A stretch of DNA of 64,000 nucleotides from Bacteroidota bacterium (GTDB lineage: Bacteria > Bacteroidota > Ignavibacteria > Ignavibacteriales > Ignavibacteriaceae): the NCBI GenBank assembly GCA_022708025.1, contig JAKIZM010000002.1, forward strand, positions 62,001 to 126,000, in the 5' to 3' direction. Made by a program: the position numbers and the translations under genes. Of this stretch, positions 1 through 64,000 are shown one piece after another (within the stretch, counting starts at the first letter, position 1; the number at the start of each line of letters is the position of its first letter). The notes under the pieces were generated by a model. That model saw nothing but the letters and a program-made list of their open reading frames with translations. It had not been told where the DNA came from and made no database searches.

Positions 1-246
1 AAAAACACCTTCTCTTGCTCTGTCTTCGGGCGATAAATCCAAAAGATTTTTTCCGTTATATAAAATTTCTCCTTTAGTAACTTCAAATTCTTCTCTGCCT
101 GCTAATACAGATGCAAGAGTTGATTTGCCGGATCCATTCGGACCCATTATTGCGTGAATCTCTCCGGTATTAACTTTTAAGTTTATTCCTTTTAAAATTT
201 CATTTCCTTCGATTCTGGCGTGAAGATTTTTTATTTCTAACAACAT
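1..246 (-). CDS. sufC: SufC Fe-S assembly ATPase, 5' part only
   Basis: This is the N-terminal 82 codons of the ABC-type ATPase of the SUF iron-sulfur cluster scaffold (SufBCD); the rest lies beyond the left edge. The protein begins [18 protein letters not shown] and carries a Walker A motif (GPNGSGKST) near residues 36-44, followed by the SufC-like segment ending in [13 protein letters not shown]. Its start is 121 bases downstream of the sufB stop on the same strand, so the two are probably co-transcribed. The start is the ATG at 246-244. The family assignment rests on the Walker A context and on the adjacent sufB. Confidence 0.9.
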
Positions 247-367
247 TATAGTTTATCCTTTAATTTTTCTTTCGGGTAATTTTGTGCTTTAGAGATTTAG
301 TGACGGATAAAATTTTTAGCACAAAGCTCTAAAACCCACAAACAATTTATTAATTCAAATACTTATT

Positions 368-1816
368 TTATCCTACACTTCCTTCAAGTGATATACTTAG
401 AAGTTTCTGCGCCTCAACAGCAAACTCCATAGGAAGTTCTTTAAATACTTCTTTACAATATCCATTTACTATTAAACTGATTGCATCTTCAGTAGAAATA
501 CCTCTTTGGTTAAGATAAAATATCTGATCCTCACCAATCTTTGAGGTTGTTGCTTCGTGTTCTACCTGTGCAGTTGGATTTTTAATTTCCAGATACGGAA
601 AAGTATGTGCGCCGCATTTATCACCAAGTAAAAGAGAATCACACTGCGAAAAGTTTCTTGAGTTCTCAGCTTTTTTTGTAATCCTAACTAATCCTCGATA
701 ACTATTTTGACTTCTGCCTCCGGAAATACCTTTTGATACAATCGTGCTTTTGGTATTCTTTCCAATATGAATCATCTTTGTTCCGGTATCAGCTTGCTGC
801 ATATTATTTGTAACAGCAACTGAATAAAATTCACCAATAGAATTATCACCCTGCAATATGCAGCTTGGATATTTCCAGGTAATTGCTGAGCCTGTTTCAA
901 CCTGTGTCCAGCTAATTTTAGAATTAACACCGCGGCAGGCACCTCGTTTTGTAACAAAATTATAAATGCCGCCTTTACCATCTTTATCACCGGGATACCA
1001 GTTCTGAACGGTTGAATATTTGATCGTTGCATTATCAAGTGCAACCAGCTCAACAACTGCGGCGTGTAGTTGATTTTCATCTCTCATTGGTGCGGTGCAG
1101 CCTTCCAGATAACTTACATAAGCTCCTTCATCTGCAATAATTAATGTTCTTTCAAACTGTCCGGTATTAGCTGCATTAATTCTGAAGTAGGTTGATAACT
1201 CCATTGGGCATCTTACACCTTTTGGAACATAAGCAAATGAACCGTCGCTGAATACTGCGGAGTTTAAAGCAGCATAATAATTATCAGTTATTGGAACTAC
1301 ACTATTTAAATATTTTTGTATCAGATCAGGATGCTCTCTGATTGCTTCTGACATTGAGCAGAAAATAATTCCTAATTCATTAAGTTTTTCTTTAAATGTT
1401 GTAGCAACAGAAACAGAATCAAACACAGCATCCACTGCAACTCCGGCTAATGCTTTTTGTTCTTCTAATGATATTCCTAATTTTTTATAAGTATCAAGTA
1501 ATTCGGGATCAACTTCATCAAGACTGTTATATTTTGGCTGATTTTTGGGAGCCGAATAATAAGAGATATCCTGATAATCAACTGGCGGAAAAGTTACATT
1601 TGACCATTTTGGTTCTTCCATCGTAAGCCAGTGCCGATATGCTTTTAATCTTCTCTCAGTCATCCATTCAGGTTCACCTTTTTTTGCAGAAAGCTGACGG
1701 ATTGTGTCTTCGTTTAAGCCTTTTGGCAGACTGTCGGTTTCAATATCTGTTACAAAGCCAAATTTATACTCTTTATTTGCTAATTCTTCAATTTTTTGAG
1801 TTTCTGTGGTGCTCAT
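368..1816 (-). CDS. sufB: SufB Fe-S cluster scaffold subunit
   Basis: A 482-residue SufB, normal length for the family. It forms the cytosolic SufBC2D complex on which Fe-S clusters are built. The C-terminal core contains the [11 protein letters not shown] segment; its cysteine, C401, is the likely counterpart of the conserved cysteine involved in cluster assembly. The SKIGED stretch (Glu about 429) follows, then the conserved QRGIS region. The ATG at 1816 is preceded by GGAGA about 6 bases upstream, which supports this start. sufC lies immediately downstream on the same strand. No anomaly was seen. Confidence 0.96.
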
Positions 1817-2035
1817 TTATTCTCCATTAGTGCAAAATATTTAATAATTGCAGAGTAAACCTATTTAATCTGTACAAAAAAGTCAAGATTGATATTTCCA
1901 GTGTGATAATGAATAAAGATCGCAAAATAATTTTCTTCAGTCAGAAGTAATGGAAAAAAAATTTTTACAAAACCACTTTATAAAATTTGTAAAATTGAAA
2001 TAGTAAACTAAGAGGTCTCTTTTTTGTGAACTTTG
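1817..2035. other. gap between sufB and the tRNA repeats
   Basis: AT-rich non-coding sequence. Apart from the candidate sufB promoter, no gene, clear terminator or RNA structure was recognised here. Confidence 0.5.
1856..1886 (-). promoter_or_regulatory. candidate sufB promoter
   Basis: Read on the minus strand, a TTGAC box is followed 20 bases later by TAGGTTTAC. This resembles the Bacteroidota -33 (TTG) and -7 (TAnnTTTG) elements, with the last G replaced by A. It lies about 40 bases upstream of the sufB ATG. This is a pattern match only. Confidence 0.35.
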
Positions 2036-2298
<263 letters not shown>

Positions 2299-2400
2299 AA
2301 ATCAATGAGTATAAAAGATGAATAATGTATAATTCTTATTACAAATGTAAATAATTTTAACGTTTTAATAAATAAAATGAAATGTAAGCTAAAAATTTAA

Positions 2401-5091
2401 TTAAGTTGAAATCTTCAAATCTTTTAGCTCTTTTACCGGCTGGTAAACTACTCCTTCAAATTCCTCAAAATGTTTTTTACCGCATTTAATCTTATAATTT
2501 TCATGAGAATATCTTTGTTTTGGATCGAGTGAGTATTTAGTCTCTGCAACAAAATAAATTTTCTTGTCGTACTTAAAAATCAACGCCCAATCAGGATTGT
2601 AGGTACCAATCGGTGTGTTTATTACAAACCAGTTTGGAAGCTTTATATAAAACTCAACCCTTTCATTTGTTTCACACTGCTCAGCAAATTTCTTTTCCAC
2701 TTCTGAATCAAAGGGTATATAATTATAAAGTGTTTTATCTTCATTCTTAACTTTGTATAAATAATCTTTATAGCCATCCAGTTCTTTTTCTGCAAACAAT
2801 TCCATTGAGTAATATTGAGTTTCACCTATCTTTTCGTACTTAATTCCTTCAACCATCAATTCATTTAATACGTCTTTTATTTGTTTTACAGTCATATCGA
2901 GAAATAGTTGAGGATTCTTTAATACATCATTTATTCTTTCTGATTCGCAAAGTATTTTTATTATAGTTGATCTTGTCAAATCAGTTCGGCTTTGTATATA
3001 ACCTGCTATATCAGGTATTTCAGTTCTGTAATCTTCAATTTTATGAACACCGAAATTTATCTGGTATCCTTCTACTCCTTCTCGAACAAGATTAACACCC
3101 GTTTTCATTGTCCGAATCAAAGGTTGAGTTACTTCGGGCATTCCCTTTATTGCTTTTGCTGCAGCTCTAATTAACTCGTTAGTTGAATAATCAACTTTGT
3201 ATTTTGTTTTATGTTTTATTTTATCCCATAATTCAAGAAATCTTGGATCAGCTTCAAATGCTTTTCTTAATTTAACCGGGACTCTTTTTCTCTTATCTCT
3301 AATTCTACCTGTAAACTCAACTCCGCAATCTTCTTCAATTTCTTGCTGCAGCTTGTTTGCAAATTCTTCATAGCTTTCGTTTGCAATAACTGTTAAACGG
3401 TTTATATTTTTATCTAAAACACGATATCCATTTTCATTTACACAAAGCCTTAGACCTCTGCCAATTTCCTGGCGTTTTTTCATTTCAGAAGTTGTTTCAT
3501 TCAAAGTACATATCTGAAAAACATTTGTATTGTCCCAGCCTTCTCTTAATGCTGAGTGACTGAAAATAAACCGAAGAGGTTCTTCAGGATTTAATAATCT
3601 TTCTTTATCTCTCATTATTAATTGATAAGTACTATCATCATCTTTTGATTCACCTGTCTTTGAATCTTTAAAATTACCTTTGTTGTCCTGAGCGAAATAT
3701 CCATTATGGACTTTTTCTTTATCATAATTTATAACGTCAGAGAATTTTGTTTTTAGCTTCTCAAATGATTCCTCAAACCACAATGCAAATTTTCCTTTAG
3801 CTGGATTACCGTTTTCATCATAACTTCTGTAATTCGCAACCCTGTCTATAAAGAAAAGTGAAAGCACTTTTATTCTTTTTTCCTTTAGCTGTTTTTCCTT
3901 AATGAAATGTTCTTCGACGGCTTTCTGTATCTGAACTTTCATTATCTCGTCTTTGAAATCACCGGTTGTTTCACCTATATGAATTATTTTTCCATTCGAT
4001 AACTCTATGAACTTTTCTTCAAAATTTGCAGCTATTACAAGCAAATCTTTGTATTGTTCTCTGTTACCTGATAATTTGTAAAGATCATAATTCCTGGCAT
4101 CAACTTTAACAGATTTTCTCTTTACTCCGCTATCAGAGTTAACATCAATTTTTACTTTGGCTGTAATTTTTGTCTTGGCAGAAGTGATATTTTCAAGTTG
4201 AATGAATGCATCATTAAAATCATTTTCTGAATAAACAGAATCAACTTCAATTTGTTTTACAAGCCCGAGATCGTAAGCTTTAACAGGATCAAGTTTGTAG
4301 ATTAGATTATAACGATATTTATGAGTAGCTGAATATCTTAAAACAAAAAGAGGATTAAGGTTTGCAATTCCTTTTTTACGGATGTCCGTTTCCATATTTT
4401 GTGGTTCGTCGAGAATTACTATAGGTTTTGTTGCCTGAATATATTCAATCGGTCTTTTCCCTTGTGTTGAATCCCGTTCCAGATTAATAATATTTGTATC
4501 CTTTGCAAATGAATCAATATTAATTATCATTATCTGGATAGCATTACTTGTAGCAAAATTTTTAAGCTGAGGCAGACGTCTGCTGTCATAAACGAAATAA
4601 TTTACAGGCACACGGTTATATAAATTTTGCAGATGTTCTTCCGTTATTTGCAAACTCTTTAGCACTCCTTCGCGGATCGCAATGCTTGGAACAACAATAA
4701 CAAATTTTGTAAAACCATACAGCTTGTTTAACTCATAAATTGTCCGAAGGTAAACGTAGGTTTTTCCTGTTCCTGTTTCCATCTCAACTGTAAAGTTAGG
4801 GAAAGTAGTTTCAACAAATTGTTCTTCACCGTTAATTTCTCTGTAAGAAAATTTTTCTAATTTGTCTGAGTATGATAACTCATTTTCCAATTGAACTTGT
4901 TGAAGATTTTTAAGAAGATCGGTTTTTGTAATTGAGATTCTGTTACCAAAACCGAGTTCAGTAAGATCCAAAGTTCCATTTCCTGACAGTTCAAATTCAC
5001 CTTTACTAAGCGGTTGTCCTTCAAAAAGTCTTGTTACAGAACTTATTGCATCTAGCTGGTATTGCTGTTTGGAGTTAAAATGTAGTTTCAT
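2401..5091 (-). CDS. res: type III restriction enzyme, Res helicase-nuclease subunit
   Basis: An 896-residue Res subunit of a type III restriction-modification system. With Mod it translocates or diffuses on DNA and cleaves near unmethylated sites. The SF2 helicase has Walker A METGTGKT at about residues 104-111 and a DEPQ box at about 228-231. A motif VI-like region (ETTSEMKKRQEIGRGLRL) lies in mid-protein. A C-terminal PD-(D/E)xK-type nuclease is visible as PDWALIF...FVAETK. The ATG at 5091 (MKLHFNSKQQ) is preferred over an in-frame TTG at 5094 and begins four bases after the darG stop. It is the last gene of the operon. A broken second copy of its 5' end lies at 6761-6817. Confidence 0.93.
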   Translation of the reverse strand: MKLHFNSKQQYQLDAISSVTRLFEGQPLSKGEFELSGNGTLDLTELGFGNRISITKTDLLKNLQQVQLENELSYSDKLEKFSYREINGEEQFVETTFPNFTVEMETGTGKTYVYLRTIYELNKLYGFTKFVIVVPSIAIREGVLKSLQITEEHLQNLYNRVPVNYFVYDSRRLPQLKNFATSNAIQIMIINIDSFAKDTNIINLERDSTQGKRPIEYIQATKPIVILDEPQNMETDIRKKGIANLNPLFVLRYSATHKYRYNLIYKLDPVKAYDLGLVKQIEVDSVYSENDFNDAFIQLENITSAKTKITAKVKIDVNSDSGVKRKSVKVDARNYDLYKLSGNREQYKDLLVIAANFEEKFIELSNGKIIHIGETTGDFKDEIMKVQIQKAVEEHFIKEKQLKEKRIKVLSLFFIDRVANYRSYDENGNPAKGKFALWFEESFEKLKTKFSDVINYDKEKVHNGYFAQDNKGNFKDSKTGESKDDDSTYQLIMRDKERLLNPEEPLRFIFSHSALREGWDNTNVFQICTLNETTSEMKKRQEIGRGLRLCVNENGYRVLDKNINRLTVIANESYEEFANKLQQEIEEDCGVEFTGRIRDKRKRVPVKLRKAFEADPRFLELWDKIKHKTKYKVDYSTNELIRAAAKAIKGMPEVTQPLIRTMKTGVNLVREGVEGYQINFGVHKIEDYRTEIPDIAGYIQSRTDLTRSTIIKILCESERINDVLKNPQLFLDMTVKQIKDVLNELMVEGIKYEKIGETQYYSMELFAEKELDGYKDYLYKVKNEDKTLYNYIPFDSEVEKKFAEQCETNERVEFYIKLPNWFVINTPIGTYNPDWALIFKYDKKIYFVAETKYSLDPKQRYSHENYKIKCGKKHFEEFEGVVYQPVKELKDLKIST

Positions 5092-5095
5092 CAAA

Positions 5096-6136
5096 CTAAT
5101 TGTAGTTGAAATATTGAGTTAGTCTCTCTCTTGCTACATCAATGTGATATGTTTTGAACATTTTCTTTTTGCGGTCAGTCCAGTTCTTAATTTCTGAAAG
5201 CGCGTCTTCGGCTGCGAGGATTGATTTTTTCTGTAGGAATATATAATCTATAGTACCTAATAATTCGAGTCCAAACGGTGTTTCAAAATCCCTTATTAAA
5301 GCTAAAACACTGTTTACTCTTTCTTTCTGTTCATCAGTCAGATTCTTTTCAAAGTAATCTTCAACCTCACTGATTTTTGAAGAATTAATTCTAAGTGGTA
5401 TTGACGGTTTTGAATCATCCAATGATTTATAAAAAATATAATCATTTCGTAATGCTTTTAACACAGGTTTCAGATTATATGCAAAGGGTCCGTAAAATCC
5501 CTTTTCAAATCTAAGTTGTAATGGTTCCCCAAGTCTTTGTAAAAAATATGTAATCTTTTGTACAACAAGAAAGTTGATTTCATAGCCCATTACAAGGTAT
5601 TTATTCATTATATACAACATCATGGCGCGGGCAGGTGTTAAGTGCGAACTGGTTTTAACTGTTGAAGGTTTTTCTTCGAACTGTTCTGATGGTTCAATTA
5701 TAATTATTTCCATATTTTCTTTGAACTCATCCATAACTTCTACAATCATTTGTTTAACACAGTGCCAGTCTAGTTTGCCGCTGCCGCTTCCAAGAGGAGG
5801 AATAGCAATTGAAGCAACTTTATGTTCTCTTAACCATTCGGCTAATGATTTCAAACCCGCTTCAATCCACTTATACTGTGATGGAAAGCGCCAATGATTT
5901 TTTGTCGGGAAGTTAATAATATACTTAGGGAAAAATTCGTTTGTCTCAGTAACAAATATTTTTCCTATATCGATATTTCCTTCTTCACAAGCTCTTTTAT
6001 AAAGCTTATAATTTTCAGGAAAGGTTTCTTTAAATGCCAGAGCAACTCCTTTACCCATTATTCCTTTTAAGTTTACGGAATTTACAAGAGCTTCTGCTTT
6101 TACACTTAAAATATTTTTCTTTTCAAAAGTGATCAT
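5096..6136 (-). CDS. darG: DarG-type macrodomain antitoxin
   Basis: A 346-residue DarG, the partner of DarT. The family removes ADP-ribose from DNA thymidines and also binds and neutralises the toxin. The N-terminal macrodomain (about 1-150) shows AEALVNSVN, GIMGKGVALAF and PPLGSGSGKLDW. K79 in FPTKNHWR is the probable counterpart of the catalytic lysine described for DarG. The C-terminal part (about 165-346) has the stretch YFLQRLGEPLQLRFEKG followed by FYGPFAYNL, as in DarG toxin-binding domains. The start abuts the darT stop with no gap, and res follows after four bases, so translation is probably coupled. Confidence 0.9.
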   Translation of the reverse strand: MITFEKKNILSVKAEALVNSVNLKGIMGKGVALAFKETFPENYKLYKRACEEGNIDIGKIFVTETNEFFPKYIINFPTKNHWRFPSQYKWIEAGLKSLAEWLREHKVASIAIPPLGSGSGKLDWHCVKQMIVEVMDEFKENMEIIIIEPSEQFEEKPSTVKTSSHLTPARAMMLYIMNKYLVMGYEINFLVVQKITYFLQRLGEPLQLRFEKGFYGPFAYNLKPVLKALRNDYIFYKSLDDSKPSIPLRINSSKISEVEDYFEKNLTDEQKERVNSVLALIRDFETPFGLELLGTIDYIFLQKKSILAAEDALSEIKNWTDRKKKMFKTYHIDVARERLTQYFNYN

Positions 6137-6754
6137 TTAATAGTACCAGGAATTTTCAATAGTTACCGGAATATTAAGATTATTTCTATGAAGTATATCC
6201 TTAATATAATCATTCGATTCTTGATTGTAAACTGCAATGCCGGTTACTGCTGCAAAAGGCATCTCATTGAACACAAGACATTCAGCTTCCTTTCTTCTTT
6301 TACGGTCTGGATCTGATTCTGTGTTATTCCAGGTTCTTGCATTTATTGTTTTCCAGTCAAGTTGGTTAAGGTATTGTACATCATTAAAGAATTGAGTATA
6401 GGCTGCAAATGAATGACCGTCAGTAAAAATAAAATGACAGTTCAGTTCTACTAATTTTTCTATTGAGCTTATTAAATAAATTATTTCACTCTGAAGTCTC
6501 TTCTCGACATCATAACCATTTTTAATGCAATACAGCATGGGAGAACGTACACCAAAATAAAATGAAATATAATCTCTCATCACTCCAAAAGGCGATATAA
6601 TTATTTGTTTTGATCCTCTTTGTCTTATTAATTCTGTTTCCCCGATGGAAATATAGTCTGGATTAGCACCAAGGTTTGGTGCGGATAGTTTATTTTCTTT
6701 AATTAATATCTGAAGGTTATCACGGTGTATAATTCTATAAATATAAACGGGCAT
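6137..6754 (-). CDS. darT: DarT-type DNA ADP-ribosyltransferase toxin
   Basis: A 205-residue DarT, which transfers ADP-ribose from NAD+ onto thymidine in single-stranded DNA; darTG modules act as toxin-antitoxin and anti-phage systems. Visible family features are the N-terminal YRIIHRDNLQ segment, arginines around 44-46, YISFYFGVRSPMLY, and the KEAECLV stretch whose Glu (E158, or E156) is the presumed catalytic residue. The C-terminus is IPVTIENSWYY. Length and order (toxin first, DarG directly after) fit the family. The key residues appear intact, so it should be active. The upstream gap is filled by a res remnant. Confidence 0.9.
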   Translation of the reverse strand: MPVYIYRIIHRDNLQILIKENKLSAPNLGANPDYISIGETELIRQRGSKQIIISPFGVMRDYISFYFGVRSPMLYCIKNGYDVEKRLQSEIIYLISSIEKLVELNCHFIFTDGHSFAAYTQFFNDVQYLNQLDWKTINARTWNNTESDPDRKRRKEAECLVFNEMPFAAVTGIAVYNQESNDYIKDILHRNNLNIPVTIENSWYY

Positions 6755-6760
6755 AACATT

Positions 6761-6817
6761 ATTTGTTCTTCATATCACTTATCTGGTTTGCTGTCTTGAG
6801 TCAAAGTGGAGTTTCAT
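6761..6817 (-). pseudogene. broken 5' end of a second res gene
   Basis: The ATG at 6817 overlaps the stop of the AlbA_2 gene (ATGA) and reads MKLHFDSRQQTR before a stop. Eight of its first ten residues match the intact Res start (MKLHFNSKQQ at 5091), with different codons. The DNA match continues past the stop if one base and then nine bases are deleted relative to res (ACCAG, then ATAAGT). A later TGAAGAACAA resembles TGAAGGACAA in res. It fills nearly the whole space between the AlbA_2 gene and darT. The most likely reading is the remnant of an older res that was once translationally coupled to the AlbA_2 gene. Confidence 0.65.
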
Positions 6818-7974
6818 ATTGTAGGTCTTTTAAGCACAAGACGAAACTGATTATTATCAATCTCATTCAAAAAATCAATGTTGGAATATTTAGAGATAGC
6901 ACGAATTACTCCCGTTCCCATACCACGATAAGGTAATAAATTATTCTTAGTTATAAATGAAGTTAAGATTGGATTACGAATATTTGAAATACCGCTTTTA
7001 ATATTCTCTACAGTTAAATTATTAGGTAAAATACCTGGGCTATTTATTTCAACTCTATTGTCAAATATAAACAGGCGGATTGGTGCACTGATAAAGTAAT
7101 CTCTATGCATTAATGCATTAGCAACCAACTCTTCAAAAACTTCCTCTGGTATCTCTAAAACACCTTGGATATTAAACGATTCTGACTTTTGAACTTTTCT
7201 TAAGTTTCGCTTAATAAATGACATTGCTAATGCGAATTGATTTTGGACTCTGCCAGAAATATCCTCACTATCACGATATTTTGTTCCAGCAATATCATTC
7301 CCATAGTAAGAAACAGCTTTGATAATAAATTGAGGTTTAAATTTTTGAGGATTTTTTGCAAACACAAGTAAGCCTGCTAAGTTCAATTCTTGATCTTTAG
7401 CAATACCTATATTTTCTAAAAACTGAATTAAAGGTATTTCTAACTTTTCAATTTCTTGTGAATATACTGCCTTACAAAATTCTTTGAATAAATTTAGATC
7501 GAGTTCATCTATTGTTGCTGAACGCACTGGGACTTCATCAGCGTGGAAAATATCAGAACTTTGAAATAATCTTCTTAATTCTTCTTTTGATGTAACCTTT
7601 CTTTTATCAGAACCACTTTTTACCCAGACAGCGCCATCATTATCTAAATATGGCTTGTCTAATCCTTCCTCAATTTTAACAACGATTATCTTATTGTTAC
7701 CAATTTGTAAATTCTCGGTTATCGGATTTATTGGATTTTTTATATTGTTCGTTGCTGTATTAGAAATAAGTAAATTGATTCTTCTAATATCATCATCTGA
7801 CAAGCCGATAATATTATTGTTTTTGTCAACACCAATTAGGATAAAACCGCCATTAGTGTTTGCGAATGCAACCATCTCGCTTGCTAAAGATGTTGCATTT
7901 GTAACATCAACTTTAAATTGATGCTTGCTATCTTCACCTCTGGAAATAATTTCTAAAATTTCAAATTCATTCAT
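6814..7974 (-). CDS. AlbA_2 (Schlafen-type) and GHKL ATPase-like protein
   Basis: A 386-residue protein with an N-terminal AlbA_2/Schlafen-like domain (about 1-120; SKHQFKVDV, ASEMVAFANTNGG, YLDNDGAVWVKSG). The C-terminal region is of the HATPase_c_4 kind (EELVANALMHRDY, FIFDNRVEINSPG, RGMGTGVIRAI). Such proteins are often annotated as RecG-like or as putative DNA-binding regulators and are common beside restriction systems; their exact role is unsettled. The ATG at 7974 is chosen over one at 7995 because GGAGAG lies just upstream and the upstream gene stops at 7976. A remnant of res overlaps its stop codon. Confidence 0.82.
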   Translation of the reverse strand: MNEFEILEIISRGEDSKHQFKVDVTNATSLASEMVAFANTNGGFILIGVDKNNNIIGLSDDDIRRINLLISNTATNNIKNPINPITENLQIGNNKIIVVKIEEGLDKPYLDNDGAVWVKSGSDKRKVTSKEELRRLFQSSDIFHADEVPVRSATIDELDLNLFKEFCKAVYSQEIEKLEIPLIQFLENIGIAKDQELNLAGLLVFAKNPQKFKPQFIIKAVSYYGNDIAGTKYRDSEDISGRVQNQFALAMSFIKRNLRKVQKSESFNIQGVLEIPEEVFEELVANALMHRDYFISAPIRLFIFDNRVEINSPGILPNNLTVENIKSGISNIRNPILTSFITKNNLLPYRGMGTGVIRAISKYSNIDFLNEIDNNQFRLVLKRPTI

Positions 7975-7975
7975 T

Positions 7976-10615
7976 TTAATCTCTCCAAATTTCATAAATC
8001 ATATTTCTTTTATTAAAAGCTTCTTCGCCACCTTCCATAATATTTACTATCTCTTTTTGAATTAGTTTGCAATCGATACTACCCGAAGATGTTTCTAATT
8101 TATCGTTTGAATATTTACAACTAATTGTTTGTTCGCAATCACCTAATACTGGAATATTAGGATTATGTGTTGCAAAAATAAATTGTGTTTTCCCTTTTAA
8201 CCGGTTTATTTCTCTAATTACATCACTATAAATAGTTTGATTATCCAAATCATCTTCTGGTTGATCAATAATGACAACATCATTATCCTCCTTAGTTAGA
8301 ATAAATAGTATTAGAGCCGAGGCTCTTTGTCCCAATGATAGTCTATTTAGTTCGATTCCTTTATACAATAAAGTATATCTATCGGGTGTACGGAAAGTCA
8401 ATAAAGTTTCTTGTAATTCGATAAATCTGTTTCTAAAATTAGTTAGCTGCTCACCACCTCCTAGAAAATTTGATAGATCACTGTTGTTATTAAAAAGATC
8501 TTTGAATATTTGTAGTGTATCTGAATATGTATCTATGATCTTTTTAATATTCGTTTTCTGAATTCTGGTACCCTTTAAATTATCTTCTAAAAACCTGAAA
8601 TAACTTTCTTTATCCTGCTTATATTCAATACTTATTTTAACCGCAAGCCCTTTATTATTTAATTCATTCGTAGCTTCAACAAGATTAATAAACTCCACAT
8701 GATAAAGCTTTTCTAAATTATTTAAAGACTCTACAAGTTTTTTCTCAAGTAGAGTAAATTTATCTGCACGTTTACTTAATTCATCTAATTTAACATTTAA
8801 CACATTTAAACGAGAATGCAATTTCACAAAATCATCAGGATTGATTTGAGCAATATTTATAGATCTTTTAATCAGAGCAAATTCATCCTTCAGTCTGGAG
8901 TAAATATCCTGAAATTCACTCTTATAATTATCTAACTGCTTTATATTTAATTTAATCTTTGTAAGTACATTAAGGATGTTTATAATTGACTGACTTACAT
9001 CTGCTCCTACTATATTTATCTTATCAAATATCTGCTTGTTTTCCTCACTATTATATTTCAATAACTTAACAAAGTTATCATTATAATCTTTCAATTGTGA
9101 ATCAAGATCAGAAGTCATGGTTTTCAAAAAAGATGAAATTTGGTTTATTATACTTTCATCTTTTTCAAAGTTCAATTGTTTTTTAAGTTTATCTTGGATA
9201 TTGTATTCAGAGTATTTTTTTAATCGTTCTTCAACACCAGTTTTTTCTTCTATAATTTCATTCTTCTTGTCTAAGTCTTTTCTTAAGTCTTTAATTTCTC
9301 GTACTATTTTTATTATTTCTTGTTTCTGAATATTTATCTTTTCGCGTACATCTGTGACTTTGTGGCCAAAGAATTTATTAATTAAATCTGCTCCAAACCC
9401 TTCTTCTCCAATTTCACTCAAATCTTTTTGACCAAAGTAAAGAATGTTCAAGAGATTTTCATTTATTTTTAAATATGGAATTAATGTATCGTCACGATAA
9501 ACATTCGGCTTCTCATTATAGACACGCTGTACTTTATAGAATTTATCGTGTTTATCTCTTATAACTATTTCAAGCATACCACCACTGCGCATAAGATTGT
9601 AAACTATGTCGCTTTTGTAATCTGTATCTTTAGCTTTCGCACCAAAAGATATATCTAAACCGTAACGTATGGTCTCAAGTATTGTTGATTTACCACTCCC
9701 GCGAATACCAATTAGATTGTTCATATTATTGTTAAAATAGAGCACCTCATTATTGAGTAATCCTCCGGTAAATGAGATTGATTGTATATAACCATTTTTA
9801 ATTGGTAAAATACTTTCATTGATACGTTTTGATGTAGGTAAGAGCGCATATTTAACCGCATCAAAATTGAAATCACCCAGTTTAATATAAGTTACTTTTT
9901 CCAAGTTACCTTGAATATGTTTTTTACCAACTTCATCTAAACTCTTACAATCTGAACCCTCTACAAATGAAGGAAGTTTGTTGTTAAGCCAAGTGTTAAG
10001 TTTCTTTATATAATCTCCTGTTCGAACCTTCTGAAAACCCAAAACAAAATTTCTGAATAATTCATTACTCTCAAGTTCCATCATTCTGCTACCACCCAAT
10101 TCCTTAACAAAACCTTTAGGGTCCTCAATATGTGCCATTATTACAAATGAATCTCTACCATCGTTCTTATGTTCATCTAACTTTTTAAGAAGTTCAATTA
10201 AACTGTACTTACACATTGAATTCTCGTTTTCAAAATTAGAAATCCCTTCAAAAGCTGAAATTAAAAAAGCATTTATATAATTTGTTCCATCTTTATACCA
10301 TTTTTCATAATTAAATACTATCAAACAATGTAGCCCATTTTGTCCTTCTTTAACGGATAATTCAACACCAGGTAATAAAAATATTTCTTCTTTCTTTCCT
10401 TTAGAATATAAGTCTTTAAACTCATCAAGATTAAATTTATTGTGATTTGTAATTACCCCCACACCTATTTTATTATCTTTTAAACGTTGAATATACTTTT
10501 GAGTAAACTCGTTAGGATTACCATCATATTTAAATTCATTGTCTGACTTAGTATGCAAATGAAAATCTGCACGTAACCATGTGCTTCCATTTTTGAATAC
10601 TTCGTAATTATTCAT
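7976..10615 (-). CDS. PHP-domain plus SMC-like ATPase (TrlF type)
   Basis: An 879-residue protein joining an N-terminal PHP phosphoesterase to an SMC/RecN-like ATPase. The PHP part shows DFHLHT (about 17-22), ITNHNKF (55-61) and GVELS (83-87), plausible metal ligands. Walker A is GIRGSGKST (303-311). A long coiled-coil region follows (about 410-700, rich in E/K/L/I). The signature-like LSLGQRASA, Walker B VVIIDQPEDDLDN and FATHNPNI close the ATPase. This architecture matches proteins named TrlF. It lies 11 bases after mod and one base before the next start. It is a plausible nuclease or sensor in the defence operon; its substrate is unknown. Confidence 0.85.
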   Translation of the reverse strand: MNNYEVFKNGSTWLRADFHLHTKSDNEFKYDGNPNEFTQKYIQRLKDNKIGVGVITNHNKFNLDEFKDLYSKGKKEEIFLLPGVELSVKEGQNGLHCLIVFNYEKWYKDGTNYINAFLISAFEGISNFENENSMCKYSLIELLKKLDEHKNDGRDSFVIMAHIEDPKGFVKELGGSRMMELESNELFRNFVLGFQKVRTGDYIKKLNTWLNNKLPSFVEGSDCKSLDEVGKKHIQGNLEKVTYIKLGDFNFDAVKYALLPTSKRINESILPIKNGYIQSISFTGGLLNNEVLYFNNNMNNLIGIRGSGKSTILETIRYGLDISFGAKAKDTDYKSDIVYNLMRSGGMLEIVIRDKHDKFYKVQRVYNEKPNVYRDDTLIPYLKINENLLNILYFGQKDLSEIGEEGFGADLINKFFGHKVTDVREKINIQKQEIIKIVREIKDLRKDLDKKNEIIEEKTGVEERLKKYSEYNIQDKLKKQLNFEKDESIINQISSFLKTMTSDLDSQLKDYNDNFVKLLKYNSEENKQIFDKINIVGADVSQSIINILNVLTKIKLNIKQLDNYKSEFQDIYSRLKDEFALIKRSINIAQINPDDFVKLHSRLNVLNVKLDELSKRADKFTLLEKKLVESLNNLEKLYHVEFINLVEATNELNNKGLAVKISIEYKQDKESYFRFLEDNLKGTRIQKTNIKKIIDTYSDTLQIFKDLFNNNSDLSNFLGGGEQLTNFRNRFIELQETLLTFRTPDRYTLLYKGIELNRLSLGQRASALILFILTKEDNDVVIIDQPEDDLDNQTIYSDVIREINRLKGKTQFIFATHNPNIPVLGDCEQTISCKYSNDKLETSSGSIDCKLIQKEIVNIMEGGEEAFNKRNMIYEIWRD

Positions 10616-10626
10616 ATTTAACTCAT

Positions 10627-12648
10627 TTAAATTGTTATTAATTCCACTCCTGCATCCTTCATCTGCAGGGCGGTGTTTGTTTTTAACTGATCATTTCCTG
10701 CAAATAAATTATCCAGAATAATGCAGGTCTGCGGATTTACTTTTAATATTGCATCAATTATTGTCTGATCAATTCTACTAAGTACAACAGCAAGCTTATC
10801 TGCAACTAAATAAAAACCTTCTTTTTGTTCTCCCATAGGGACAAGAATCTTATCCGATAGTGTGTAGCCTGATTTTAATATTAACTCATACAACATATTT
10901 ATTTCCTGTGCTTCAGGTTTTAGCTGGGTGTCAAAGAGGTTAACCATTTTATTCAGGTCATCTTCAGATTCGATAATATCGCTGCGCCAGTGTTTGAAAT
11001 TTGATGAAGATAATTTAAATACTTTGAAACCCTGTGTGTAACCAGCCTGTCCATTTTCTAAAGATTTTTTCAACTTCTCATCAATCTCATTATCATCATT
11101 TAACTCAAGTTCAGTTTGATGATTTTCTTCCGTGCCACCCTCTCCTTTGGAGAGGGACGGGGTGAGGCTTTTTATTACTCTGCGGATTCTTTCTTTACAA
11201 ATATCCGCTATTGTTTTATATCCAGCTTTAAAAGCTTCACTATCTTCTGCTGTTTTTTCCGGAAGCTGAACAAGAATGAATTTTCTGTTTCCTCCATCTT
11301 CTTTATTTAACTCTAATACTGCCTGTGCTGTTGTACCTGAACCGGCGAAGAAGTCAAAAACTAAGTCTTCTTTTTCACAAACTACATCTATCAAAAACTT
11401 TATCAATTGATATGGTTTAGGAAAGTCCATTATTTTTTTGCCTAATAATTTGATTATTTCATCGGTACCAGTTTTTGTGTTTCCAACTTCTTCCGGCAAG
11501 ACAGTTTTCGGATGAATTGTTCCTCTTTCTTTTTCATACCATAGAATTCCCTGTGAATTAAAATAAAATTTCAAAACCTTTTGTCCTTTTGAATCGTAAG
11601 TCTCTTCACCATTTAACCATGATATAATCTGGTTTCTCATTGCCCACCCAGCACCAATTGTTACTGGTTCTTTTAGCTTTCCATTTTCAAAAATCATCTT
11701 ACCAGACTTTATAAATTCCTTTTCTGATCCACCTAATTCTATTTCAAACTCAGCATTTTCTCCTTCAAACTCCATCCCAGCAGGAAATGTTATGTCACTT
11801 TCAGGATTATCTTTGGAAATTTTTTTTAACGCACCGTGTCTTATGCTTCCACCGTTACTATCACTAAAATATTTTAAGCCATCTTTTGATTTAGCAAATG
11901 AAAGTATGTATTCGTGGGATCCGGTGAAATGACCCGCTTGAGAACCACTCCTTAAATTCCAAACAAGTTGTGCCAAGAAATTCTCCTCCCCAAAAATTTC
12001 ATTCATAATCATTCTTAAGTTATGCACTTCATTATCATCAATTGAAACAAAGATAACACCGTCATCTCTCAATAAATTTCTTGCAATATAAAGACGAGGA
12101 TACATCATCGAGAGCCAGTTGCTGTGATAGTGTCCGCTTTCTTTGCTGTTCTTTCTGAAAAATCCTTCTTTCAACAAATAACCATCTTCACTTTTCTCTC
12201 CAATGCGCTTAAGGTATTCTTCTTTGCTTTCAGAAAATTTATCCGGATAAATAAAGCTGTCGTTTCCTGTGTTATAAGGAGGGTCAATGTATATCATCTT
12301 TATTTTACCAAAGTAGGATTTCTGCAGGACTTTAAGGACTTCGAGATTTTCGCCTTCGATAAAAATATTAGCCCCCTCTTTATCTCCCCCAAAGGGGGAG
12401 AAATTCTCAGGATAAGATTCTTCAGGAACAGGTTTTAATGTTGCAGAGGTTCTTTGCTGCAACACTCTGAACACATCAGATTTACCAGCCCAGTTCAGGT
12501 TGTAACGTTCATTCTCAAAATTGATATCTTCACCAAGAGAAGCTTTAAGCTTTTCCCAGTCAATTTTTTCATCAGTAAAAGCTTCAGGAATAATTCCTTT
12601 AAGCTTATTCAGTTTATCAGAAAGAATGTCGAGTGATTTGCCATCCAT
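10627..12648 (-). CDS. mod: type III DNA methyltransferase, Mod subunit
   Basis: A 673-residue Mod of the beta class: the catalytic DPPY motif (122-125, in MIYIDPPYNTGND) precedes the SAM-binding FAGSGTT motif (about 430-440). Mod recognises the target site, methylates adenine and also directs Res. It is the first gene of the operon; the start is the ATG at 12648. Two unrelated GC-rich palindromes lie inside the frame. One encodes the segment around residues 82-94 (NFSPFGGDKEGAN). The other encodes about 504-516 (LTPSLSKGEGGTE), between the catalytic core and the C-terminal part. The frame stays open through both. Confidence 0.94.
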   Translation of the reverse strand: MDGKSLDILSDKLNKLKGIIPEAFTDEKIDWEKLKASLGEDINFENERYNLNWAGKSDVFRVLQQRTSATLKPVPEESYPENFSPFGGDKEGANIFIEGENLEVLKVLQKSYFGKIKMIYIDPPYNTGNDSFIYPDKFSESKEEYLKRIGEKSEDGYLLKEGFFRKNSKESGHYHSNWLSMMYPRLYIARNLLRDDGVIFVSIDDNEVHNLRMIMNEIFGEENFLAQLVWNLRSGSQAGHFTGSHEYILSFAKSKDGLKYFSDSNGGSIRHGALKKISKDNPESDITFPAGMEFEGENAEFEIELGGSEKEFIKSGKMIFENGKLKEPVTIGAGWAMRNQIISWLNGEETYDSKGQKVLKFYFNSQGILWYEKERGTIHPKTVLPEEVGNTKTGTDEIIKLLGKKIMDFPKPYQLIKFLIDVVCEKEDLVFDFFAGSGTTAQAVLELNKEDGGNRKFILVQLPEKTAEDSEAFKAGYKTIADICKERIRRVIKSLTPSLSKGEGGTEENHQTELELNDDNEIDEKLKKSLENGQAGYTQGFKVFKLSSSNFKHWRSDIIESEDDLNKMVNLFDTQLKPEAQEINMLYELILKSGYTLSDKILVPMGEQKEGFYLVADKLAVVLSRIDQTIIDAILKVNPQTCIILDNLFAGNDQLKTNTALQMKDAGVELITI
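11135..11169. repeat. GC-rich palindromic mini-element inside mod (3' part)
   Basis: The core is an 8-bp perfect stem (CCCTCTCC/GGAGAGGG, 11138-11156) with a 3-base TTT loop, followed by a GC-rich tail (ACGGGGTGAGGC). It is sharply richer in GC than the flanks and encodes the low-complexity LTPSLSKGEGG stretch. It looks like an in-frame insertion of a dispersed palindrome. Confidence 0.7.
12371..12403. repeat. GC-rich palindromic mini-element inside mod (5' part)
   Basis: TCTCCCCC-AAA-GGGGGAGA forms an 8-bp perfect stem at 12383-12401, preceded by GCCCCCTCTTTA. It encodes the SPFGGDKEGA stretch just upstream of the DPPY motif. It has a different sequence from the second palindrome in the gene but the same layout: an 8-bp stem with a three-base homopolymer loop. 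Confidence 0.65.
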
Positions 12649-12740
12649 CTAAGAATTAAAACATTTGTTAAAGAAACACTGTATAAATTAACAAAGAGAG
12701 CTGAAATATGTTACTAAAAACCGGATTTTAATTTTGAAAA

Positions 12741-13526
12741 TTACAATCTATTCTGTTTAATCATATCATAAACAGACTCCAGTTTGTAAGTTGGTTCAAT
12801 TTCAAGATTACCGTTCAGGTACAATCTTACTCCGGTAGAAACAAGTGCCGTATCAACTCCGAGTTTATTTCCCATCAAAATATCAGTTTCAAGTCTGTCA
12901 CCCAGCAGAAGAGTATTTTCCAGATTATTATTCAAAGTATTTTTTATCTCCTGCATCATAAATTCAGAGGGTTTGCCAAAATGGAGTTCAAGTTTTTTAT
13001 GAGTTCTTTTTTCAAGTGCGGAAATAGTTGAACCCGCATCAAGAACTTCACCGCCTTCAACCGGACAGGTATCATCAATGTTTGCTGCAAAAAATCTTGC
13101 ACCGTTTTCTAATGCGTTTGCTGCTATTTCAAGTTTTTCATAATTAAGAGTGCGATCAAGAGTAACAATTAAGATATCCACTTCTTCAGGTTTGTTTGAA
13201 AAAGTCATACCAGCATTAATCAATTCATTTATAAATACTGTTTCTCCGATTGCAAAGAATTTTTTTGAGGGGAAATTCTTTACAAGATATTTTTTTAGTA
13301 CCAATGTTGAATTGATAATTTCATCTTCATCAATATTTAGTCCGTGATTTTTCAGAAATTGAAAATACTCATCAATTGTTCCGGTTGTTTTATTTGATAT
13401 GAATAAAACTTTCTTTCCGAGTTGTTTAAGTTTATTTATTGTTTTATCTGCACCCGGAATTATATCATTTCCTCGATAAATTGTTCCGTCAAGATCAAAG
13501 ATGAAAGTATTGTATTTATCTATCAT
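12741..13526 (-). CDS. HAD-family (class IIA, NagD-like) phosphatase
   Basis: A 261-residue HAD hydrolase of the NagD/4-nitrophenylphosphatase type. Motif I is FDLDGTIYRG (about 10-19) with nucleophile Asp and acid/base Asp. Motif II is FISNKTTG. The later GDRLETDILMG stretch supplies the metal-binding acidic residues. Members dephosphorylate small phosphorylated metabolites; the substrate cannot be told from sequence. It ends 92 bases upstream of mod and is followed upstream by the RmlD-like gene on the same strand. Confidence 0.88.
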   Translation of the reverse strand: MIDKYNTFIFDLDGTIYRGNDIIPGADKTINKLKQLGKKVLFISNKTTGTIDEYFQFLKNHGLNIDEDEIINSTLVLKKYLVKNFPSKKFFAIGETVFINELINAGMTFSNKPEEVDILIVTLDRTLNYEKLEIAANALENGARFFAANIDDTCPVEGGEVLDAGSTISALEKRTHKKLELHFGKPSEFMMQEIKNTLNNNLENTLLLGDRLETDILMGNKLGVDTALVSTGVRLYLNGNLEIEPTYKLESVYDMIKQNRL

Positions 13527-13569
13527 TGTTTACGCTTGAAATTTCTGAAAAAATAAATCAGTAATCATT

Positions 13570-14484
13570 TTATAATCCAAGCTCTCTTTTCATTAATTCC
13601 AATGACTGAATTATTGAATGAGGTTTATAACCAAGTTCGCTCTGTGCTTTAATAGTAATAAGTCCTGATTTAAGTGGTCTGCGTGCCGGCTGATTAAGTT
13701 CTTCTGTTTTAATTTTCTTTATAAGGGATTTATCCAGATTAAAAAAATCAGCTATCATCATTGTAAAATCATATCGCGATAAAACTTCACTTCCGCCGAT
13801 ATTATAAATCCCTTCTTTACGAAGCTCAACAATTTTATTTATTGCCTGCACTAAATCATCAATAAAAGTCGGATTATTAAATTGATCATCAACAATTCTG
13901 ATTTCTTTTTTCGCTCTGACGGATTCAACCACCCATTTTACAAAATCAGATCTGCTGTATTTTGCAGTTCCGTATAAAACATTAGTTCTGATTATGGTGT
14001 TTTTTGTTCCGCTTATTTTTAAAACGTTCTCACTTGCTAATTTAGTTCTGCCATAATATCCGATTGGATTCGGAGTATCATTTTCGGTGTAAGGTCCGTT
14101 TTTTCCATCAAAAATATAATCAGAAGAAATATGAACAATATGAGAATCAAGAACTCTTGCAGCTTCGCTTATATACTCAACACCTTTAACATTTATTTTC
14201 CAGGCAGTTTCTCTGTCAGTTTCGGATTTATCAACATTTGTGTAAGCTGCTACATTGATGATAAAATCAGGACAAAAATCATATATAATTTTTTTCAGCT
14301 CATTTCTGTTGCTGATATCCGCCTGAATATAATTCTGGTTTTTAAATACAAAATCATCCTCAACTGATGATGCCAGCAATTCAATATCATTTAGCCTGGA
14401 ATAAAACTCAAACAATCTTTGTCCGAGCATTCCGTTAGCACCTGTTATAATTATTCTACGTTTTATGAAATCCATTAAGATCAT
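13570..14484 (-). CDS. RmlD-like SDR oxidoreductase
   Basis: A 304-residue extended short-chain dehydrogenase resembling dTDP-4-dehydrorhamnose reductase (RmlD/RfbD). It shows an NAD(P)-binding GANGMLGQRL near the N-terminus, YTNVDKSETD, SSDYIFDG, and the catalytic YxxxK as GYYGRTKLASE. RmlD makes dTDP-L-rhamnose for surface polysaccharides, but no other rml gene is in the window, so substrate specificity stays open. The ATG at 14484 is used; a second ATG at 14475 is equally possible, and no strong ribosome site separates them. The PfkB kinase gene lies just upstream. Confidence 0.82.
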   Translation of the reverse strand: MILMDFIKRRIIITGANGMLGQRLFEFYSRLNDIELLASSVEDDFVFKNQNYIQADISNRNELKKIIYDFCPDFIINVAAYTNVDKSETDRETAWKINVKGVEYISEAARVLDSHIVHISSDYIFDGKNGPYTENDTPNPIGYYGRTKLASENVLKISGTKNTIIRTNVLYGTAKYSRSDFVKWVVESVRAKKEIRIVDDQFNNPTFIDDLVQAINKIVELRKEGIYNIGGSEVLSRYDFTMMIADFFNLDKSLIKKIKTEELNQPARRPLKSGLITIKAQSELGYKPHSIIQSLELMKRELGL

Positions 14485-14490
14485 TGATAT

Positions 14491-15330
14491 TTAAAACTTG
14501 CCAGCAACAAATAACTCCGAATTATATATCGCCTGCTGTAAAGAAAGGCGAACATCGTGGTTTCTAATATAGTTATAAAAGAAAGCTGACCCAAAAACAT
14601 CACCGCATCCCACTGATTGCACTTGTTCAAACTTCTTTGCGGCAATAAAAAACGATGCAACTTCTTTATTATTTAAATAATAAACCTTTGCTCCATAGCT
14701 GCCTTTAGTAACGCATAAAACTTTAACTCCAAGTTCCAGTAATTTAGTTGCAATTTTTATTTCAGAATATGATGGAAACAAAGTGAATATTTCTTTTTGA
14801 TTGGTTTGAACTATATCCAAACACTCAGCCCAATTTTCAAACTCCGGAATCACTCTGAAATTTCTTAATTGGTTTTCGTCAAGTCCTCTCGAAAAAGTAT
14901 GAACATCCATAAATATTAATCCGGAATAATTTGCGCGGATTTTTTTTAACTGATCAAGAGTAATATCAAATCCGGTTATCATATTTATCATAATACCATC
15001 AAAGCTTTTATAATCGGATATAGCAATATCTAACGACTGATTCAGATTTTCATATTTTTCAATTCTTTCTTTACCGGGTAGATGTTTTAGGTTTACCCTT
15101 GAGATCTTATCAATTTTTTTTAATGATGAAATGTTTACTTTATCAAATTCTGATTTAAAATGATGGTATGTTTCATCATCATAAGCCGAGCATAAAAAGA
15201 TTTCATCTTCTACGGATTTGATTTTGTTTAAGGCGGATATTGTATAGAAAATTCCGCCAGGACTTTGTTTTATTCCAAAATCATCTTCAATAGTATCAAA
15301 TACTGAATGTCCTATGACCAGCAACTTCAT
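14491..15330 (-). CDS. PfkB-family carbohydrate kinase
   Basis: A PfkB/ribokinase-family sugar kinase of about 279 residues. It starts MKLLVIGHSVFDTIE and includes GGIFYTISAL (substrate side), VTKGSYGAKVYY, and a C-terminal QSVGCGDVFGSAFFY segment; in the family the GxGD motif gives the anion hole and catalytic Asp. The ATG at 15330 matches the usual family start; upstream in-frame ATGs at 15339 and 15363 would add 3 or 11 residues. Substrate not assignable. It is divergent from bshA. Confidence 0.83.
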   Translation of the reverse strand: MKLLVIGHSVFDTIEDDFGIKQSPGGIFYTISALNKIKSVEDEIFLCSAYDDETYHHFKSEFDKVNISSLKKIDKISRVNLKHLPGKERIEKYENLNQSLDIAISDYKSFDGIMINMITGFDITLDQLKKIRANYSGLIFMDVHTFSRGLDENQLRNFRVIPEFENWAECLDIVQTNQKEIFTLFPSYSEIKIATKLLELGVKVLCVTKGSYGAKVYYLNNKEVASFFIAAKKFEQVQSVGCGDVFGSAFFYNYIRNHDVRLSLQQAIYNSELFVAGKF

Positions 15331-15434
15331 TATTTTATCCATTAACTGAAGCAAAATTACCACTGATTTTAGTCAATCTAAATCACAATAAAAAAACAAA
15401 CATCAGTATTTATTCAATATTCATTAAAAATCCT

Positions 15435-15442
15435 ATATATTT
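15435..15442 (+). promoter_or_regulatory. candidate -7 box upstream of bshA
   Basis: TATATTTG fits the Bacteroidota -7 consensus TAnnTTTG and lies 26 bases before the bshA ATG in a 104-base divergent gap. No clear TTG -33 box is at the right distance, so the call is weak. Confidence 0.3.
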
Positions 15443-15467
15443 GAACCCAATAAATTGAAATATAGAA

Positions 15468-16595
15468 ATGAAGATCGGAATTACCTGTTATCCCACATAC
15501 GGCGGCAGCGGTGTTATCGCCACAGAACTTGGTAAAGAACTTGCGATACGAGGGCATGAAGTCCATTTTATCAGTTATGCTCTTCCTTTCCGGTTAACAA
15601 AATATATTGAAAACATTTTTTTTCATGAAGTTGATACAACCAGCTATCCCTTATTTGAATTTCCGTTTTATGCTCTTTCACTTGCAAGTAAGATGTGCGA
15701 AGTAGCTGAATTTGAAAAACTTGATCTTCTACACGTTCATTATGCAATTCCTCATGCGATCTCTGCTTATTTGGCAAAACAAATTGTTAAAAATAAAAAG
15801 CTAAAAGTTACAACCACATTACATGGAACAGATATAACCTTGGTTGGATTAGAACCTTCATTTTTACCATTGGTTAAATTTAGTATTGAGCAAAGTGACG
15901 GTGTAACTGCTGTATCTCGTTTTCTTAAAGAAAAGACACTGACAAATTATTATATCGAAAAAGAAATAGATATAATTCCAAATTTTGTTGATACTGAAAT
16001 ATTTAAAAAAGTATCTATCGATAATTGTTCGTTCAGAAAAAGCATTTCACCAAAAGGCGAAAAAATATTAGTCCATACTTCTAACTTCAGAGTTGTTAAG
16101 CGGGTAAATGATGTTATAAAAATTTTTAATTTAGTACAAAAAGAAATTCCCTCTAAATTACTTTTAGTTGGTGATGGACCAGAGAGATTTGAATGTGAAA
16201 GACTTGTAAGAGAATTAAATCTTGCAGATAATGTTAAATTTCTTGGTAAGCAGGATGGTTTGGTTGAAATACTAAGTTCATCAGATTTATTTTTGATACC
16301 ATCACAATCAGAAAGTTTTGGTTTGGCTGCTCTGGAAGCAATGGCTTGTGGTTTACCGGTAATCAGTTCCAGCGTTGGCGGTTTACCTGAACTTGTGAAA
16401 CATAATGAATGTGGATTTATCTCCGAGATTGGAGATATTGATCGAATGGCAAAATACAGCCTTGATCTTCTGACAAATGAAAAGAAATATGAAGTGTTCT
16501 CGCAGAATGCACGAAACAGAGCTGTAACTAAATTTGATAAATCAATTATAGTTCCGATGTATGAGGAACATTATAAAAAAATTTTAAGTACATAA
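15468..16595 (+). CDS. bshA: BshA, N-acetyl-glucosaminyl L-malate synthase (bacillithiol pathway)
   Basis: A 375-residue GT4 glycosyltransferase that joins UDP-GlcNAc to L-malate, the first step of bacillithiol synthesis. The N-terminus MKIGITCYPTYGGSGVIATE is the BshA hallmark. HVHYAIPHAISAYL follows, and the nucleotide-sugar motif ESFGLAALEAMACGLPVI (E-x7-E) lies near residue 285. Length equals the family norm. The gene heads a plus-strand run with tightly spaced downstream genes; no bshB or bshC is in the window. Confidence 0.93.
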   Translation: MKIGITCYPTYGGSGVIATELGKELAIRGHEVHFISYALPFRLTKYIENIFFHEVDTTSYPLFEFPFYALSLASKMCEVAEFEKLDLLHVHYAIPHAISAYLAKQIVKNKKLKVTTTLHGTDITLVGLEPSFLPLVKFSIEQSDGVTAVSRFLKEKTLTNYYIEKEIDIIPNFVDTEIFKKVSIDNCSFRKSISPKGEKILVHTSNFRVVKRVNDVIKIFNLVQKEIPSKLLLVGDGPERFECERLVRELNLADNVKFLGKQDGLVEILSSSDLFLIPSQSESFGLAALEAMACGLPVISSSVGGLPELVKHNECGFISEIGDIDRMAKYSLDLLTNEKKYEVFSQNARNRAVTKFDKSIIVPMYEEHYKKILST

Positions 16596-16596
16596 A

Positions 16597-17019
16597 ATGA
16601 TTATCTATTGTGCCGGTCCAATAAAAGGCAATACGGAATTTAAAGACAACTATTCTAAAGTTGTTGAGGTTGTTGAATCACTCGGGCATACTGCTCTTTC
16701 TGAAATGAGCAAAAAGTTTCATTCATCTATACCGCTTAGTCCGAAGCAGGTTTATGCCAGGGATATGAAATGGCTTGAAGGAAGCAAATTAATGATTGCA
16801 GAAATATCCGGTCCCAGTCTCGGTGTCGGATTTGAAATTGCATATGCACTCTTTGTAAAAAAAATAAATGTGCTTGCTCTCTACAGTTCCGATGCTCCTA
16901 ATTTATCTTCGATGATTACTGGTTGTAATAATCCAAAGCTTTCTATATCGAAGTACACAAATGCTGATGATTTAACCAAGATAATTAATGATTTTATAGT
17001 TAAGTACGGCAGTAATTGA
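16597..17019 (+). CDS. DNPH1/Rcl-like 2'-deoxynucleoside 5'-phosphate N-hydrolase
   Basis: A 140-residue protein of the nucleoside 2-deoxyribosyltransferase fold. It shows the N-terminal IIYCAGPIKGN, then RDMKWLEGSKLMIAEI and the diagnostic SLGVGFEIAYAL. The Glu after GVGF is the probable nucleophile. The SLGVGxE pattern and short length resemble DNPH1/Rcl, which cleaves deoxynucleoside monophosphates, more than classic transferases. It starts one base after bshA ends. It could sanitise nucleotide pools; activity is inferred. Confidence 0.72.
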   Translation: MIIYCAGPIKGNTEFKDNYSKVVEVVESLGHTALSEMSKKFHSSIPLSPKQVYARDMKWLEGSKLMIAEISGPSLGVGFEIAYALFVKKINVLALYSSDAPNLSSMITGCNNPKLSISKYTNADDLTKIINDFIVKYGSN

Positions 17020-17444
17020 GCGAAAAAGAATTTATAGATAAGACTATTGCTAAAATTCAATCTTCCGGACTTAAAAAATTTCCATCTGATTTTTATGATC
17101 CTGCTCATCTTTTAAAAATTTCTATCCCGGCTAAAACATTAATGTTAGGAAAAGAATTTTTTGGTACTTACGAAATAATTACCACTGATGGTACATCAGT
17201 CTATCAGGCGGATACACTGAATGAAGCGAGATTTTTTATTTACAGTTCAGCAAACAGAAATGGTATTACTTATTTACCAGAAGATAAAACAATAATTAAT
17301 CAGATTATTGAAGAATATCATTATTATCTTGATAATTTGATTGCGTTGTTAATATCGGAATACAAAAAAGCATTTCCTGAAGGTAAGGATCTCTTATCGG
17401 TTTCAAATAAGATTTTTCAGAAATTGAATATTATCAGATACTAA
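17016..17444 (+). CDS. uncharacterised 142-residue protein with TTG start
   Basis: No family was recognised. The open frame starts with TTG at 17016, whose bases 17017-17019 form the stop of the preceding gene, and it ends sharing one base with the ATG of the next gene. No usable ATG occurs before residue 43 (Met in KTLMLGKEF), and the preceding residues look coding. The protein is soluble and mixed alpha/beta, with a helical C-terminal half (IIEEYHYYLDNLIALLISEY). Tight overlap at both ends indicates translational coupling inside the operon. Confidence 0.75.
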   Translation: MSEKEFIDKTIAKIQSSGLKKFPSDFYDPAHLLKISIPAKTLMLGKEFFGTYEIITTDGTSVYQADTLNEARFFIYSSANRNGITYLPEDKTIINQIIEEYHYYLDNLIALLISEYKKAFPEGKDLLSVSNKIFQKLNIIRY

Positions 17445-18877
17445 TGGCTACAGAAGTTTCAAACAAGATATATAATTATTTTTCCGTTCTTTACGGCAGA
17501 GAAGCAGCCGATAAATATTTAGCTTTTATCGAAAAAGACCCTGCGCAATATATTAGAGTGAATACTTCAAGAATCAGCAATGAAGAACTTGTAAACCTCA
17601 TTTCCGAAAAATATCAGATAAAGACTGAAAAAGTTGAAAATTTTAATAACGTTTTAAAAATAATAGATGGTCAGGATAGAATAGGGAAAACAATTGAGCA
17701 CGTACTTGGATTTTATTACATCCAGTCTTTGTCATCAATGCTGCCGCCGTTAGTGCTGAATCCGGATAGCAATGATGTTGTTATGGATCTTTGCGGTGCA
17801 CCAGGTTCCAAATCAACACAACTAGCCGAACTTATGGGAAACAAAGGAACATTAATAATAAATGAAGTTGATAACAAAAGAATTAAATCTCTGATCTTTA
17901 ATCTTGAAAGAATGAATGTAGTTAATTCATCTGTTATTCATTCTAAAGGCGAAGTGTTAAGTAAGGTTTATAGTGAGCATTTTACTAAAGTTCTTGTTGA
18001 TGCGCCTTGCAGCGGTTTGGGAATAATCCAAAAGAAAGGGGAGGTTAGTAATTGGTGGTCATTGGAACACGTTCAAAGACTACAGCAGCTTCAGATTAGG
18101 CTGCTTGTTTCCGCAATTAAAATGGCAAAAGTCGGTGCTGAGATCGTTTATTCGACCTGCACTTTATCGGTTGAAGAAAACGAAATAGTTATTGATAAAA
18201 TTCTTGAAAAATATCCTGTTAAACTTGAACAAGTAAAACTTCCGATTCCATCACGATCGGCATTTACTGAATATAATGGAGTAAAATTAAATCCCGAGTT
18301 GAAAAAAGCTATCAGAGTGCTGCCCTGGGAAATTGATTCAGATGGATTTTTTCTTGTTAAAATGATTAAGACTGATAAAACAGAAGCTAATGAAAAAGAA
18401 ATTCCGCAGCAGACTAAATATCAGATTGTAGGAAGTGATCATAAAATTATAAAACCATATTTAAAGTATGTAACGGAGCATTTCGGTGTAAACAAAAATA
18501 TTCTTGATGATTACAAATTTATTTTCAGAGGTAAAGATATATTTTTTGTAATAAAAGACTGGAACGATGAAAACATCGGACTGTTTAATAGAATTGGTCT
18601 AAAGTTTGGCACACTTGATAAAAATGAGCGAATAACTTTCAACTCACAGGCTGCGCAGATCTTTGCAAATCATATAACAAAATTTATTTATGAGTTAAAG
18701 AATGAAGATGAGCTTCTTAAGTATTTAACCGGCTGGAAAATTAAAGATCTTGATATTCCGTTAGGGCAGTATATCGTTAAATATAATAACTGGACGCTTG
18801 GTACTGCTGTTATGACTAGTGAAGGTTTAAAAAGCAGATTTCCGCGAACGAAAAGAACACAGCGTTTTGATTTCTGA
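17444..18877 (+). CDS. RsmB/RsmF-family RNA (cytosine-C5) methyltransferase
   Basis: A 477-residue SAM-dependent m5C RNA methyltransferase of the RsmB/NOL1/NOP2 family. SAM motif I is DLCGAPGSKSTQL (about 109-121). DAPCSGLG supplies the motif IV cysteine, and STCTLSVEENE the motif VI catalytic TC pair. The C-terminal ~150 residues match the position of the PUA-like extension seen in RsmF-type enzymes. The most likely target is 16S rRNA. Its ATG shares its first base with the preceding TAA. It converges on the deacetylase gene with only two bases between stops. Confidence 0.9.
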   Translation: MATEVSNKIYNYFSVLYGREAADKYLAFIEKDPAQYIRVNTSRISNEELVNLISEKYQIKTEKVENFNNVLKIIDGQDRIGKTIEHVLGFYYIQSLSSMLPPLVLNPDSNDVVMDLCGAPGSKSTQLAELMGNKGTLIINEVDNKRIKSLIFNLERMNVVNSSVIHSKGEVLSKVYSEHFTKVLVDAPCSGLGIIQKKGEVSNWWSLEHVQRLQQLQIRLLVSAIKMAKVGAEIVYSTCTLSVEENEIVIDKILEKYPVKLEQVKLPIPSRSAFTEYNGVKLNPELKKAIRVLPWEIDSDGFFLVKMIKTDKTEANEKEIPQQTKYQIVGSDHKIIKPYLKYVTEHFGVNKNILDDYKFIFRGKDIFFVIKDWNDENIGLFNRIGLKFGTLDKNERITFNSQAAQIFANHITKFIYELKNEDELLKYLTGWKIKDLDIPLGQYIVKYNNWTLGTAVMTSEGLKSRFPRTKRTQRFDF

Positions 18878-18879
18878 TT

Positions 18880-20319
18880 TTATCTCAGATAGATCATTTT
18901 TTTTGTTTCGCTAAAATTAATTCCAGCGACTGAAGATGTAGTGCCCGATTGCAGCCTGTATAAATAAATACCCGAGCTCAGATTCAGTTGATCGGTATTA
19001 AATTCTAAAGTATATAATCCGGCATCCTGATAATCATTCACTAAAGTTGCTACTTCTTGTCCTAGCATATCAAAAATCTTTAAGCTGATAAATTGTCTGC
19101 TTCCCAAAGAATAGCTGATGTTTGTAGATGGATTAAAAGGATTTGGATAATTCTGATAAAGCAAAAAATCATTTAACGGGATATCTTCATTATTTATATC
19201 AGTTGAGGTAACAGGTGAAATACTTAACAATCCTTTATCCGGTGTGACTTTAATTAAAGCAACTCTTCCTGAATCAGTAATTATTGTTGTTAGCGTATCT
19301 GTGTTTGTGTTTTGCTGAACCTTTATATAATGCCAATCTTCCGGAATCTTTACATAAGCAGATAAAGGATAATTGTAAATTTCATTATTCAAATTATCAG
19401 TAACATTAATTTGAATTAATTGATTATTAGATGTTACAATATCATAAGTAGCAGCTTCATGTTCTTTAATATAACGGGTTATATTTCCAACTGTTTCAAC
19501 CCAAATTTCTTTATTCAATGATTTAACTTCCAGCCAATCACATAACCAGCCAAGCCATTCAGTAGTTATTGGTTCATAAATTCCGTTATTTAATAAAGAT
19601 TGTAATTCACTGAATGGAACAACATCATGTATTATAATCATTCCCCATTGTTTTTTGCTGATAGCATTGCTTAACCAATTCAGAAAAGCGTATAATTCAT
19701 CTAAGTCATCATCAACAGAATTCCTCGGCATACCGAATTCAACAACTTTGGCTTTTAAACCAAACCAATCATTTCCATACAGTGCTGAATCATTAGCAGT
19801 CTGTCCGAGTGTTCTGCCATTTTCATAAAATAAACTTGCCGCAGAATCAACTATAAAGTTGTGCAATGTATATGGATAATTAAGCGAAATACATATTTGA
19901 GAGGGAATTTTTTGCTCAATAAATATTTTTGATTGATACAATTCATATAATAAAGTTCCCGGAGTGCTGGTGCTTCCCCAGGCGAGATTTGGAAGTGTAT
20001 CGTGATTCATAGTATGGGAGCCGATTTCATGTCCATCAGCAGCTATCATCTGAAAATCACTCCAATGCCCGTATCTCCAGATTAAAGGCTGATTATCTTC
20101 TGCGAGGTAAGGCGGAATTACATAAAAAGTTCCTTTAAATCCGTATTGGTTTAATAACGGTCTTACATTAGTATTGTGAGTTAGTAAACCATCATCAAAT
20201 GTTAAACTGAATGCTGCTTTACTGTCATCGGCATAGTTTGTGAACTTAAGCGATCCATAATTTTGTGCCGAAGAAAAGCACTGCAATAAAATTACTATTA
20301 AATAAACACGAATTAACAT
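18880..20319 (-). CDS. secreted polysaccharide deacetylase with type IX sorting domain
   Basis: A 479-residue NodB-type polysaccharide deacetylase. A signal peptide (MLIRVYLIVILLQCFSSAQ) precedes the catalytic region with AFSLTFDDGLLTHN (metal/catalytic Asp pair) and GSHTMNHDTLPN (His metal ligands). The last ~90 residues form a Por/type IX C-terminal sorting domain ([35 protein letters not shown]), so the protein is exported by type IX secretion and anchored or released at the surface. Likely substrate: acetylated polysaccharide or chitin-like glycan. Confidence 0.9.
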   Translation of the reverse strand: MLIRVYLIVILLQCFSSAQNYGSLKFTNYADDSKAAFSLTFDDGLLTHNTNVRPLLNQYGFKGTFYVIPPYLAEDNQPLIWRYGHWSDFQMIAADGHEIGSHTMNHDTLPNLAWGSTSTPGTLLYELYQSKIFIEQKIPSQICISLNYPYTLHNFIVDSAASLFYENGRTLGQTANDSALYGNDWFGLKAKVVEFGMPRNSVDDDLDELYAFLNWLSNAISKKQWGMIIIHDVVPFSELQSLLNNGIYEPITTEWLGWLCDWLEVKSLNKEIWVETVGNITRYIKEHEAATYDIVTSNNQLIQINVTDNLNNEIYNYPLSAYVKIPEDWHYIKVQQNTNTDTLTTIITDSGRVALIKVTPDKGLLSISPVTSTDINNEDIPLNDFLLYQNYPNPFNPSTNISYSLGSRQFISLKIFDMLGQEVATLVNDYQDAGLYTLEFNTDQLNLSSGIYLYRLQSGTTSSVAGINFSETKKMIYLR

Positions 20320-20427
20320 TTCCAGATGATATTATATAAATTCAATTCTACTAAACATTAGTACAAAGATAACATCTTTAATCAAAATATTTTCAGTCTA
20401 TCAAAGAATTAATCAGATGAATATTGC

Positions 20428-20452
20428 AATAATGAATCTGCCATTCATTATT
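20428..20452. promoter_or_regulatory. inverted repeat upstream of the SulP gene
   Basis: AATAATGAAT-CTGCC-ATTCATTATT is a perfect 10-bp stem with a 5-base loop, ending 28 bases before the SulP ATG. A TTG at 20424-20426 and TATTTTGC at 20449-20456, 22 bases apart, resemble -33/-7 promoter boxes, so the dyad would sit in the promoter. It may be an operator or a leader hairpin. Confidence 0.4.
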
Positions 20453-20480
20453 TTGCATTCGTTTTTTTTAATCTAAAAGT

Positions 20481-22187
20481 ATGTTAAAACCAAAATTATT
20501 TACAACAATAAAAGACTATTCTTCAAAACAATTCATAATGGATCTTTCAGCGGGAACAATTGTTGGAATAGTTGCATTACCACTTGCTATTGCTTTTGGT
20601 ATAGCATCAGGTGTTACACCTGAAAAGGGATTAATTACAGCCATCATTGCCGGATTTATAATTTCATTTCTGGGCGGAAGTCGTGTACAAATTGGCGGAC
20701 CAACAGGTGCGTTTATCGTAATTGTTTACGGAATCGTTCATCAATATGGCGTTAATGGATTGATCATTGCAACGTTAATGGCTGGAGTAATTCTAGTAAT
20801 TATGGGATTTGCAAGATTTGGTTCTATAATTAAATTTATTCCTTATCCGGTCATAGTTGGTTTTACAAGTGGAATAGCTCTATTAATATTCTCAACACAA
20901 ATAAAAGATTTTTTCGGATTACAAATTGATCAGATACCATCTGAATTTTTTGACAAATGGGTGGGATATTTCTTCGGCTTTTCAACTATAAATTTTTATG
21001 CCTTCGGTATTGCATCACTAACGCTGGCAACAATTTTATTATTTCCCAAAATCACACATAAAATTCCTGGTTCAATCGTAGCGTTAATTGTTACAACAGC
21101 CATTGCCTATTTTTTTAATTTGCCTGTTGAAACCATCGGATCAAAATTTGGTGAACTTCCATCCGCATTACCTCAACCTGTTTTTCCACAAATTGATTTT
21201 GCTGCTATTAGAGAACTGATTCAACCGGCGACCACGATTGCTATTCTTGCAGCAATTGAGTCGTTACTTTCAGCAGTTGTGGCTGATGGTATGATTGGAG
21301 GTAAACATAGATCAAATATGGAATTGATTGCGCAAGGTGTTGCGAATATTATTACCCCATTGTTTGGTGGAATTCCTGCTACCGGTGCAATTGCCAGAAC
21401 TGCTACAAATATTAAAAATGGAGGAAGAACTCCAATTGCTGGAATTGTACACTCTCTTGTTCTTTTGCTAATAACTTTGTTTTTTGGTCATTTAGCCAGA
21501 TTAATTCCGTTGGCTACTTTAGCAGCTATACTAGTAACTGTTGCTTACAATATGAGCGAATGGAGATCTTTTATAGCGATTTTTAAAAGCCCTAAAAGCG
21601 ATTTAATTGTTTTGCTTACTACTTTCGGATTGACTGTAGTATTTGATTTAACTATTGCAATACAAGTTGGAATGATACTGGCGGTTATTTTATTTATGCG
21701 GTCTATGGCATTAGTTACAAATGTTGGAATTATTACACGTGAATTAAAAGATGATGATGAATTATTTGATGCTAATGCTATTGCCAGTAAAAAGGTTCCT
21801 AAGAATGTTGAAGTGTTTGAAATTAACGGTCCATTTTTCTTTGGTGCTGTTTCTAAATTCCGGGATGCAATAAGGATTATTGAAACTCCGCCAAAAGTTT
21901 TGATAATAAGAATGCGTAATGTTCCGGCTATTGATGGAACTGGCATTCATGCATTGGAAGAAGTTTATCACAATGTAGTAAAAAAAGGTACACAATTAAT
22001 TTTATCCGGTGTTCATATCCAAGTACTTATGGTATTGGATCAATCTGGTTTCTTAAAAATTATCGGGGAGCAAAATGTTTTAGGTAATATTGATGATTCC
22101 TTAGACAGAGCAAGAGAAATATTAGGTTTGCCGAAAATAGGTCGCCCAGTTGATTTTAAGCCTACAGTAAAGAGAGATCTTACTTAA
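20481..22187 (+). CDS. SulP-family anion transporter with STAS domain
   Basis: A 568-residue inner-membrane SLC26/SulP transporter. The N-terminal part has the family start ([20 protein letters not shown]), [13 protein letters not shown], and 10-14 hydrophobic segments to about residue 400. A cytosolic STAS domain follows (about 440-550), including [20 protein letters not shown]. Members carry sulfate, bicarbonate or other anions; no partner gene narrows this. It stands alone, convergent with uvrA. Confidence 0.9.
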
Positions 22188-22269
22188 GAAATATATAAAT
22201 GATTTTACTTGATTTAGTTTTATCATATTCTTCTATATTGTAAATTAAATAGCAATAACAGCAAGATAT

Positions 22270-25047
22270 TTATAGATATTCTTTCAAATATCTTCCTGTC
22301 CAGGAGCTTTCATTGTCAGCAATTTCTTCCGGCGTTCCGGTTGCAACAACTTCTCCGCCTTTATCTCCTGCTTCAGGGCCAAGATCAATTACATAATCAG
22401 CGCATTTAATTACATCAAGATTATGTTCAATTATTACAACTGAATTATTTCTTTCTAAAAGCAGCTTGAAACAATTCAATAATTTTGAAATATCATGAAA
22501 ATGCAATCCTGTTGTCGGTTCATCAAAAATAAATAGTAAATGTCTTCTGTCTCTTTGTGCAGTCAGGTATGATGCTAACTTAATTCTCTGTGCCTCGCCG
22601 CCTGAAAGTGTATTTGAAGGCTGACCAAGTTTTATATAATTTAATCCGACATCCGCCAGCATTTGAAGAAGTCTTGTAATCCTATCCTGTCCTTCAAAGA
22701 AAATTAAAGCTTCATCAACTGTCATATCAAGAACATCAACAAGATTTTTTCCTTTGTAGGTAATCTCCCTGATTTCCTTCTTATATCTTGTTCCATTGCA
22801 GTCATCACATTCAAGATAAAGATCAGCTAAGAATTGCATCTCTACTTTTATATAACCATCACCCTGACATGTTTCGCATCTTCCGCCGGGAACATTGAAA
22901 GAAAAATAACCCGGTTTATATCCCCTTGCTTTTGCCTGATGAGTAGATGCAAATAATTCACGGATCAATTCAAAAGTTTTTATATAACTTATTGGATTTG
23001 ATCTTGGAGATTTACCAATCGGTGATTGATCAACAATAACAACATCATCAATGTATTCACCGCCTTTAATATCATCATACTTTCCGATAAAAGAAGGAGC
23101 ATTACCAAGATATTTTGCAAGTCCGGCATAAAAGATATCGTGTATAAGCGTGCTTTTACCTGATCCGCTTACTCCGGTAACAACAACAAATTTGTTTAAT
23201 GGAATTTCAACATCAATATTTTTAAGATTATTTTCTTTTGCTCCGATTATCTTAATTGATTTGGTTTTTCGCTCATTTCTCTTTTCAGGTAATGGAATAG
23301 AAAGTTCGCCTGATAAATATTTTCCGGTAATAGAGTTTTTATTCTTGATAATTTCATCCTGATTACCGATTGCAACTATTTCTCCGCCTTCAATCCCAGC
23401 CTTTGGACCCATATCAAAAATAAGATCAGCTTCTCTCATCATTTCCGCATCGTGCTCAACAACTAAAACTGAATTACCGATATCCCTCAGATTTTTTAAT
23501 ATCTTAATGAGTTTGGAATTATCCCGCGGATGCAAGCCAATACTCGGCTCATCCAAAACATATAATGTTCCAACAAGAGCAGAACCAAGTGATGTAGCAA
23601 GATTTATCCGTTGTGATTCACCACCTGAAAGAGTATTGCTGTAACGATCAAGAGTTAAATAACCTATACCAACATTATTGAGAAATGTAAGTCTCTTAAT
23701 AATTTCTTTTAAAACTCTTTCTGCGACTTTGAAATCGTAATCAGAAAGAGTAAGATTTTCAAAAAACTCAAGTGATTTTTCAATCGGCATCTGAACTACT
23801 TCATGAATCGATTTATTATCTATCTTTACTTGCAGTGCTTCGCGTCTTAAGCGAGAGCCTTTACAAGCAGGACAAATAGTATAACCGCGGTAACGGCTTA
23901 ACATCACTCTTACATGAAGTTTATAAGTTTTTCTTTCAAGCTCTTCAAAAAAGTGGTCAAGCCCTTTGTATTTACCAAATCCTTTACGAACCATTAAAAG
24001 CTGTTCATCAGTTAGTTGTTTATATGGAATATGAATCGGGAATTTATATTCTCGCGCACTTTGAATTAAATCCCGAAGATATGAACTATACTTAGCGCCT
24101 TTATAAGGTGCGATTGCGCCATCAGCAATAGTAAGGTTTGGATTTGGAATTACAAGATTCATATCAATACCAATAACTTTACTGAATCCCTGACAAACAG
24201 GGCAGGCACCAAACGGATTGTTAAAAGAAAAAAATCTTGGTTCAGGCTCTTCGTATCTTACACCGCAGCACTCATAAAACTTATTAAACTCCTGTTGTTC
24301 ACCGGTATCAGCATTGATCAATACAATTCTGTCTTTGCCTTCTTTAAAAGTAACTTCTATTGAATCAGAAAGTCTTTCCCTGACTTCTCCTTTAGTAATC
24401 TTAAAACGATCAACAACAACTTTAATATCTTTTTTGTTCTTTGGTAATTTTATCTGATCTTCATTCAGATCGAACATTGTGTTGTTAAAATAAATTCTGA
24501 AAAAACCGCGCTTCTTCAACAATTCAACTTCATCTTTTACAGAACTTCCTTCAAGTCCATCAAGTGGAAATGTGAGATAAAACCTTGCGCCATCCTGTTG
24601 TTCTTCAAGCCAGTCTGCCACAGTGCCGGTAGATGCTTTCTTTACTTCTTTACCGCAATGAAAACAAATTGTTTTTCCGATTCGTGCAAATAATAATCTT
24701 AGATAATCGTAAACTTCAGTTGTTGTTCCAACAGTAGATCTTGAATTACGTGAACCAGTTTTTTGTTCGATAGCAACCGCGGGTGAAATTCCCTGAATAA
24801 AATCAACATCAGGTTTGTTCATCCTTTCTAAAAATTGTCTAGCATAAGATGAAAGGCTTTCAACATATCTTCTTTGACCTTCTGCATAAATTGTATCGAA
24901 AACCAAAGAAGATTTTCCGCTTCCGCTTACACCGGTAAACACAACGAGTTTATTTCTCGGAATCTCGAAAGAAAGATTCTTTAAATTATGCTCGCGTGCG
25001 CCTTTTACAATTATTATTTTTTCTTTTATAGCTTTTGAGTTCGGCAT
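22270..25047 (-). CDS. uvrA: UvrA excision nuclease subunit
   Basis: A 925-residue UvrA, the damage-recognition ATPase of nucleotide excision repair. It has two ABC modules, each with Walker A GVSGSGKS and signatures [10 protein letters not shown] and [10 protein letters not shown]. Zinc modules are visible as CFHC, CPVC/CPAC and the CETC...CDDC pair around the [15 protein letters not shown] segment. Length is slightly under the usual 940 but all modules are present. It follows the mla cluster on the same strand after a 77-base gap. Confidence 0.97.
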
Positions 25048-25124
25048 ATTGATTTGATTAATACGCAGGAGTAACCATTATTGTTTGAAGCATTGAATTC
25101 AGAGCAAATGCATCGGGCAATTAA

Positions 25125-26150
25125 TTATTTATTCTCCAGAGTTTTAAGTTCTAATATTTTATTATCAAGAATTTTTATCTTTTCATTCAGCTCAATAATC
25201 TTTTCATCAAGAACATTTTCATATTCTTCTTTATCCCAGTATCCGCGTTCTTCAAAATAACTTTTAAACAGCCAGTTATGTTTTAATGCTTCCATATTTT
25301 CAGCAAGTCTTGATGCTGATGTTTTTGCATCCTCACTTACAGAAACAAGATTATTCAGAATCAGATTAAGAGTTTTTCCTTCTTTCCCTTTATCAGAGAC
25401 GAGAGAACCGAGCAGTCCACGCCCTTCAGAAACACCAACTAAAACAGTATCTAACCGGGCTACTAAAGTATTAACATTGGTAACAACATCAGAAACACCC
25501 TGACCAAGCTCATCAAAAAGCGCAACAACATCTTTCAACTCATCAGTTAAAGAAACAAGACTTTTATCAGCAGATTTAGTAAGATTAGCCGCAGCAGAAT
25601 AAAGTTCATTATCGTTTATAATTTTACCAAGAGTTCCATCACCTTGATTTACTTTATAAATAATCTCAGCAAGATTTTTTGTCATATCTTTTGTATAAGC
25701 CATAATACCCTGAGTTTCACCGATTATATCACCAAAACTTAGCGGCTCTTTTGAAAGAATAGTTCCTTCATCTTTTATTTCTACTGCCTTTTCTGATCCC
25801 ATTGTTATTACAACAACTTTGTTTCCTACAAGTCCTTCAGTTTCAATACTTGCCTGAGAATCTGTTTTAATAAATCTTTTTATTTCTTCTTTTATTCTCA
25901 TTGCAACTTCAACTCTGCCGCTTGTGCCGCTTACAATATTAATGCTTTTAACGGCTCCGATATCAATTCCGCCAAATCTAACAGAAGCGCCATTCCGTAA
26001 TCCTTCAGTATTTTTAAAATATGCTTTGACAGTAAATGTTGATGAAAAAAGCTGACCCTTATTACCTAAAAGGAAAATAAGAATCACCAATAAAGCGCTG
26101 CCTAAAAAGATAAAAATTCCAAGCTTTGCATTTGCAAGATTTTTAAACAT
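25125..26150 (-). CDS. mlaD: MlaD/MCE-family lipid-transport protein
   Basis: A 341-residue MCE protein, the periplasmic lipid-binding component of the Mla ABC system. A single N-terminal membrane anchor (about 10-28) precedes the MCE domain (about 35-120; VKAYFKNTEGLRNGASVRFGG). A long helical tail (about 130-340) ends in a predicted coiled coil (NEKIKILDNKILELKTLE). It shares one base with the mlaF stop, so translation is coupled. It probably shuttles phospholipids between membranes. Confidence 0.9.
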   Translation of the reverse strand: MFKNLANAKLGIFIFLGSALLVILIFLLGNKGQLFSSTFTVKAYFKNTEGLRNGASVRFGGIDIGAVKSINIVSGTSGRVEVAMRIKEEIKRFIKTDSQASIETEGLVGNKVVVITMGSEKAVEIKDEGTILSKEPLSFGDIIGETQGIMAYTKDMTKNLAEIIYKVNQGDGTLGKIINDNELYSAAANLTKSADKSLVSLTDELKDVVALFDELGQGVSDVVTNVNTLVARLDTVLVGVSEGRGLLGSLVSDKGKEGKTLNLILNNLVSVSEDAKTSASRLAENMEALKHNWLFKSYFEERGYWDKEEYENVLDEKIIELNEKIKILDNKILELKTLENK

Positions 26151-26908
26151 TAAACTCTCCTGTTATGCTCTTGTATAATTTCGTGACTAAAGAAATTTCT
26201 TAAAAACGGATCTTGTGATGACTTCAAATCAGAAATACTTCCTTCTTTCATTATAACTCCGTCGTTAAGCATGATAGCTCTGTCAGCTATAATTTCCGCA
26301 CAAAGCAAATCGTGTGTTACAATTATTGATGTCATCTTTAAAGATTTTTGTAATTCAAGAATAAGTAAACTTATCTCTTTTGATGTAATCGGATCAAGGC
26401 CTGTTGTCGGTTCATCATAAAACATCAGCTTCGGATCTATTATTATAGATCTTGCAAGCCCGATCCTTTTTTTCATTCCGCCTGAAAGTTCAGAAGGCAT
26501 TTTATCAATAGCCTCTTCAAGCGATACTTTTTCCAATACTGATTTTACTTTTGCTTCTCTTTCTTCCGGCGTATAATTAAAATGTCTTATCAATGGGAAT
26601 TCAAGATTTTCCCTAACCGACATCGAATCATAAAGTGCAGCACCCTGAAACAAAAAGCCAAAATCTTTTCTTAAATCATTAAGCTGTTTCAGGTTCATTG
26701 CAAGAACATCTTTGTTATCAATATAAATTTCACCTGAATCTGGCTCCATTAATCTTACAATACATTTTAGCAAAACACTTTTTCCGGTTCCACTTTGACC
26801 GAAGACAACCATATTTTCACCTTCTTCAACAGTGAGAGAAACATTCCGCAGAACATTAAGTGAATCGAAAGACTTTGAAAGATTTTTTATTTCAACAACT
26901 TTATTCAT
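26150..26908 (-). CDS. mlaF: MlaF-type ABC transporter ATPase
   Basis: A 252-residue ABC ATPase that powers the Mla lipid transporter. Walker A is GQSGTGKSVLLK (about 38-49), the Q-loop FLFQGAALYDSM, the signature ELSGGMKKRIGLARS, and Walker B LMFYDEPTTGLDP, with the switch histidine in IVTHD. The GMKKR signature and GAALYDSMSV are typical of MlaF. It lies 9 bases after mlaE and overlaps mlaD by one base. Confidence 0.93.
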   Translation of the reverse strand: MNKVVEIKNLSKSFDSLNVLRNVSLTVEEGENMVVFGQSGTGKSVLLKCIVRLMEPDSGEIYIDNKDVLAMNLKQLNDLRKDFGFLFQGAALYDSMSVRENLEFPLIRHFNYTPEEREAKVKSVLEKVSLEEAIDKMPSELSGGMKKRIGLARSIIIDPKLMFYDEPTTGLDPITSKEISLLILELQKSLKMTSIIVTHDLLCAEIIADRAIMLNDGVIMKEGSISDLKSSQDPFLRNFFSHEIIQEHNRRV

Positions 26909-26917
26909 ACTGCATAA

Positions 26918-27745
26918 TTAAATTGTTGGCCACAGCCATAAAGTTATTTTAACAAGAACCATATCAAAAATTAAAATCATTAATGAAGATACAACTACAG
27001 CGGTAGTTGCTGCTTTACCAACTCCTTCAGTTCCGTTAGTTGCTGTATAACCTTTATACGAACCAACTATTCCGACAATAAATCCGAATACAAAAGTTTT
27101 TAATACTCCGGGTATAGCATCACCGAATGTTACTGATTTAATAACTGAATCAATAAAATATTGGTAAGTCATATTTTGCACAAGAACAACAGCAATATAT
27201 GCGCCTAAGAACGCAATAAATATTACATAAACAGTAAGAATCGGAAGAATAAAAGTGCAGGCAAATACTCTTGTTGCTACAAGATACTTAAACGGATTTA
27301 CGCCTGATACTTCCATTGCATCTATCTGTTCCGTTACACGCATTGAACCTAATTCTGCACCGATACCTGAGCTTACTCTTCCAGCAAAAATTAATGCTGT
27401 TATAACAGGCGCAAGTTCTCTTACAATAGAAATTCCAACAGCTCCGGGAAGAAATGCTTCAGCTCCAAATCTTACCATTACAGGATGCATCTGCATTGTT
27501 ATTACCAATCCAATAATAAATCCGGTAACACTAACAATTGGCAGAGTTTTAATTCCAAGCTCATCCATATGCTTTCTTACTTGTTCAACTTCGTATGGCG
27601 GCATAAAAATTTGTTTTACAAACTGCCATTGAAATTGCCACAATCCTGCAATCATGATAAAAAAATCATTAAGCTTTTTATCAAACGCACTGCTTTGTGT
27701 TGTTTTATTTTTCGTGTCCGACATTAAATAAAATGGATTGTGCAA
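26918..27745 (-). CDS. mlaE: MlaE-type ABC transporter permease
   Basis: A 275-residue permease of the MlaE/YrbE family: about five membrane segments, with FGAEAFLPGAVGISIVRELAPV, FAGRVSSGIGAELGSMRVTEQIDAM and a GVNPFKYLV stretch, all strongly conserved in MlaE. First gene of the mlaE-mlaF-mlaD order. The start ATG at 27745 gives a short polar N-terminus; a start 7 residues further in (MSDTK) is possible. Confidence 0.93.
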   Translation of the reverse strand: MHNPFYLMSDTKNKTTQSSAFDKKLNDFFIMIAGLWQFQWQFVKQIFMPPYEVEQVRKHMDELGIKTLPIVSVTGFIIGLVITMQMHPVMVRFGAEAFLPGAVGISIVRELAPVITALIFAGRVSSGIGAELGSMRVTEQIDAMEVSGVNPFKYLVATRVFACTFILPILTVYVIFIAFLGAYIAVVLVQNMTYQYFIDSVIKSVTFGDAIPGVLKTFVFGFIVGIVGSYKGYTATNGTEGVGKAATTAVVVSSLMILIFDMVLVKITLWLWPTI

Positions 27746-27831
27746 TTAATTTTGGAATTTCATATATCAAACTAAGCAAATTCCTGAAAAGTTTTTAGGG
27801 CAATAATGATAGTGTGCAAAACATCAAAAGG

Positions 27832-28197
27832 TCATATAAAAGCATTTTCGTAATGTGTGATTTGCGGATTTCCTTCCGATCCTAGTATAATTGCAATAAC
27901 ATCAAATCTGCAATCGGCTTCTTCAATTTCTTTATCATAAAGATATAATTCCGCCATTTTTTTTATTTGCAGAACTTTCTTTTTTGTAATTGCATATTCA
28001 GGCTCGCCATACTCAAGAGTTTTTCTGGTTTTTACTTCAACAAAAACAAGCACCTCTCCGTCTTTTGCAATAATATCTATTTCACCGTGTCCATATTGAT
28101 AATTTCGTTTTATTATTTCAAAACCTTTCTCTTCAAGATATTTTGCTGCAATTTCTTCGCCTTCTTTGCCGAAATCTTTTTTATTTTTTTCAGTCAT
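27832..28197 (-). CDS. YraN/UPF0102 family protein
   Basis: A 121-residue YraN-family protein with a predicted endonuclease-like fold: GKEGEEIAAKYLEEKGFEI, GEIDIIAKDGEVLVFVEVKTRK (PD-(D/E)xK-like ExK). Its role is unsettled in the literature. It overlaps the rnhB gene by four bases, the common rnhB-yraN pairing. Confidence 0.92.
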   Translation of the reverse strand: MTEKNKKDFGKEGEEIAAKYLEEKGFEIIKRNYQYGHGEIDIIAKDGEVLVFVEVKTRKTLEYGEPEYAITKKKVLQIKKMAELYLYDKEIEEADCRFDVIAIILGSEGNPQITHYENAFI

Positions 28198-28823
28198 TTT
28201 ATATCAAAGTCAAATGATGGTTGAGAATTTTTTTCAAAGATCTTTTTTAAAAAAGTTTTTCTATGCAAATTACAAGCACCTGAATTAAGAATTGCATTGA
28301 TATGATATTTTGTCGGATAACCCTTATTACTTTCCCATCCATATTCAGGATGCTTTGATGCAAGTTTTATCATAAGTCTGTCTCTTATAACCTTTGCTAT
28401 TATTGATGCTGAAGCAATTGATAATGATTTGGAATCTCCCTTGATAACAGGAATAACTTCAGCTTTCGATTTAAATGTTTTATTTCCATCAACTAATACT
28501 ATATCAGGTTTTACTTTTAATTTTTCAACAGAACGTTTCATTGCAAGCAAAGATGCATTTAAAATATTTATTTCATCTATCTTTTTATTTTTTATAACCG
28601 TGTAAGAATACGAAATGCAACTTCTCTTTATTACTTCAAATAATTCCTCTCGCAAAGATTCGCTTAGTTTTTTGGAATCGTTTATCCTATCATCATAAAA
28701 ATCTTTTGGAAGTATAACCGCAGCAGCTACAACAGGACCCGCAAGCGGACCTCTTCCTGCTTCATCTGTTCCTGCAAGAATTGTTTTTGAGTTAACTAAA
28801 TATTTTTTGTCAATGTTGTTCAA
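28194..28823 (-). CDS. rnhB: ribonuclease HII
   Basis: A 209-residue RNase HII, which removes ribonucleotides and RNA primers from DNA. The active-site motif GTDEAGRGPLAGPVVAAAV lies near residue 18 with the catalytic Asp-Glu, a further Asp is in VLVDGNK, and the conserved SIASASIIAKVIRDR follows. It overlaps both neighbours by four bases, so the three genes form one coupled unit with the UbiA gene. Confidence 0.96.
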   Translation of the reverse strand: MNNIDKKYLVNSKTILAGTDEAGRGPLAGPVVAAAVILPKDFYDDRINDSKKLSESLREELFEVIKRSCISYSYTVIKNKKIDEINILNASLLAMKRSVEKLKVKPDIVLVDGNKTFKSKAEVIPVIKGDSKSLSIASASIIAKVIRDRLMIKLASKHPEYGWESNKGYPTKYHINAILNSGACNLHRKTFLKKIFEKNSQPSFDFDIK

Positions 28824-29662
28824 TTTCCTAAATAAATTGCTATCAGTCCAAAGATCATATTTAATTTTAATAAGTTACTGGTAATAGAAATATTGTTTTC
28901 TTTTTTTTGTAAAAGATTTTTTATGCATATAACCAGAACCGGATTTACAATTATCATTATAATTATAAAATATTCAATTCTATAAATTTGAGCGATAAAA
29001 GGATAAAGTGTAAATACAATTAAAACAATAATTAAACCTATAGTTAATTTTTTTGCCGATTTAATTCCTGCTCTGATTGGAAAAGTTAATATATTTTGTT
29101 TCTTATCGCCTTCAATATCCTGAATATCTTTAACTATTTCTCTTACAAGATTAATAAAGAATGCAAAGGTTGCAGGAATAATTGCAGACATTGGATTTTC
29201 AACTGTAAAACCGCCATAAATAAATGCCAATCCTGTTAATACAGCAACCGAAATATTTCCAACAAGAGGAATTTTTTTCAGATAAGCCGAATATAAATAG
29301 AGCAGAAGAATTGAAAATACTACTATGATAAATAGTTTTGGTGATAAATAAATTGCAATTATTCCCGCGATAATATTTAAAAGAAAATATTCAATCATTG
29401 CCTCTGTTTTTGTAAGCCTGCCTGTTGTTAACACTCTGTCAGGATGTGCTGTTTTATCGGTTTCAATATCAAAAATATCATTTATTATATTTCCGGCAGC
29501 AGCAGTTAATGCAGCGGCAAGTGATGATAGAATAATTAAACTAATTCCTGTCGGATTCTTCTGAGAGATTAATATTGCAACTACAACCACAAAAAAAGTA
29601 ATGATAACATTAAGTGGTCGGGTAATTTTGATATATGCAGAGATTTTTTTTAACACAGCCAT
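28820..29662 (-). CDS. UbiA-family prenyltransferase, probably GGGP prenyltransferase type
   Basis: A 280-residue membrane prenyltransferase with the two acidic motifs NDIFDIETDKTAHPDR (about 61-76) and VKDIQDIEGDKKQN, plus 7-9 hydrophobic helices. Sequence style (ITRPLNVIITFF, HPDRVLTTGRLT) matches proteins annotated as geranylgeranylglycerol-phosphate geranylgeranyltransferase in Bacteroidota relatives. A quinone-pathway role cannot be excluded. First gene of the coupled ubiA-like/rnhB/yraN unit. Confidence 0.82.
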   Translation of the reverse strand: MAVLKKISAYIKITRPLNVIITFFVVVVAILISQKNPTGISLIILSSLAAALTAAAGNIINDIFDIETDKTAHPDRVLTTGRLTKTEAMIEYFLLNIIAGIIAIYLSPKLFIIVVFSILLLYLYSAYLKKIPLVGNISVAVLTGLAFIYGGFTVENPMSAIIPATFAFFINLVREIVKDIQDIEGDKKQNILTFPIRAGIKSAKKLTIGLIIVLIVFTLYPFIAQIYRIEYFIIIMIIVNPVLVICIKNLLQKKENNISITSNLLKLNMIFGLIAIYLGN

Positions 29663-30036
29663 CTTAAAATAAAATTACTACTACAAATTAATTGAAGCAG
29701 TAATGATATAGAAATAAAAGAATAATTTATTTCAAATACCTGAATGTTTGATTATAAATTTCTTTTGATAAATATATCTAATATATGCTAATTATAGCCT
29801 AAATAATTGGAATACTGATTTAACTGATTAAACAGATCTGAACAGATTAACATTTATTAAACTCCGTGGTTCTCAGTGACTTCTCTGTGGCTCTCTGTGT
29901 AAGGAATTAGAAAAAGGTGTCAGAAGTCAGGAGACAGAATATTTTTTCTCGCAAAGCCGCAGAGGCGCAAAAGTTTTTTATTAACTTCATAACATCATCC
30001 TTTTATACGAACAAAGAACGGAAAGCGCCTCACTAA
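29663..30036. other. non-coding region with repeat-like fragments
   Basis: No gene was seen. The first half is plain AT-rich sequence. From about 29865 there are fragments of the kind that recur between genes in this lineage, such as CTCCGTGGTTCTCAGTGAC, TCTGTGGCTCTCTGTGTAAG and CGCAAAGCCGCAGAGGCGC. They look like degraded copies of dispersed repeats. Confidence 0.5.
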
Positions 30037-30617
30037 TAGAACGCAGATAACGCAGATTAAGCAGATTTACACAGATTTTCTTCGCGAACTTTGTGTTTGT
30101 TTTTTCCTTGGCGAACTTTGCTTGAAATGTGTTTAGGAACTGGTTCACGCAAAGCCCCCAAAGGTTTTTCGCTAAGATCGCTAAGATTTTTATTCCTATC
30201 TTATTAACATAAACCTTTTATCATATCCAATAACCGAAAGCCTAGACCCTGATAGAACGCAGATAACGCGGATTAAGCGGATTTGCACAGATTTTCTTCG
30301 CGAACTTTGTGTTTGTTTTTTCCTTCGCAAACTTTGCGTGAAATGTGTTTAGGAATCGGTTCACGCAAAGCCCCCAAAGGTTTTTCGCTAAGATCACTAA
30401 GATTTTTATTCATTTCTTTTTTACATAAACCTTTCATCATATCCAGTAACCGAAAGCCTAGATCCTGATAGAACAAGATAACGCAGATTAAGCGGATTTA
30501 CACAGCTTTTCTTCGCGAACTTTGTGTTTGTTTTTCCTTGGCGAACTTTGCGTGAAATGTGTTTAGAGAAAAGGTTCACGCAAAGCCCCCAAAGGTTTTT
30601 CGCTAAGATCGCAAAGT
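30037..30617. repeat. 216-bp tandem repeat, about 2.7 copies
   Basis: Units begin at 30037, 30253 and 30469 (TAGAAC then the GATAACGC block), an exact 216-base period. Each has ATTAAGC(A/G)GATTTACACAG, CTTCGCGAACTTTGTGTTTG, GTTCACGCAAAGCCCCCAAA and TTTTTCGCTAAGATC. The third unit is cut after about 149 bases, just before the stop of the Omp85 gene. Units differ by scattered substitutions. Short open frames crossing them are artefacts of the repeat. Confidence 0.85.
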
Positions 30618-30644
30618 AATAATTTCCGCTTGTTAATCATAAAA

Positions 30645-32411
30645 TTAAAACTCGTTGAGAATTCCAAAATGAATTTTACCATCACTGAAAGTATCACCTT
30701 TGCCGAGAGCATAGCTAACTCTAAGAACACCAAGACCTGTTTCAATGTTTAATCCAAGTCCAAAACCATAAAGAAAATCTTCCTGTTTGCTTATATTTTT
30801 ATCCGGTTGTTCAGGTCTTAAATAATATCCTGTATCAAAAAATAAAAAGCCGTAAGTTCGTCTTGTAAATAGCACTCTGTATTCCAGATTAGACCAGAAA
30901 ATTCTTGAACCTAAAAACTGATCTTCTCTATAACCTCTTAAAGAATTTGCTCCGCCTAATCTGAATAAATCACTATTTTCAAAATCTGAGCTTCGTAATT
31001 CTTTACCATTAACACCTACAGCAACAACCTGTCTCGAAAACAATTCGTGGAAGTAATAAAAACTAACAGTAAATCTTTGCAGATCAACGGATGTTTTGGT
31101 TGCAGCAGTAATGTATTCTGTTGGACCATTTATTTTCTTTCTGGTATAAGAATAAGTATTAACAAACATAAGACCTTCGGTTGGCGAATATGGATCGTCT
31201 CTTGTATCAATTTTAAGATTTGCACCAGTAGTTAAATATGATGAATTAAAAACAGTAAAAACCGGTATCGTTCTTACAGTTGGAACAACACTTTCGGTTC
31301 CAATAGTTAAGCCGGCAGAAATATTTTCGGTTGCAAGATAATCTACAGAGCCTTCAATTCTCCTTTGAACATAAGTTGAGTCCTGTATCCGCTGATATAG
31401 ACCAAGATTTATGTTTACAGGAAAACTTAATAACCATGGTTCTAAATATCTTAGATCAAGTTCCTGGGAATTGCGGTCATACTTATTCCATTTTAATGAT
31501 ATGCCTCTGCCGGTTCCAAATAAATTTCTTAAAGAAATATTTACAAGTCCGGTTACATAACCGCTTGATTCATTTTTTCTTGCTGGAATGTAACCAATAA
31601 TGCCATCAAAGTTATTTGTGTTTTTCTCTTTTACATTAATTACTAAAACACCTTCATCTTTGGAGTTGATATAAAATTGCGGAGTTGGAACTGGTTCAAA
31701 AAATCTTAATCGGTTTAATCTTTTCGGAAATTCTTCAATTTGTTTTTGGCTGTAAGGCTCAGCTTCATCCAATCGCAGTTCTCTTATAATTACATAATCT
31801 TTTGTTGAGGTATTACCAATAATATCGATCTTATTAATTTTACTAATGTTGCCGCTTTCGATCTTCAGATTAATATTTACTGATCTTTGTTTATCAGATG
31901 AATCAGTTAAAAACTGAACTGATTTTATTTTTACTTTCGCAAAGGGATATCCGGTGTTTTCAAAATCAACAAGTATTTCATCAATGCTTTTTTCGATTTC
32001 GTATTTATCAAATATCTGATCTTCAAGAAATTTAAACCGCTCATAATGCTTATTTAAAAATGTTGAGTCATCAGTTTCAATATTAATTTTTTTAATAATT
32101 GCCGGGCTGTCTTCATTTATATTGATTTTAATATCAAATTTTGTTGAATCATCTGAGATAATTACTTCAGAGCCGGTAAATTCAAAAAAGTAATAACCAT
32201 TACTTAATAAGTTTGATGAAATTCTGTTTTTAGCCGAATCAATTATTCCATTAAAGTAAGATTGATTTATAGAAAGTTTTGACCATTTGAAATACGTATC
32301 ATCATCAAAATCTTTATTACCAATAACTTCGAATGAGTTAAGCTTTTGTGCTTGTAAGAAAGGAATAGAGAACAGAAAAAATATTAAACTAAATTTCGTG
32401 AGGCGAGTCAT
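30645..32411 (-). CDS. Omp85/BamA-TamA family outer-membrane protein
   Basis: A 588-residue protein with a signal peptide (MTRLTKFSLIFFLFSIPFLQAQ). About 230 residues of POTRA-like repeats follow (for example IKINEDSPAIIKKINIET and ISKINKIDIIGNTSTKDYVI), then a C-terminal beta-barrel with RLGGANSLRGYREDQF, which carries the RGY element conserved in Omp85 proteins. It is shorter than BamA (~800), so it is a two-to-three-POTRA member. It probably inserts or exports an outer-membrane protein. The start overlaps the sugar-kinase gene by 23 bases. Confidence 0.86.
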   Translation of the reverse strand: MTRLTKFSLIFFLFSIPFLQAQKLNSFEVIGNKDFDDDTYFKWSKLSINQSYFNGIIDSAKNRISSNLLSNGYYFFEFTGSEVIISDDSTKFDIKININEDSPAIIKKINIETDDSTFLNKHYERFKFLEDQIFDKYEIEKSIDEILVDFENTGYPFAKVKIKSVQFLTDSSDKQRSVNINLKIESGNISKINKIDIIGNTSTKDYVIIRELRLDEAEPYSQKQIEEFPKRLNRLRFFEPVPTPQFYINSKDEGVLVINVKEKNTNNFDGIIGYIPARKNESSGYVTGLVNISLRNLFGTGRGISLKWNKYDRNSQELDLRYLEPWLLSFPVNINLGLYQRIQDSTYVQRRIEGSVDYLATENISAGLTIGTESVVPTVRTIPVFTVFNSSYLTTGANLKIDTRDDPYSPTEGLMFVNTYSYTRKKINGPTEYITAATKTSVDLQRFTVSFYYFHELFSRQVVAVGVNGKELRSSDFENSDLFRLGGANSLRGYREDQFLGSRIFWSNLEYRVLFTRRTYGFLFFDTGYYLRPEQPDKNISKQEDFLYGFGLGLNIETGLGVLRVSYALGKGDTFSDGKIHFGILNEF

Positions 32412-33360
32412 CTATTATCTTTGCTTTTTTTCCAACAGGATTTATCTGGACACTTTCTTTATAATTATAAATTTTATCAGGCTCAACTTCTGCAACATTG
32501 AATTTGGATGCGTTGATTCCTGCTAATGCAGTTGAAAACTTAAGTGTTTCTTCAAAGACATCAGAATTTATCCAGCCATAAATAACTCCTGCTACAAAAC
32601 AGTCACCACTGCCGGTTGCATCTGCTTCTGAAATTTTTATAGGATGAATTTTATAATGATAATCAAAATTTGATGCAAAAAATTCTTTATCTCCGTTTGT
32701 TAAGAAAGTTCTTTTAATACCTTTATCATAACAATGAGATAAAAATTTACGGATATCAGTCTCAGTTTGCAGATTTATATTAAGACTAGTTTTTATTTCA
32801 TTAAAATTATTATGAAGAATAGTTGGAGATGCTTCGATGCAATCATTTAAATGCGAACCATAAGTATCACAAACAGATATTTTATCATACTTGTTTGCAA
32901 GCTTAATTCCGAATGGGATAATGGAATCGGCGGTTTTACAAGGTGAGCTTCCTGAAAATACAACTATCTCGCAATTCTGTATCATCTTATCAAGCTTTAG
33001 TTTAAACTCATCAGCTTCTGATTCAGTAATTTCGGAATTTTCTGAAAAGAAAGTGGAAACTTGTTTTTCTTCCTCAGCAATTATTACTGCTGCGTGTCTT
33101 GTTTCTGATTTTGTCTTAATGTGTGTAAACTCAAGTCCCGAATTCTTTGCTAACTCTCTGAACAGCTTTCCGTTAGTTCCGCCTGAAAAGAAAAAATTAA
33201 AAGAATTGACTCCGAGTTTTTTTAACTGACGACTGACATTCAATCCTTTTCCGCCAAGAGCTAAAGTATTAGAACTACTATGATTTACTTCTCCGAGTGT
33301 AATTTTATTAAATAAAAATCTTCTCTCAAGCAGCGGATTGAGTGTTACAATCAGTATCAT
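32389..33360 (-). CDS. 1-phosphofructokinase-type PfkB sugar kinase
   Basis: A 323-residue hexose-phosphate kinase of the PfkB family. Features are the N-terminal ILIVTLNPLLERRF, GGKGLNVSRQLKKLG, VVFSGSSPCK and ADATGSGDCFVAGVIYG with the catalytic Asp. The TLNP start and GGKG motif match the FruK/LacC group. In place of the usual TLNPAxD the protein has TLNPLLE, an unusual substitution of a substrate-binding Asp by Glu. Substrate is unassigned; no PTS genes are present. Confidence 0.83.
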   Translation of the reverse strand: MILIVTLNPLLERRFLFNKITLGEVNHSSSNTLALGGKGLNVSRQLKKLGVNSFNFFFSGGTNGKLFRELAKNSGLEFTHIKTKSETRHAAVIIAEEEKQVSTFFSENSEITESEADEFKLKLDKMIQNCEIVVFSGSSPCKTADSIIPFGIKLANKYDKISVCDTYGSHLNDCIEASPTILHNNFNEIKTSLNINLQTETDIRKFLSHCYDKGIKRTFLTNGDKEFFASNFDYHYKIHPIKISEADATGSGDCFVAGVIYGWINSDVFEETLKFSTALAGINASKFNVAEVEPDKIYNYKESVQINPVGKKAKIIDDSPHEI

Positions 33361-33389
33361 AATTAAAAATTAAGGTACTTAAATGGATG

Positions 33390-34676
33390 TTAGTATCTAT
33401 ACCTGTATAAATCTCCGGTTAAAGGTGTAATCAATCTGTAATCTCCAAAACCCGTCTGATCAAGAAAAATAAATTTTCTGTTAAGCTCATAATATTCCCA
33501 TATTTCATAAGGTTTTGAATCGTACTCAAAAGGATGTCTGTCAATATTGTTCGGAGCTCCAAGTATAGTATAAACCATACCTCTGTCGGATCTCCAGCCT
33601 TCTATATAACTTGAAAAGTTTTCATTTGCATAAGCTATTCTTCTGTAATACTCATCGAAAAATTCATTCTCATCATTATTCGGTGATGGATCTTTCTTCT
33701 TCCAGAATTCTAAAAATCTTTTTGTTTTTTCCTGAACTGTTTCGCCGCTTTGCATATATTCAAGTTCATTTGGTGTTGCTATATAAAGCGTTTGTGCTAT
33801 GGCTTTATCTATATCGGTTATAATTGCTGGTAAGCCTTTCCAATGGGAAAAAAATGCTTTGCTTGTTTTATCAATAACTTTATTTGTGGAGTCTGAAACA
33901 GTAACAACCAATGTATATATTCCCAGATCAAAAGGGAACTCATTAAAAGTGTATAAAATCTGATTTGTTCCGGGCTTAATATTTCTGTCTTCAGTTTCTT
34001 TATGAACTAATGTGTTTTCAGAACCAAGAACGGAATAATCAAAGTTCAATTTTGTATCAATTGAATCTTTTAAATAAAGTTCAAAGTAAAATTTTATTTT
34101 ATCTTCTGATGATGGATAATTTCTGCTGACGTTGGGAATTATCTCATTCTTCGTCTGGGCAGTTTCTTTATTGGAAATAAAAAGAATATCACTTAACGAA
34201 ATATCCTGGTTATAATTTTTTACTACAAAACTGTTTTCTCCGAAAGATTCTTTTTTAGAATCCTTGTCTTCAACCATTGTTCTTATAAAATAATGTCCCG
34301 GGGCCAATTCGAAGGAACGTTTACTCAGATTATAATTTTCTTTAGATGTTGCAATATTATAATCAATTACATTTATTGTTTCATTCCAGGTTTTTTCTAC
34401 AATCAGCTTTTTCTTTGTACTATCAAACACTGATGCAGTTACCGAATACTTGGCTGTAAAACCCTGATTGGATTTTACAAATTGAACATTTTTATACGGA
34501 ACCTGAATAAAAATATCAATGCGCGAGGTACTTCCGGAACCTGAGTAAAAGTTAACAAAGTCCTGAAAATAAGTTGCTTCCCAAAATTGTTTTTGATTGA
34601 TTGAAGGGTTTTTCTCTTGTGCCGGAATACCAACATTCAGGATGAAAAAAAATAATATTAAACCTAAAAATTTCAT
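33390..34676 (-). CDS. GWxTD-type domain protein
   Basis: A 428-residue exported protein (signal peptide MKFLGLILFFFILNVGIPAQ) with beta-rich repeats in the middle. Near residue 355 is the motif GWRSDRGMVYTILGAPN, a variant of the GWxTD motif with Ser for Thr. PYEIWEYYELNRKFIFLDQTGFG follows, typical of this family in Bacteroidota and Ignavibacteria. Function unknown. Its ATG shares one base with the rimO stop. Confidence 0.83.
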   Translation of the reverse strand: MKFLGLILFFFILNVGIPAQEKNPSINQKQFWEATYFQDFVNFYSGSGSTSRIDIFIQVPYKNVQFVKSNQGFTAKYSVTASVFDSTKKKLIVEKTWNETINVIDYNIATSKENYNLSKRSFELAPGHYFIRTMVEDKDSKKESFGENSFVVKNYNQDISLSDILFISNKETAQTKNEIIPNVSRNYPSSEDKIKFYFELYLKDSIDTKLNFDYSVLGSENTLVHKETEDRNIKPGTNQILYTFNEFPFDLGIYTLVVTVSDSTNKVIDKTSKAFFSHWKGLPAIITDIDKAIAQTLYIATPNELEYMQSGETVQEKTKRFLEFWKKKDPSPNNDENEFFDEYYRRIAYANENFSSYIEGWRSDRGMVYTILGAPNNIDRHPFEYDSKPYEIWEYYELNRKFIFLDQTGFGDYRLITPLTGDLYRYRY

Positions 34677-35980
34677 CAGGTTTTCCTTTCTGATTGCAAT
34701 AAATTGCCATACAAATCATACTCATCACAATCATTAATTACAATATCATAAAAACTACCAATTTTCATTTTATTATCTTTAACTGGTATTAAAACTTCTC
34801 CATCAACTTCAGGTGCATCACGATAAGAACGTCCTATATAATATTCACCTTCAATTGAATCGATCAGCACTTTTATTTGCTTTCCGATAAATGTTTCATT
34901 TTTTTGAAGTGAGATATCTTTCTGAATCTCCATCAATATACTTTTTCTTCTTTCTTTTTCCTTTTCAGAAACAGGATCACCAAGGATGAAACTTGCAGTA
35001 TTTTCTTCAACACTAAAAGTAAAAGTACCGATCCTGTCAAATTTTTCTTTACTTACAAAATCGCAAAGTTCCTCAAAATCTTTTTCAGTTTCATTTGGAT
35101 AGCCGACAATAAATGTAGTTCTTATTGTTACATCAGGAATTTCAGTCCGCAATTTATTGAGCAGCTTTTTTGTCCTTTCAGCAGTTACGCCTCTGCGCAT
35201 AGATTTTAGTACATCATCAGAAATATGCTGCAGCGGGATATCAACATATTTTAGAACTTTTGGATTTGTCTTTATCTCTTCAATCAACTCATCCGGAAAA
35301 TGTGAAGGATAAGCATACATTACTCTGATCCATTCAATTCCATCGATCTCGCTTAATCTTCTTAATAATTGCACAATCATTTTTTTACCATAAATATCTT
35401 TACCATAATCAGTAGTATCTTGTGCAATTAGTATTAATTCCTTTGCATTGTTTGCAGCTAAAAATTCTGCTTCTTTAACTAATTCTTCAATCAGTTTGGA
35501 TTTATGTGAACCACGCATAAGCGGTATTGCACAAAAAGAACAAGGATGATCGCATCCTTCAGAAATTTTTAAATAAGCAGTGTGTGAAGGAGTTGTTAAT
35601 AATCTTTCTCCAAGCAGTTCTCTTTTAAGATTGCCGCCGAGTTCTTTGATTATTTCTTCATACTTTTCAGTTCCGAAATAAACATCAACTTCCGGAATTT
35701 CTTTTTGAAGTTCATTTTTATAACGCTCAGATAAGCAGCCGGCAACAATTACTTTTTTTAATTTGCCGCTGTTCTTCATTGCCACAGCTTCAAGAATTGT
35801 ATTGATTGATTCTTCCTTTGCCAATTCAATAAATCCGCAAGTGTTAATTATTACCGTATCAGCTTCGTTTGGATCTTCGACTAATCCGATCTTATTAAGC
35901 TGAATCTGTTTCATTAGTCTTTCTGAATCAACTGTATTTTTTGAACATCCTAGTGTTATTACTGAAACTTTGTTATTCAT
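34676..35980 (-). CDS. rimO: RimO, ribosomal protein S12 methylthiotransferase
   Basis: A 434-residue radical-SAM enzyme that adds a methylthio group to an Asp of ribosomal protein S12. The N-terminal UPF0004 domain begins VSVITLGCSKNTVDSE and has NTCGFIELAKEES. The radical-SAM cluster site is CDHPCSFCAIP and a TRAM domain lies at the C-terminus. The IDSIEGEYYIGRSYRDAPEVDG stretch is typical of RimO, separating it from MiaB at 38762. Confidence 0.95.
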   Translation of the reverse strand: MNNKVSVITLGCSKNTVDSERLMKQIQLNKIGLVEDPNEADTVIINTCGFIELAKEESINTILEAVAMKNSGKLKKVIVAGCLSERYKNELQKEIPEVDVYFGTEKYEEIIKELGGNLKRELLGERLLTTPSHTAYLKISEGCDHPCSFCAIPLMRGSHKSKLIEELVKEAEFLAANNAKELILIAQDTTDYGKDIYGKKMIVQLLRRLSEIDGIEWIRVMYAYPSHFPDELIEEIKTNPKVLKYVDIPLQHISDDVLKSMRRGVTAERTKKLLNKLRTEIPDVTIRTTFIVGYPNETEKDFEELCDFVSKEKFDRIGTFTFSVEENTASFILGDPVSEKEKERRKSILMEIQKDISLQKNETFIGKQIKVLIDSIEGEYYIGRSYRDAPEVDGEVLIPVKDNKMKIGSFYDIVINDCDEYDLYGNLLQSERKT

Positions 35981-35999
35981 AAATTTCTTTTTCTGAACA

Positions 36000-36821
36000 T
36001 CAAACTGAGTATGTTAAATACAAATAAATTATCGGTGAAGAAAACAGCAGCGAATCAAATCGATCAAATATTCCACCATGTCCCGGAATTAAATTTGATG
36101 AATCTTTTACTCCTGCATCACGTTTCATCAGTGATTCAACAAGATCACCGATTTGTCCAAATGTTCCGATTATAAATCCAATTATTATAACATCTTTAAG
36201 TGATAAAAAATCAAGCACCAGATATTTAGCTGATATCATTGTAAGTATTGCAAACACAAATCCGAATACTGCACCTTCCCAGCTTTTCTTAGGACTTACT
36301 CTCAGAAATAGTCTGTGTTTGCCAAGTGCTGTCCCTCCAAAAAAAGCTGCTGAATCGCAAATCCAGATTGTTGCAAAAACTGAAATTATCAGATATCCGC
36401 CGTTAATGTATAATCCGTTGCTTTCGGGATAAAACTCCCTGATACCGATTAAAGCACTGCCGAATAAACCAAAATAAAATATACCAAGTAATGTTGCACC
36501 AAGATTAAGTATTGCCGAATCATAATTTCTGAATAACTCAATTATCAGAAGAATTAAAAAGGCTATAATCAAAAAATGATTTTGACTGAAGAAGTTGTTG
36601 TATTGATTAATGATTAATACAATTACTGTAATCAATCCCGGATAAACATTTACATTTGCATTTTTCTTTTTAGCCATAACAGCAAACTCATAAAATGAGA
36701 TTCCGGCAACAATCAAAACAAAGCTTAAAAAATAAACTCCGCCAAAATATGCCATTAACAAAAGCGCCGGTATGGCAATAACCGAAACTATTATTCGGAT
36801 TGCAGTATTACTTAATGTCAT
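36000..36821 (-). CDS. cdsA: phosphatidate cytidylyltransferase
   Basis: A 273-residue CdsA with about 7-8 membrane helices. It makes CDP-diacylglycerol, the branch point of phospholipid synthesis. The signature region (DSAAFFGGTALGKHRL, SPKKSWEGAVFG, KRDAGVKDSSNLIPGHGGIFDRFDS) is complete. It overlaps the preceding zinc-ribbon gene by four bases. Confidence 0.95.
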   Translation of the reverse strand: MTLSNTAIRIIVSVIAIPALLLMAYFGGVYFLSFVLIVAGISFYEFAVMAKKKNANVNVYPGLITVIVLIINQYNNFFSQNHFLIIAFLILLIIELFRNYDSAILNLGATLLGIFYFGLFGSALIGIREFYPESNGLYINGGYLIISVFATIWICDSAAFFGGTALGKHRLFLRVSPKKSWEGAVFGFVFAILTMISAKYLVLDFLSLKDVIIIGFIIGTFGQIGDLVESLMKRDAGVKDSSNLIPGHGGIFDRFDSLLFSSPIIYLYLTYSV

Positions 36822-37144
36822 TCTGCGCTATTATCTGGTTTAGCGTTTTTTAGCTGCTTAATATAATTAACAGCAGATGATACATCATTGGTTTTTACCA
36901 GTAACTTAATAACTGCAAGATCACCTGTTGCAGGAAAACTGCTGTCTTTCTGCGAAAGAATATTTGCTTCAATTCCTGCGCTTTCAAGTGTATCCTTTAA
37001 CATTTGTACATCGTAAAGCTGATCGGATGTATAAACTATTACCCATTCATCATCTATTAATTCCGGAACTAATGGTATGTTACAGTCCGGACAGATTTTT
37101 ATGCCTTCCTGATATTCATATCTGCAATTTGGACAAAACGGCAT
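36818..37144 (-). CDS. zinc-ribbon protein with DUF2007-like domain
   Basis: A 108-residue protein. An N-terminal zinc ribbon (CPNC...CPDC, residues 4-22) precedes a DUF2007-like domain (WVIVYTSDQLYDVQMLKDTLESAGI...VKTNDVSSAVNYIKQ). Such proteins are called putative signal-transducing proteins without firm evidence. It sits between the CPBP protease and cdsA genes with tight spacing. Confidence 0.8.
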   Translation of the reverse strand: MPFCPNCRYEYQEGIKICPDCNIPLVPELIDDEWVIVYTSDQLYDVQMLKDTLESAGIEANILSQKDSSFPATGDLAVIKLLVKTNDVSSAVNYIKQLKNAKPDNSAE

Positions 37145-37155
37145 TGTTAATTCTC

Positions 37156-38151
37156 CTATGTTGTTCTTTTTAAATAATATTTATTTATTAAAATTATTAA
37201 AGCTGCAAATAAAATTGTGAGTGCAAAAAACATCATTACATAAGAAGCAAGTTCAGTTTGGCTTGTTGCCGGATCCGTTTTAATTAATTCTTCATCACCA
37301 AGTGTGTGGTACAGTATTACTGCTGAAAAATTATTTAAGAAATGTAAAAACATCGGCACTAAAAGAGTTTTACTTTTATAGGCAGCAAATCCAAAAAATG
37401 CACCTAAAACAAATAATGGAATCAATCCATAAGGATTAGCATGGAAAAGACTGAAAAATAATGCAGTAATACCTGCAGCAATATGTTTTTTATATTTTAA
37501 CTCAAAACTTCGTTGTATAAACCCTCTGAACAATGATTCTTCTGTTATTGCAGGTACAATTGCTACAACAAGCACAACTAATAATAATTCAAAAATGTTA
37601 GAAGTTGCTAAAAGATTTTTATAGGCTTTTTCAACCATATCATTCAACATATCAAAAAATGATTTGGCTGAGTTAAAGAATGATATGTTTTTTGCGAGTA
37701 TTTCAATAAAATAATTTTGTATATAAAGATAAACCTGTAAAAGCGGTGTAAGAATAACCATACCCAATGTAAAAAATCCGGTTTCAATCAGTTTTGGTTT
37801 ACGGATACGGATAATTTTACCAACATCAGTATAAATCCATTTTGAAAATAACAATGCTGGTAAAAGTAAAAATAGAATTTGTCCAGCCATTGTCATCAAA
37901 CGCATATCATTAACCGGAACAGAGTCAAGGTTCATTCCAAATATTAATATTGTTAAAAAACCTCCGATGATCTGATATAAAAAGAATCCTCCGGCTAATC
38001 CTATAAAAGCCGCTGCAACCGGTGAAATATTAAAAACTAAATCATCATCAGGATCATAATCCGGCTGAACTTCAGTTTTAGTTTCAAGCAATTCTTTTGA
38101 TTCATTATCAGGTTCTTGGCCCTGCTCTTTGTGTTTTTCTAAGTCATCCAT
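37156..38151 (-). CDS. CPBP-family intramembrane metalloprotease
   Basis: A 331-residue membrane protein of the CPBP (CAAX prenyl protease 2-like/Abi) family. The charged N-terminal ~45 residues are cytosolic. The catalytic EESLFRGFIQR, the later FFSLFHANPYGLIPLF, and the HFLNN motif near the end carry the expected Glu and His residues. Substrates are unknown. First gene of a minus-strand run through cdsA. Confidence 0.88.
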   Translation of the reverse strand: MDDLEKHKEQGQEPDNESKELLETKTEVQPDYDPDDDLVFNISPVAAAFIGLAGGFFLYQIIGGFLTILIFGMNLDSVPVNDMRLMTMAGQILFLLLPALLFSKWIYTDVGKIIRIRKPKLIETGFFTLGMVILTPLLQVYLYIQNYFIEILAKNISFFNSAKSFFDMLNDMVEKAYKNLLATSNIFELLLVVLVVAIVPAITEESLFRGFIQRSFELKYKKHIAAGITALFFSLFHANPYGLIPLFVLGAFFGFAAYKSKTLLVPMFLHFLNNFSAVILYHTLGDEELIKTDPATSQTELASYVMMFFALTILFAALIILINKYYLKRTT

Positions 38152-38574
38152 TAGTATTTAAATATGAATTGATTATTTATAAATAAAATTACAGATATAA
38201 GAAGTTACTCTCAAATTTAATTTGTGTGCAATAACTCAGGTTGATTTCGGATATTTATGAGTTTCTAAAAGGATTGTTGGAAAAATTAAATTAAAAATCC
38301 GTTGATTATTCTTATTAAAACCAGGAATAATTCTATGTGCTCAGGAAGGATAAATTTTTCTACAATTCTGTTATTTGCAGACTTAACTTAAATATTAGTA
38401 GTAAATATGAGTGCTTTTTCTCACAATAATATTCAATCGGAAAAGTAACCTGTATCCGGATTAATCATCAAAATATCTGAATAGTAAAAATGGTTAAAAA
38501 ATTATAGAAAATTTTTTTAGATATATTGAAACTTATTCTTATTTTTAAATTCATTATAAACATATTAGGTATTC
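38152..38574. other. divergent non-coding region
   Basis: 423 bases of AT-rich sequence between the CPBP gene and a small plus-strand gene. No reading frame, tRNA or clear terminator was recognised; it presumably holds both divergent promoters. Confidence 0.45.
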
Positions 38575-38736
38575 ATGTTCGGATTCGTAAATACAGAAAT
38601 AAAGCAAAAATTTAAAGACAATAACGATATTTTAATCGAGCGGAAGAGAAAAGAAAGAAGATTTATCATTGGTTACAGCTTACTGGCTTTTGCAATTCTT
38701 AATCTCGTTCTATATTTTTTCACAAAATCGTACTAA
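38575..38736 (+). CDS. small membrane protein (53 residues)
   Basis: ATG at 38575 to TAA at 38736. A very basic, charged N-terminal half (KQKFKDNNDILIERKRKERR) is followed by one hydrophobic helix (FIIGYSLLAFAILNLVLYFF). This looks like a real single-span protein with a cytosolic N-terminus. It ends 25 bases before miaB and may share its transcript. Not recognised as a known family. Confidence 0.6.
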   Translation: MFGFVNTEIKQKFKDNNDILIERKRKERRFIIGYSLLAFAILNLVLYFFTKSY

Positions 38737-38761
38737 TCAAAATTATAAAAATTGAGTGTTT

Positions 38762-40111
38762 ATGCAGAGTAATAGTGTGTACATAGAGACGTATGGCTGT
38801 CAGATGAATGTGGCTGATACTGAGATAGTCCTCGGAATATTAAAAAAGCAGGGTTTTAGTGTAACTGATAAACCTGAAAATGCTGATGTTATTTTACTAA
38901 ATACCTGCAGTGTAAGAGATAATGCTGAGCAGAGAATTTATGGCAGAATCGGTAATCTTAAAACTTTGAAGTATAATAAACCGGGATTAGTTTTGGGAAT
39001 ACTTGGCTGTATGGCTGAAAGATTGAAAAAAGATTTAATTGAAAATAAAAAAGTCGTTGATCTTGTTGTTGGTCCGGATGAATACAGAAGACTGCCTGAA
39101 TATATTGACATTGCTTTTAATGGTGACAAAGGAATTAGAGTTAAACTTTCACGAACAGAAACTTATGATGATATAGAACCATTTCGCGAAGACGGACTTT
39201 CTGCATGGATTTCAGTTATGCGCGGGTGTGATAAGTTCTGTACTTTTTGCGTTGTACCATTTACCAGAGGAAGAGAAAGAAGCCGTTCACTCGCATCTAT
39301 TGTAACAGAATTAGAAGATTTGTCTAAAAGAGGATTTAAAGATGTTTCATTACTCGGACAGAATATAAATTCTTATTTGGATGACAAAAATGATTTTGCA
39401 GATCTGCTTGCTGCAGCGGCAAAAGTTGATCCGACGATGCGTATTAGATTTACTACTTCTCACCCGCAGGATCTTTCGGATAAACTGCTTTATACAATTG
39501 CTGAATATCCGAACCTGTGCAACTATATTCATTTACCTGTTCAGTCAGGCTCAAATAGAATATTGGAATTAATGAATCGTACTTATACTGTTGAACATTA
39601 TCTTGAACTTATTGAAAAAGCAAAGAAAATCATTCCCGGTGTTAGTTTTTCAACAGATATAATTTCTGGTTTCCCAACTGAAACCTGGGAAGATCATCTT
39701 GCAACTATTGAAGTAATTAAACAGGTAAGATATGATGGAGCTTATATGTTTAAATACTCTCCGCGCGAAGGAACAAAAGCTTACAAAATGAAAGACGATG
39801 TCCCTGAAGATGTTAAATCAAAAAGACTTCAGGAAATCATAGATCTTCAGCAGCAGATATCTTATGAAAAGAATCAGGAATTGATCGGTAAGGAAGAAAT
39901 TATTTTAGTTGAAGGATTCAGTAAAAAATCTGATGAATTTTTCTCCGGCAGAACAGATACAAATAAAGTTGTAATAGTTCCCGTTAATGAAAGGATAAAA
40001 GTCAGTGATTACATAAAAGTCCGTGTAAACAAAGCAACCTCCGGTACCTTGTTCGGAGATTATCTGACACATATTTATCCTGAAAAAGAAGGTATTGCTC
40101 TTACTGTATAA
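38762..40111 (+). CDS. miaB: MiaB, tRNA-2-methylthio-N6-dimethylallyladenosine synthase
   Basis: A 449-residue radical-SAM methylthiotransferase acting on i6A37 of tRNAs. The UPF0004 domain starts VYIETYGCQMNVADTE and contains NTCSVRDNAEQR; the cluster site is CDKFCTFCVVPF. HLPVQSGSNRILELMNR and a C-terminal TRAM domain complete it. ATG at 38762 (MQSNSVYIE) is preferred over an in-frame GTG at 38756. Confidence 0.96.
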   Translation: MQSNSVYIETYGCQMNVADTEIVLGILKKQGFSVTDKPENADVILLNTCSVRDNAEQRIYGRIGNLKTLKYNKPGLVLGILGCMAERLKKDLIENKKVVDLVVGPDEYRRLPEYIDIAFNGDKGIRVKLSRTETYDDIEPFREDGLSAWISVMRGCDKFCTFCVVPFTRGRERSRSLASIVTELEDLSKRGFKDVSLLGQNINSYLDDKNDFADLLAAAAKVDPTMRIRFTTSHPQDLSDKLLYTIAEYPNLCNYIHLPVQSGSNRILELMNRTYTVEHYLELIEKAKKIIPGVSFSTDIISGFPTETWEDHLATIEVIKQVRYDGAYMFKYSPREGTKAYKMKDDVPEDVKSKRLQEIIDLQQQISYEKNQELIGKEEIILVEGFSKKSDEFFSGRTDTNKVVIVPVNERIKVSDYIKVRVNKATSGTLFGDYLTHIYPEKEGIALTV

Positions 40112-40154
40112 ACAAGCTAATTTGCAATCAGATTTTTAGTTTGTTATATCATTT

Positions 40155-40865
40155 ATGAAAAAGAGCCTTTCAATATTTCTTGCAAGTTTTCTCTTGCTGA
40201 TGCTTTCCCAAAGTTTTGCTCAGGAAGTTGATATTATTCCATACTTGAAAAAAGTAGAGCAGGGAAACATTGAAGAAGTCAAATCTGAATTATTAAATCT
40301 TAAAGTTGATTATCCTAAAAGCTCCAACCTTTTATTTCTTGAAGCAGTATTAACTGAAAATGGACAGGATGCTGTAACTCTTTATCAGAAAATAATTGAT
40401 AACTATCCTAAAAGCAGATATGCTGATGCAGCATTATACAGGATTTATTCTTATTACTTCGCTCTTGGTTTATATAATACTGCAGATAAGCAGCTCGAAA
40501 GATTGAAAAAAGAATATCCTGAATCTCCATATATAAAAATGGCTGATGTTAATATTGTAAAAAAAGATGACGAAGAAACTTCAAGCCAAACTGGTAATGT
40601 TAAACAGCAAAATATTCCTGAAAAAGAACTTGCTTATACAATTCAGGCAGGAGCTTTTACAAACTCTGCAAATGCATCCGGTTTGAAAAAAGATGTTGAG
40701 AGTGCCGGAATGGTTTCTTTTATAAAAGAGAAAAATGTAGCAGGAACAGTTTTTAATGTTGTTTACATTGGTAAGTTTGCTTCACGGAAAGAAGCTGAGG
40801 ATTTTCTCCCGATTGCTAATACAAGATTTAAAATTAATGGACGAGTTACAGAGATAAATCAGTGA
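40155..40865 (+). CDS. exported TPR-like protein with SPOR domain
   Basis: A 236-residue protein: signal peptide (MKKSLSIFLASFLLLMLSQSFAQ), tetratricopeptide-like helical repeats (about 25-135), a polar linker, and a C-terminal SPOR domain (about 157-234; AYTIQAGAFTNSANASGLKK). SPOR domains bind denuded peptidoglycan at division sites, so a periplasmic envelope role is likely. It overlaps the next gene by four bases. Confidence 0.85.
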   Translation: MKKSLSIFLASFLLLMLSQSFAQEVDIIPYLKKVEQGNIEEVKSELLNLKVDYPKSSNLLFLEAVLTENGQDAVTLYQKIIDNYPKSRYADAALYRIYSYYFALGLYNTADKQLERLKKEYPESPYIKMADVNIVKKDDEETSSQTGNVKQQNIPEKELAYTIQAGAFTNSANASGLKKDVESAGMVSFIKEKNVAGTVFNVVYIGKFASRKEAEDFLPIANTRFKINGRVTEINQ

Positions 40866-41650
40866 ATATTAAGTTTATTGGCACAGGCTCTGGTTTAACT
40901 TCTGTTGAGCGATTTCATTCATCATTCTTAATTACCTCATCTGATTATAAAGTTCTCGTTGATTGCGGCGATGGTATTTCAAAAGCATTGCTTTATCAGA
41001 ATATAGATTTTAATTCTATCAATGCTGTTATAATCTCTCATTTGCACGCTGATCATTTTGCTGGGTTACCATCATTACTGACTCAAATGAAATTGACCGG
41101 CAGAAAAGAAAAGCTTAAAATTTATGTTCACGAATCTAATAGCGGGTTCATAAAAGATTTCATACAACATTCTTATTTACTTGCTGAAAGATTTCCATTT
41201 GAATTTGAAATAATTCCATTCAGCGAAGAAAAAGAAATATTTCTTTCAGATAAATTTTTCTTTTTATCAAAGCGCAATTCACATCTGAATAAATACAAAG
41301 AAAATAAATCATCGGTTGGATTAAGTTTTACCTCACTCAGCTTTTTATTTAAAGACAGTCAAAATTCTGTAATCTATACAGGAGATGTTGGCAATGATAA
41401 TGACTTGTTTTTGTTTGATGAAAAGGTTGATTGGTTTATTACCGAGATTACTCACATTAGTTTCAACGGTCTTATTAAACTGATTGATAAAAGATATGCT
41501 GAAAAAATTATACTCACGCATCTTGATAAAGAGTCAGATAAAGTAATTCTTGAATTGAGGAAACACTCAGATATTGAAACTGAAAAAACAGAAATTATAA
41601 TTGCCTCCGATGGATTTGAACTAAATCACTACAATTCAAACTGTCTTTAA
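40862..41650 (+). CDS. metallo-beta-lactamase fold hydrolase, RNase Z-like
   Basis: A 262-residue MBL-fold protein with GTG start overlapping the previous stop (GTGA). Metal ligands are in ISHLHADHFAGLPSLL (about 59-74), the Asp in YTGDVG, and the late His in ILTHLDKE. The N-terminal KFIGTGSGLTSVERFHSSFLI resembles the RNase Z/arylsulfatase-like branch. No exosite arm typical of tRNase Z was seen, so its substrate is open. Confidence 0.82.
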   Translation: MNIKFIGTGSGLTSVERFHSSFLITSSDYKVLVDCGDGISKALLYQNIDFNSINAVIISHLHADHFAGLPSLLTQMKLTGRKEKLKIYVHESNSGFIKDFIQHSYLLAERFPFEFEIIPFSEEKEIFLSDKFFFLSKRNSHLNKYKENKSSVGLSFTSLSFLFKDSQNSVIYTGDVGNDNDLFLFDEKVDWFITEITHISFNGLIKLIDKRYAEKIILTHLDKESDKVILELRKHSDIETEKTEIIIASDGFELNHYNSNCL

Positions 41651-41668
41651 TAAATTCCCTTTAACTGT

Positions 41669-41676
41669 TATATTTG
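41669..41676 (+). promoter_or_regulatory. candidate -7 box upstream of the sigma-54 activator gene
   Basis: TATATTTG matches TAnnTTTG and lies 37 bases before the ATG. No TTG -33 box is obvious. Pattern match only. Confidence 0.28.
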
Positions 41677-41713
41677 TCATACAATTTTTACAAAATGGCA
41701 GATATATTTAACT

Positions 41714-42823
41714 ATGACCCGCGAAGAATTTAAAACCAGAAATGGAATAATTGGTAAATCCAAAGAGATAAACGACCTGATTGATATTATTATGCAGGTT
41801 GCAAAGTCAGACATTTCTGTTTTGATTTACGGAGAAAGCGGAGCCGGGAAAGAAGTATTTGCAAAGGCAATCCACGATTTTTCAAATCGTTCAAACAAAC
41901 CAATGGTTTCAGTTAATTGTGGTGCTATTCCTGAAGGTATCATTGAAAGCGAATTATTCGGACATGTAAAAGGCTCGTTTACAGGTGCAGTTGATTCACG
42001 TAAAGGATATTTTGAGATCGCTAATAACAGTACATTATTTCTCGATGAGATTGGTGAACTACCCTTAACAACTCAGGTTAAACTCTTACGTGCAATTGAA
42101 ACTCAGGAATTTATGAAACTGGGCGCAGAAACAGTAACCAAGGTAGATGTTAGGATTATTGCTGCAACAAATAAAGATTTACAAAAAGAAGTTGATGCAA
42201 GAAGATTCAGGGAAGATTTGTATTTCAGGCTAAAAGCAGTATCACTGAATATTCCTCCACTGCGAAAAAGAAGATCAGATATTGAAGAGCTTGCAAAACA
42301 CTTTGCGAAAATTTACTGCAACAATAACAAAATTGATTGTCCTGAATTTACACCCGGCGCAATAAAAGTGCTGGAAAATTATTCCTGGCCCGGTAATATC
42401 CGTGAGTTAAAAAATACAATTGAAACTACAATTGCACTTAACCGGAGTAAAGTAATTACAGAAGAAATGTTATCCGATCTGACATCTGAATATGTAGATT
42501 ATGATGAGCACAGAAATCTCCCTGTATTCTTAAAAAAATCCCCGGAAGATGTTGACAGGGAATTAATGTACCGTGCTTTGTTTGAAATTAAAAAAGATAT
42601 TCTGGAGTTGAAGGATCTTATCGTTCATCGTTTTACAGTTGAAGATTATAAAAAGAATTCAGATGGCGAAGATGTGCTTTCTATCAGAGAGCTTGAAAGA
42701 GATGCAATTATTAAAGCTTTGGACAAAACCAAAGGAAGTAAAAGAAAAGCAGCTCGGCTTCTTAATATAAGCGAGAGAACTTTATACAGAAAGCTTAAGG
42801 AATATGACATTAATGAAGTATAA
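41714..42823 (+). CDS. sigma-54 activator (AAA+ and Fis-type HTH, no sensor domain)
   Basis: A 369-residue enhancer-binding protein. The AAA+ domain starts almost at the N-terminus, with Walker A GESGAGKEV (about 42-50), the sigma-54 contact loop written GSFTGA instead of GAFTGA, Walker B LFLDEIGELP, and the R-finger region. A Fis-type HTH closes it (KRKAARLLNISERTLYRKLKEY). There is no receiver or other input domain, as in PspF-like regulators. Its 3' end overlaps the lptE-like gene by 20 bases, tying it to envelope genes. Confidence 0.9.
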   Translation: MTREEFKTRNGIIGKSKEINDLIDIIMQVAKSDISVLIYGESGAGKEVFAKAIHDFSNRSNKPMVSVNCGAIPEGIIESELFGHVKGSFTGAVDSRKGYFEIANNSTLFLDEIGELPLTTQVKLLRAIETQEFMKLGAETVTKVDVRIIAATNKDLQKEVDARRFREDLYFRLKAVSLNIPPLRKRRSDIEELAKHFAKIYCNNNKIDCPEFTPGAIKVLENYSWPGNIRELKNTIETTIALNRSKVITEEMLSDLTSEYVDYDEHRNLPVFLKKSPEDVDRELMYRALFEIKKDILELKDLIVHRFTVEDYKKNSDGEDVLSIRELERDAIIKALDKTKGSKRKAARLLNISERTLYRKLKEYDINEV

Positions 42824-43346
42824 AAGCAATCTGAGTTTGTTTTACATTGTTTATTCGCTCTTGTTTGTAGTGATAATTGGGATTAATTTTGCTGGGTGTT
42901 GTGCTTATTCTTTTACCGGAGCCTCTGTTCCGGAACATTTAAAGTCAATTGCAATACCAATTGCCGATGACAGAAGCGGTTCGGGTGAACAAGGACTCAG
43001 AGAAAGCTTAACACAGAGCTTAATCCAGAAATTTATTGATGATAATACTTTTCAGGTTGCCGAGAGAACATCTGCAAATGCATTATTAGAATGTTCGATT
43101 GTCTCTCTTGGCTATGCCCCGGCTATTGTTTCTGCCGGTGAAAGTATTACTACAATGAGGGTTACTATCGGAGTTAAAGTAGTTTATCGCGATCTGGTAA
43201 AACGGACAACTATATTCGATAAAACGTTTACTAAATACAGTGATTATCCGGCAACCGGAGGATTTAACGAAAGAAAAGAAGCACTTGAGAAAGCGATAGA
43301 CCTTATTAGCGAAGATATTTTATTAGATACCGTATCAGGTTGGTAA
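42804..43346 (+). CDS. LptE-like outer-membrane lipoprotein
   Basis: A 180-residue lipoprotein. A signal segment leads to a lipobox ending FAGC-C (cysteines near residue 32). CAYSFTGASVPEHLKSIAIP follows, then the LptE-like pattern (GEQGLRESLTQSLIQKFIDDN, TTMRVTIGVKVVYRDL). LptE plugs LptD during lipopolysaccharide insertion. The start lies inside the sigma-54 activator gene; ATG 42804 and 42813 are both possible. Confidence 0.78.
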   Translation: MTLMKYKSNLSLFYIVYSLLFVVIIGINFAGCCAYSFTGASVPEHLKSIAIPIADDRSGSGEQGLRESLTQSLIQKFIDDNTFQVAERTSANALLECSIVSLGYAPAIVSAGESITTMRVTIGVKVVYRDLVKRTTIFDKTFTKYSDYPATGGFNERKEALEKAIDLISEDILLDTVSGW

Positions 43347-43364
43347 AAAAGGAATTTAATTAAA

Positions 43365-44816
43365 ATGGATCAAATAGTATTAATCGGATATTTCCTTTCA
43401 CTCACAATACTTTTTGTTTTTGGTCTTCACGGTTTTGTGATGATCTTTTATCATTACAAATACGGACACAAGACTCCTGTTTCAAAGGATAAAATTGCGG
43501 AAGATGCAATAGTTACAATTCAACTTCCGTTATATAACGAAATGTATGTGGTGGAAAGATTAATAAACGCTGTTTGTCAGATTGATTATCCAAAAGATAA
43601 GATGGAGATTCAGGTCCTTGATGATTCAACAGATGAAACTACCTCTATTGTTGCAAAAGCAGTTGAGGCAAAGAAAATGGAAGGATTTGATATTTCACAT
43701 ATCAGAAGAGGATCAAGAGAAGGTTTTAAAGCAGGTGCACTTAAAGAAGGAATGAAGGTAGCTAAAGGTGAATACATCGCAATCTTTGATGCAGATTTTA
43801 TTCCGCAAAAAGAATTTCTGAAGAAAACTCTTTCATATTTTACTGATGATAAAGTCGGAATGGTGCAGACAAGATGGGAACATTTAAACGGAGATTATTC
43901 AATAATTACAAAAGCTCAGGCACTTGCTCTTGATGGTCATTTTGTAATTGAACAGAATGTTAGAAACAAGTCAGGCTTTTTTATAAACTTTAACGGCACT
44001 GGCGGTGTATGGAGAAAAAAATGTATTGAAGAAGCCGGTAACTGGCATGCTGATACTTTAACCGAAGATCTTGATCTTAGTTATCGTGCACAATTAATCG
44101 GATGGCGTTTTGTTTTTCTGAAAGATTTCACCTCACCTGCTGAACTTCCAGCAGAGATAAATGCATTAAAGAATCAGCAATTTCGCTGGACAAAAGGCGC
44201 TGTTGAAACTGCAAAGAAAATACTTCCGCTTGTCTGGAAATCAAAAATTCCTTTACGGGTAAAACTGCAATCTACTTTTCACTTAACAAATAATCTTGTT
44301 TTTCCGTTTATTCTTCTTGCTGCAATATTAAATGTTCCGTTGATATTTATAAAAAACAGCGGTTCACACGAAGCGTATTTTGCTATTATGTCATTGTTTG
44401 TAATGGCTTCTGTCAGTTCATTTTTGTTTTATCTTTATTCACAAAAAGAAATAAGAACTGATTGGCGAAAAAAGATTGTACTCTTTCCGCTGTTCCTTGC
44501 GGGCAGTATGGGTCTTGCTGTTAATAATTCGCGTGCAGTTTTTGAAGGACTGATGAACCGTAAAAGTGAATTTGTGAGAACTCCTAAGTTCAAACAGGAA
44601 AGTGAGAAAGATTCTTTTACAGGTAATAAATATTTAAGTAAGAAGATCGGTTTTTCTGTTTATGTAGAAGCTATACTTGCTGTTTATTGTTTGATCGGAC
44701 TTTTTTCATCAATTTATTTTTTAGAGCTGGCATCGATACCATTTCAGATATTATTCTTTTTAGGATTTGCGTTTATGTCTTATACTTCAATTAAACATAC
44801 TTTAGCAGCAAAATAA
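43365..44816 (+). CDS. membrane GT2 glycosyltransferase (cellulose-synthase-like)
   Basis: A 483-residue processive-type GT2 enzyme. An N-terminal membrane helix precedes the GT-A domain with VTIQLPLYNE, LDDSTDETT, FDADF, TEDLDLSYRAQLIGW and the QxxRW motif (QQFRWTKG). Several C-terminal membrane helices follow. All catalytic motifs are present. It probably builds a glycan or glycolipid at the inner membrane; acceptor unknown. It lies 18 bases after the lptE-like gene. Confidence 0.9.
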   Translation: MDQIVLIGYFLSLTILFVFGLHGFVMIFYHYKYGHKTPVSKDKIAEDAIVTIQLPLYNEMYVVERLINAVCQIDYPKDKMEIQVLDDSTDETTSIVAKAVEAKKMEGFDISHIRRGSREGFKAGALKEGMKVAKGEYIAIFDADFIPQKEFLKKTLSYFTDDKVGMVQTRWEHLNGDYSIITKAQALALDGHFVIEQNVRNKSGFFINFNGTGGVWRKKCIEEAGNWHADTLTEDLDLSYRAQLIGWRFVFLKDFTSPAELPAEINALKNQQFRWTKGAVETAKKILPLVWKSKIPLRVKLQSTFHLTNNLVFPFILLAAILNVPLIFIKNSGSHEAYFAIMSLFVMASVSSFLFYLYSQKEIRTDWRKKIVLFPLFLAGSMGLAVNNSRAVFEGLMNRKSEFVRTPKFKQESEKDSFTGNKYLSKKIGFSVYVEAILAVYCLIGLFSSIYFLELASIPFQILFFLGFAFMSYTSIKHTLAAK

Positions 44817-44822
44817 AATCAA

Positions 44823-45518
44823 ATGAACAGTAATCCATACGATGTATTTAATCAAAAAGTAAGTTTAATATACGAGTACGATAACAAATCACCTTTGTTT
44901 GCTCGTGTAGCTGATATTGAACTGGAAAGAAATAATATTGATGAAGCAATACAGATTTTAACAGATGGCATAACTCATCATCCCGATTTTTCAGTTGCAT
45001 ATTTTCTTCTTGGTAAAGCACATACTCTTAAAGGAAATTACGGACAGGCTCTTAAGTTTGTTAAGAAGGGAAGCGAACTTATTCATTCATCCAAATCTTT
45101 TGATTATTACCTTCGCGAAATTGATGCGATAAAAAAACAAAGACAATTGTTTAATGTTTCGCGCTGGGCTAATACAGCAAATGAAAATTTTTATAATCAG
45201 TCTCCGCCGGTATCAAATCAAACTGAAGAAAACAAGAGCCTGGAATCTATTGCAGAAACACTGAACAAACTTACTGCTGAAATTGAAGGCGCATCAGAAC
45301 AGATTAAAGAAGCTAAAAAACAAATATCAGTCACCCGTTCAAAAGATTATTCTAATAATGATCTTATCATCTCTGAAACACTGGCTAAGATTTATGTAAC
45401 TCAAGGTGAGTTCAAAGAAGCTATAAATGTTTATAAAAAATTAAAAGTAAAAAGTCCGGATAAAGAAGCTTATTTTGACTCCAAAATTTCAGAACTTAAC
45501 GACAGACTTAGTAATTAG
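44823..45518 (+). CDS. TPR-repeat protein
   Basis: A 231-residue cytosolic protein with tetratricopeptide repeats at both ends (ARVADIELERNNIDEAIQIL and FLLGKAHTLKGNYGQALKFV near 25-85; ETLAKIYVTQGEFKEAINVY near 183-202). A polar, helical linker joins them (LNKLTAEIEGASEQIKEAKK). It starts six bases after the GT2 stop and likely serves as a scaffold for that gene's product or the envelope pathway. Confidence 0.75.
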   Translation: MNSNPYDVFNQKVSLIYEYDNKSPLFARVADIELERNNIDEAIQILTDGITHHPDFSVAYFLLGKAHTLKGNYGQALKFVKKGSELIHSSKSFDYYLREIDAIKKQRQLFNVSRWANTANENFYNQSPPVSNQTEENKSLESIAETLNKLTAEIEGASEQIKEAKKQISVTRSKDYSNNDLIISETLAKIYVTQGEFKEAINVYKKLKVKSPDKEAYFDSKISELNDRLSN

Positions 45519-45549
45519 TTAATTCTGTTTTACTGCATACTTTTTTTAT

Positions 45550-45557
45550 TACCTTTG
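45550..45557 (+). promoter_or_regulatory. candidate -7 box directly before the AAG gene
   Basis: TACCTTTG fits TAnnTTTG very well and ends four bases before the ATG at 45562. If used, transcription would begin at or near the start codon, giving a leaderless message. No -33 box is clear. Confidence 0.35.
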
Positions 45558-45561
45558 TATA

Positions 45562-46173
45562 ATGGTTAATACATCAAAAAAACTGATTTTACCAAGAAAA
45601 TTTTATATTCGACCTGTTATTGCAGTGGCAAAGGACTTGCTTGGTAAAGTACTGATAAAAACAGAAGGTAAAAAAATATTTGCCGGCAGAATTGTGGAAG
45701 TAGAAGCTTATGATGGAAATATTGATGAAGCATCTCATTCGTTTAAAGGTAAAACAAAGCGTAATGAAGTTATGTTTAATCTTGGCGGACACTTATATGT
45801 TTATTTTACTTACGGTGCACACTTTTGCAGTAATGTTGTTACAGGAAAAGAAGGTCATGGCGCTGCTGTTCTAATTCGTGCCATTGAACCTATAGCTGGA
45901 ATAGACTATATGATTATCAACCGATTTAACGGAGTACTAAAATCAGAAAAGGAATTGTATAATCTTACAAGCGGACCGGGTAAATTAAGTAAAGCTTTCG
46001 GACTTGATAGTTCATATTCAGGAATGGATTTAACTAATAGTTCTGTTTATATATTAGATCAGCCGAAATTAAATCAGAAAAAAATCGGCATTTCCAAAAG
46101 AATCGGTATAACCCGTTCAGTTGATTTACCCTGGAGATTTTTTGAAATAGGAAATCCGTATTTATCAAGATGA
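45562..46173 (+). CDS. DNA-3-methyladenine glycosylase (AAG/MPG type)
   Basis: A 203-residue base-excision glycosylase of the eukaryote-like AAG/MPG family. Diagnostic segments are VAKDLLGKVLI, GRIVEVEAYDG with the catalytic Glu, ASHSFKGKTKRNEVMF, LYVYFTYGAHFCSNVV and LTSGPGKLSKAFGL. It removes alkylated purines. Its stop overlaps the GT9 start by four bases. Confidence 0.95.
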   Translation: MVNTSKKLILPRKFYIRPVIAVAKDLLGKVLIKTEGKKIFAGRIVEVEAYDGNIDEASHSFKGKTKRNEVMFNLGGHLYVYFTYGAHFCSNVVTGKEGHGAAVLIRAIEPIAGIDYMIINRFNGVLKSEKELYNLTSGPGKLSKAFGLDSSYSGMDLTNSSVYILDQPKLNQKKIGISKRIGITRSVDLPWRFFEIGNPYLSR

Positions 46174-47210
46174 AAAAAAATCCTGAAAATATTCTGATAG
46201 TAAGAACAGACCGAATTGGTGATCTTGTTTTAACTTTACCTTTAGCAGGCTTGATAAAAGAAAAATATCCGCAAGCAAAAGTAAGTTTTTGGGTGCGTGA
46301 TTACACGAAAAGTATAACTGCCAATCATCGCTATATTGATGAAGTGATTGTTCTTAAACAAGATGGAAATGATATAGCTTTTTACGAAAATTTAAATATT
46401 ATTAAATCAAAAAAGTTTGATACCTGCATTGTTGTATATCCTACTTTTTTAATCGCTTTGATTTTATTTCTCAGCGGAATTAAAACAAGAATCGGGACCG
46501 GTTACAGATGGTATTCTTTTTTATTTAATGAAAAGGTTTATGAACATAGAAAAAATGCAGAACGCCATGAGCTTGAGTATAATGTTAATCTTCTTGGTAA
46601 AATTAACATTAAGAATAATGTTAATGAAGAGAATGTAAGATATGATCTTAGTGTTGATAAGAGGTTTTTAAATTTTGTTAAAAATATTTTAAATGATAAT
46701 CAGATTGAGTTATCAAAACCGTTTATAATTATACATCCGGGCAGCGGCGGAAGTTCTGTTGATTTATCTCCTGATAAATTCAGATTACTGACAAAACTTT
46801 TATCAGATGATGGACAGCAAATTATATTAACAGGAAGTAAGAGCGAAAAACCGTTTTGTGAATTAATAAAAGCTGATACGAATGCAGTTAATCTTGCCGG
46901 AAAATTTGAGCTTGAAGAATTGACAGCTTTAATAAGTTTGTCTTTTATGTTTATCTCTAACTCAACAGGACCAATTCATATTGCTGCAGCTTTGGATAAA
47001 TATGTTGTTGGATTTTATCCCAAAGTAGTTTCCTGTTCTAAAGACAGATGGTCGCCGTATACTTATAAAAAATTAATTTATGAACCATCTATTGATTGTA
47101 ATAATTGTACAATTGAACAATGTAAAAATCTTGATTGTATGGAATCGATAAACATAAATAAAGTATTTACCGATATTAAAAATGTCCTTATTAAAAATCC
47201 GGAGAAGTAA
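46170..47210 (+). CDS. GT9 glycosyltransferase (heptosyltransferase-like)
   Basis: A 346-residue GT9 enzyme: NILIVRTDRIGDLVLTLPL at the N-terminus, HPGSGGSSVDLSPDKF, and NSTGPIHIAAALDKYVVGFYP in the nucleotide-sugar half. GT9 enzymes add heptose or related sugars to the LPS core. A C-terminal cysteine cluster (CNNCTIEQCKNLDC) may bind metal or form disulfides. It is directly abutted by the DUF3108 gene. Confidence 0.88.
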   Translation: MKKNPENILIVRTDRIGDLVLTLPLAGLIKEKYPQAKVSFWVRDYTKSITANHRYIDEVIVLKQDGNDIAFYENLNIIKSKKFDTCIVVYPTFLIALILFLSGIKTRIGTGYRWYSFLFNEKVYEHRKNAERHELEYNVNLLGKINIKNNVNEENVRYDLSVDKRFLNFVKNILNDNQIELSKPFIIIHPGSGGSSVDLSPDKFRLLTKLLSDDGQQIILTGSKSEKPFCELIKADTNAVNLAGKFELEELTALISLSFMFISNSTGPIHIAAALDKYVVGFYPKVVSCSKDRWSPYTYKKLIYEPSIDCNNCTIEQCKNLDCMESININKVFTDIKNVLIKNPEK

Positions 47211-48005
47211 ATGAAATACTTTTTGAAAATTTATACTTTAATAATTCTTATCATTATTTCTGCAGTTACATCAGAAGCACAGAAGAAAGATGAATTTCGG
47301 AAAATTGAAAATAAAGCTTTTCGTGAAGGTGAAAAACTTACCTTTGATGTTAAATACGGATTTGTTACAGCAGGAATAGCATCATTCGAAATTCCGGCAA
47401 TAAAAAAGATGTCAGGCAGAAATGCATATCATATTACTTTTGAAGTTAATACTGTACCATCTTTTGATGGATTCTTTAAAGTCCGTGACAGATATGAAAC
47501 ATATATTGATGTTGAAGGAATTTTTCCCTGGAGATTCGAACAGCATATACGGGAAGGAAAATATTCACGTGATTTTTCAGCCTTTTTCGATCAGAGAAAA
47601 GGGAAAGCCAAAACCAGTGAAGGACAATATGATATTCCGGTATATGTCAATGATATTGTTTCAGCTTTCTTTTTTGCGCGCACTCTGGATTACTCCGGAT
47701 TGAAAGTTGGCGATAAAATACTATTAAAGAATTTCTACAAAGATAAAGTGTACGATCTTGATGTTGTATATCATGGAAAAGAAACTATTGAAGTAAGTGC
47801 GGGAAAATTTGATTGTATAATAGTTGAACCGCTTGTACGGGAAGGCGGATTATTTAAGAGCGAAGGCAGTATAATGATCTGGTTAACAAACGATGATGCA
47901 AAAATTCCGGTAAGAGTAAAAACAAAAGTAGTTGTTGGCGCAATAGATGCAGATCTTACAGGTTATCAGGGTGTTTACGGAAAGCTTACTTCAAAAAGAA
48001 AATAA
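47211..48005 (+). CDS. DUF3108 exported protein
   Basis: A 264-residue exported protein with signal peptide (YFLKIYTLIILIIISAVTSEAQ) and a DUF3108-like beta-rich domain (AFREGEKLTFDVKYGFVTAG, RYETYIDVEGIFPWRFEQHI, VYHGKETIEVSAGKFDCIIV, LTNDDAKIPVRVKTKVVVG). Function unknown, periplasmic or outer-membrane associated. It ends the plus-strand envelope run and is followed by hairpins. Confidence 0.82.
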   Translation: MKYFLKIYTLIILIIISAVTSEAQKKDEFRKIENKAFREGEKLTFDVKYGFVTAGIASFEIPAIKKMSGRNAYHITFEVNTVPSFDGFFKVRDRYETYIDVEGIFPWRFEQHIREGKYSRDFSAFFDQRKGKAKTSEGQYDIPVYVNDIVSAFFFARTLDYSGLKVGDKILLKNFYKDKVYDLDVVYHGKETIEVSAGKFDCIIVEPLVREGGLFKSEGSIMIWLTNDDAKIPVRVKTKVVVGAIDADLTGYQGVYGKLTSKRK

Positions 48006-48014
48006 ATTCATACG

Positions 48015-48039
48015 TAGCTCAGTTCTCTGAACTGAGCTA
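48015..48039 (+). terminator. hairpin terminator after the DUF3108 gene
   Basis: TAGCTCAGTTC-TCT-GAACTGAGCTA gives a perfect 11-bp stem with a three-base loop, 10 bases after the stop. The following AAATAAAAATT is a weak tail rather than a T-run, so termination strength is uncertain. Confidence 0.65.
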
Positions 48040-48060
48040 AATAAAAATTATTAAACGGGG

Positions 48061-48087
48061 CTGACTAAAATGTAATTTTTTAGTCAG
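48061..48087 (+). terminator. second hairpin in the same gap
   Basis: CTGACTAAAA-TGTAATT-TTTTAGTCAG forms a perfect 10-bp stem 21 bases after the first hairpin. It could be a backup terminator or part of the leader of the next gene. Confidence 0.45.
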
Positions 48088-48224
48088 TTAAAATAATGAT
48101 AAGACAATGATGGAATTCTTAGGTTTAAAAAACATCAAATTATTTCACATTTAATTAATGTTTTCTTATTTTTTGAACAGATATTCTTAATAAATTATTT
48201 CTCAAATTTACTCAGAGGTAAGTT

Positions 48225-50117
48225 ATGCAAAAGACTCTTTTCACACTCTTCCTTTCATTTTTTGTTTTTACTGTGTTAATATTTGCTCAAGACAGTAGAT
48301 CAACTAATGATAACTTCAGAAACACACCAATCACTTATCATAGTTCAACCGAATCAGTACTATTTTCTGATGATATGAACGGCGATAATACCTTAACAGG
48401 TATTCAGGCTAGAGGTTGGATATTTGATGATGTTGATGGTGCCGGGCTAACAACAGTTTTTCAAGGAAATGATGCACTATTCCCCGCATACGAAGGACCA
48501 GCTACCGGCTATATCGGACAGAATTATAATGGTGCTTTCGGTGGTGGACTTTTAATTGACCAATGGTTAATTTCTCCGCCAGTTGCAGTTACAGCCGGAG
48601 ATACACTTAAATTTTGGCATCGCTCACCAGATGGAAGTCCTTGGGCAGATCCGCTTCAAGTTTGGGTTTCAACTACCGGTGGTACAACACATTCTGCTTT
48701 TGATGTTCAATTAGCATCATTTAACAGTTCAACATCCGGCTGGCAGCAATATGTCGGTAATTTTCCTACAACTGGTACTGTTAGATTTGCCGTAAGATAT
48801 TATACTACAACAGGCGGTCCTAATGGCACAAACTCAGATTATGTTGGACTTGATTTGTTTGAAGTTATTTCAGGTTCTCAACCGCTTGCAACCTGGGTAG
48901 AAAATTTTGATTACGCTGTTGGTGATTCATTAACCGGACATGGCTGGACAAAACATAGCGGAACTGGTTTTACTATCTTTGTTCAACCCGGAAGTTTAAA
49001 TTATTCTGGTTATCCTTCATCAGGAATTGGTAATCACGTTGATATTGAAGGCGGCGCAGGTTCCCGTGAGGATGTAAATAAGGCTGTAGATTCTATTTAC
49101 ACTAACGGCGATGAGATCTTTTATTCATTCCTTGCTAATGTTGCTTCTGCTTCTGCAACAGCAGATTATTTCATTCATATAGGAAACCGTGTATCGCCCA
49201 CTACCTTTACTACATTTTCAGCACGGGTTTTTGTACAGGATGTAGCAGGCAATCTTAGATTCGGATTGAGCAATACATCCACCATAACTATGGGAACAAC
49301 CGATTTTGCTTACAACACAACATATCTTGTATTTGTTAAATATACTATTAATACCAGCGGTGCAGATGAATGTAAGTTATGGGTATTCAGCTCAGGAGTT
49401 CCAATTGATGAAACAGCAGCAGGTACACCGGAAGTTCTAAATTCTTCGACAAACGGACAAGATATCATTGATGCGATTGCTTTAAGACAAGGCAGTCAAT
49501 CTTATAAAGTATCAGTTGATGGAATCAGAGTTTCAACTCAATGGATTGATTTGGTAGTTCCGGTTGAATTAACTTCTTTTTCTGCTGCAATTGATAATAA
49601 TAATGTGATATTAAACTGGGTAACAGCTACTGAAATCAACAACTCAGGTTTTGATATTGAAAGAAAGTCAGCTAATTCAGAATGGCAAAGCATTGCATTT
49701 GTTGGTGGCAATGGAACAACAACCCGGGCTCAGCAATATTCTTTTATTGATAAAAATCTTGCTGATGGAAAATACTATTACAGATTAAAACAAATTGATT
49801 TTGATGGTTCATTTGAATATTCTAATATTGTTGAAGCTGAAATCCTGACTCCGGCAGAATTTGAATTATCTCAGAATTATCCAAATCCATTTAACCCAAC
49901 TACTTCTATAAAGTTCAGTTTACCTGAAGCAGGAAATGTTAAACTTGCTGTTTACAATTTACTTGGTCAGGAAGTTAAAACACTTGTTAATGGATTTAAA
50001 GCTGCTGGCAGTTATACTGTGAATTTTGATGCACAAAATCTTTCAAGCGGAATTTATCTCTACAAACTTGAAGCTAATGGATTTACTCAAACCCGAAAAA
50101 TGACACTATTGAAATAA
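48225..50117 (+). CDS. large type IX secretion substrate, choice-of-anchor type
   Basis: A 630-residue surface or secreted protein. A signal peptide ([22 protein letters not shown]) leads into a jelly-roll/choice-of-anchor J-like domain ([20 protein letters not shown] ... [20 protein letters not shown]). A second beta-rich domain follows (about 230-440), then a fibronectin-like linker ([20 protein letters not shown]). The type IX sorting domain starts at [12 protein letters not shown] and ends KMTLLK. No catalytic motif was seen; adhesion or carbohydrate binding is likely. Confidence 0.85.
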
Positions 50118-50170
50118 TTTTGAGTAAGATAAATTAGTTCTATTCGTTTATGATACTATAAATTAATTTG

Positions 50171-50203
50171 AAACCCCGTTTAAATACAAAACGGGGTTTT
50201 TAA
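50171..50203 (+). terminator. intrinsic terminator after the type IX substrate gene
   Basis: AAACCCCGTTT-loop-AAACGGGGTTT (50171-50199) with a T-run extending to about 50201. A strong classical terminator, 54 bases after the stop. Confidence 0.88.
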
Positions 50204-50293
50204 TATTAATTGCAAAAATGGTTTTGATGATAATCAGATCATAAATTATCTTTCAATAAATAAAAATTTCATTTTCAATATCAATTTTAAGCT

Positions 50294-50704
50294 ATGATAA
50301 AAATTATAATCTCTTTAAGTGTAATGTTATCCATTATTTCTGCTTGCAGTAATGCAGATTTAATAACTAATTTATCTGATAAAGAATGGAAAGTGATTTC
50401 TATAAAAGGCAAAGCAATTAATCCGGGCAATCAACCCGATGGTTTTCCCACATTAAATTTTGGAAGCAACAATAAACTTTTTGGATCTACTGGCTGTAAC
50501 AGATACATAGGTTCTTTTAAAATAGACAAGAATTTAATTTCTTTACAACCAGGTGCAGTTACAAAAATGTATTGTGATGATAGTCCTGAAGATGCTTTCC
50601 TATCAGCAGTTAAACAGGTTTCTGAATTCAAACTTGAGGGAAACACTTTAGCTCTGTTAAATGGTTCCAAGTCAATAATGCAATTAATTCCAATTGAAAA
50701 GTGA
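50294..50704 (+). CDS. META-domain (HslJ-like) lipoprotein
   Basis: A 136-residue lipoprotein with lipobox ISAC (Cys near residue 18) and a META domain: KEWKVISIKGKAIN, LNFGSNNKLFGSTGCNRYIGSF, LISLQPGAVTKMYCDDSPEDAFLSAVK. The FxGxxGCNRxxG pattern is the META hallmark. HslJ-type proteins are linked to heat or stress resistance; the exact role is unclear. Confidence 0.85.
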   Translation: MIKIIISLSVMLSIISACSNADLITNLSDKEWKVISIKGKAINPGNQPDGFPTLNFGSNNKLFGSTGCNRYIGSFKIDKNLISLQPGAVTKMYCDDSPEDAFLSAVKQVSEFKLEGNTLALLNGSKSIMQLIPIEK

Positions 50705-50748
50705 AAAACTAGCTAACTCAAATTATAACTAAATCGGAGGATTTATAA

Positions 50749-50883
50749 TCAAAAAAAACTGGTCCTGCTCTTTTTGTTGGCGGCTGGGCGCTTTCACAAC
50801 TTTGGTTATTCTGGGTGGCTCCGTTACTTGGCGGAATTTTAGGAGGATTTGCTTATAATCTTGTTGCCGAAAAATCAAAATAA
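50749..50883 (+). pseudogene. 3' remnant of an aquaporin Z gene
   Basis: From 50749 to the TAA at 50883 the frame encodes about 44 residues that match the C-terminal helix of AqpZ (TGPALFVGGWALSQLWLFWV then APLLGGILGGFAYN). The rest of the gene (about 190 residues, both NPA motifs) is absent. A stop codon lies directly upstream in frame, and no ATG is available, although GGAGG sits at 50736-50740. The reading frame of the remnant itself is clean, suggesting a recent deletion. Confidence 0.85.
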
Positions 50884-50908
50884 ATATATTATATAATTAG
50901 TATTTTTG

Positions 50909-50941
50909 AGCGCAGTAAAAAAAACTACTGCGCTTTTTTTT
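50909..50941 (+). terminator. intrinsic terminator after the aquaporin remnant
   Basis: AGCGCAGTA-AAAAAAAC-TACTGCGCT followed by a run of seven or more T. A strong classical terminator, probably that of the lost aquaporin gene. Confidence 0.9.
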
Positions 50942-50966
50942 ATAATTAATTAAAAAGGATATTAAA

Positions 50967-51422
50967 ATGGCTGAAGGAATTCTTGATAAAGCTAAATCAC
51001 TTACAGATTCGATAAAAGATAAAGTTACCAGCTTAAGTGATTTTTTGATTGAGAACGATAAAAATGAAATAATTAATTTATTTAAAGAAAAAGGGGAGGA
51101 CAAAATTGATGAAATTTTTGAAACAATAGATAGCTATAAAACTGTTTTTTCCGATGCCGGTTATCAGGTTGGAGGAATAAATGCCTCATTAGGAATTCCA
51201 CCCGATATTACAATTGTCTTTAAATTTTTAGGAACGGTAGATGCAGAAAAAAGAGAATTTGTTCTGAAAGAAGCTGAGGGAAATAAACTTATTACTATTA
51301 TTCTGGATAGCTTGTTTAAAGCAAGTGACTTTGGCGAAAAGATAAAAGTTGGAGATATGACACTTAAAACAATAAATGTTAAACTTGGTTTAATACCGGC
51401 TATTAGTATCGCATTAGGATAA
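50967..51422 (+). CDS. uncharacterised 151-residue protein
   Basis: No family recognised. The N-terminal 55 residues are an amphipathic, charged helix (ILDKAKSLTDSIKDKVTSL). The remainder is mixed, with GGINASLGIPPDITIVFKFL and a glycine-ended hydrophobic C-terminus. There is no signal peptide. AAAAAGGA lies upstream of the ATG. It is followed after six bases by the DUF4301 gene, so the two probably work in one operon. Confidence 0.8.
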   Translation: MAEGILDKAKSLTDSIKDKVTSLSDFLIENDKNEIINLFKEKGEDKIDEIFETIDSYKTVFSDAGYQVGGINASLGIPPDITIVFKFLGTVDAEKREFVLKEAEGNKLITIILDSLFKASDFGEKIKVGDMTLKTINVKLGLIPAISIALG

Positions 51423-51428
51423 AGAGAT

Positions 51429-53000
51429 ATGGATCTTATTGAAAGGGAAATAAAGAAAATTGAAAAAGCAATTGATAAGATTTTCCATGAAAATATTAAC
51501 CTTGATACTATCAGAAAGCAGTTAAAATTATTTAACGATGGAGGTAAAGTTCCGGTTTTAGTAAGGCCCTGCACGATTTCGGATGGCATCATACAGATAA
51601 ATCCAAATGAATTTGATAGTTTATTAAAAATGCATTCTGAAGCTGCTGAAGAAGGGAGATTAATGAAGTTTGTTCCTGCATCAGGCGCAGCATCCAGAAT
51701 GTTTCAGAAATTATTATCAGTATTAAGTGAAAACGATGAACTTGATTTGATTGCATTAAAAAAACTGGCAGAAGAAGATAAAAACTATAAAGCTGCTTAT
51801 GATCTCCTGACAAATATTAATCAGTTTGCATTTTATGATGATATAAAAGCAGTCTTAAAAGTAAATGATTCAAAATTAAATGAAATTATTTCAAATCAGC
51901 CGTTTAAGGTTCTTAAAGTTTTACTTTTTGAACACGGACTTAATTATGCTTCAAAGCCAAAAGGCGCAATTAAGTTTCATAAATATGAAAATGAAAACAG
52001 AACTGCATTTGAAGAACATATTTATGAATCAATCAACTATCTTTTAGATAATAGTAAGCAAATAAAAATACACTTCACAATTTCAGAAGAGCATCAAGGT
52101 CTTTTTACAAACATTATTGATGAATTTAAAAAGAAGTTGAAGAAAGATTTAAAATTAATTCACAGTCATTCATTTCAGAAAAAATCTACAGATACTGTTG
52201 CAGTAAATGAAGACAATGAAATTCTTTTTGATAAAACAGGAAATATTATAATGCGTCCCGGCGGGCACGGTGCATTAATTGAAAACTTAAATGATCTTAA
52301 TGCGGATATTGTAATTATAAAGAATATTGATAATTTATCGGTTGAACCACTTGCAGAAGAGACAGTTTTTTACAAAAAATTATTAACCGGATATTTAATT
52401 CAGATTCAAAATCAGGTATTTAAGTATTTAAGAACACTTGATAATTGTAATCCCGAGACAGTTGATCTTGAAGAGATAATTAATTTTTGTAAAGATAAAA
52501 TATTTATAAATACTCCTGCTGAATTTAACAGTTATTCCGGATCAGAAAAAGTTAATTTTCTTTATAAGAAATTAAACCGCCCAATAAGAGTTTGCGGGAT
52601 GGTTAAAAATGAAGGAGAACCGGGAGGCGGACCATTTTGGGTCAAAGAAGATGATGGAACATTATCTTTACAAATTATTGAGCAAGCTCAGATTAACTTA
52701 AATGATGAACAGCAAAAAAAGATCTTCAAAGGATCAACTCATTTTAATCCAGTTGATCTAGTCTGCGGATTACGGGACTATAAAGGAAAGAATTTCAATC
52801 TTCACAACTTTATCGATCATCAAAGCGGAATTATAACTCAAAAATCCAAGGATGGAATCCAATTAAAAGCTTTAGAATTGCCGGGTTTATGGAATGGAGC
52901 TATGGCTGATTGGATTACAGTTTTTATTGAAGTTCAGATTTCAACATTTAATCCTGTAAAAGAAATAAATGATCTTTTACGCAAACAACATCAGAACTGA
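51429..53000 (+). CDS. DUF4301-family protein
   Basis: A 523-residue protein matching the DUF4301 family of Bacteroidota relatives: FVPASGAASRMFQKLL near residue 80, GHGALIENLNDLNADIVIIKNIDN, CGMVKNEGEPGGGPFWV, and THFNPVDLVCGLRDYKG. The GAASRM and GHGALIENL segments recall nucleotidyl- or sugar-phosphate-binding enzymes, but no function is established. No signal peptide. It lies six bases after the 151-residue gene. Confidence 0.82.
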   Translation: MDLIEREIKKIEKAIDKIFHENINLDTIRKQLKLFNDGGKVPVLVRPCTISDGIIQINPNEFDSLLKMHSEAAEEGRLMKFVPASGAASRMFQKLLSVLSENDELDLIALKKLAEEDKNYKAAYDLLTNINQFAFYDDIKAVLKVNDSKLNEIISNQPFKVLKVLLFEHGLNYASKPKGAIKFHKYENENRTAFEEHIYESINYLLDNSKQIKIHFTISEEHQGLFTNIIDEFKKKLKKDLKLIHSHSFQKKSTDTVAVNEDNEILFDKTGNIIMRPGGHGALIENLNDLNADIVIIKNIDNLSVEPLAEETVFYKKLLTGYLIQIQNQVFKYLRTLDNCNPETVDLEEIINFCKDKIFINTPAEFNSYSGSEKVNFLYKKLNRPIRVCGMVKNEGEPGGGPFWVKEDDGTLSLQIIEQAQINLNDEQQKKIFKGSTHFNPVDLVCGLRDYKGKNFNLHNFIDHQSGIITQKSKDGIQLKALELPGLWNGAMADWITVFIEVQISTFNPVKEINDLLRKQHQN

Positions 53001-53189
53001 TTGATTACAAGTGTTGAGGCGCTGACAAATTTTGCAGGAAAAAATGTGCATGTAATATTTACCTCTGTAGAAATAAATCACTTCATATAAATATCCAACT
53101 AAACAAATTCAGAGCATTTTCTGATAATCCGGATGGCACTAAGCTTGTGATTTTTAACCAGTAAAATTTTGTCGAAAGGAAGGATTATA

Positions 53190-53303
53190 ATGGGTTTCAC
53201 TGAAATCGGAGTTATTCTATTTTTAGTTGCGCTTTTAGCTTTTGGATTTGTTAATTCAAGAAAAGTATCTGAAGAATTAAAGAAATTAGGCGTAGATAAA
53301 TAA
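53190..53303 (+). CDS. small membrane protein (37 residues)
   Basis: ATG 53190 to TAA 53303, with a good AAGGAAGG ribosome site about 6 bases upstream. One hydrophobic helix (IGVILFLVALLAFGFV) precedes a charged tail (NSRKVSEELKKLGVDK). The strong ribosome site argues for a real gene. A 9-bp imperfect stem (53291-53312) overlaps its stop and the end of rpiA and may be a two-way terminator. Confidence 0.62.
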   Translation: MGFTEIGVILFLVALLAFGFVNSRKVSEELKKLGVDK

Positions 53304-53317
53304 TTATCTGCGTCGAT

Positions 53318-53986
53318 TTATTTCCGCTTAATTATTTGGGTTGATTCACCCTTACCAATAATTACCACATCAGCGATGTTGTTAAACAGCCCTACTTCTA
53401 CAACACCGGGCAGCATTTTTATTTTCATTTCTAACTCAATTGAATTTTGTATCTCTTCTAAATGTAAATCAATTATATAATTTTCTGAGTCAGTTAAATA
53501 AACACCATTATCTTTCTTTCTTAATATTGGCTTATAGCCGAAGTCAGTAAATTTTTTAAATAATGATTTGTAACCATACGGAACAATCTCAACCGGCAAA
53601 GGAAATTTTCCTAATGTTTTAACAACTTTTGATGCATCAACTATCCAAATAATTTGTTTAGAATTTGAAGCAACAATTTTTTCAAACAAAAGAGCGCCTC
53701 CTCCGCCTTTAATTCCATTTAGATTACTATCAACTTCATCTGCGCCATCAATAGTTAAATCTATGTAGTCTAATTCATTAAAATCAAAAATTTCTATGCT
53801 TAAGCTATTTGCAAGTTTGGTAGTTTGTACCGAAGTTGAAACACATTTAACACTAAGTCCGTTATTTATTAATTCAGCAAGTTTATTTACTAAAAAATAA
53901 ACAGTTGAGCCTGTACCTAATCCGATTATCATTCCATTTTTGATAAATTCAATTGATTTTTCTGCGGCGAGCTGTTTTTCGTTCAT
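53318..53986 (-). CDS. rpiA: ribose-5-phosphate isomerase A
   Basis: A 222-residue RpiA of the pentose-phosphate pathway, interconverting ribose-5-phosphate and ribulose-5-phosphate. Motifs are GLGTGSTVYFLVNKLAE, LTIDGADEVD and KGGGGALLFEKIVA, which hold the catalytic Asp, Glu and Lys. Normal length. Transcribed divergently from the PLP enzyme gene. Confidence 0.96.
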   Translation of the reverse strand: MNEKQLAAEKSIEFIKNGMIIGLGTGSTVYFLVNKLAELINNGLSVKCVSTSVQTTKLANSLSIEIFDFNELDYIDLTIDGADEVDSNLNGIKGGGGALLFEKIVASNSKQIIWIVDASKVVKTLGKFPLPVEIVPYGYKSLFKKFTDFGYKPILRKKDNGVYLTDSENYIIDLHLEEIQNSIELEMKIKMLPGVVEVGLFNNIADVVIIGKGESTQIIKRK

Positions 53987-54080
53987 AATATTTTGATTTG
54001 TAATGAATTAAATCTTTAACAATCGTAATTTAGTAATAGAAAAATTAAAAGTTCTAATACATAATTGATTCGTTAAAAAT

Positions 54081-54090
54081 AAAGGAGGAG
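54081..54090 (+). promoter_or_regulatory. strong ribosome binding site
   Basis: AAAGGAGGAG two bases before the ATG at 54093 is the strongest Shine-Dalgarno match noticed in this window and fixes the start of the PLP-enzyme gene, implying high translation. Confidence 0.75.
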
Positions 54091-54092
54091 TT

Positions 54093-55298
54093 ATGCATCA
54101 TTATGATCCGAGCAGTGAAATACAGGATTATTTGGTTTTTGGCGAATATGGGGATGTTAATCCATCAATAACTGATTCATCTACTTATACTTTTCTGAAT
54201 CCGCAAACAATGAATGAATTGTTTGAGCAGGAAATTGAGGGGTGTTTTTTATATTCACGCCACTGGAATCCAACAAATAAATATCTTGCGGATGCTCTTT
54301 CTAAACTTGAAGATTCAGAAGCGGCGATTGTAACCTCATCAGGAATGGGTGCAATATCCTGTGTTGTTTTGCAGCTTTGTAATAGCGGTGATGAAATTGT
54401 TTCAAGCAGAACAATTTACGGAGGCACTTATGCGCTCTTTAAAAACTTTTTACCAAAGTTCGGAATTAAAGTAAAATTTGTTAACACTCAGGATTTATCC
54501 GCAGTTAAAAAAGCAATTACAAAAAAAACTAAATTGATTTATTGTGAATCTGTTAGCAATCCATTGTTAGAAGTGGCTGATATTCCCAGACTATCTGAGA
54601 TTGCAAATTCTAACGGAATTAAACTAGTAGTTGATAATACTTTCAGTCCGATTATCATTTCACCGATTCGTTTGGGCGCTCATATTGTTGTTCATAGTCT
54701 AACAAAGTTTATAAACGGAACAAGTGATTGTGTTGCTGGTTGTGTTTGCAGTACTAAGGAATTCATTTCACAATTAACAGATATAAATTCCGGCGCATCG
54801 ATGCTTCTTGGGCCAGTGTTGGATAGCTTCCGTGCTGCATCAATTATGAAAAATTTACATTCACTTCATATCAGAATAAAAAAACATAGTGAGAACGCTT
54901 TATACTTGGCAGAAAATTTTCACAAACTCGGATGTAAAGTTTTTTATCCGGGTCTAAAATCGCATAAAGGGCATAAGCTGCTTAAGAAAATTATGAATAA
55001 AGGATTTGGTTATGGCGGTATGCTTGCAATTGATGCCGGAACAACAGAACAAGCAAATAAAGTAATGGAAAATATGCAGCACGAAAAAGTCGGATATCTT
55101 GCTGTTAGTCTTGGTTACTTTAAAACATTATTTTCATCTCCCGGTCATAGCACATCTTCAGAAATTCCTGAAGAAGAAAGAAAGGCAATGGGTTTAAGTG
55201 ATGGACTTGTCCGGATATCAATCGGTTTGGATAATGATATCAAACGGACATTTAAGAGGATCAAAAAATGTTTTATTCAGGCAGGATTGTGTAAGTAA
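54093..55298 (+). CDS. Cys/Met-metabolism PLP enzyme (methionine gamma-lyase-like)
   Basis: A 401-residue trans-sulfuration family PLP enzyme: YSRHWNPTNKYLADALSKLE, TSSGMGAISCVVLQLC, VVDNTFSP and the PLP lysine in VHSLTKFINGTSD. LYFKTLFSSPGHSTSS-like sequence near the C-terminus gives substrate-site residues. Candidates are methionine gamma-lyase, cystathionine lyase or O-acetylhomoserine sulfhydrylase; motifs alone do not decide. Start is fixed by the strong ribosome site at 54081. Confidence 0.86.
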   Translation: MHHYDPSSEIQDYLVFGEYGDVNPSITDSSTYTFLNPQTMNELFEQEIEGCFLYSRHWNPTNKYLADALSKLEDSEAAIVTSSGMGAISCVVLQLCNSGDEIVSSRTIYGGTYALFKNFLPKFGIKVKFVNTQDLSAVKKAITKKTKLIYCESVSNPLLEVADIPRLSEIANSNGIKLVVDNTFSPIIISPIRLGAHIVVHSLTKFINGTSDCVAGCVCSTKEFISQLTDINSGASMLLGPVLDSFRAASIMKNLHSLHIRIKKHSENALYLAENFHKLGCKVFYPGLKSHKGHKLLKKIMNKGFGYGGMLAIDAGTTEQANKVMENMQHEKVGYLAVSLGYFKTLFSSPGHSTSSEIPEEERKAMGLSDGLVRISIGLDNDIKRTFKRIKKCFIQAGLCK

Positions 55299-55306
55299 TT
55301 TTATTA

Positions 55307-56584
55307 TTAAAGTGTTTTTATAATTTCAAAAAACTTTTTGCTTATTAAAGCCCGGTCAAAACTTTTTATTAAAGTTTGATCGGGTTTTATATTTTTATAA
55401 TTATTAAAAAATTCCTGGCAGGAATCATTATAACCAAACAACATTCCTGAATTTGTAGATTCAATAATTTGCTTTACTTCTGTATTGTCATCTCCAAAAG
55501 CAATTATAGGATTTCCAGTCCGTAAAGCTTCGAATAATTTTCCCGGCACGTGGCGTGGTTCGGACGCACAAACTAAAAGTATATCTGCTTTTGAAATTTG
55601 TTTTATCATTCCCGGATAGGGAAGAAAACCCAAAATTTCAACTTTATCCAGCAAACCAATTTCTTTAATATAATCTAAAACAATTGGATCAACAGTTCCT
55701 ATAAATCTTATTGTAAAATTATTACCATTATCATTCTCAGCTTTTATTTGTTTCCATAAATATTTTGGATTCTGATATGAAAATAAATTTCCGGCGTGTA
55801 CAATTATTTTTTCATTTTTCTGATATTCTTCTTTCTTAAAACGAAGATCTAAAGGCAGACTTTTAAAATCATCTTCGTCATATCCCCAATACAATACATT
55901 GGTTTTGTTTTTTAAAAAATCATATTTATTCAGATAATCTTCTTCATTTGATTTAGTAACAAACACTACTTGCTTAGCATTTAGTAAAACGGATTTTTCA
56001 AAATGGTTATCAATCTTTTTTGTAATAAAACTTCTTTTCAGATTTTTGTAATAAACAATATCAACCCAGGGATCGATTAAAACAGGTATGTGGGGTAAGT
56101 TAAACTTTCTGCTTAATTTCATTCCGATTAAATGTGAACTGTGCGGCGGTCCGATTGAAACTATAACATCGAACTTTGCTTTAGTATAAAACTTCTTTGC
56201 TGTTCTGTAAGCAGTAAAATTCCAACCAACCCGGGCATCCGGAATGAATAAATTTAATCGTATCCAAAGTGAAATTTTATGAGTTAAACTTTTATTCTCA
56301 GTAGATATTGTTTCAGAAGCAATCAGCTTTTCATTTTTCTTTTTCCCAATAAACTTTCTGTAAATATTGAAAGGCTCCAAAGCATTGGATTTAATTGTAA
56401 CCCAGGCAGGATCAACTTTTTTTAATAAGCTTTCATCTTTTTGAGTAAATGATTCTTCCTTAACTGTTAAAATAATCGGTTCAATTTCATCTTTTGGAAG
56501 GTGCCTTATAATATCCAATGGCCAATGAAGCGAAGCCTTTCCAGAGGGAGGCCAAAAGTATGTTATGAACAGAACTTTCTTCAT
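55307..56584 (-). CDS. GT4-family glycosyltransferase
   Basis: A 425-residue GT4/GT-B glycosyltransferase. N-terminal KKVLFITYFWPPSGKASLHW; IVSIGPPHSSHLIGM; ILVHAGNL-type linker (KIIVHAGNLFSYQNP); and the donor-site ADILLVCASEPRHVPGKLFEAL with the later ERxGNPIIAF-like stretch. The PGKLFE(A/Y) motif is typical of surface-polysaccharide GT4 enzymes. It stands alone, convergent with the PLP-enzyme gene. Confidence 0.82.
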   Translation of the reverse strand: MKKVLFITYFWPPSGKASLHWPLDIIRHLPKDEIEPIILTVKEESFTQKDESLLKKVDPAWVTIKSNALEPFNIYRKFIGKKKNEKLIASETISTENKSLTHKISLWIRLNLFIPDARVGWNFTAYRTAKKFYTKAKFDVIVSIGPPHSSHLIGMKLSRKFNLPHIPVLIDPWVDIVYYKNLKRSFITKKIDNHFEKSVLLNAKQVVFVTKSNEEDYLNKYDFLKNKTNVLYWGYDEDDFKSLPLDLRFKKEEYQKNEKIIVHAGNLFSYQNPKYLWKQIKAENDNGNNFTIRFIGTVDPIVLDYIKEIGLLDKVEILGFLPYPGMIKQISKADILLVCASEPRHVPGKLFEALRTGNPIIAFGDDNTEVKQIIESTNSGMLFGYNDSCQEFFNNYKNIKPDQTLIKSFDRALISKKFFEIIKTL

Positions 56585-56686
56585 TATATTGATTAAAATT
56601 TACTGAGCTAAATATTCTGTATATTCATTTCAAATTTATTGATTTATACATTCAATAAGAAAATGATTCATTACTTAAAGGTTTAT

Positions 56687-56694
56687 TATTTTTG
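56687..56694 (+). promoter_or_regulatory. candidate -7 box upstream of the GroES-like gene
   Basis: TATTTTTG fits TAnnTTTG, 55 bases before the ATG at 56750. No clear -33 box or CIRCE-type heat-shock operator was seen. Confidence 0.28.
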
Positions 56695-56749
56695 TAATGA
56701 AGATTAACTAATAATAGATGAATTATCTAAAAACCTTGTTGAGGATGTG

Positions 56750-57124
56750 ATGAGTTTAAATTTTAAAAACCTTCAGAAATTTATCGTAGTTGGTGACAGA
56801 GTCTTAATAAGACCGCAAGAAGATTCGAATAAAACCAGCAGTGGATTATATCTTCCTGCAGGCGTAGCTGAGAAGGAAAGAATTCAAAGCGGCTATGTAA
56901 TAAAAGTCGGTCCCGGTTATGCTACATCTGCACAAAATGAAGATGAACCGTGGAAACAAAGTGAAGAACAGGTTAAATATATTCCGCTTCAGGCGAAAGA
57001 AGGGGATCTTGCAATATTTTTAAGGAAGGAAGCTTTTGAAATTGAGTTTGAGAAGGAGAAGTTATTGATCGTACCAAATCCTGCGATTTTATTACTAATC
57101 AGAAACGATGATTTCCAGGTATAA
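56750..57124 (+). CDS. GroES-family co-chaperonin paralogue
   Basis: A 124-residue GroES-like protein: VVGDRVLIRPQEDSNKTSSG (mobile-loop side), LYLPAGVAEKERIQSGYVIKVGPG, then an extra acidic insert (SAQNEDEPWKQSEEQVKYIP) before GDLAIFLRKEAFEIEF. Classical GroES is about 95 residues, so the extra ~25 residues sit where the roof loop lies. No groEL is adjacent. ATG 56750 is preferred over GTG 56747 because GAGG lies five bases upstream. Confidence 0.83.
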   Translation: MSLNFKNLQKFIVVGDRVLIRPQEDSNKTSSGLYLPAGVAEKERIQSGYVIKVGPGYATSAQNEDEPWKQSEEQVKYIPLQAKEGDLAIFLRKEAFEIEFEKEKLLIVPNPAILLLIRNDDFQV

Positions 57125-57126
57125 TT

Positions 57127-57276
57127 TCAGAAAATCAAAACTGCAATTGCAAACAGGAATGAAGATGCAATTACTAATTTTGTAATTATGGAAAAATCAT
57201 TTGTTCTTTCTTTTGCAAACACTCTTCCGTAGTTAAAATCAACAACCTGAGAATCGTTTAATATCATTTGTTTCAT
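57127..57276 (-). CDS. small membrane protein (49 residues)
   Basis: ATG 57276 to TGA 57127. A polar N-terminal half (MKQMILNDSQVVDFNYGRVF, then AKERTND) precedes a single C-terminal hydrophobic helix (IITKLVIASSFLFAIAVLIF). Tail-anchored design. It converges on the GroES-like gene, with two bases between stops. No family recognised. Confidence 0.5.
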   Translation of the reverse strand: MKQMILNDSQVVDFNYGRVFAKERTNDFSIITKLVIASSFLFAIAVLIF

Positions 57277-57489
57277 AATTATTAAATTATTTTATTGAAA
57301 AGCGTATGAATGAAACAATTAACTAATATCATTCTACTGAATAAAGTGATGCAATAATTATGCTAAACTTCAGCTTAATGCTTTCTTTTGAATATAGACT
57401 AAAAATAAAAAGGTTGCGGTGAATCGTTTGAGGTTAAATTTTAAGCGACATTTCAGACGTTTTAAATGACCGATTTTGCTTTGGTTGAC

Positions 57490-58854
57490 CTAGTCTTCCC
57501 GTATTTTTTTTAATCTTCTTTGAAGAGTCCTCTCGCTTACTCCAAGTATGGAAGCTGCTTTACGGACGTTATTATTTAATATGCCCATTACATTTATGAT
57601 ATGTTTTTTTTCTGCCTCTTCAAATGAAATTAAAATTTCAGATTTCTTTAATTCATTTTCAACAATTTCTGTAACCCTGGGAATTTCAACTACAGCTAAT
57701 CTCTGATTATCTTCTGATTGTACAACCGAATTGAAAATAATATTTTCAAGCTCTCTTACATTTCCCGGGAAGGGATAATTTCTCAGTTGAGCTATTGCTT
57801 CTCTGGTTAAGCCTAAAATATTTTTATTATAAGTTTTGTTGGCAATTTTTATAAGATTATTTGAAAGCAGAATAACATCGTTACCTCTTTTTCGTAAAGG
57901 CGGTAAACTAATGTGTCCTCTGTTAAGTCGATAATAAAGGTCAGCCCTGAAGTTTCCTTTATTAACTGCATCAACCAGATCTCTGTTAGTTGCAGCAATA
58001 ATTCTTATATCCAGTTTAACCGGATTAGAGCTTCCGATTTTAAAAATTTCATTGTATTGGATAGCTCTTAAAAGTTTACCTTGCAGCTCTTTTGGTAATT
58101 CGCCAATTTCATCTAAAAAAATTGTACCCCCATTTGCTGCTTCAAAATAACCAATTTTATCATTTGTTGAACCTGTGAAAGATCCCTTCAGGTTACCGAA
58201 TAATTCACTCTCGAATAGTGATTGCGAGATGGAAGCAAGATTGACTGCTATATAAGGTTTGTTTTTTCTTGGAGAAAGATCGTGAATTTTTTTTGCAATT
58301 AAATCTTTGCCTGTGCCGGTTTCTCCCACGATTAAAATAGTTTCATTAGTTGGAGCAAATATTTCCACCAGATTAAAAACTTTATGCATTACATCGGAAT
58401 CAGTAATAATGTTGGAGAATTTATTTTCATCAACAGTTGTTACCGGAGTATCACCTCTTAAAACATCTCTTTCTTTTTCAAGAAGCTTATAACCAATTGC
58501 CCGTCTTATTGTTAAAAGCAGTCTGTCCGTATCCGGAGGTTTAATGATAAATTCATAAGCTCCGAATTTTATTGCTTCGAGTGCAATATCTTTATCATCA
58601 ACTGCTGTTACGATTATTACCGGGATATTGGGATATTCAGGAGTAATTTGTTCTAACAACTGCAAACCATTCATCTGCGGCATATAGATATCAAGCAGAA
58701 TCAAATCAATTTTCTGAGTTCTTAGAATCTCTTTTACATTCAATGGATTTGATTCGGTTATTACATTCGGATAACCTTCTTGATTTAGAATGCTTTTAAG
58801 CAAATCTAAATAAGCTATTTCATCATCGACTAGTAATATTGTTTCTTTCATCAT
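57490..58854 (-). CDS. NtrC-family sigma-54 response regulator
   Basis: A 454-residue response regulator. The receiver has the acidic pair D10/D11, phospho-acceptor D55 (LLDIYMP), T83 and K105. The AAA+ domain has Walker A GETGTGKDLI, a sigma-54 loop written GSFTGS, and Walker B TIFLDEIGELP. A Fis-type HTH ends the protein (VRKAASILGVSERTLQRRLKK). No histidine kinase lies in the window. It follows three pilin-like genes by 92 bases and probably controls the dyad at 61472-61507. Confidence 0.94.
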   Translation of the reverse strand: MMKETILLVDDEIAYLDLLKSILNQEGYPNVITESNPLNVKEILRTQKIDLILLDIYMPQMNGLQLLEQITPEYPNIPVIIVTAVDDKDIALEAIKFGAYEFIIKPPDTDRLLLTIRRAIGYKLLEKERDVLRGDTPVTTVDENKFSNIITDSDVMHKVFNLVEIFAPTNETILIVGETGTGKDLIAKKIHDLSPRKNKPYIAVNLASISQSLFESELFGNLKGSFTGSTNDKIGYFEAANGGTIFLDEIGELPKELQGKLLRAIQYNEIFKIGSSNPVKLDIRIIAATNRDLVDAVNKGNFRADLYYRLNRGHISLPPLRKRGNDVILLSNNLIKIANKTYNKNILGLTREAIAQLRNYPFPGNVRELENIIFNSVVQSEDNQRLAVVEIPRVTEIVENELKKSEILISFEEAEKKHIINVMGILNNNVRKAASILGVSERTLQRRLKKIRED

Positions 58855-58946
58855 TTAATGCTTTCTCATTCCTTTAAAATTAAATAGAAGGGAATGAATT
58901 TTCCTGAATTGAAATATGATTATTTTTTTAATAACCCGGCTTTATT

Positions 58947-60206
58947 TTATTCATACCAGGATACAATCTCAAAACCACCAGTACCCGGGAAAAACGGAGG
59001 AGAAGCAATAAGAAATCGATCATCATATTTGTAACGCTTTGCAAAACCAGTTGCGATACCACCATTGCTTCCAATTGTCCCAACTGCTCCTCTGGTTTTC
59101 TGAATAATTCCGCCGATCAAATTTATATTACCTCTAACTACTTTTCCTCCAATCGGAGTTTTACTGTCATAATTTTGAACACTAAATCCACCCTTCTCAC
59201 AATATATTGAAGCTTGAATATTTATATCCTTGCTGTTGGGCTTGTTATCAGCTATCATTACATTATTTTCAGCACAAATACCGAGCAAATCTGTAGAATT
59301 TGGATATAGTTTTGGATCTTTATTATACACTATATCATCATCTAAATAAATTGTTCCCTTACTACTTCCTGTAGATAAAGTACTATTACAAGCTACGGTA
59401 TATTGCCCCTTTACAGTTCCTTGAAGTCGAACAATAGAATTCTTTACAAATATCATTCCGTTATTTGCTGCTGTCGGCAGGTACACTGTGGTATAAGGAG
59501 TTTTGTAAGAGAACTTATATTTTAGCGAATCGTTTACAAAACATAAATAGACCGTGTCTTTTCCGGTAAACTTTAACCCATCGTCATCTGCGAAAGTCTC
59601 TAATTCATCAACAGCATCTTTGGGTAATGGCAGATCAACTCCCGACTCATAGCCACCTAAAAAATAAGGCTTATGCTTATTCTTGTTTTTGTTATCATAA
59701 TATTCAATATTTTTCAGACTGCTTGCTTTACCAAAGAAAACCGGGCGATTGGCTGCTCTTAAAACATCTTGTGTGTGGAAAGGACCCCAAACTGTATCAG
59801 TTCCATTCCACCAAATTGTTCCCCCTTCGCTAACAGAAAAATAGGCAAATTTAGAAAACTTACTGGGTGAAAGTGTAACTATTACTGAACTACTTGCTCC
59901 ATGGTAAGTTCCGGTAGAAGTGATTTTAATAATTTTTTTATACCCACCGCTATTTTGTACGGAAACATTTAATTTTCCGCCGGAAAAACTTTTATTTGAA
60001 TAACCATCATCCCAGGTTGGGTCAATAAAAACCTGATTAGAGGCAAGATTAGCGCCGCTAACAGCGATATTATGTGCGATCATTTCGCTGTAATAGTTTA
60101 CCATATTACCAACTGAGTCAGTTGAAATACGTCCGAAATTTTTAATTGCAACCATAAATAAAAGTGTAAAACCGATTATGGTTATAAATGTTGCTTTACC
60201 AGCCAT
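58947..60206 (-). CDS. pilus-assembly-like protein, PilX-type (DUF4900-like)
   Basis: A 419-residue protein with an N-terminal hydrophobic helix (TFITIIGFTLLFMVAIKNF) and a large beta-rich extracytoplasmic region. The body recalls the DUF4900/PilX-like layout: a pilin-like stem, then FSVSEGGTIWWNGTDTVWGP and HTQDVLR, repeated IYLDDDIVYNKDP-type strands, and NINLIGGIIQKTRGAVGTIG. Third gene of the pilin-like set, six bases after the second. Likely a minor pilin or surface adhesin. Confidence 0.68.
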   Translation of the reverse strand: MAGKATFITIIGFTLLFMVAIKNFGRISTDSVGNMVNYYSEMIAHNIAVSGANLASNQVFIDPTWDDGYSNKSFSGGKLNVSVQNSGGYKKIIKITSTGTYHGASSSVIVTLSPSKFSKFAYFSVSEGGTIWWNGTDTVWGPFHTQDVLRAANRPVFFGKASSLKNIEYYDNKNKNKHKPYFLGGYESGVDLPLPKDAVDELETFADDDGLKFTGKDTVYLCFVNDSLKYKFSYKTPYTTVYLPTAANNGMIFVKNSIVRLQGTVKGQYTVACNSTLSTGSSKGTIYLDDDIVYNKDPKLYPNSTDLLGICAENNVMIADNKPNSKDINIQASIYCEKGGFSVQNYDSKTPIGGKVVRGNINLIGGIIQKTRGAVGTIGSNGGIATGFAKRYKYDDRFLIASPPFFPGTGGFEIVSWYE

Positions 60207-60212
60207 ATTACT

Positions 60213-60812
60213 TTACCTGTTTCTTAAATTTCTTGAGACCATTCTGATTTGACGCCAGAATGCTTTCGAATATTTCTGATCATAGGCTTCTGTATTCTCA
60301 ACTGTTAAGTTTATTTCAATTGATACTATGCCGCCATTGTGTCCAATTGGTGGATTAATAGTATCACCAAGAGCATCAAAATAAACAAGTCTAAACTGTG
60401 TTATTCCTAAGTTTGCACTTTTATGTTGTTCTCCATTTAACACTCTGTATAACAATCTGTCCCTCGGATTACCAGTAGAAGATAACTCCGATATTGGACC
60501 TAAATAGTAATGTACTGAATCAACATTTCCATCTGAATCAATATCTGAATAAAACTTAATTTCAGATGAATCAGCATATAAAATAGCTTTCATTGGATCT
60601 GGAATTAATGTCCAATCTGCACAATATCCTATTTTTCGAAAATCATATTCAATTATTTGTGCAGAAATGGCAAGATTTTGTTGTATTGTTAACTCACCAC
60701 TATTATTATAGGTTTTTTCGGTAATTGAATCGCTGAATCTAAAAGCTATTGACATTAAAACTCCGCCAATTATAACTGAGCCAAGAATATCAAGTATAGT
60801 TGTAAATCCCAT
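60213..60812 (-). CDS. pilin-like protein, PilW-type
   Basis: A 199-residue protein beginning MGFTTILDILGSVIIGGVLM: a short leader ending in Gly, Phe at +1 and a hydrophobic stem, as in type IV prepilins, but without the usual Glu at +5. The C-terminal region is beta-rich (VHYYLGPISELSSTGNPRDR, NLGITQFRLVYFDALGDTIN). Second gene of the operon, eight bases after the first. Confidence 0.65.
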   Translation of the reverse strand: MGFTTILDILGSVIIGGVLMSIAFRFSDSITEKTYNNSGELTIQQNLAISAQIIEYDFRKIGYCADWTLIPDPMKAILYADSSEIKFYSDIDSDGNVDSVHYYLGPISELSSTGNPRDRLLYRVLNGEQHKSANLGITQFRLVYFDALGDTINPPIGHNGGIVSIEINLTVENTEAYDQKYSKAFWRQIRMVSRNLRNR

Positions 60813-60820
60813 ATTATTCC

Positions 60821-61321
60821 CTATCTGAAATGCCAGTAACTATAAATTGTGGACATCTTAATTGTGTCTTTCATTGATTCACTAGTTACTATAATTTCCA
60901 TTTTTTTATGCCAGGTTCTATAACCAACTTTTTCCTCAGGGTTGTTTGGTTCAACATAATAGACCTTACTGTAAACATCAAATGCTGCTAAAGGCAGATG
61001 TGTATAGCGATAATGAAAATCATTGTAATCATCGAAATCATCAAAAGTAGCACTTGAATCTTTTATTTCATCTGCATTACGACCAAGAGGATAATTTGTA
61101 AGCAAAGAGCATGCTGCAACTCCGTTAGCTACAGTATTTGCATCAAAAGCCTTTTTGCTCGCTTCTTCTATAAGTGACGTTGCAAGAGAAACAGCAAGTA
61201 ATCCTAATTTTGAATCCTGCATTACTGAATCATTTGCAAGAAGGAAATTATTCATTTTAAGGATTGTTAATGATAATATTAACAGTGCTCCAATACTAAA
61301 AAGTGTTTGACCAGTATTCAT
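60821..61321 (-). CDS. pilin-like protein, PilV-type
   Basis: A 166-residue protein with N-terminus MNTGQTLFSIGALLILSLTI, a prepilin-like stem with Gly before the helix but no Glu at +5. The middle has ATSLIEEASKKAFDANTV and the C-terminus a beta-strand pair. First gene of the operon, 29 bases downstream of the predicted start of the sigma-54 promoter transcript. Confidence 0.62.
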   Translation of the reverse strand: MNTGQTLFSIGALLILSLTILKMNNFLLANDSVMQDSKLGLLAVSLATSLIEEASKKAFDANTVANGVAACSLLTNYPLGRNADEIKDSSATFDDFDDYNDFHYRYTHLPLAAFDVYSKVYYVEPNNPEEKVGYRTWHKKMEIIVTSESMKDTIKMSTIYSYWHFR

Positions 61322-61359
61322 AATTTTAACTCTCTATTGTCTCATTAATATCAAACATC

Positions 61360-61376
61360 ATGCAACTTAAAATCCC
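61360..61376 (-). promoter_or_regulatory. candidate sigma-54 (-24/-12) promoter of the pilin-like operon
   Basis: On the minus strand GGGATTTTAAGTTGCAT places GG (-24) exactly 10 bases before GC (-12), with a perfect TTGCA at -12. The -24 side lacks the consensus TGGCAC. It lies 39-55 bases upstream of the first ATG, ideal for a short leader. Confidence 0.55.
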
Positions 61377-61471
61377 TAAATGATACAAGTTGGGTTTAGT
61401 AAACAGAATTATTTTTAGTGGGTTCTTTGTCGTAGGAAAAAGTTTACATTTAATCAGTAAATTTTACCTCC

Positions 61472-61507
61472 AAAATGTCGATTATGATTAAATTAAAACG
61501 ACATTTT
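61472..61507. promoter_or_regulatory. dyad, probable enhancer site for the NtrC-type regulator
   Basis: AAAATGTCG and CGACATTTT are perfect 9-bp inverted half-sites separated by 18 bases. The dyad lies about 100-130 bases upstream of the sigma-54-like promoter, the usual position for enhancer-binding sites. The downstream gene for an NtrC-type regulator makes self-contained control likely. Confidence 0.6.
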
Positions 61508-61719
61508 TAACGCCTAAATTATTACTTTATTCTTTATAAACTGTTAAGAATGTTTTGAAATGTCTTTAATGGAAAAAAATCAATAAAACACTGTAGCAGA
61601 AAAAAAATAATGCGGCAAAATTTGATTTTAAAAAAAATAGTGTTTGAGATCATATAAAAGCAGTGAGAATGCTTGAGAATATTTTTTTGTGTCCCTGAAT
61701 AAGTCATTAATATCTTTAT
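61508..61719. other. non-coding region upstream of the dyad
   Basis: AT-rich sequence between the dyad and the marR stop. No gene or clear structure was seen. Confidence 0.4.
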
Positions 61720-62190
61720 TTATTCTACTTGCTCTTCATAGATCTTTTCTAATATTTCAGAAAGAGTTTTCTTTTCTATATTAGTTAATGCTGATGAAAT
61801 ATATTTTCCTAATACCTTTACTTCAGGGTGAACTTGGTTAAGTAACTTAATTCCTTTTTCTGTTATCCGTGTCATCGAAAGTCTTTTATCGGTTGAAGAA
61901 TTATATCTTTCAACCAATTTATCTTTAATCAGGTTATCGATAATTCTGGTTACATCCGGTGCCGGTTCAATCATTCGTGAAATTATTTCAAAGCGGGGAT
62001 GACCTTCGGGATAGATGCCATTTAAAATTCTCAAAACATTATATTGCGGCATTGTCAATCCATACTTACTCATAACTGCTTCGTGTTTTGAGCGAAGAAA
62101 ATAAGAAGTAACTAATAGGTTTAATAATACTTCCTGATCTAAATTTTCAAATTTATCTTGTTTAAGCCATTGTTTAAGTTTTTTGCCCAT
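61720..62190 (-). CDS. MarR-family transcriptional regulator
   Basis: A 156-residue winged-helix repressor of the MarR family: MPQYNVLRILNGIYPEG on the recognition side, then ISRMIEPAPDVTRIIDNLIKDKLVERYNSSTDKRLSMTRITEKG, the wing with the conserved DKR. Dimerisation helices at both ends. A perfect 18-bp palindrome lies 18 bases upstream of the ATG, so it is probably self-repressed. Ligand and targets unknown. Confidence 0.93.
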   Translation of the reverse strand: MGKKLKQWLKQDKFENLDQEVLLNLLVTSYFLRSKHEAVMSKYGLTMPQYNVLRILNGIYPEGHPRFEIISRMIEPAPDVTRIIDNLIKDKLVERYNSSTDKRLSMTRITEKGIKLLNQVHPEVKVLGKYISSALTNIEKKTLSEILEKIYEEQVE

Positions 62191-62207
62191 CTTGAATAAT
62201 AAATTTA

Positions 62208-62225
62208 TTTGTGTTATAACACAAA
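62208..62225. promoter_or_regulatory. palindromic operator, probably for the MarR regulator
   Basis: TTTGTGTTATAACACAAA is a perfect 18-base palindrome beginning 18 bases upstream of the marR start, in the divergent gap towards the BatA-type gene. Length and position fit a MarR-dimer operator. It may also act on the divergent gene 209 bases away. Confidence 0.7.
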
Positions 62226-62433
62226 GTTACTGCTATCAGATGTTAATTAAAAGAGTTCTTAAGTGATTTTGATTGCAGTTTGTTTATTTGAGTGAAAGAT
62301 CAAAATCTGAATTTCAAATTTTTAATTATTCCATCTTTCCAGAACTCTGTTCATCAAACTGATAATTTGCATAGCTTTCTCTAAGCATTATATTTATTTT
62401 TGATTTCAGAAATTTGTTTACAAAAGAAAGTTT

Positions 62434-64000
62434 ATGATTTTTCTTAATCCCGCAGTTTTATTAGGATTATTAGCTGCAACAATACCTATAATCATTCACT
62501 TGTTCAATCTAAGAAAACTTAAAAAGATTGAATTCAGTACACTTGCTTTCTTGAAGGAATTGCAGAAGAATAAAATCAGGAAGATAAAACTAAAACAATG
62601 GATTTTACTCGCACTCAGAGTATTAATAATTCTGTTTGTGGTTTTAGCTTTTGCAAGACCGACTTTACAATCTATTCAGATTGGCGGAACAACTTCTGCA
62701 GCAAAAACTACTGCTATATTTATACTTGATGATACATTCAGTATGTCTGTTGTTGATCAGAAAGGATCATACTTTAATCAGGGAAAAGAAATTATTAAAC
62801 AAATAATATTACAACTTCAGGAAGGCGATGAAGTTGGTTTGATATTAGTTTCAAATCCAACCAATGAAAATAAATTAACAACAAATTTTTCCGAGTTTAT
62901 TAAAAATCTTGATATGTTGAATTTATCATACTCAACAGGTGATTTAAATTTTTCAATTATAAAAGCTGCTCAGCTAATTTCAGAGAGTAAAAATTTTAAC
63001 AAGGAAATTTATGTAATCTCAGATTTTCAAAAGAATAAAATCAATGATGAAAAAGCACAAAATGATTTAAGTGAACTATTAAACGATAAAGTTCGTCTTT
63101 ATTCTTTTGATCTCGCCGATAAAGATATTTTTAATCTTTCAATTGATGATCTGGAAATTAATAATCAGATATTCGAAATAGATAAACCAATAAGTTTTTC
63201 GATAACGATCACAAATAATTCTAAGCAAGATGTTAATAGCGGAGTCGTTTCGTTATTTATGAACAATGAACGCTCGGCTCAAAAAAGTTTTGATGTTGCT
63301 TCGGGGCAATCAGCAATTGTTGATATTGAAGCAACTCCTAAAACAACTGGCTTTATTGATGTGGTTGCTGAGATTGAGACTGATGAGATTGAACAAGACA
63401 ACAAGCGTTTTGCAAGCATCTTTATTCCAGAAAAAATATCTGTCGGATTGTTTGCAGAAAACCAAAATGATTTAATCTTTGTTGATCTTGCTTTGCAAAC
63501 AGCGGGAGAGGGAAAATATCTGATTGAAAGAAAAAATATTAATCTGTTAACTTCTCAGCAGTTAAGTAAATATCAAACAATAATTATTTCTGCAAATAAT
63601 GTATCAAACGGAATTGAGCAATTAAAAGATTTCGTTAACAACGGCGGTGGTTTGATCTTGTTTCCATCATCAAATCCTGATGCAGTGTCTTTTAACAGAA
63701 CATTGACACAGCTTGGTTTAGGAAATGCTCAAGCCTTTGTTGGAAAGGTCAACGGAAGCGATATTAAAATAAATTTTGATAAAACAGATTTTGGCCACCC
63801 TGTTTTTCAGAACATTTTTAAAAGTGATGATAAAAAGAAATATGAATCGCCCGAGCTTAATGCATATTATAAACTAACACAATCAGGTAAACAGATAATT
63901 TCACTTGTTGATGGTTCTTCATTTTTGGATGAAATTAAAATAGATAATGGCAAAGTTTTTCTTTTTAATTCATCACCGGTTTTAAGCTGGAGTGATTTTC
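62434..64000 (+). CDS. BatA-type membrane protein with vWA-like domain, 3' end cut off
   Basis: At least 522 residues, open to the right edge. The N-terminus MIFLNPAVLLGLLAATIPII then HLFNLRKLKKIEFSTLAFL is the BatA signature, with a second helix (ILLALRVLIILFVVLAFARP). A vWA-like domain follows, its metal site written FILDDTFSMS (D-x-S-x-S type with extra Asp and Phe). Later parts are beta-rich (CARDB-like, about 235-330) and a DUF4159/GATase-like ELKDFVNNGGGLILFPS stretch. Likely part of an envelope-stress or protein-maturation complex with MoxR-type partners beyond the window. Confidence 0.85.
   Translation, partial: MIFLNPAVLLGLLAATIPIIIHLFNLRKLKKIEFSTLAFLKELQKNKIRKIKLKQWILLALRVLIILFVVLAFARPTLQSIQIGGTTSAAKTTAIFILDDTFSMSVVDQKGSYFNQGKEIIKQIILQLQEGDEVGLILVSNPTNENKLTTNFSEFIKNLDMLNLSYSTGDLNFSIIKAAQLISESKNFNKEIYVISDFQKNKINDEKAQNDLSELLNDKVRLYSFDLADKDIFNLSIDDLEINNQIFEIDKPISFSITITNNSKQDVNSGVVSLFMNNERSAQKSFDVASGQSAIVDIEATPKTTGFIDVVAEIETDEIEQDNKRFASIFIPEKISVGLFAENQNDLIFVDLALQTAGEGKYLIERKNINLLTSQQLSKYQTIIISANNVSNGIEQLKDFVNNGGGLILFPSSNPDAVSFNRTLTQLGLGNAQAFVGKVNGSDIKINFDKTDFGHPVFQNIFKSDDKKKYESPELNAYYKLTQSGKQIISLVDGSSFLDEIKIDNGKVFLFNSSPVLSWSDF

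Follow-up and report, generated by a model that had tools for sequence, protein, structure and literature searches.

Independent defense genes nested within restriction-modification (R-M) operons have been described previously. In EPEC, DarTG2 is embedded between hsdS and hsdR of a Type I operon in the RRDM island, and this site was termed a potential recombination hotspot for defense systems by the authors (PMC12255303). Similarly, the locus examined here carries darTG inside an R-M operon and ahead of the restriction subunit; it differs in being type III rather than Type I, and the accessible part of the EPEC report does not mention a remnant of the restriction-gene start (PMC12255303). TgvAB, whose genes are GmrSD-like, is embedded in a Type I operon of Vibrio cholerae VPI-2 and likewise represents an independent defense system nested in an R-M operon, although its host operon is again Type I and scars are not discussed in the accessible portion of that paper (PMC11411939). 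It was also noted earlier that HEPN proteins, including Abi2/AbiF, are embedded in R-M operons (PMC3710099). The associated abiF RNA and Abi_2 (AbiF) modules (Rfam RF03085; PMC12373285) were encountered in our comparison set, with Abi_2 as cargo in operons L103, L089, and L092 and the abiF RNA in L103 and L092, and are thus other occupants of the slot rather than the cargo of the present locus. A mechanistic parallel comes from the T6SS effector genes of V. cholerae, which were displaced sequentially, with homology-facilitated illegitimate recombination being proposed (PMC5361080). In both settings, modules are exchanged next to a conserved anchor and parts of what they displaced stay behind; however, the T6SS remnants are whole immunity genes, whereas those described below are gene-start pieces of 33-68 bp, with the downstream gene serving as the anchor (PMC5361080). 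While darTG has been described within a Type I system (PMC12255303), our literature search, which covered few subscription journals, found no report of res-start scars in type III operons.

We examined the window, the whole 64,000-nucleotide stretch of DNA analysed here, and found a type III R-M operon on its minus strand in the order mod, PHP/AAA ATPase, AlbA_2, darT, darG, and res. The type III methyltransferase gene mod (10627..12648) carries an N6_N4_Mtase domain (Pfam PF01555; PADLOC MTase_III, E = 2.2e-166), and the intact res gene for the restriction subunit (2401..5091) carries helicase and endonuclease domains (PF04851 and PF19778; PADLOC REase_III, E = 1.2e-287). The upstream cargo consists of the PHP/AAA ATPase gene (7976..10615) and the AlbA_2 gene (SLFN_AlbA_2 and HATPase_c_4 domains; 6814..7995). 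These are followed by darT, encoding a predicted DNA ADP-ribosyltransferase toxin (6137..6754; PF14487, E = 3.8e-53), and the adjacent darG, encoding a predicted macro-domain antitoxin (5096..6136; Macro domain, PADLOC DarG E = 5.7e-111), an arrangement of DarT and then a macro-domain DarG that points to a DarTG system. The darG stop lies 4 nt ahead of the res ATG. It was also noted that a 95-bp tandem repeat (2.2 copies, 99% identical) occupies positions 2034-2242, just downstream of res.

Between AlbA_2 and darT, we identified a 38 bp match to the start of res (6780..6817, minus strand). An earlier note on this DNA had read the ATG at 6817-6815 as overlapping the AlbA_2 stop codon (TGA, 6816-6814; ORF 7995..6814), and this ATGA overlap was seen on the minus strand. 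The ORF opened by this ATG encodes MKLHFDSRQQTR (12 codons, 6817..6779) and stops 24 bases short of the darT start at 6754; the remaining spacer (6755..6779) is without a significant res match. Its first residues, MKLHFDSRQQ, are identical at 8 of 10 positions to the intact Res start at 5091 (MKLHFNSKQQ), as had been claimed, and the accompanying statement that the codons differ applies to half of them (5 of 10, 3 of those synonymous). Alignment of 6817..6780 with 5091..5053 gave a local score of 41 over approximately 38 aligned bases, compared to a mean of 15.7 (sd 2.4, maximum 30) in 5000 dinucleotide shuffles and to 28 at the best other place in the 64 kb window. When the first 75 bases of res were used as the query over 9 kb upstream, 300 shuffled queries scored no higher than 30. 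The locus therefore holds a significant, truncated match to the 5' end of a neighboring gene, and the comparison with shuffled sequence on which the earlier reading had been staked came out in its favor. The similarity had been said to continue for 40-55 bases, a length that emerges only if gaps are permissive. Because the sequence past MKLHFDSRQQ taken alone is not significant against res (P ~0.10-0.35), the supported length is about 38 bases.

We then considered where such a sequence could come from. The earlier note had proposed an ancestral operon in which AlbA_2 directly preceded res with coupled translation, and this gene order exists. AlbA_2 immediately precedes res, with darTG absent, in six genomes (L020, L021, L022, L023, L024, and L094), and five of these (L020 to L024) have the full mod-PHP/ATPase-AlbA_2-res order, the mod of L024 being present only as its 3' end at a contig edge and L094 beginning within the ATPase gene. 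The Res proteins of these operons start with MKLHFD in 5 of 6 cases. The proposed coupling fared less well, as the AlbA_2-res spacing was 0 to ~12 nt in three genomes and ~138 to 258 nt in three, and the exact ATGA overlap was not seen in these six genomes. Nor is the spacer a conserved feature of darTG operons, which would have counted against the earlier reading: among 391 class genomes no other darTG was found beside this res, and in 80 genomes of the family no DNA match extends across the AlbA_2-darT junction.

To place the fossil in a wider setting, the res starts of 81 related operons were scanned, 71 of which had at least 1.2 kb of upstream DNA. For each operon, as much as 9 kb of sequence ahead of res was queried both with a profile built from the first 10 residues and with the res-start DNA. 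Clear fossils were found in 4 of the 71 operons, namely the window, L079, L089, and L103, with profile scores of 17.2-27.7 (highest other sense match 12.5; antisense maximum 12.4) and DNA scores of 41-99 (antisense maximum 29). Such a scar had been called rare, a description that does not fit at least 4 of 71 operons with different cargo. Each of the three additional fossils is flanked by an upstream gene on one side and a cargo gene on the other. In L079, a DUF7002 gene ends as ATGA on a 33 bp fossil that is followed by a YhcG/DUF1016 nuclease gene and res, and in L089 a large gene with no Pfam match ends as ATGA on a 67 bp fossil, behind which lie Abi_2 and res. L103 contains Bro-N-like, SIR2, HerA, and KTSC genes, then a 68 bp fossil, an abiF RNA, Abi_2, and res. 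The fossil in the window is thus real and part of a recurrent pattern, which supports its reading as a scar, and its counterparts in three other genomes suggest repeated insertion of defense genes at the res start.

Several further candidates were recorded during the scan. A 26 bp match in L148 (DNA score 37) was retained as no more than a weak fifth candidate, since its Fic gene also occurs in sister operons that have no fossil, and those in L166 and L109 (scores 35 and 33) were unconvincing. Inspection by eye of the interval from AlbA_2 to Abi_2 in L092 revealed no fossil; instead, three tandem abiF RNAs, 135 bp apart, were encountered (L092:3923-4229, minus strand) before an Abi_2 gene whose end forms an ATGA overlap with res. 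Few relatives of the operon were present in viral and phage collections, and of the viral operons only L100 and L101 allowed an upstream scan, which revealed no fossil.

Chance resemblance is hardly credible. The element is short, which would favor coincidence, but its score is far above both the shuffles and the antisense control, and it sits exactly on the AlbA_2 stop and recurs in the corresponding position in other genomes. We also regard it as very improbable that the short ORF, instead of being a relic, is preserved as a leader or for translational coupling and resembles the res start by coincidence. The L079 fossil ORF does end in ATGA on the start codon of the next gene and could couple translation, and the synonymous differences described below could also reflect selection on the peptide. 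However, most operons with this type of cargo slot lack the ORF (present in 4 of 71), the L103 copy looks decayed, and no darTG operon family conserves it.

The scan additionally included res-interior control windows, which gave no comparable match beside cargo. The one strong interior match was a 61-bp relic (res nt 76-137) at 6160-6220 of L111, a locus on the plasmid of the archaeon Methanomethylovorans hollandica, where it lies upstream of mod; interior matches in L144, L079, and L022 looked like chance. These controls bear on a history in which a second operon or circle integrated by one crossover, producing two full res genes, with a later deletion taking nearly all of the first. The remnant expected from such events is the same, integration through a single crossover occurs commonly, and one genome (G286) has two copies of this res. 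Nevertheless, no operon with two complete tandem res genes was found among the 81, and res-interior fragments were missing beside bacterial cargo, so that we consider this history quite improbable.

A further question is whether the fossil was left by replacement with a diverged cargo-res unit or by local duplication, in which darTG entered just inside res, the first tens of res bases were copied to both sides (by staggered-break fill-in, template switching, or target-site duplication), and the upstream copy decayed. Under replacement, the differences between fossil and resident res are expected to be mostly synonymous because both copies diverged while they were working genes. Synonymous differences accounted for 3 of 5 in the window, 3 of 3 in L079, 6 of 7 in L089, and 4 of 12 in L103. 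Pooling the window, L079, and L089 gave 12 of 15, compared to an average of 5.6 of 15 in simulated duplication followed by decay (P = 0.00025); this figure omits L103, and with all four fossils the count is 16 of 27 (P = 0.014). For the window by itself, with 3 synonymous and 2 nonsynonymous differences, the comparison does not tell replacement and duplication apart (P = 0.26). The L103 fossil resembles a decayed copy, as 8 of its 12 differences are nonsynonymous, which is what duplication would predict. When compared with 46 res starts, each fossil was also closest or joint-closest to the resident one of its own operon, a result that fits duplication and that fits replacement as well, since homologous recombination also needs similar partners. 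Beyond the synonymous excess, duplication is at odds with the varying fossil lengths (33-68 bp), unlike a fixed target-site duplication, and with the consensus D6 retained in the window's fossil where the resident res has an unusual N6. We therefore rate local duplication as unlikely. The pooled excess favors copies that had diverged before the fossil formed, and hence replacement by a diverged cargo-res unit, a sequence-level argument that is not decisive for the window alone.

Taken together, a scar of the old res start, left by block replacement with darTG-res, is the best explanation, and we hold it with somewhat better than even confidence. The match, the ancestral order in other genomes, the recurrence with other cargo, and the exchangeable cargo before near-identical res genes were all directly observed. 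The history we propose is the most likely one, and within it we infer the two-sided recombination mechanism and the donor. The 38 bp would be the start of an older res that once stood directly after AlbA_2, and darT-darG would have arrived with the 5' end of a res from a related type III operon attached. On its right side, this DNA most likely recombined homologously within res; its left side would have been joined without homology within a few tens of bases of the old res start, where the match ends after ~38 bp (the donor was not found). This scheme would resemble homology-facilitated illegitimate recombination, leaving the old start as a scar with a new intact cargo-res unit behind it. As a possible side effect, the leftover start may act as a 12-codon leader after AlbA_2, with translation restarting on darT. 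The earlier note had likewise invoked a darT-darG-res block that recombined at the res 5' end. Replacement as such is favored by the synonymous differences in three of the four fossils; a donor operon with darG-res was not found in the class and family searches, nor was the right-hand crossover, with no breakpoint being visible along res in comparisons with its closest relatives, all of which have low N-terminal Res identity.

We further characterized the slot between mod and res across the related operons. Its contents comprised GmrSD, Bro-N, AAA+DUF4276, DUF6978+DUF1828/1829, Fic, Abi_2, YhcG, AlbA_2, others, or nothing, and the last cargo gene overlapped res by exactly 4 nt (ATGA) in 26 of 58 operons. 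Different cargo was found before Res proteins that are 91% identical (L020 and L103) or 92% identical (L075 and L076), showing that the defense genes between mod and res are interchangeable. In the mod-res slot of L079 (8143-11806), an IrrE-like protein with a weak DarG match, an adenylosuccinate synthetase-like protein, and the DUF7002 protein are encoded in a row, and in L103 (8194-11156) a SIR2-like gene is followed by a HerA helicase gene within the type III operon. Among L142-L150, a small Fic/Doc or a larger Fic gene ends as ATGA on res in most operons, and the gene preceding Fic is shorter in those with the larger Fic gene.

We tentatively propose, at a little short of even confidence, that the type III res start is a recurrent docking joint. 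Cassettes such as DarTG, AbiF, YhcG nuclease, Fic, GmrSD, and others would enter pre-fused to a res start, replace the resident by one-sided homologous recombination, keep translational coupling, and leave short scars of successive swaps. As a rule, present-day gene order is the sole basis for inferring how restriction operons acquired unrelated defense genes, whereas such scars are direct sequence traces of the embedding events. They fix the position of the joint and show that the previous occupant was directly followed by res. Scars of this kind can be counted across genomes, providing a measure of cassette turnover, and they suggest the start of the restriction subunit as a landing place to search for new defense systems.

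Follow-up and report, generated by a model that had tools for sequence, protein, structure and literature searches.

Triplex-type palindromes in a mod gene linker and their association with DUF559 nuclease genes

A palindrome read in frame

How does an AT-rich methyltransferase gene come to be read, with its frame intact, through a GC-rich palindrome, and what might have brought the palindrome there? The gene lies in a 64-kb window (the whole stretch of 64,000 nucleotides that was analysed) and contains two palindromic motifs:

10627..12648, minus strand: type III modification methyltransferase gene (mod), 673 aa, with DPPY (residue 122) and FFAGSG (433) intact
11138..11167, plus strand: element 1, triplex palindrome, CCCTCTCC-TTT-GGAGAGGG-ACG-GGGTGAGG, with arms at 11138-11145 and 11149-11156 and third strand at 11160-11167
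12372..12401, minus strand: element 2, CTCCCCC-TTT-GGGGGAG-ATAAA-GAGGGGG

Element 1 can be read directly as a 30-bp motif of the plan Y8-TTT-R8-ACG-mirror-R8, i.e. the GC-rich tail noted in the first-pass annotation mirrors the purine arm of the hairpin and corresponds to the third strand of a triplex. The palindrome had been placed at 11135-11169; it is real and lies a few bases inside those ends. As had been proposed, it interrupts an AT-rich gene (G+C 0.67 in the element vs 0.35 in mod) and keeps the frame, since the 673-aa minus-strand ORF continues through it as LTPSLSKGEGG, which occupies residues 495-505 instead of about 504-516. A stop codon occurs in one of the six frames of the element. 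When mod is aligned with 24 loci of homologues (a paralogue from the source genome plus loci from 23 other genomes, one best ORF per locus, L070-L074 being second pieces of the same genes), element 1 falls in a linker whose length varies and which connects the catalytic core with the C-terminal part, as the annotation had expected. A related palindrome was found in that linker in only one other in-frame aligned homologue (L062), and linkers of mod also contain unrelated palindromes. Element 2, which the first-pass annotation had not noticed, is likewise read in frame in mod but has the opposite orientation, within SPFGGDKEGA (residues from 84), where the linker measures 20 aa vs 12 aa in 13 of the 17 other homologues measured. 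It is the sole copy in the source genome.

An ordinary low-complexity linker or a chance palindrome is next to negligible as an explanation. Linker length and sequence do vary among homologues, and element 2 taken alone would fit chance, with an unremarkable hairpin that is weaker than that of element 1 (z -1.5; equalled by 12 of 200 shuffles) and a loose pattern whose backward control matches in 7 of 59 genomes. For element 1, chance origin is refuted by shuffle and backward controls: its purine core GGAGAGGGNNGGGGTGAGG, with up to three mismatches, matched once in the window and never in shuffles, and the family pattern with the second loop relaxed gave 12 matches in the source genome vs none when reversed, backward controls being zero for several pattern versions. 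With two mismatches allowed the pattern and its backward control gave five matches each, the control not being independent at this setting because the motif nearly mirrors itself. Folded as a duplex hairpin, element 1 reaches -7.6 kcal/mol (z -2.8), equalled by one of 200 shuffles. Further evidence against chance comes from other genomes, as the exact 30-mer also occurs in nine contigs with Bacteroidota names and the exact core in 75 of 294 genomes of the class. A single genomic copy had been named beforehand as evidence against a dispersed element; this applies to the exact sequence only (one copy in the source genome and one further copy at three mismatches), the family itself being multicopy.

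Palindromes accompany DUF559 nuclease genes

No DUF559 domain was found in the mod gene of the window or in its 3-kb stretch (L005), and element 1 is a solo palindrome copy without an adjoining DUF559 gene. Elsewhere a partnership between such palindromes and DUF559 genes is well supported. DUF559 has 115 matches in 42 of 59 related genomes, of which 52 were looked at in two samples. The first comprised 30 loci with 32 domains, picked by Pfam score and not by palindrome (2 of 34 HMM matches, short or duplicate, were left out); the second comprised the next 20 listed places without a locus, skipping one G002 place inside L256. Motifs occurred in 28 of the 30 loci of the first sample at 0.70/kb, compared to 0.011/kb in shuffles and 0.033, 0.084 and 0.105/kb in GIY-YIG, Y1_Tnp and Mod loci, respectively. 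A motif lay within 250 bp of 29 of the 32 domains and on both sides of 19, while control intervals gave 69 and 13 of 1480. The two-sided cases of the first sample were mostly inverted pairs (15/19; 4/19 not inverted). The second sample behaved alike, with a motif within 250 bp of 18 of 20 domains, 10 of them two-sided (two pairs not inverted), at 0.93/kb. Among GIY-YIG nuclease genes only 1 of 30 had a motif at that distance. In the source genome palindromes flank both sides of the metH, C4 and C57 copies of DUF559, i.e. all three that were examined of its four copies (the fourth being C114), at distances of 180 and 386 bp in the case of C57.

The association extends to distant organisms. Sixteen named records, chosen for organism spread (15 of 42 from a plasmid collection and one of three phages), cover Pseudomonadota, Cyanobacteriota, Deinococcota and a phage, and contained 21 motifs in the 20.8 kb adjoining DUF559 vs 8 in the other 175.6 kb of these 16 stretches, about 22-fold denser; five of the 16 had no motif beside DUF559 and only four were two-sided. 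In E. coli K-12, which carries 23 such palindromes (PMC4666352), the DUF559 gene ycjD is followed by a canonical TM_ECO, a single palindrome on one side only. Over 59 genomes the counts of the BoxC variant rose with those of DUF559 (rho 0.55; 0.49 given Y1_Tnp and genome size). DUF559 was present in 22 of the 23 genomes carrying the BoxC variant, and 20 of the 59 genomes had DUF559 and lacked the variant. The mirror third strand was found on 55 of 60 hairpins at DUF559 loci, and also on control-locus hairpins (GIY-YIG 2/2, Y1_Tnp 3/3, Mod 8/12); it thus marks the palindrome family and not the DUF559 link.

Most palindromes are solo. DUF559 was found in the stretch around 3 of 12 source-genome, 2 of 28 relatives' and 3 of 17 class loci, and elsewhere around none of the nine Bacteroidota loci and 2 of 120 on viral contigs. 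This would suit a model in which the palindromes spread independently of DUF559, by way of e.g. a RAYT/Y1 transposase or replication slippage, and in which DUF559 genes are passengers, either caught between palindromes or retained next to them through recombination of the repeats. Y1 transposases are indeed common (53 of 59 relatives), one Y1_Tnp locus of the source genome lies about 1 kb from a palindrome, and triplex motifs have been tied to instability in E. coli (PMC4666352). Nevertheless, we consider the passenger model unlikely, given that motifs anywhere in the locus occurred in 1 of 12 Y1_Tnp and 3 of 30 GIY-YIG loci vs 28 of 30 for DUF559, and that palindrome counts over the 59 genomes showed a partial correlation of 0.05 with Y1_Tnp. 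The same two figures leave REP/RAYT unsupported as a source. The model also leaves the choice of one nuclease family and the two-sided flanking unexplained.

Complete DUF559 units within metH, hsdR and mod

Whole palindrome-DUF559-palindrome units, recognised by Pfam, lie in frame within metH, hsdR and mod. In metH an insert was present in 10 of 57 matched genomes, and the 30 loci read comprised 10 whole, 3 scar-like and 17 empty alleles. The nuclease falls into single-site lineages (analysed for 27 of the 30 DUF559 loci, omitting three with the domain off its expected place), and G002 has a tandem repeat of the unit. None of the palindrome and unit loci examined showed a clean recent insertion, a target duplication or an excision.

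The mod linker that bears element 1 holds a whole DUF559 unit in G204 and a broken one in G152. The left palindrome of the broken unit begins at the same position as element 1, and the palindrome of G204 begins 21 nt further on. Unrelated palindromes also occur in mod linkers, so the shared site is partly due to tolerance. According to the first-pass annotation, the same stretch in Mod proteins of distant hosts would speak against a palindrome insertion. A related palindrome does occur in this linker in two further Mod genes of the class, and in both it terminates a DUF559 nuclease unit. The window copy may itself be an end remnant of a unit and not a solo insertion.

DUF559 might instead be a host repair or resolving nuclease kept near triplex repeats to handle their structures, neither moving the other. 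In Caulobacter, the DUF559 protein VsrA is required for a DNA-damage response in a methyltransferase mutant (PMC12907096), and YcjD is related to Vsr (PMC1189080), both of which would agree with a host function. However, whole units in metH, hsdR and mod, single-site nuclease lineages, the patchy whole, scar-like and empty metH alleles and the tandem unit of G002 all resemble mobile DNA, and a repair gene needs no position within 250 bp of a palindrome, which makes a mere host role improbable.

Relation to known repeats and mobile systems

Elements 1 and 2 are best read as solo intrastrand-triplex palindromes of the BoxC/PIT/TM_ECO kind in tolerant mod linkers. Like that family as described by Holder et al. 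2015 (PMC4666352), they combine a pyrimidine arm, a purine arm and a mirror purine third strand; second loops of three are a further likeness, and the purine core GGAGAGGG-N3-GGGTGAGG is common to element 1 and several of the K-12 copies given there. Oligonucleotides of the family form triplexes in vitro (PMC4666352), and the window copies may do so in the cell. The stems of element 1 have 8 nt vs 9 nt in BoxC/PIT/TM_ECO, and it does not match the consensus CCCTCNCCCN3-6GGGNGAGGGN3GGGNGAGGG with its 9-nt stems, so it is a shorter relative and no strict TM_ECO. It also lies in frame within a gene, while those of K-12 are described as invariably intergenic (PMC4666352). The first-pass annotation had likened element 1 to short dispersed palindromes that enter coding regions in this part of the tree, and had named neither an origin nor a mechanism; dispersal and tolerance in genes hold, many sister copies lying in frame, but the family reaches well outside this part of the tree, being known from E. 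coli (PMC4666352). The 2015 survey reported no mobile-element association of triplex repeats, and it contains neither "endonuclease" nor "DUF559" (PMC4666352).

Rickettsia palindromic elements, likened here by description, are in-frame palindromes in ORFs that are probably still functional, and differ in that no nuclease partner is named for them in the part of the review available (PMC3733652). REP/RAYT systems and the palindromes tagged by GTAG/CGTC (Di Nocera et al. 2013, PMC3733652) are likewise short, dispersed and in some cases intragenic; some have a dedicated enzyme gene, and their palindromes also form inverted pairs. What differs here is the partner, a DUF559 PD-(D/E)XK nuclease in place of a Y1 transposase, and the mirror third strand of the palindrome. 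CGTC does occur beside the hairpin on the minus strand of the window copy, but this loop varies among copies and CGTC was therefore not taken as a fixed tag.

Homing endonucleases and inteins place a nuclease in frame in conserved genes, near conserved motifs, with one lineage per site and a patchy pattern of whole, scar and empty alleles. The DUF559 unit, as known from sequence, shares these traits. It differs by palindromic ends that are common to many sites and by a nuclease class other than LAGLIDADG or HNH, and no intein domain was found by Pfam in the scanned DUF559 units.

Proposed mechanism and significance

Taken together, the palindromes are probably the ends of a unit built around a DUF559 (Vsr-like PD-(D/E)XK) nuclease, much as REPs go with RAYTs, elements 1 and 2 being solo copies. 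A small unit of palindrome, nuclease gene and palindrome would enter gene linkers, e.g. in metH, hsdR and mod, and the frame would stay unbroken because palindromes have few stop codons and the nuclease is translated as an extra domain. Upon loss of the nuclease the palindromes would remain as an in-frame scar, and solo palindromes may alternatively arise in trans. The nuclease, the putative agent of mobilisation, would most likely nick or cut DNA, either at the target or where the hairpin or triplex ends lie, so that the unit might be copied or inserted by host repair.

A broader version is a tentative possibility that we regard as somewhat doubtful. Small bacterial nucleases could each have dedicated palindromes, the G-rich triplex type (BoxC/PIT) in the case of DUF559 and TTCGAC...GCTCA palindromes in that of a GIY-YIG family. 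Nuclease units would home into linkers of conserved genes and be translated there as an extra domain, and the E. coli BoxC repeats as well as the in-frame peptides of many bacterial proteins would be solo ends. If so, they would form a class of mobile elements with non-B DNA ends and an enzyme other than a transposase, and insertion would be harmless because the whole element can be read as protein.

The palindrome family itself is already known, BoxC/PIT/triplex repeats having been described since the 1990s (PMC4666352). In the open-access literature, preprints excluded, and among the matches listed, we found no paper linking DUF559, YcjD or COG2852 to BoxC, triplex or palindromic repeats. 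These repeats have so far had no spreading agent, and the pairing suggests what may spread them. It also offers a role for DUF559, named by Pfam as of unknown function, and may account for peptides like LTPSLSKGEGG that are read in frame in predicted proteins. With a nuclease partner in K-12 (ycjD, by one of the 23 copies), the origin of the palindromes becomes testable in a laboratory strain.

Other matches

Among the Pfam matches were T9SS sorting domains, which suggest that the source belongs to a Bacteroidota-like group. A weak third motif at 10817-10844 was set aside, as shuffles of the window yield up to one such motif. Rfam gave a single sub-threshold U3 match on 10600-12700, which was judged to be chance.

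Palindromes within mod

The first-pass annotation had proposed a palindromic mini-element carried in frame within mod at 11135-11169, and this reading was right: the in-frame dispersed palindrome is real. Element 1, as we call it, consists of three blocks, of which the first two pair as a perfect 8-bp hairpin and the third, previously described as a GC-rich tail, mirrors the purine arm except that a T stands in place of one A. Judged from sequence, the three blocks together have the architecture of a class II intrastrand purine triplex. When the window was scanned for such triplex motifs (pyrimidine arm, purine arm, mirror third strand), three were found, one of them weak (10817-10844), and ten dinucleotide shuffles of the window yielded none in nine cases and one in the other. 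Elements 1 and 2 account for the remaining two motifs; element 2, absent from the first-pass annotation, lies in frame in the same gene and in opposite orientation to element 1.

Features of the defence island and of mod (window positions)
2401-5094: type III restriction subunit (Res)
5096-6136: DarG
6137-6754: DarT
6814-7995: Schlafen AlbA_2 protein
7976-10615: protein matching an AAA ATPase and, in PADLOC, Ppl; precedes mod
10627-12648, minus strand: mod, type III modification methyltransferase, 673 aa (Pfam N6_N4_Mtase; PADLOC MTase_III)
11138-11167, plus strand: element 1, CCCTCTCC TTT GGAGAGGG ACG GGGTGAGG, inside mod
12372-12401, minus strand: element 2, CTCCCCC TTT GGGGGAG ATAAA GAGGGGG, inside mod

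The defence island spans 2401-12648, with type III Res first and mod last. As a repeat, element 2 is less secure than element 1 because its hairpin energy is unremarkable (z -1.5) and its loose pattern meets backward controls: the pattern has one copy in the own genome (GCA_022708025.1) and, with two mismatches or fewer, is present in 23 of 59 relatives, in seven of which the backward control matches as well.

Solved structures among the relatives of the window Mod are those of EcoP15I Mod (4zcf and 6k0w), and in the class Mod relatives occur in 24 of 294 genomes, the own genome counted. The homologue alignment places both elements in linkers. The one preceding NIFIEGENLEVLK, which holds element 2, has 20 aa in the window Mod; of 17 other homologues measured, 13 have 12 aa there. 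Element 1 falls in a variable linker after the catalytic core; this linker, from ERIRR to GFKVF, has 49 aa in the window Mod and, in 13 other homologues measured, 23-27 aa (six), 41-56 aa (six) or 219 aa (one). With length so variable, element 1 is considered a probable insert because it is a dispersed repeat with counterparts only in the homologues of loci L062 and L052, the two Mod relatives taken up further below. Several homologues carry other palindromes in the two linkers (a CCCCTCC/GGAGGGG triplex motif in L048, CTGAGCGAAGTCGAAG and CCGCAGAGACGCAGAG...TTTGCGTCTCAGAG in L047, TGTCATGCTGA...TCAGAATGACA in L055 and L063, GGTAGCCGCA...TGCGGCTACC in L057), and both linkers are therefore tolerant sites.

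A dispersed palindrome family

The plan and purine core of element 1 agree with the BoxC/PIT/TM_ECO repeats, of which element 1, with stems of 8 nt, is a shorter relative. According to Holder et al. 2015 (PMC4666352), these repeats number 23 in E. coli K-12, where every copy is intergenic, and 3610 across 262 proteobacterial genomes; oligonucleotides form the triplex by CD and NMR, in vivo DMS showed no protection, and no link to mobile elements was reported at the time. Taken alone, element 1 adds a member to a known repeat class, at an unusual location.

Copy counts upheld repetition for the family and not for the exact sequence. The exact 30-mer is single in the own genome, with a second copy at three mismatches. 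Relaxing the second loop gives 12 copies of the core and no backward control match; with a fixed loop and two mismatches, pattern and backward control both gave 5, an equality to be expected when the motif is a near mirror repeat. Seven of the 12 copies lie in frame within ORFs of 228 to 1390 aa. Beyond the own genome, the core was found at up to one mismatch in 23 of 59 relatives and exactly in 75 of 294 genomes of a class-wide sample, both without control matches, and the exact 30-mer in nine stretches from a collection of 84,980 species, each of the nine bearing a Bacteroidota name. Among 28 loci from other relatives, 15 copies (one of them, in L016, without hairpin) lie within ORFs no shorter than 120 aa, in either orientation and several phases. 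Two of the nine stretches, loci L078 and L080, have the exact 30-mer at the same place of one amidohydrolase gene (Pfam Amidohydro_1), which resembles dihydroorotase; both copies are in frame and their orientations are opposite, hence two separate insertions into one tolerant loop.

Palindromes flank DUF559 nucleases

DUF559 (PF04480) was searched in the relatives because the own metH has one palindrome copy beside a DUF559 domain and one Mod homologue has such a domain in the linker that corresponds to that of element 1; it was found in 42 of 59 genomes (115 matches). Of 30 loci, one per genome, ranked by Pfam score and chosen regardless of palindromes, 28 contained the triplex motif (64 motifs in 91.1 kb, 0.70/kb); their shuffled sequences gave 0.011/kb, Y1_Tnp control loci 3 motifs in 35.6 kb (1/12 loci) and Mod control loci 10 in 94.9 kb (5/25 loci). 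Motifs are most frequent directly behind the domain and over the 100 bp that precede it. Using 32 domains defined by a DUF559 HMM built in this analysis, we found a motif within 250 bp of 29 (27 left, 21 right, 19 both sides); 15 of the 19 two-sided pairs were inverted, 11 of these with third strands outermost, and random 310-bp intervals in control loci gave 69/1480 for either side and 13/1480 for both. After removal of 12 metH and hsdR loci, which have sites in common, 16 of the remaining 18 kept a motif, and five scanner settings left 26-28 of 30 loci positive, so the result is independent of settings. Exact purine/pyrimidine hairpins had the mirror third strand in 55/60 (DUF559 loci) versus 13/17 (control loci); being common in controls too, the third strand is a trait of the palindrome family, whereas DUF559 is marked by palindrome number. 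In a second sample (the next 20 DUF559 places in the table without a locus, 1 kb each side) 18 had a motif within 250 bp (13 left, 15 right, 10 both, 8 of these inverted), at 0.93/kb (43 motifs in 46.4 kb). GIY-YIG small nuclease genes, present in 59/59 genomes, served as the negative control: one of 30 loci had the motif within 250 bp, versus 29/32 for DUF559 (Fisher p 3e-13).

Across the 59 genomes, BoxC-variant count correlated with DUF559 count (rho 0.55, p 5e-6, optimistic given relatedness; 0.49 as a partial correlation controlling for Y1_Tnp and genome size), whereas its link with Y1_Tnp count was slight (rho 0.29, partial 0.05). DUF559 was present in 22 of 23 genomes with the variant, while 20 had DUF559 only and 16 neither (Fisher p 9e-4, likewise optimistic given kinship). 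Most palindromes are nevertheless solo, which counts against reading them as parts of DUF559 units (palindrome, nuclease, palindrome): the fetched stretch contained DUF559 in 3/12 own, 2/28 relatives', 3/17 class, 0/9 Bacteroidota and 2/120 viral-contig palindrome loci.

At L361, L368 and others of L351-L370, an inverted palindrome pair stands on each side of DUF559, the members of a pair about 50-110 bp apart and the pairs nearly identical on the two sides, recalling REPINs beside RAYT genes. One relative of the own genus (G002, locus L256) has two tandem DUF559 units, identical at 512 of 570 positions, beside triplex palindromes. Four contigs of genome G145 (C34, C52, C61, C69) carry inverted palindrome pairs at a constant spacing of about 60 bp, resembling miniature two-ended units that lack a gene.

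DUF559 was also present in 42 plasmid-collection and 3 phage records. Sixteen of these (Escherichia, Neisseria, Klebsiella, Pseudomonas, seven alphaproteobacteria, three cyanobacteria, Deinococcus and one phage) had 21 motifs in 20.8 kb at -400 to +900 of DUF559 and 8 in 175.6 kb elsewhere in those stretches, with at least one motif beside DUF559 in 11, both sides in 4 and none in 5. The E. coli gene is ycjD, between sapF and fabI, and in K-12 a canonical TM_ECO, CCCTCGCCCCTCTGGGGAGAGGGTTAGGGTGAGGGG, follows it, which from its sequence and position we take for number 9 of the table in PMC4666352. At a query coverage of at least 80%, the sapF-ycjD-fabI place was found in 3359 of 5426 genomes; three genomes examined without the full place have efflux genes there instead, as described in PMC12817139. 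E. coli was missing from the control list of the Pfam search, though K-12 ycjD is annotated as DUF559. Partial DUF559 matches without annotated gene were also seen between core genes of Klebsiella pneumoniae (L314, two adjoining triplex motifs) and Pseudomonas aeruginosa (L315, no triplex motif).

Units inside genes and a possible mechanism

MetH was matched in 57 of 59 relatives, with 10 matches spanning an in-frame DUF559 insert, 43 forming two matches without insert between and 4 covering one half only. Of thirty loci read at the metH site, 10 had a whole unit, 17 an empty linker and 3 a scar-like state in which the palindromes are degenerate and a nuclease is absent; these three are from G002 and G004, both of the own genus, and from G052, of the order. 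In hsdR of G004, G022 and G038 a unit stands immediately before the ATP-binding motif. A tree of 27 DUF559 domains placed metH nucleases in one clade (support 100/98) and hsdR nucleases in another (98/94), as would be expected of one nuclease lineage per site. In G204, mod has a whole unit in the linker of element 1, its left palindrome starting 21 nt further on; in G152 the unit in mod is broken, and its left palindrome shares its start position with element 1. From these two Mod relatives we infer that element 1, a copy with no nuclease, may be the end remnant of a DUF559 unit. Both the DUF559-palindrome link and the units carried in frame by metH, hsdR and mod appear new within the literature searched.

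The DUF559/YcjD family of PD-(D/E)XK nucleases is related to Vsr (PMC1189080), and one relative has a solved structure (3hrl). In Caulobacter, a methyltransferase mutant requires the family member VsrA for its DNA-damage response (PMC12907096). Most likely, the nuclease would nick DNA at the palindromic ends or at the target, after which repair would place or copy the unit; the palindromes, having few stop codons, would let the host reading frame run on, and nuclease loss would leave solo palindromes. No recent clean insertion was found among the loci examined.

A palindrome near GIY-YIG genes

Another palindrome, TGAGC(G/T)..GTCGAA, occurred near GIY-YIG genes (L321-L350) 15 times within 300 bp versus 3 elsewhere, in 6 of 30 loci, the motif having been picked from the same loci in which enrichment was counted. 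It was found in none of 30 DUF559 loci and twice in Mod loci. A second nuclease-palindrome pair is thus possible. Two GIY-YIG arrays, each of five tandem matches with identical scores and constant spacing, look as if flanking repeats recombine:

G024:C1:120132-122135: GIY-YIG array, spacing 450 bp
G006:C1:2945594-2947066: GIY-YIG array, spacing 315 bp

The hsdR of G022 (L247, plus-strand ORF 175-3315) carries both nucleases in frame, GIY-YIG at residues 251-317 and DUF559 at 443-547.

What the first reader, a model, noticed from the sequence alone, without database searches (positions are those of the whole stretch)
57490..61507. Self-contained sigma-54 circuit: dyad, -24/-12 promoter, pilin-like genes and NtrC-type regulator
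A perfect AAAATGTCG-N18-CGACATTTT dyad sits about 100 bases upstream of a GG-N10-GC promoter with TTGCA, which sits just before three pilin-like genes. The likely activator is the downstream response regulator. All parts of an enhancer-type switch are in 4 kb, apparently without a partner kinase nearby. A single half-site GCGACATTT also occurs at 57445-57453, downstream of the regulator.
Basis: partly seen in the sequence, partly recalled or inferred. Interest (0 to 1): 0.6.

Follow-up and report, generated by a model that had tools for sequence, protein, structure and literature searches.

The report
Sigma-54 switch for pilin-like genes
A bacterial gene cluster for pilus-type surface proteins carries its own activator gene and conserved control sites nearby, though not quite the sites first proposed, and the proteins appear to lack the leader that normal pilus subunits need cut off.

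Summary
The circuit is real; two of its drawn parts are wrong. The dyad (61472-61507) exists, but in the closest species its flanks and left arm persist and its right arm does not. The left arm belongs to a conserved dyad, AGGCGTTAAAAATGTCGTTT (61496-61515, minus strand). The 'single half-site' at 57445 is part of a second copy (57443-57462), followed by a second sigma-54-type promoter and an unannotated 49-aa membrane-protein gene (57127-57276). A matrix trained on this genus finds the dyad just after the regulator's stop codon in 14 of 28 orthologues elsewhere, against 0 of 24 paralogous regulators. A third element, GGTAAAATTTAC (61457-61468), recurs upstream of these cassettes across the order and behind a second activator gene (20 of 29 orthologues against 0 of 24 paralogues). 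So the operon probably has two enhancer inputs. Unexpectedly, the pilin-like proteins start 1-3 residues before the pilin-type Gly, that start is forced in nearly all homologues, and no prepilin peptidase was detected in 6 of 6 genomes of the genus.

The parts
57490..58854 (-). Reg: 454-aa NtrC-type response regulator (receiver, sigma-54 AAA+ domain, Fis-type HTH)
   Evidence: Pfam; orthologues at 52% identity or more in 35 genomes, all in one family of the order; receiver motifs conserved, GAFTGA loop reads GSFTGS here
58947..60206 (-). p3: 419-aa pilin-like protein, DUF4900-related, starts MAG|KATF
60213..60812 (-). p2: 199-aa protein, predicted fold like GspJ/XcpW minor pseudopilins, starts MG|FTT
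60821..61321 (-). p1: 166-aa protein, predicted fold like GspI/XcpV/EpsI minor pseudopilins, starts MNTG|QTL
61348..61366 (-). sigma-54-type promoter of p1, GTTGCATGATGTTTGATAT; predicted start near 61340 (inference)
   Evidence: order-wide motif; score 12.8 with a matrix trained without this genus; conserved in the relatives
61457..61468 (-). second enhancer element GGTAAAATTTAC (UAS-b)
   Evidence: 60 of 84 p1 upstream regions score 10 or more against 3.2 expected from shuffles; also follows the EBP-b gene
61496..61515 (-). dyad (a), AGGCGTTAAAAATGTCGTTT: likely Reg site, ends 129 nt before the promoter element
   Evidence: conserved in 5 of 5 genus members with an orthologous p1
57443..57462 (-). 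second dyad (a), AAACGTCTGAAATGTCGCTT, after the Reg stop codon
57348..57366 (-). second sigma-54-type promoter, TTAGCATAATTATTGCATC, 76 nt after the dyad
   Evidence: score 16.1; conserved in 8 of 8 aligned genomes
57127..57276 (-). sp: 49-aa protein with C-terminal hydrophobic segment, below the ORF length used
   Evidence: 49 aa in 8 of 8 genomes of two genera; dN below dS in all 28 pairs

Best explanation
Reg is a kinase-orphan, NtrC-type activator. Once phosphorylated by an unidentified kinase, it binds 20-bp dyads (ideal form near GGCGACAAATTTGTCGCC) and drives sigma-54 RNA polymerase at two flanking promoters: one for p1-p2-p3, probably reading through into reg itself, and one for the 49-aa protein sp. 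The p1 promoter has a second enhancer, GGTAAAATTTAC. It is probably bound by EBP-b, a second sigma-54 activator without a recognised receiver domain, encoded elsewhere next to a Ser/Thr-kinase/TPR protein. p1, p2 and p3 would be GspI/GspJ/GspK-like tip subunits for the genome's PilB/PilT/PilC/secretin machine. Shown by sequence comparison: conserved sites, their tie to the two regulator genes, promoter motif, sp coding. Inferred: binding, activation, phosphorylation, readthrough, subunit role.
For: Dyad (a) before p1 and after reg in the genus. Matrix trained on 12 genus sites: score 14 or more within 220 nt after the Reg stop in 14 of 28 orthologues outside the genus, 0 of 24 paralogues, 0.1% of shuffles. 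Sigma-54-type promoter mostly 57-90 nt after the dyad, then p1-p2-like genes or sp. Pattern drawn from those sites: 19 places in 80 genomes, 10 of them 14-37 nt after a reg gene. A degenerate site pattern with no mismatch occurs twice in the window's genome, both flanking reg. The promoter motif also emerges without a seed, and a matrix trained on one family finds it in 25 of 27 upstream regions of the others at score 8 against 1.1 shuffled. UAS-b follows EBP-b in 20 of 29 orthologues against 0 of 24 paralogues, with the promoter at +48 to +52 in 18 of those 20. Fold matches to pilin-type proteins; one pilus/secretion machine found in the genome.
Against: No binding, transcription or phosphorylation data. 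14 of 28 orthologues fall below score 14, several with a weak or different site. In the related genus of G045 and G047 the dyad was seen only before sp (p1 upstream testable in G047 only, as G045's contig ends). In G001 no strong dyad precedes the two divergent cassettes at this locus. The p1 promoter in the window departs from strict GG/GC (TG and GA at those positions). Trained in the reverse direction, the promoter matrix finds only 18 of 58 at score 8, against 0.3 shuffled. 4 of 27 Reg orthologues also have UAS-b downstream, so that element is not exclusive to EBP-b.
Confidence: 0.75

Rival explanations
1. One reading: Reg binds the AAAATGTCG-N18-CGACATTTT dyad and the promoter is the GG-N10-GC element.
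For: Perfect 9-bp arms, rare in a simulation with the G/C condition (1.3%); GG-N10-GC fits the strict dinucleotide rule better than the conserved element does.
Against: Right arm not conserved in 4 of 4 relatives while the left arm is; -24 GG absent in 3 of 4 relatives; promoter score -0.3 against 12.8; the 20-bp step between the two CG pairs does not fit the 12-bp step of tandem dyads seen beside other reg genes.
Confidence: 0.05
2. In this genome Reg controls only sp; p1-p3 are driven by EBP-b alone through GGTAAAATTTAC, and the dyad before p1 is a leftover or minor site.
For: UAS-b precedes p1 cassettes across the order, mostly in genomes without Reg; in G047 the dyad was seen only before sp.
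Against: Dyad kept before p1 in 5 of 5 genus members with an orthologous p1, also where the cassette lies on another contig than reg (G005); in most other genera the dyad after reg precedes p1-p2-like genes directly.
Confidence: 0.15
3. The dyad is a transcription terminator hairpin of reg, not an operator.
For: It often starts within 40 nt after the reg stop codon and can be drawn as a short hairpin.
Against: A copy stands before p1, far from reg's 3' end, and one before reg itself in G005; no run of five or more T directly follows it in the genus alignments printed; promoter at near-constant distance; overlapping tandem dyads.
Confidence: 0.06
4. The promoter motif is read by another sigma factor.
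For: The first G of GG (44%) and the C of GC (25%) are not dominant in the order-wide matrix.
Against: Spacing and letters otherwise match -24/-12 (unseeded motif TnGCAnAAnnnTTG); clean TGGCAY-N5-TTG promoters follow the same UAS-b next to the EBP-b gene; rpoN present.
Confidence: 0.05

Closest known systems
Locally acting sigma-54 enhancer-binding proteins, as reconstructed in Clostridiales (PMC6615313, passages read)
   Same: Activator gene beside its target operon, UAS upstream of a -24/-12 promoter; there 170 of 263 activators were assigned one operon and most targets are co-localised with the activator gene
   Different: Other phylum; pilin-like target plus a 49-aa protein; UAS often directly after the activator's own stop codon; a second enhancer at the p1 promoter
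PilS-PilR and RpoN control of type IV pili (PMC6058289, passages read)
   Same: NtrC-type response regulator and sigma-54 acting on pilus genes; GTC-type half-sites (that paper names GTCT elements as a PilR hallmark)
   Different: No partner kinase on the contig; minor-pilin-like targets; 20-bp dyads
Minor pseudopilins GspI, GspJ, GspK of type II secretion and minor type IV pilins
   Same: Predicted fold of p2 (Z 12.3 to 9.9 for ten pilin-type entries, next row 5.1) and of p1 (Z 7.8 to 6.2 for the five GspI-type entries); gene order I-J-K-like
   Different: No leader longer than 1-3 residues before the Gly, no Glu5, no Pfam match for the window's p1 and p2, no detected prepilin peptidase in the genus

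Membership tests
NtrC-type response regulator (bacterial enhancer-binding protein) | Receiver, sigma-54 AAA+ and Fis-type HTH domains | tested here: met
   Pfam Response_reg, Sigma54_activat and HTH_8 above cut-off
NtrC-type response regulator (bacterial enhancer-binding protein) | GAFTGA sigma-54 contact loop | tested here: inconclusive
   GSFTGS in the window and 3 more; among 32 orthologues GSFTGA 10, GTFTGA 10, GAFTGA 5, GSFTGS 4, others 3
Two-component pair such as PilS-PilR | Partner histidine kinase encoded nearby | tested here: not met
   0 of 47 HATPase_c matches on contig C20
Sigma-54 promoter | Strict GG at -24 and GC at -12 | tested here: not met
   The conserved p1 element has TG and GA there; order-wide the second G (98%) and the G of GC (93%) hold, the other two letters vary
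Sigma-54 promoter | -24/-12 type consensus and spacing with an upstream activator site | tested here: met
   T-n-GCA-n-AA-n3-TTG found unseeded and across families; UAS elements upstream
Minor pseudopilin or pilin | Long N-terminal helix plus C-terminal beta domain | tested here: met
   Models of p1 and p2 with pilin-type best matches; p3 not modelled
Minor pseudopilin or pilin | Cleavable class III leader and prepilin peptidase | tested here: not met
   Short start is the only possible start in 56 of 58 p1, 50 of 53 p2, 35 of 37 p3; Peptidase_A24 in 0 of 6 genomes, 12 of 14 controls positive
Minor pseudopilin or pilin | Glu at position 5 of the mature protein | tested here: not met
   Ser, Leu and Ile at that place in the window's p1, p2, p3 (read)

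The most novel reading that the evidence does not exclude
Bacteria of this Ignavibacterium-like genus, and perhaps the order, build a type IV pilus or type II secretion-like filament from 'leaderless' pilins that are translated starting 1-3 residues before the mature N-terminus and need no prepilin peptidase. Swappable GspI-J-K-like tip cassettes are turned on by dedicated sigma-54 activators that carry their operators directly behind their own genes, while a kinase-linked second activator (EBP-b) sets the common programme.
Probability: 0.4. Interest if true: 0.8.

Novelty: new variant of a known kind. Interest (0 to 1): 0.52.

Why it matters
It gives exact, testable operators and promoters for two sigma-54 activators in a poorly studied phylum and a candidate 49-aa pilus-associated protein. 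[quoted passage not shown] If right, cleavage by prepilin peptidase is not essential for every pilus-type machine.

Tried and rejected
Strict GG-N10-GC scanning missed most homologous promoters; an order-wide motif replaced it. Genome-wide search for TGTCG-N18-CGACA showed no motif. Pfam gave nothing for p1 homologues, one weak DUF5044 hit among 53 p2 homologues, and DUF4900 for 24 of 37 p3 homologues; no solved-structure sequence match for p2. NCBIfam gave one hit far below cut-off for p2. Foldseek alone gave no match at E 0.001 or better for p1 or p2; the pilin assignment rests on the second alignment, and for p1 its Z values are in the range that can be a common arrangement. The terminator reading of the dyad was rejected for the reasons given. 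sp was found only beside reg in 8 genomes, in 24 overlapping loci, of all loci then held. The p3-reg gap in the window has no sigma-54-type promoter (best score -3.2), whereas G045 and G047 have a hairpin with T-run there. The pattern was drawn after seeing the sites, so its 10 of 19 shows specificity, not independent discovery. In one search, 31 loci were given and 28 were usable; L193 was scored past its true stop (its dyad, 18.6, is) and L085 is a fragment. In one search, 30 loci were given and 29 were usable. Paper searches on Ignavibacteria with sigma-54 and pili (0), minor pilin (2, listing only), DUF4900 (0) and prepilin peptidase (1; its passages, do not concern this group's pilins) gave no prior description.
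Full report
The observation. All named letters are in the sequence. The genome is an unnamed Ignavibacterium-like draft of 3.45 Mb in 117 contigs with one rpoN. Named close relatives of the regulator include Ignavibacteriota bacterium IGN3, UBA8501 and an Ignavibacterium sp. bin. Inside the intergenic region a perfect 9-bp repeat with three or more G/C per arm is unusual (1.3% of simulations; 22.8% without the G/C condition). Genome-wide, the TGTCG-N18-CGACA pattern is not enriched (19 places against 61 in the reversed control with one mismatch).

Conservation moves the parts. Orthologous regulators at 85-96% identity exist in five sister species. The left arm is thus the right half of a 20-bp dyad, AGGCGTTAAAAATGTCGTTT (61496-61515), close to a palindrome GGCGACAAATTTGTCGCC.

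Order-wide promoter and second element. The p1-p2-p3 cassette occurs in 133 of 164 genomes of the order (p3 query). From rows listed there and neighbouring reg loci I fetched 80 loci and took 86 p1 upstream regions, 84 after removing near-duplicates. A -24/-12-type motif scores 7 or more in 71 of 84 against 4.0 in shuffles, with median start 59 nt before ATG. GTAAWWWTTAC scores 10 or more in 60 of 84 against 3.2. Trained on one family and tested on the others, the promoter is found in 25 of 27 at score 8 (1.1 shuffled) and UAS-b in 21 of 27 (2.2 shuffled); the reverse direction gives 18 of 58 (0.3) and 36 of 58 (4.8). The promoter motif also emerges from unseeded starts.

The regulator's own site. 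The 57445 half-site lies in a second dyad (57443-57462), after which come a promoter TTAGCATAATTATTGCATC and a 49-aa reading frame (57127-57276) conserved at exactly 49 aa in 8 of 8 genomes, with dN below dS in all 28 pairs. Outside the genus the same dyad stands just behind reg genes, often as two dyads offset by 12 bp, then a promoter, then p1-p2-like pilin genes. Of 37 reg loci, p1/p2-like genes follow reg in 23, sp in 8 and neither in 6, some of these at contig ends (my tally). Control: 14 of 28 orthologues against 0 of 24 paralogues at score 14. Among 69 cassette upstream regions without reg in the same locus, 5 score 12 or more, and 4 of these are in genomes with a reg orthologue elsewhere. 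In the window's genome a degenerate no-mismatch site pattern has two places, both flanking reg. In 80 family genomes a stricter pattern has 19 places, 10 within 37 nt behind a reg gene.

The second activator. Exact UAS-b hits in three genus genomes include one behind a 461-aa sigma-54 activator, EBP-b, with no recognised receiver domain, next to a 1202-aa Ser/Thr kinase-AAA-TPR protein. Behind EBP-b orthologues UAS-b scores 12 or more in 20 of 29, in 0 of 24 paralogues and in 4 of 27 Reg orthologues; a TGGCAY-N5-TTG-type promoter follows at +48 to +52 in 18 of those 20 (counted by eye). Other UAS-b targets include pilin-like genes starting MGQQQLLL and the second cassette of the genome. That EBP-b binds UAS-b is an inference from this link.

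What the genes make. p2 models as a long helix plus beta domain (mean pLDDT 75) and its ten best second-look matches are pilin-type (TTHA1219, GspJ/XcpW; Z 12.3 to 9.9; next 5.1). p1 (pLDDT 85) matches GspI-type chains best (Z 7.8 to 6.2). p3 homologues carry DUF4900 (24 of 37). The genome has PilB, PilT (above the curated cut-off), PilC/GspF and secretin genes on contig C46 and no other T2SSE match. The proteins start MNTG|Q, MG|F and MAG|K, and no longer start is possible in 56 of 58, 50 of 53 and 35 of 37 homologues. No Peptidase_A24 was found in 6 of 6 genus genomes, with 12 of 14 control genomes positive; a very divergent peptidase could have been missed. The Melioribacter roseus paper reports pilT, pilQ, pilB and pilC but no pilA or pilD (PMC3534657, passages). 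Removal of Met before Gly or Ala by methionine aminopeptidase is my suggestion from general knowledge.

Mechanism. Best reading: Reg, activated by an unlinked kinase, binds the two dyads and drives p1-p3 (and probably itself by readthrough) and sp through sigma-54; EBP-b adds a second input at p1. Steps shown are conservation and gene linkage; binding, activation and subunit role are inferred. Local activator-target pairs are ordinary for sigma-54 systems (PMC6615313, passages). The combination here, with pilins that break the leader rule, is not something I found in print (searches, in the held open-access library only).

Noticed in passing
L267:5818-7203 and 7178-10786 (G000:C19): EBP-b: sigma-54 activator without a recognised receiver domain beside a 1202-aa Ser/Thr kinase-AAA-TPR gene; probable activator of an order-wide pilus programme.
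   Followed up: partly
L268:2171-2578 and 2640-3020 (G000:C21): Two tandem pilin-like genes starting MGQQQLLLIVLGV, without Pfam or NCBIfam match, with UAS-b sites nearby; candidate leaderless major pilins.
   Followed up: partly
G000-G005, all six genus genomes: No Peptidase_A24 prepilin peptidase detected although PilB, PilT, PilC and secretin genes are present in G000.
   Followed up: partly
L267:5062-5580: Gene after the EBP-b UAS encodes a secreted-looking protein made of near-identical GSQLDELGGRYVWVR repeats; an overlapping frame is also open and repetitive.
   Followed up: no
L080 upstream of 4765 (G005): Dyad (a) and a sigma-54-type promoter stand directly before reg where the cassette has moved to another contig, suggesting autoregulation.
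   Followed up: no
L091:2424-2520 and L093:6461-6559: Strong hairpin with T-run between p3 and reg in G045 and G047, absent in the window's genome.
   Followed up: partly
53052-53063: Another exact GGTAAATATTAC in the window (minus strand), with no target promoter identified.
   Followed up: no
56747-57124 and 62434-63999: Cpn10-like and BatA-type genes flank the circuit and are conserved neighbours in many relatives.
   Followed up: no
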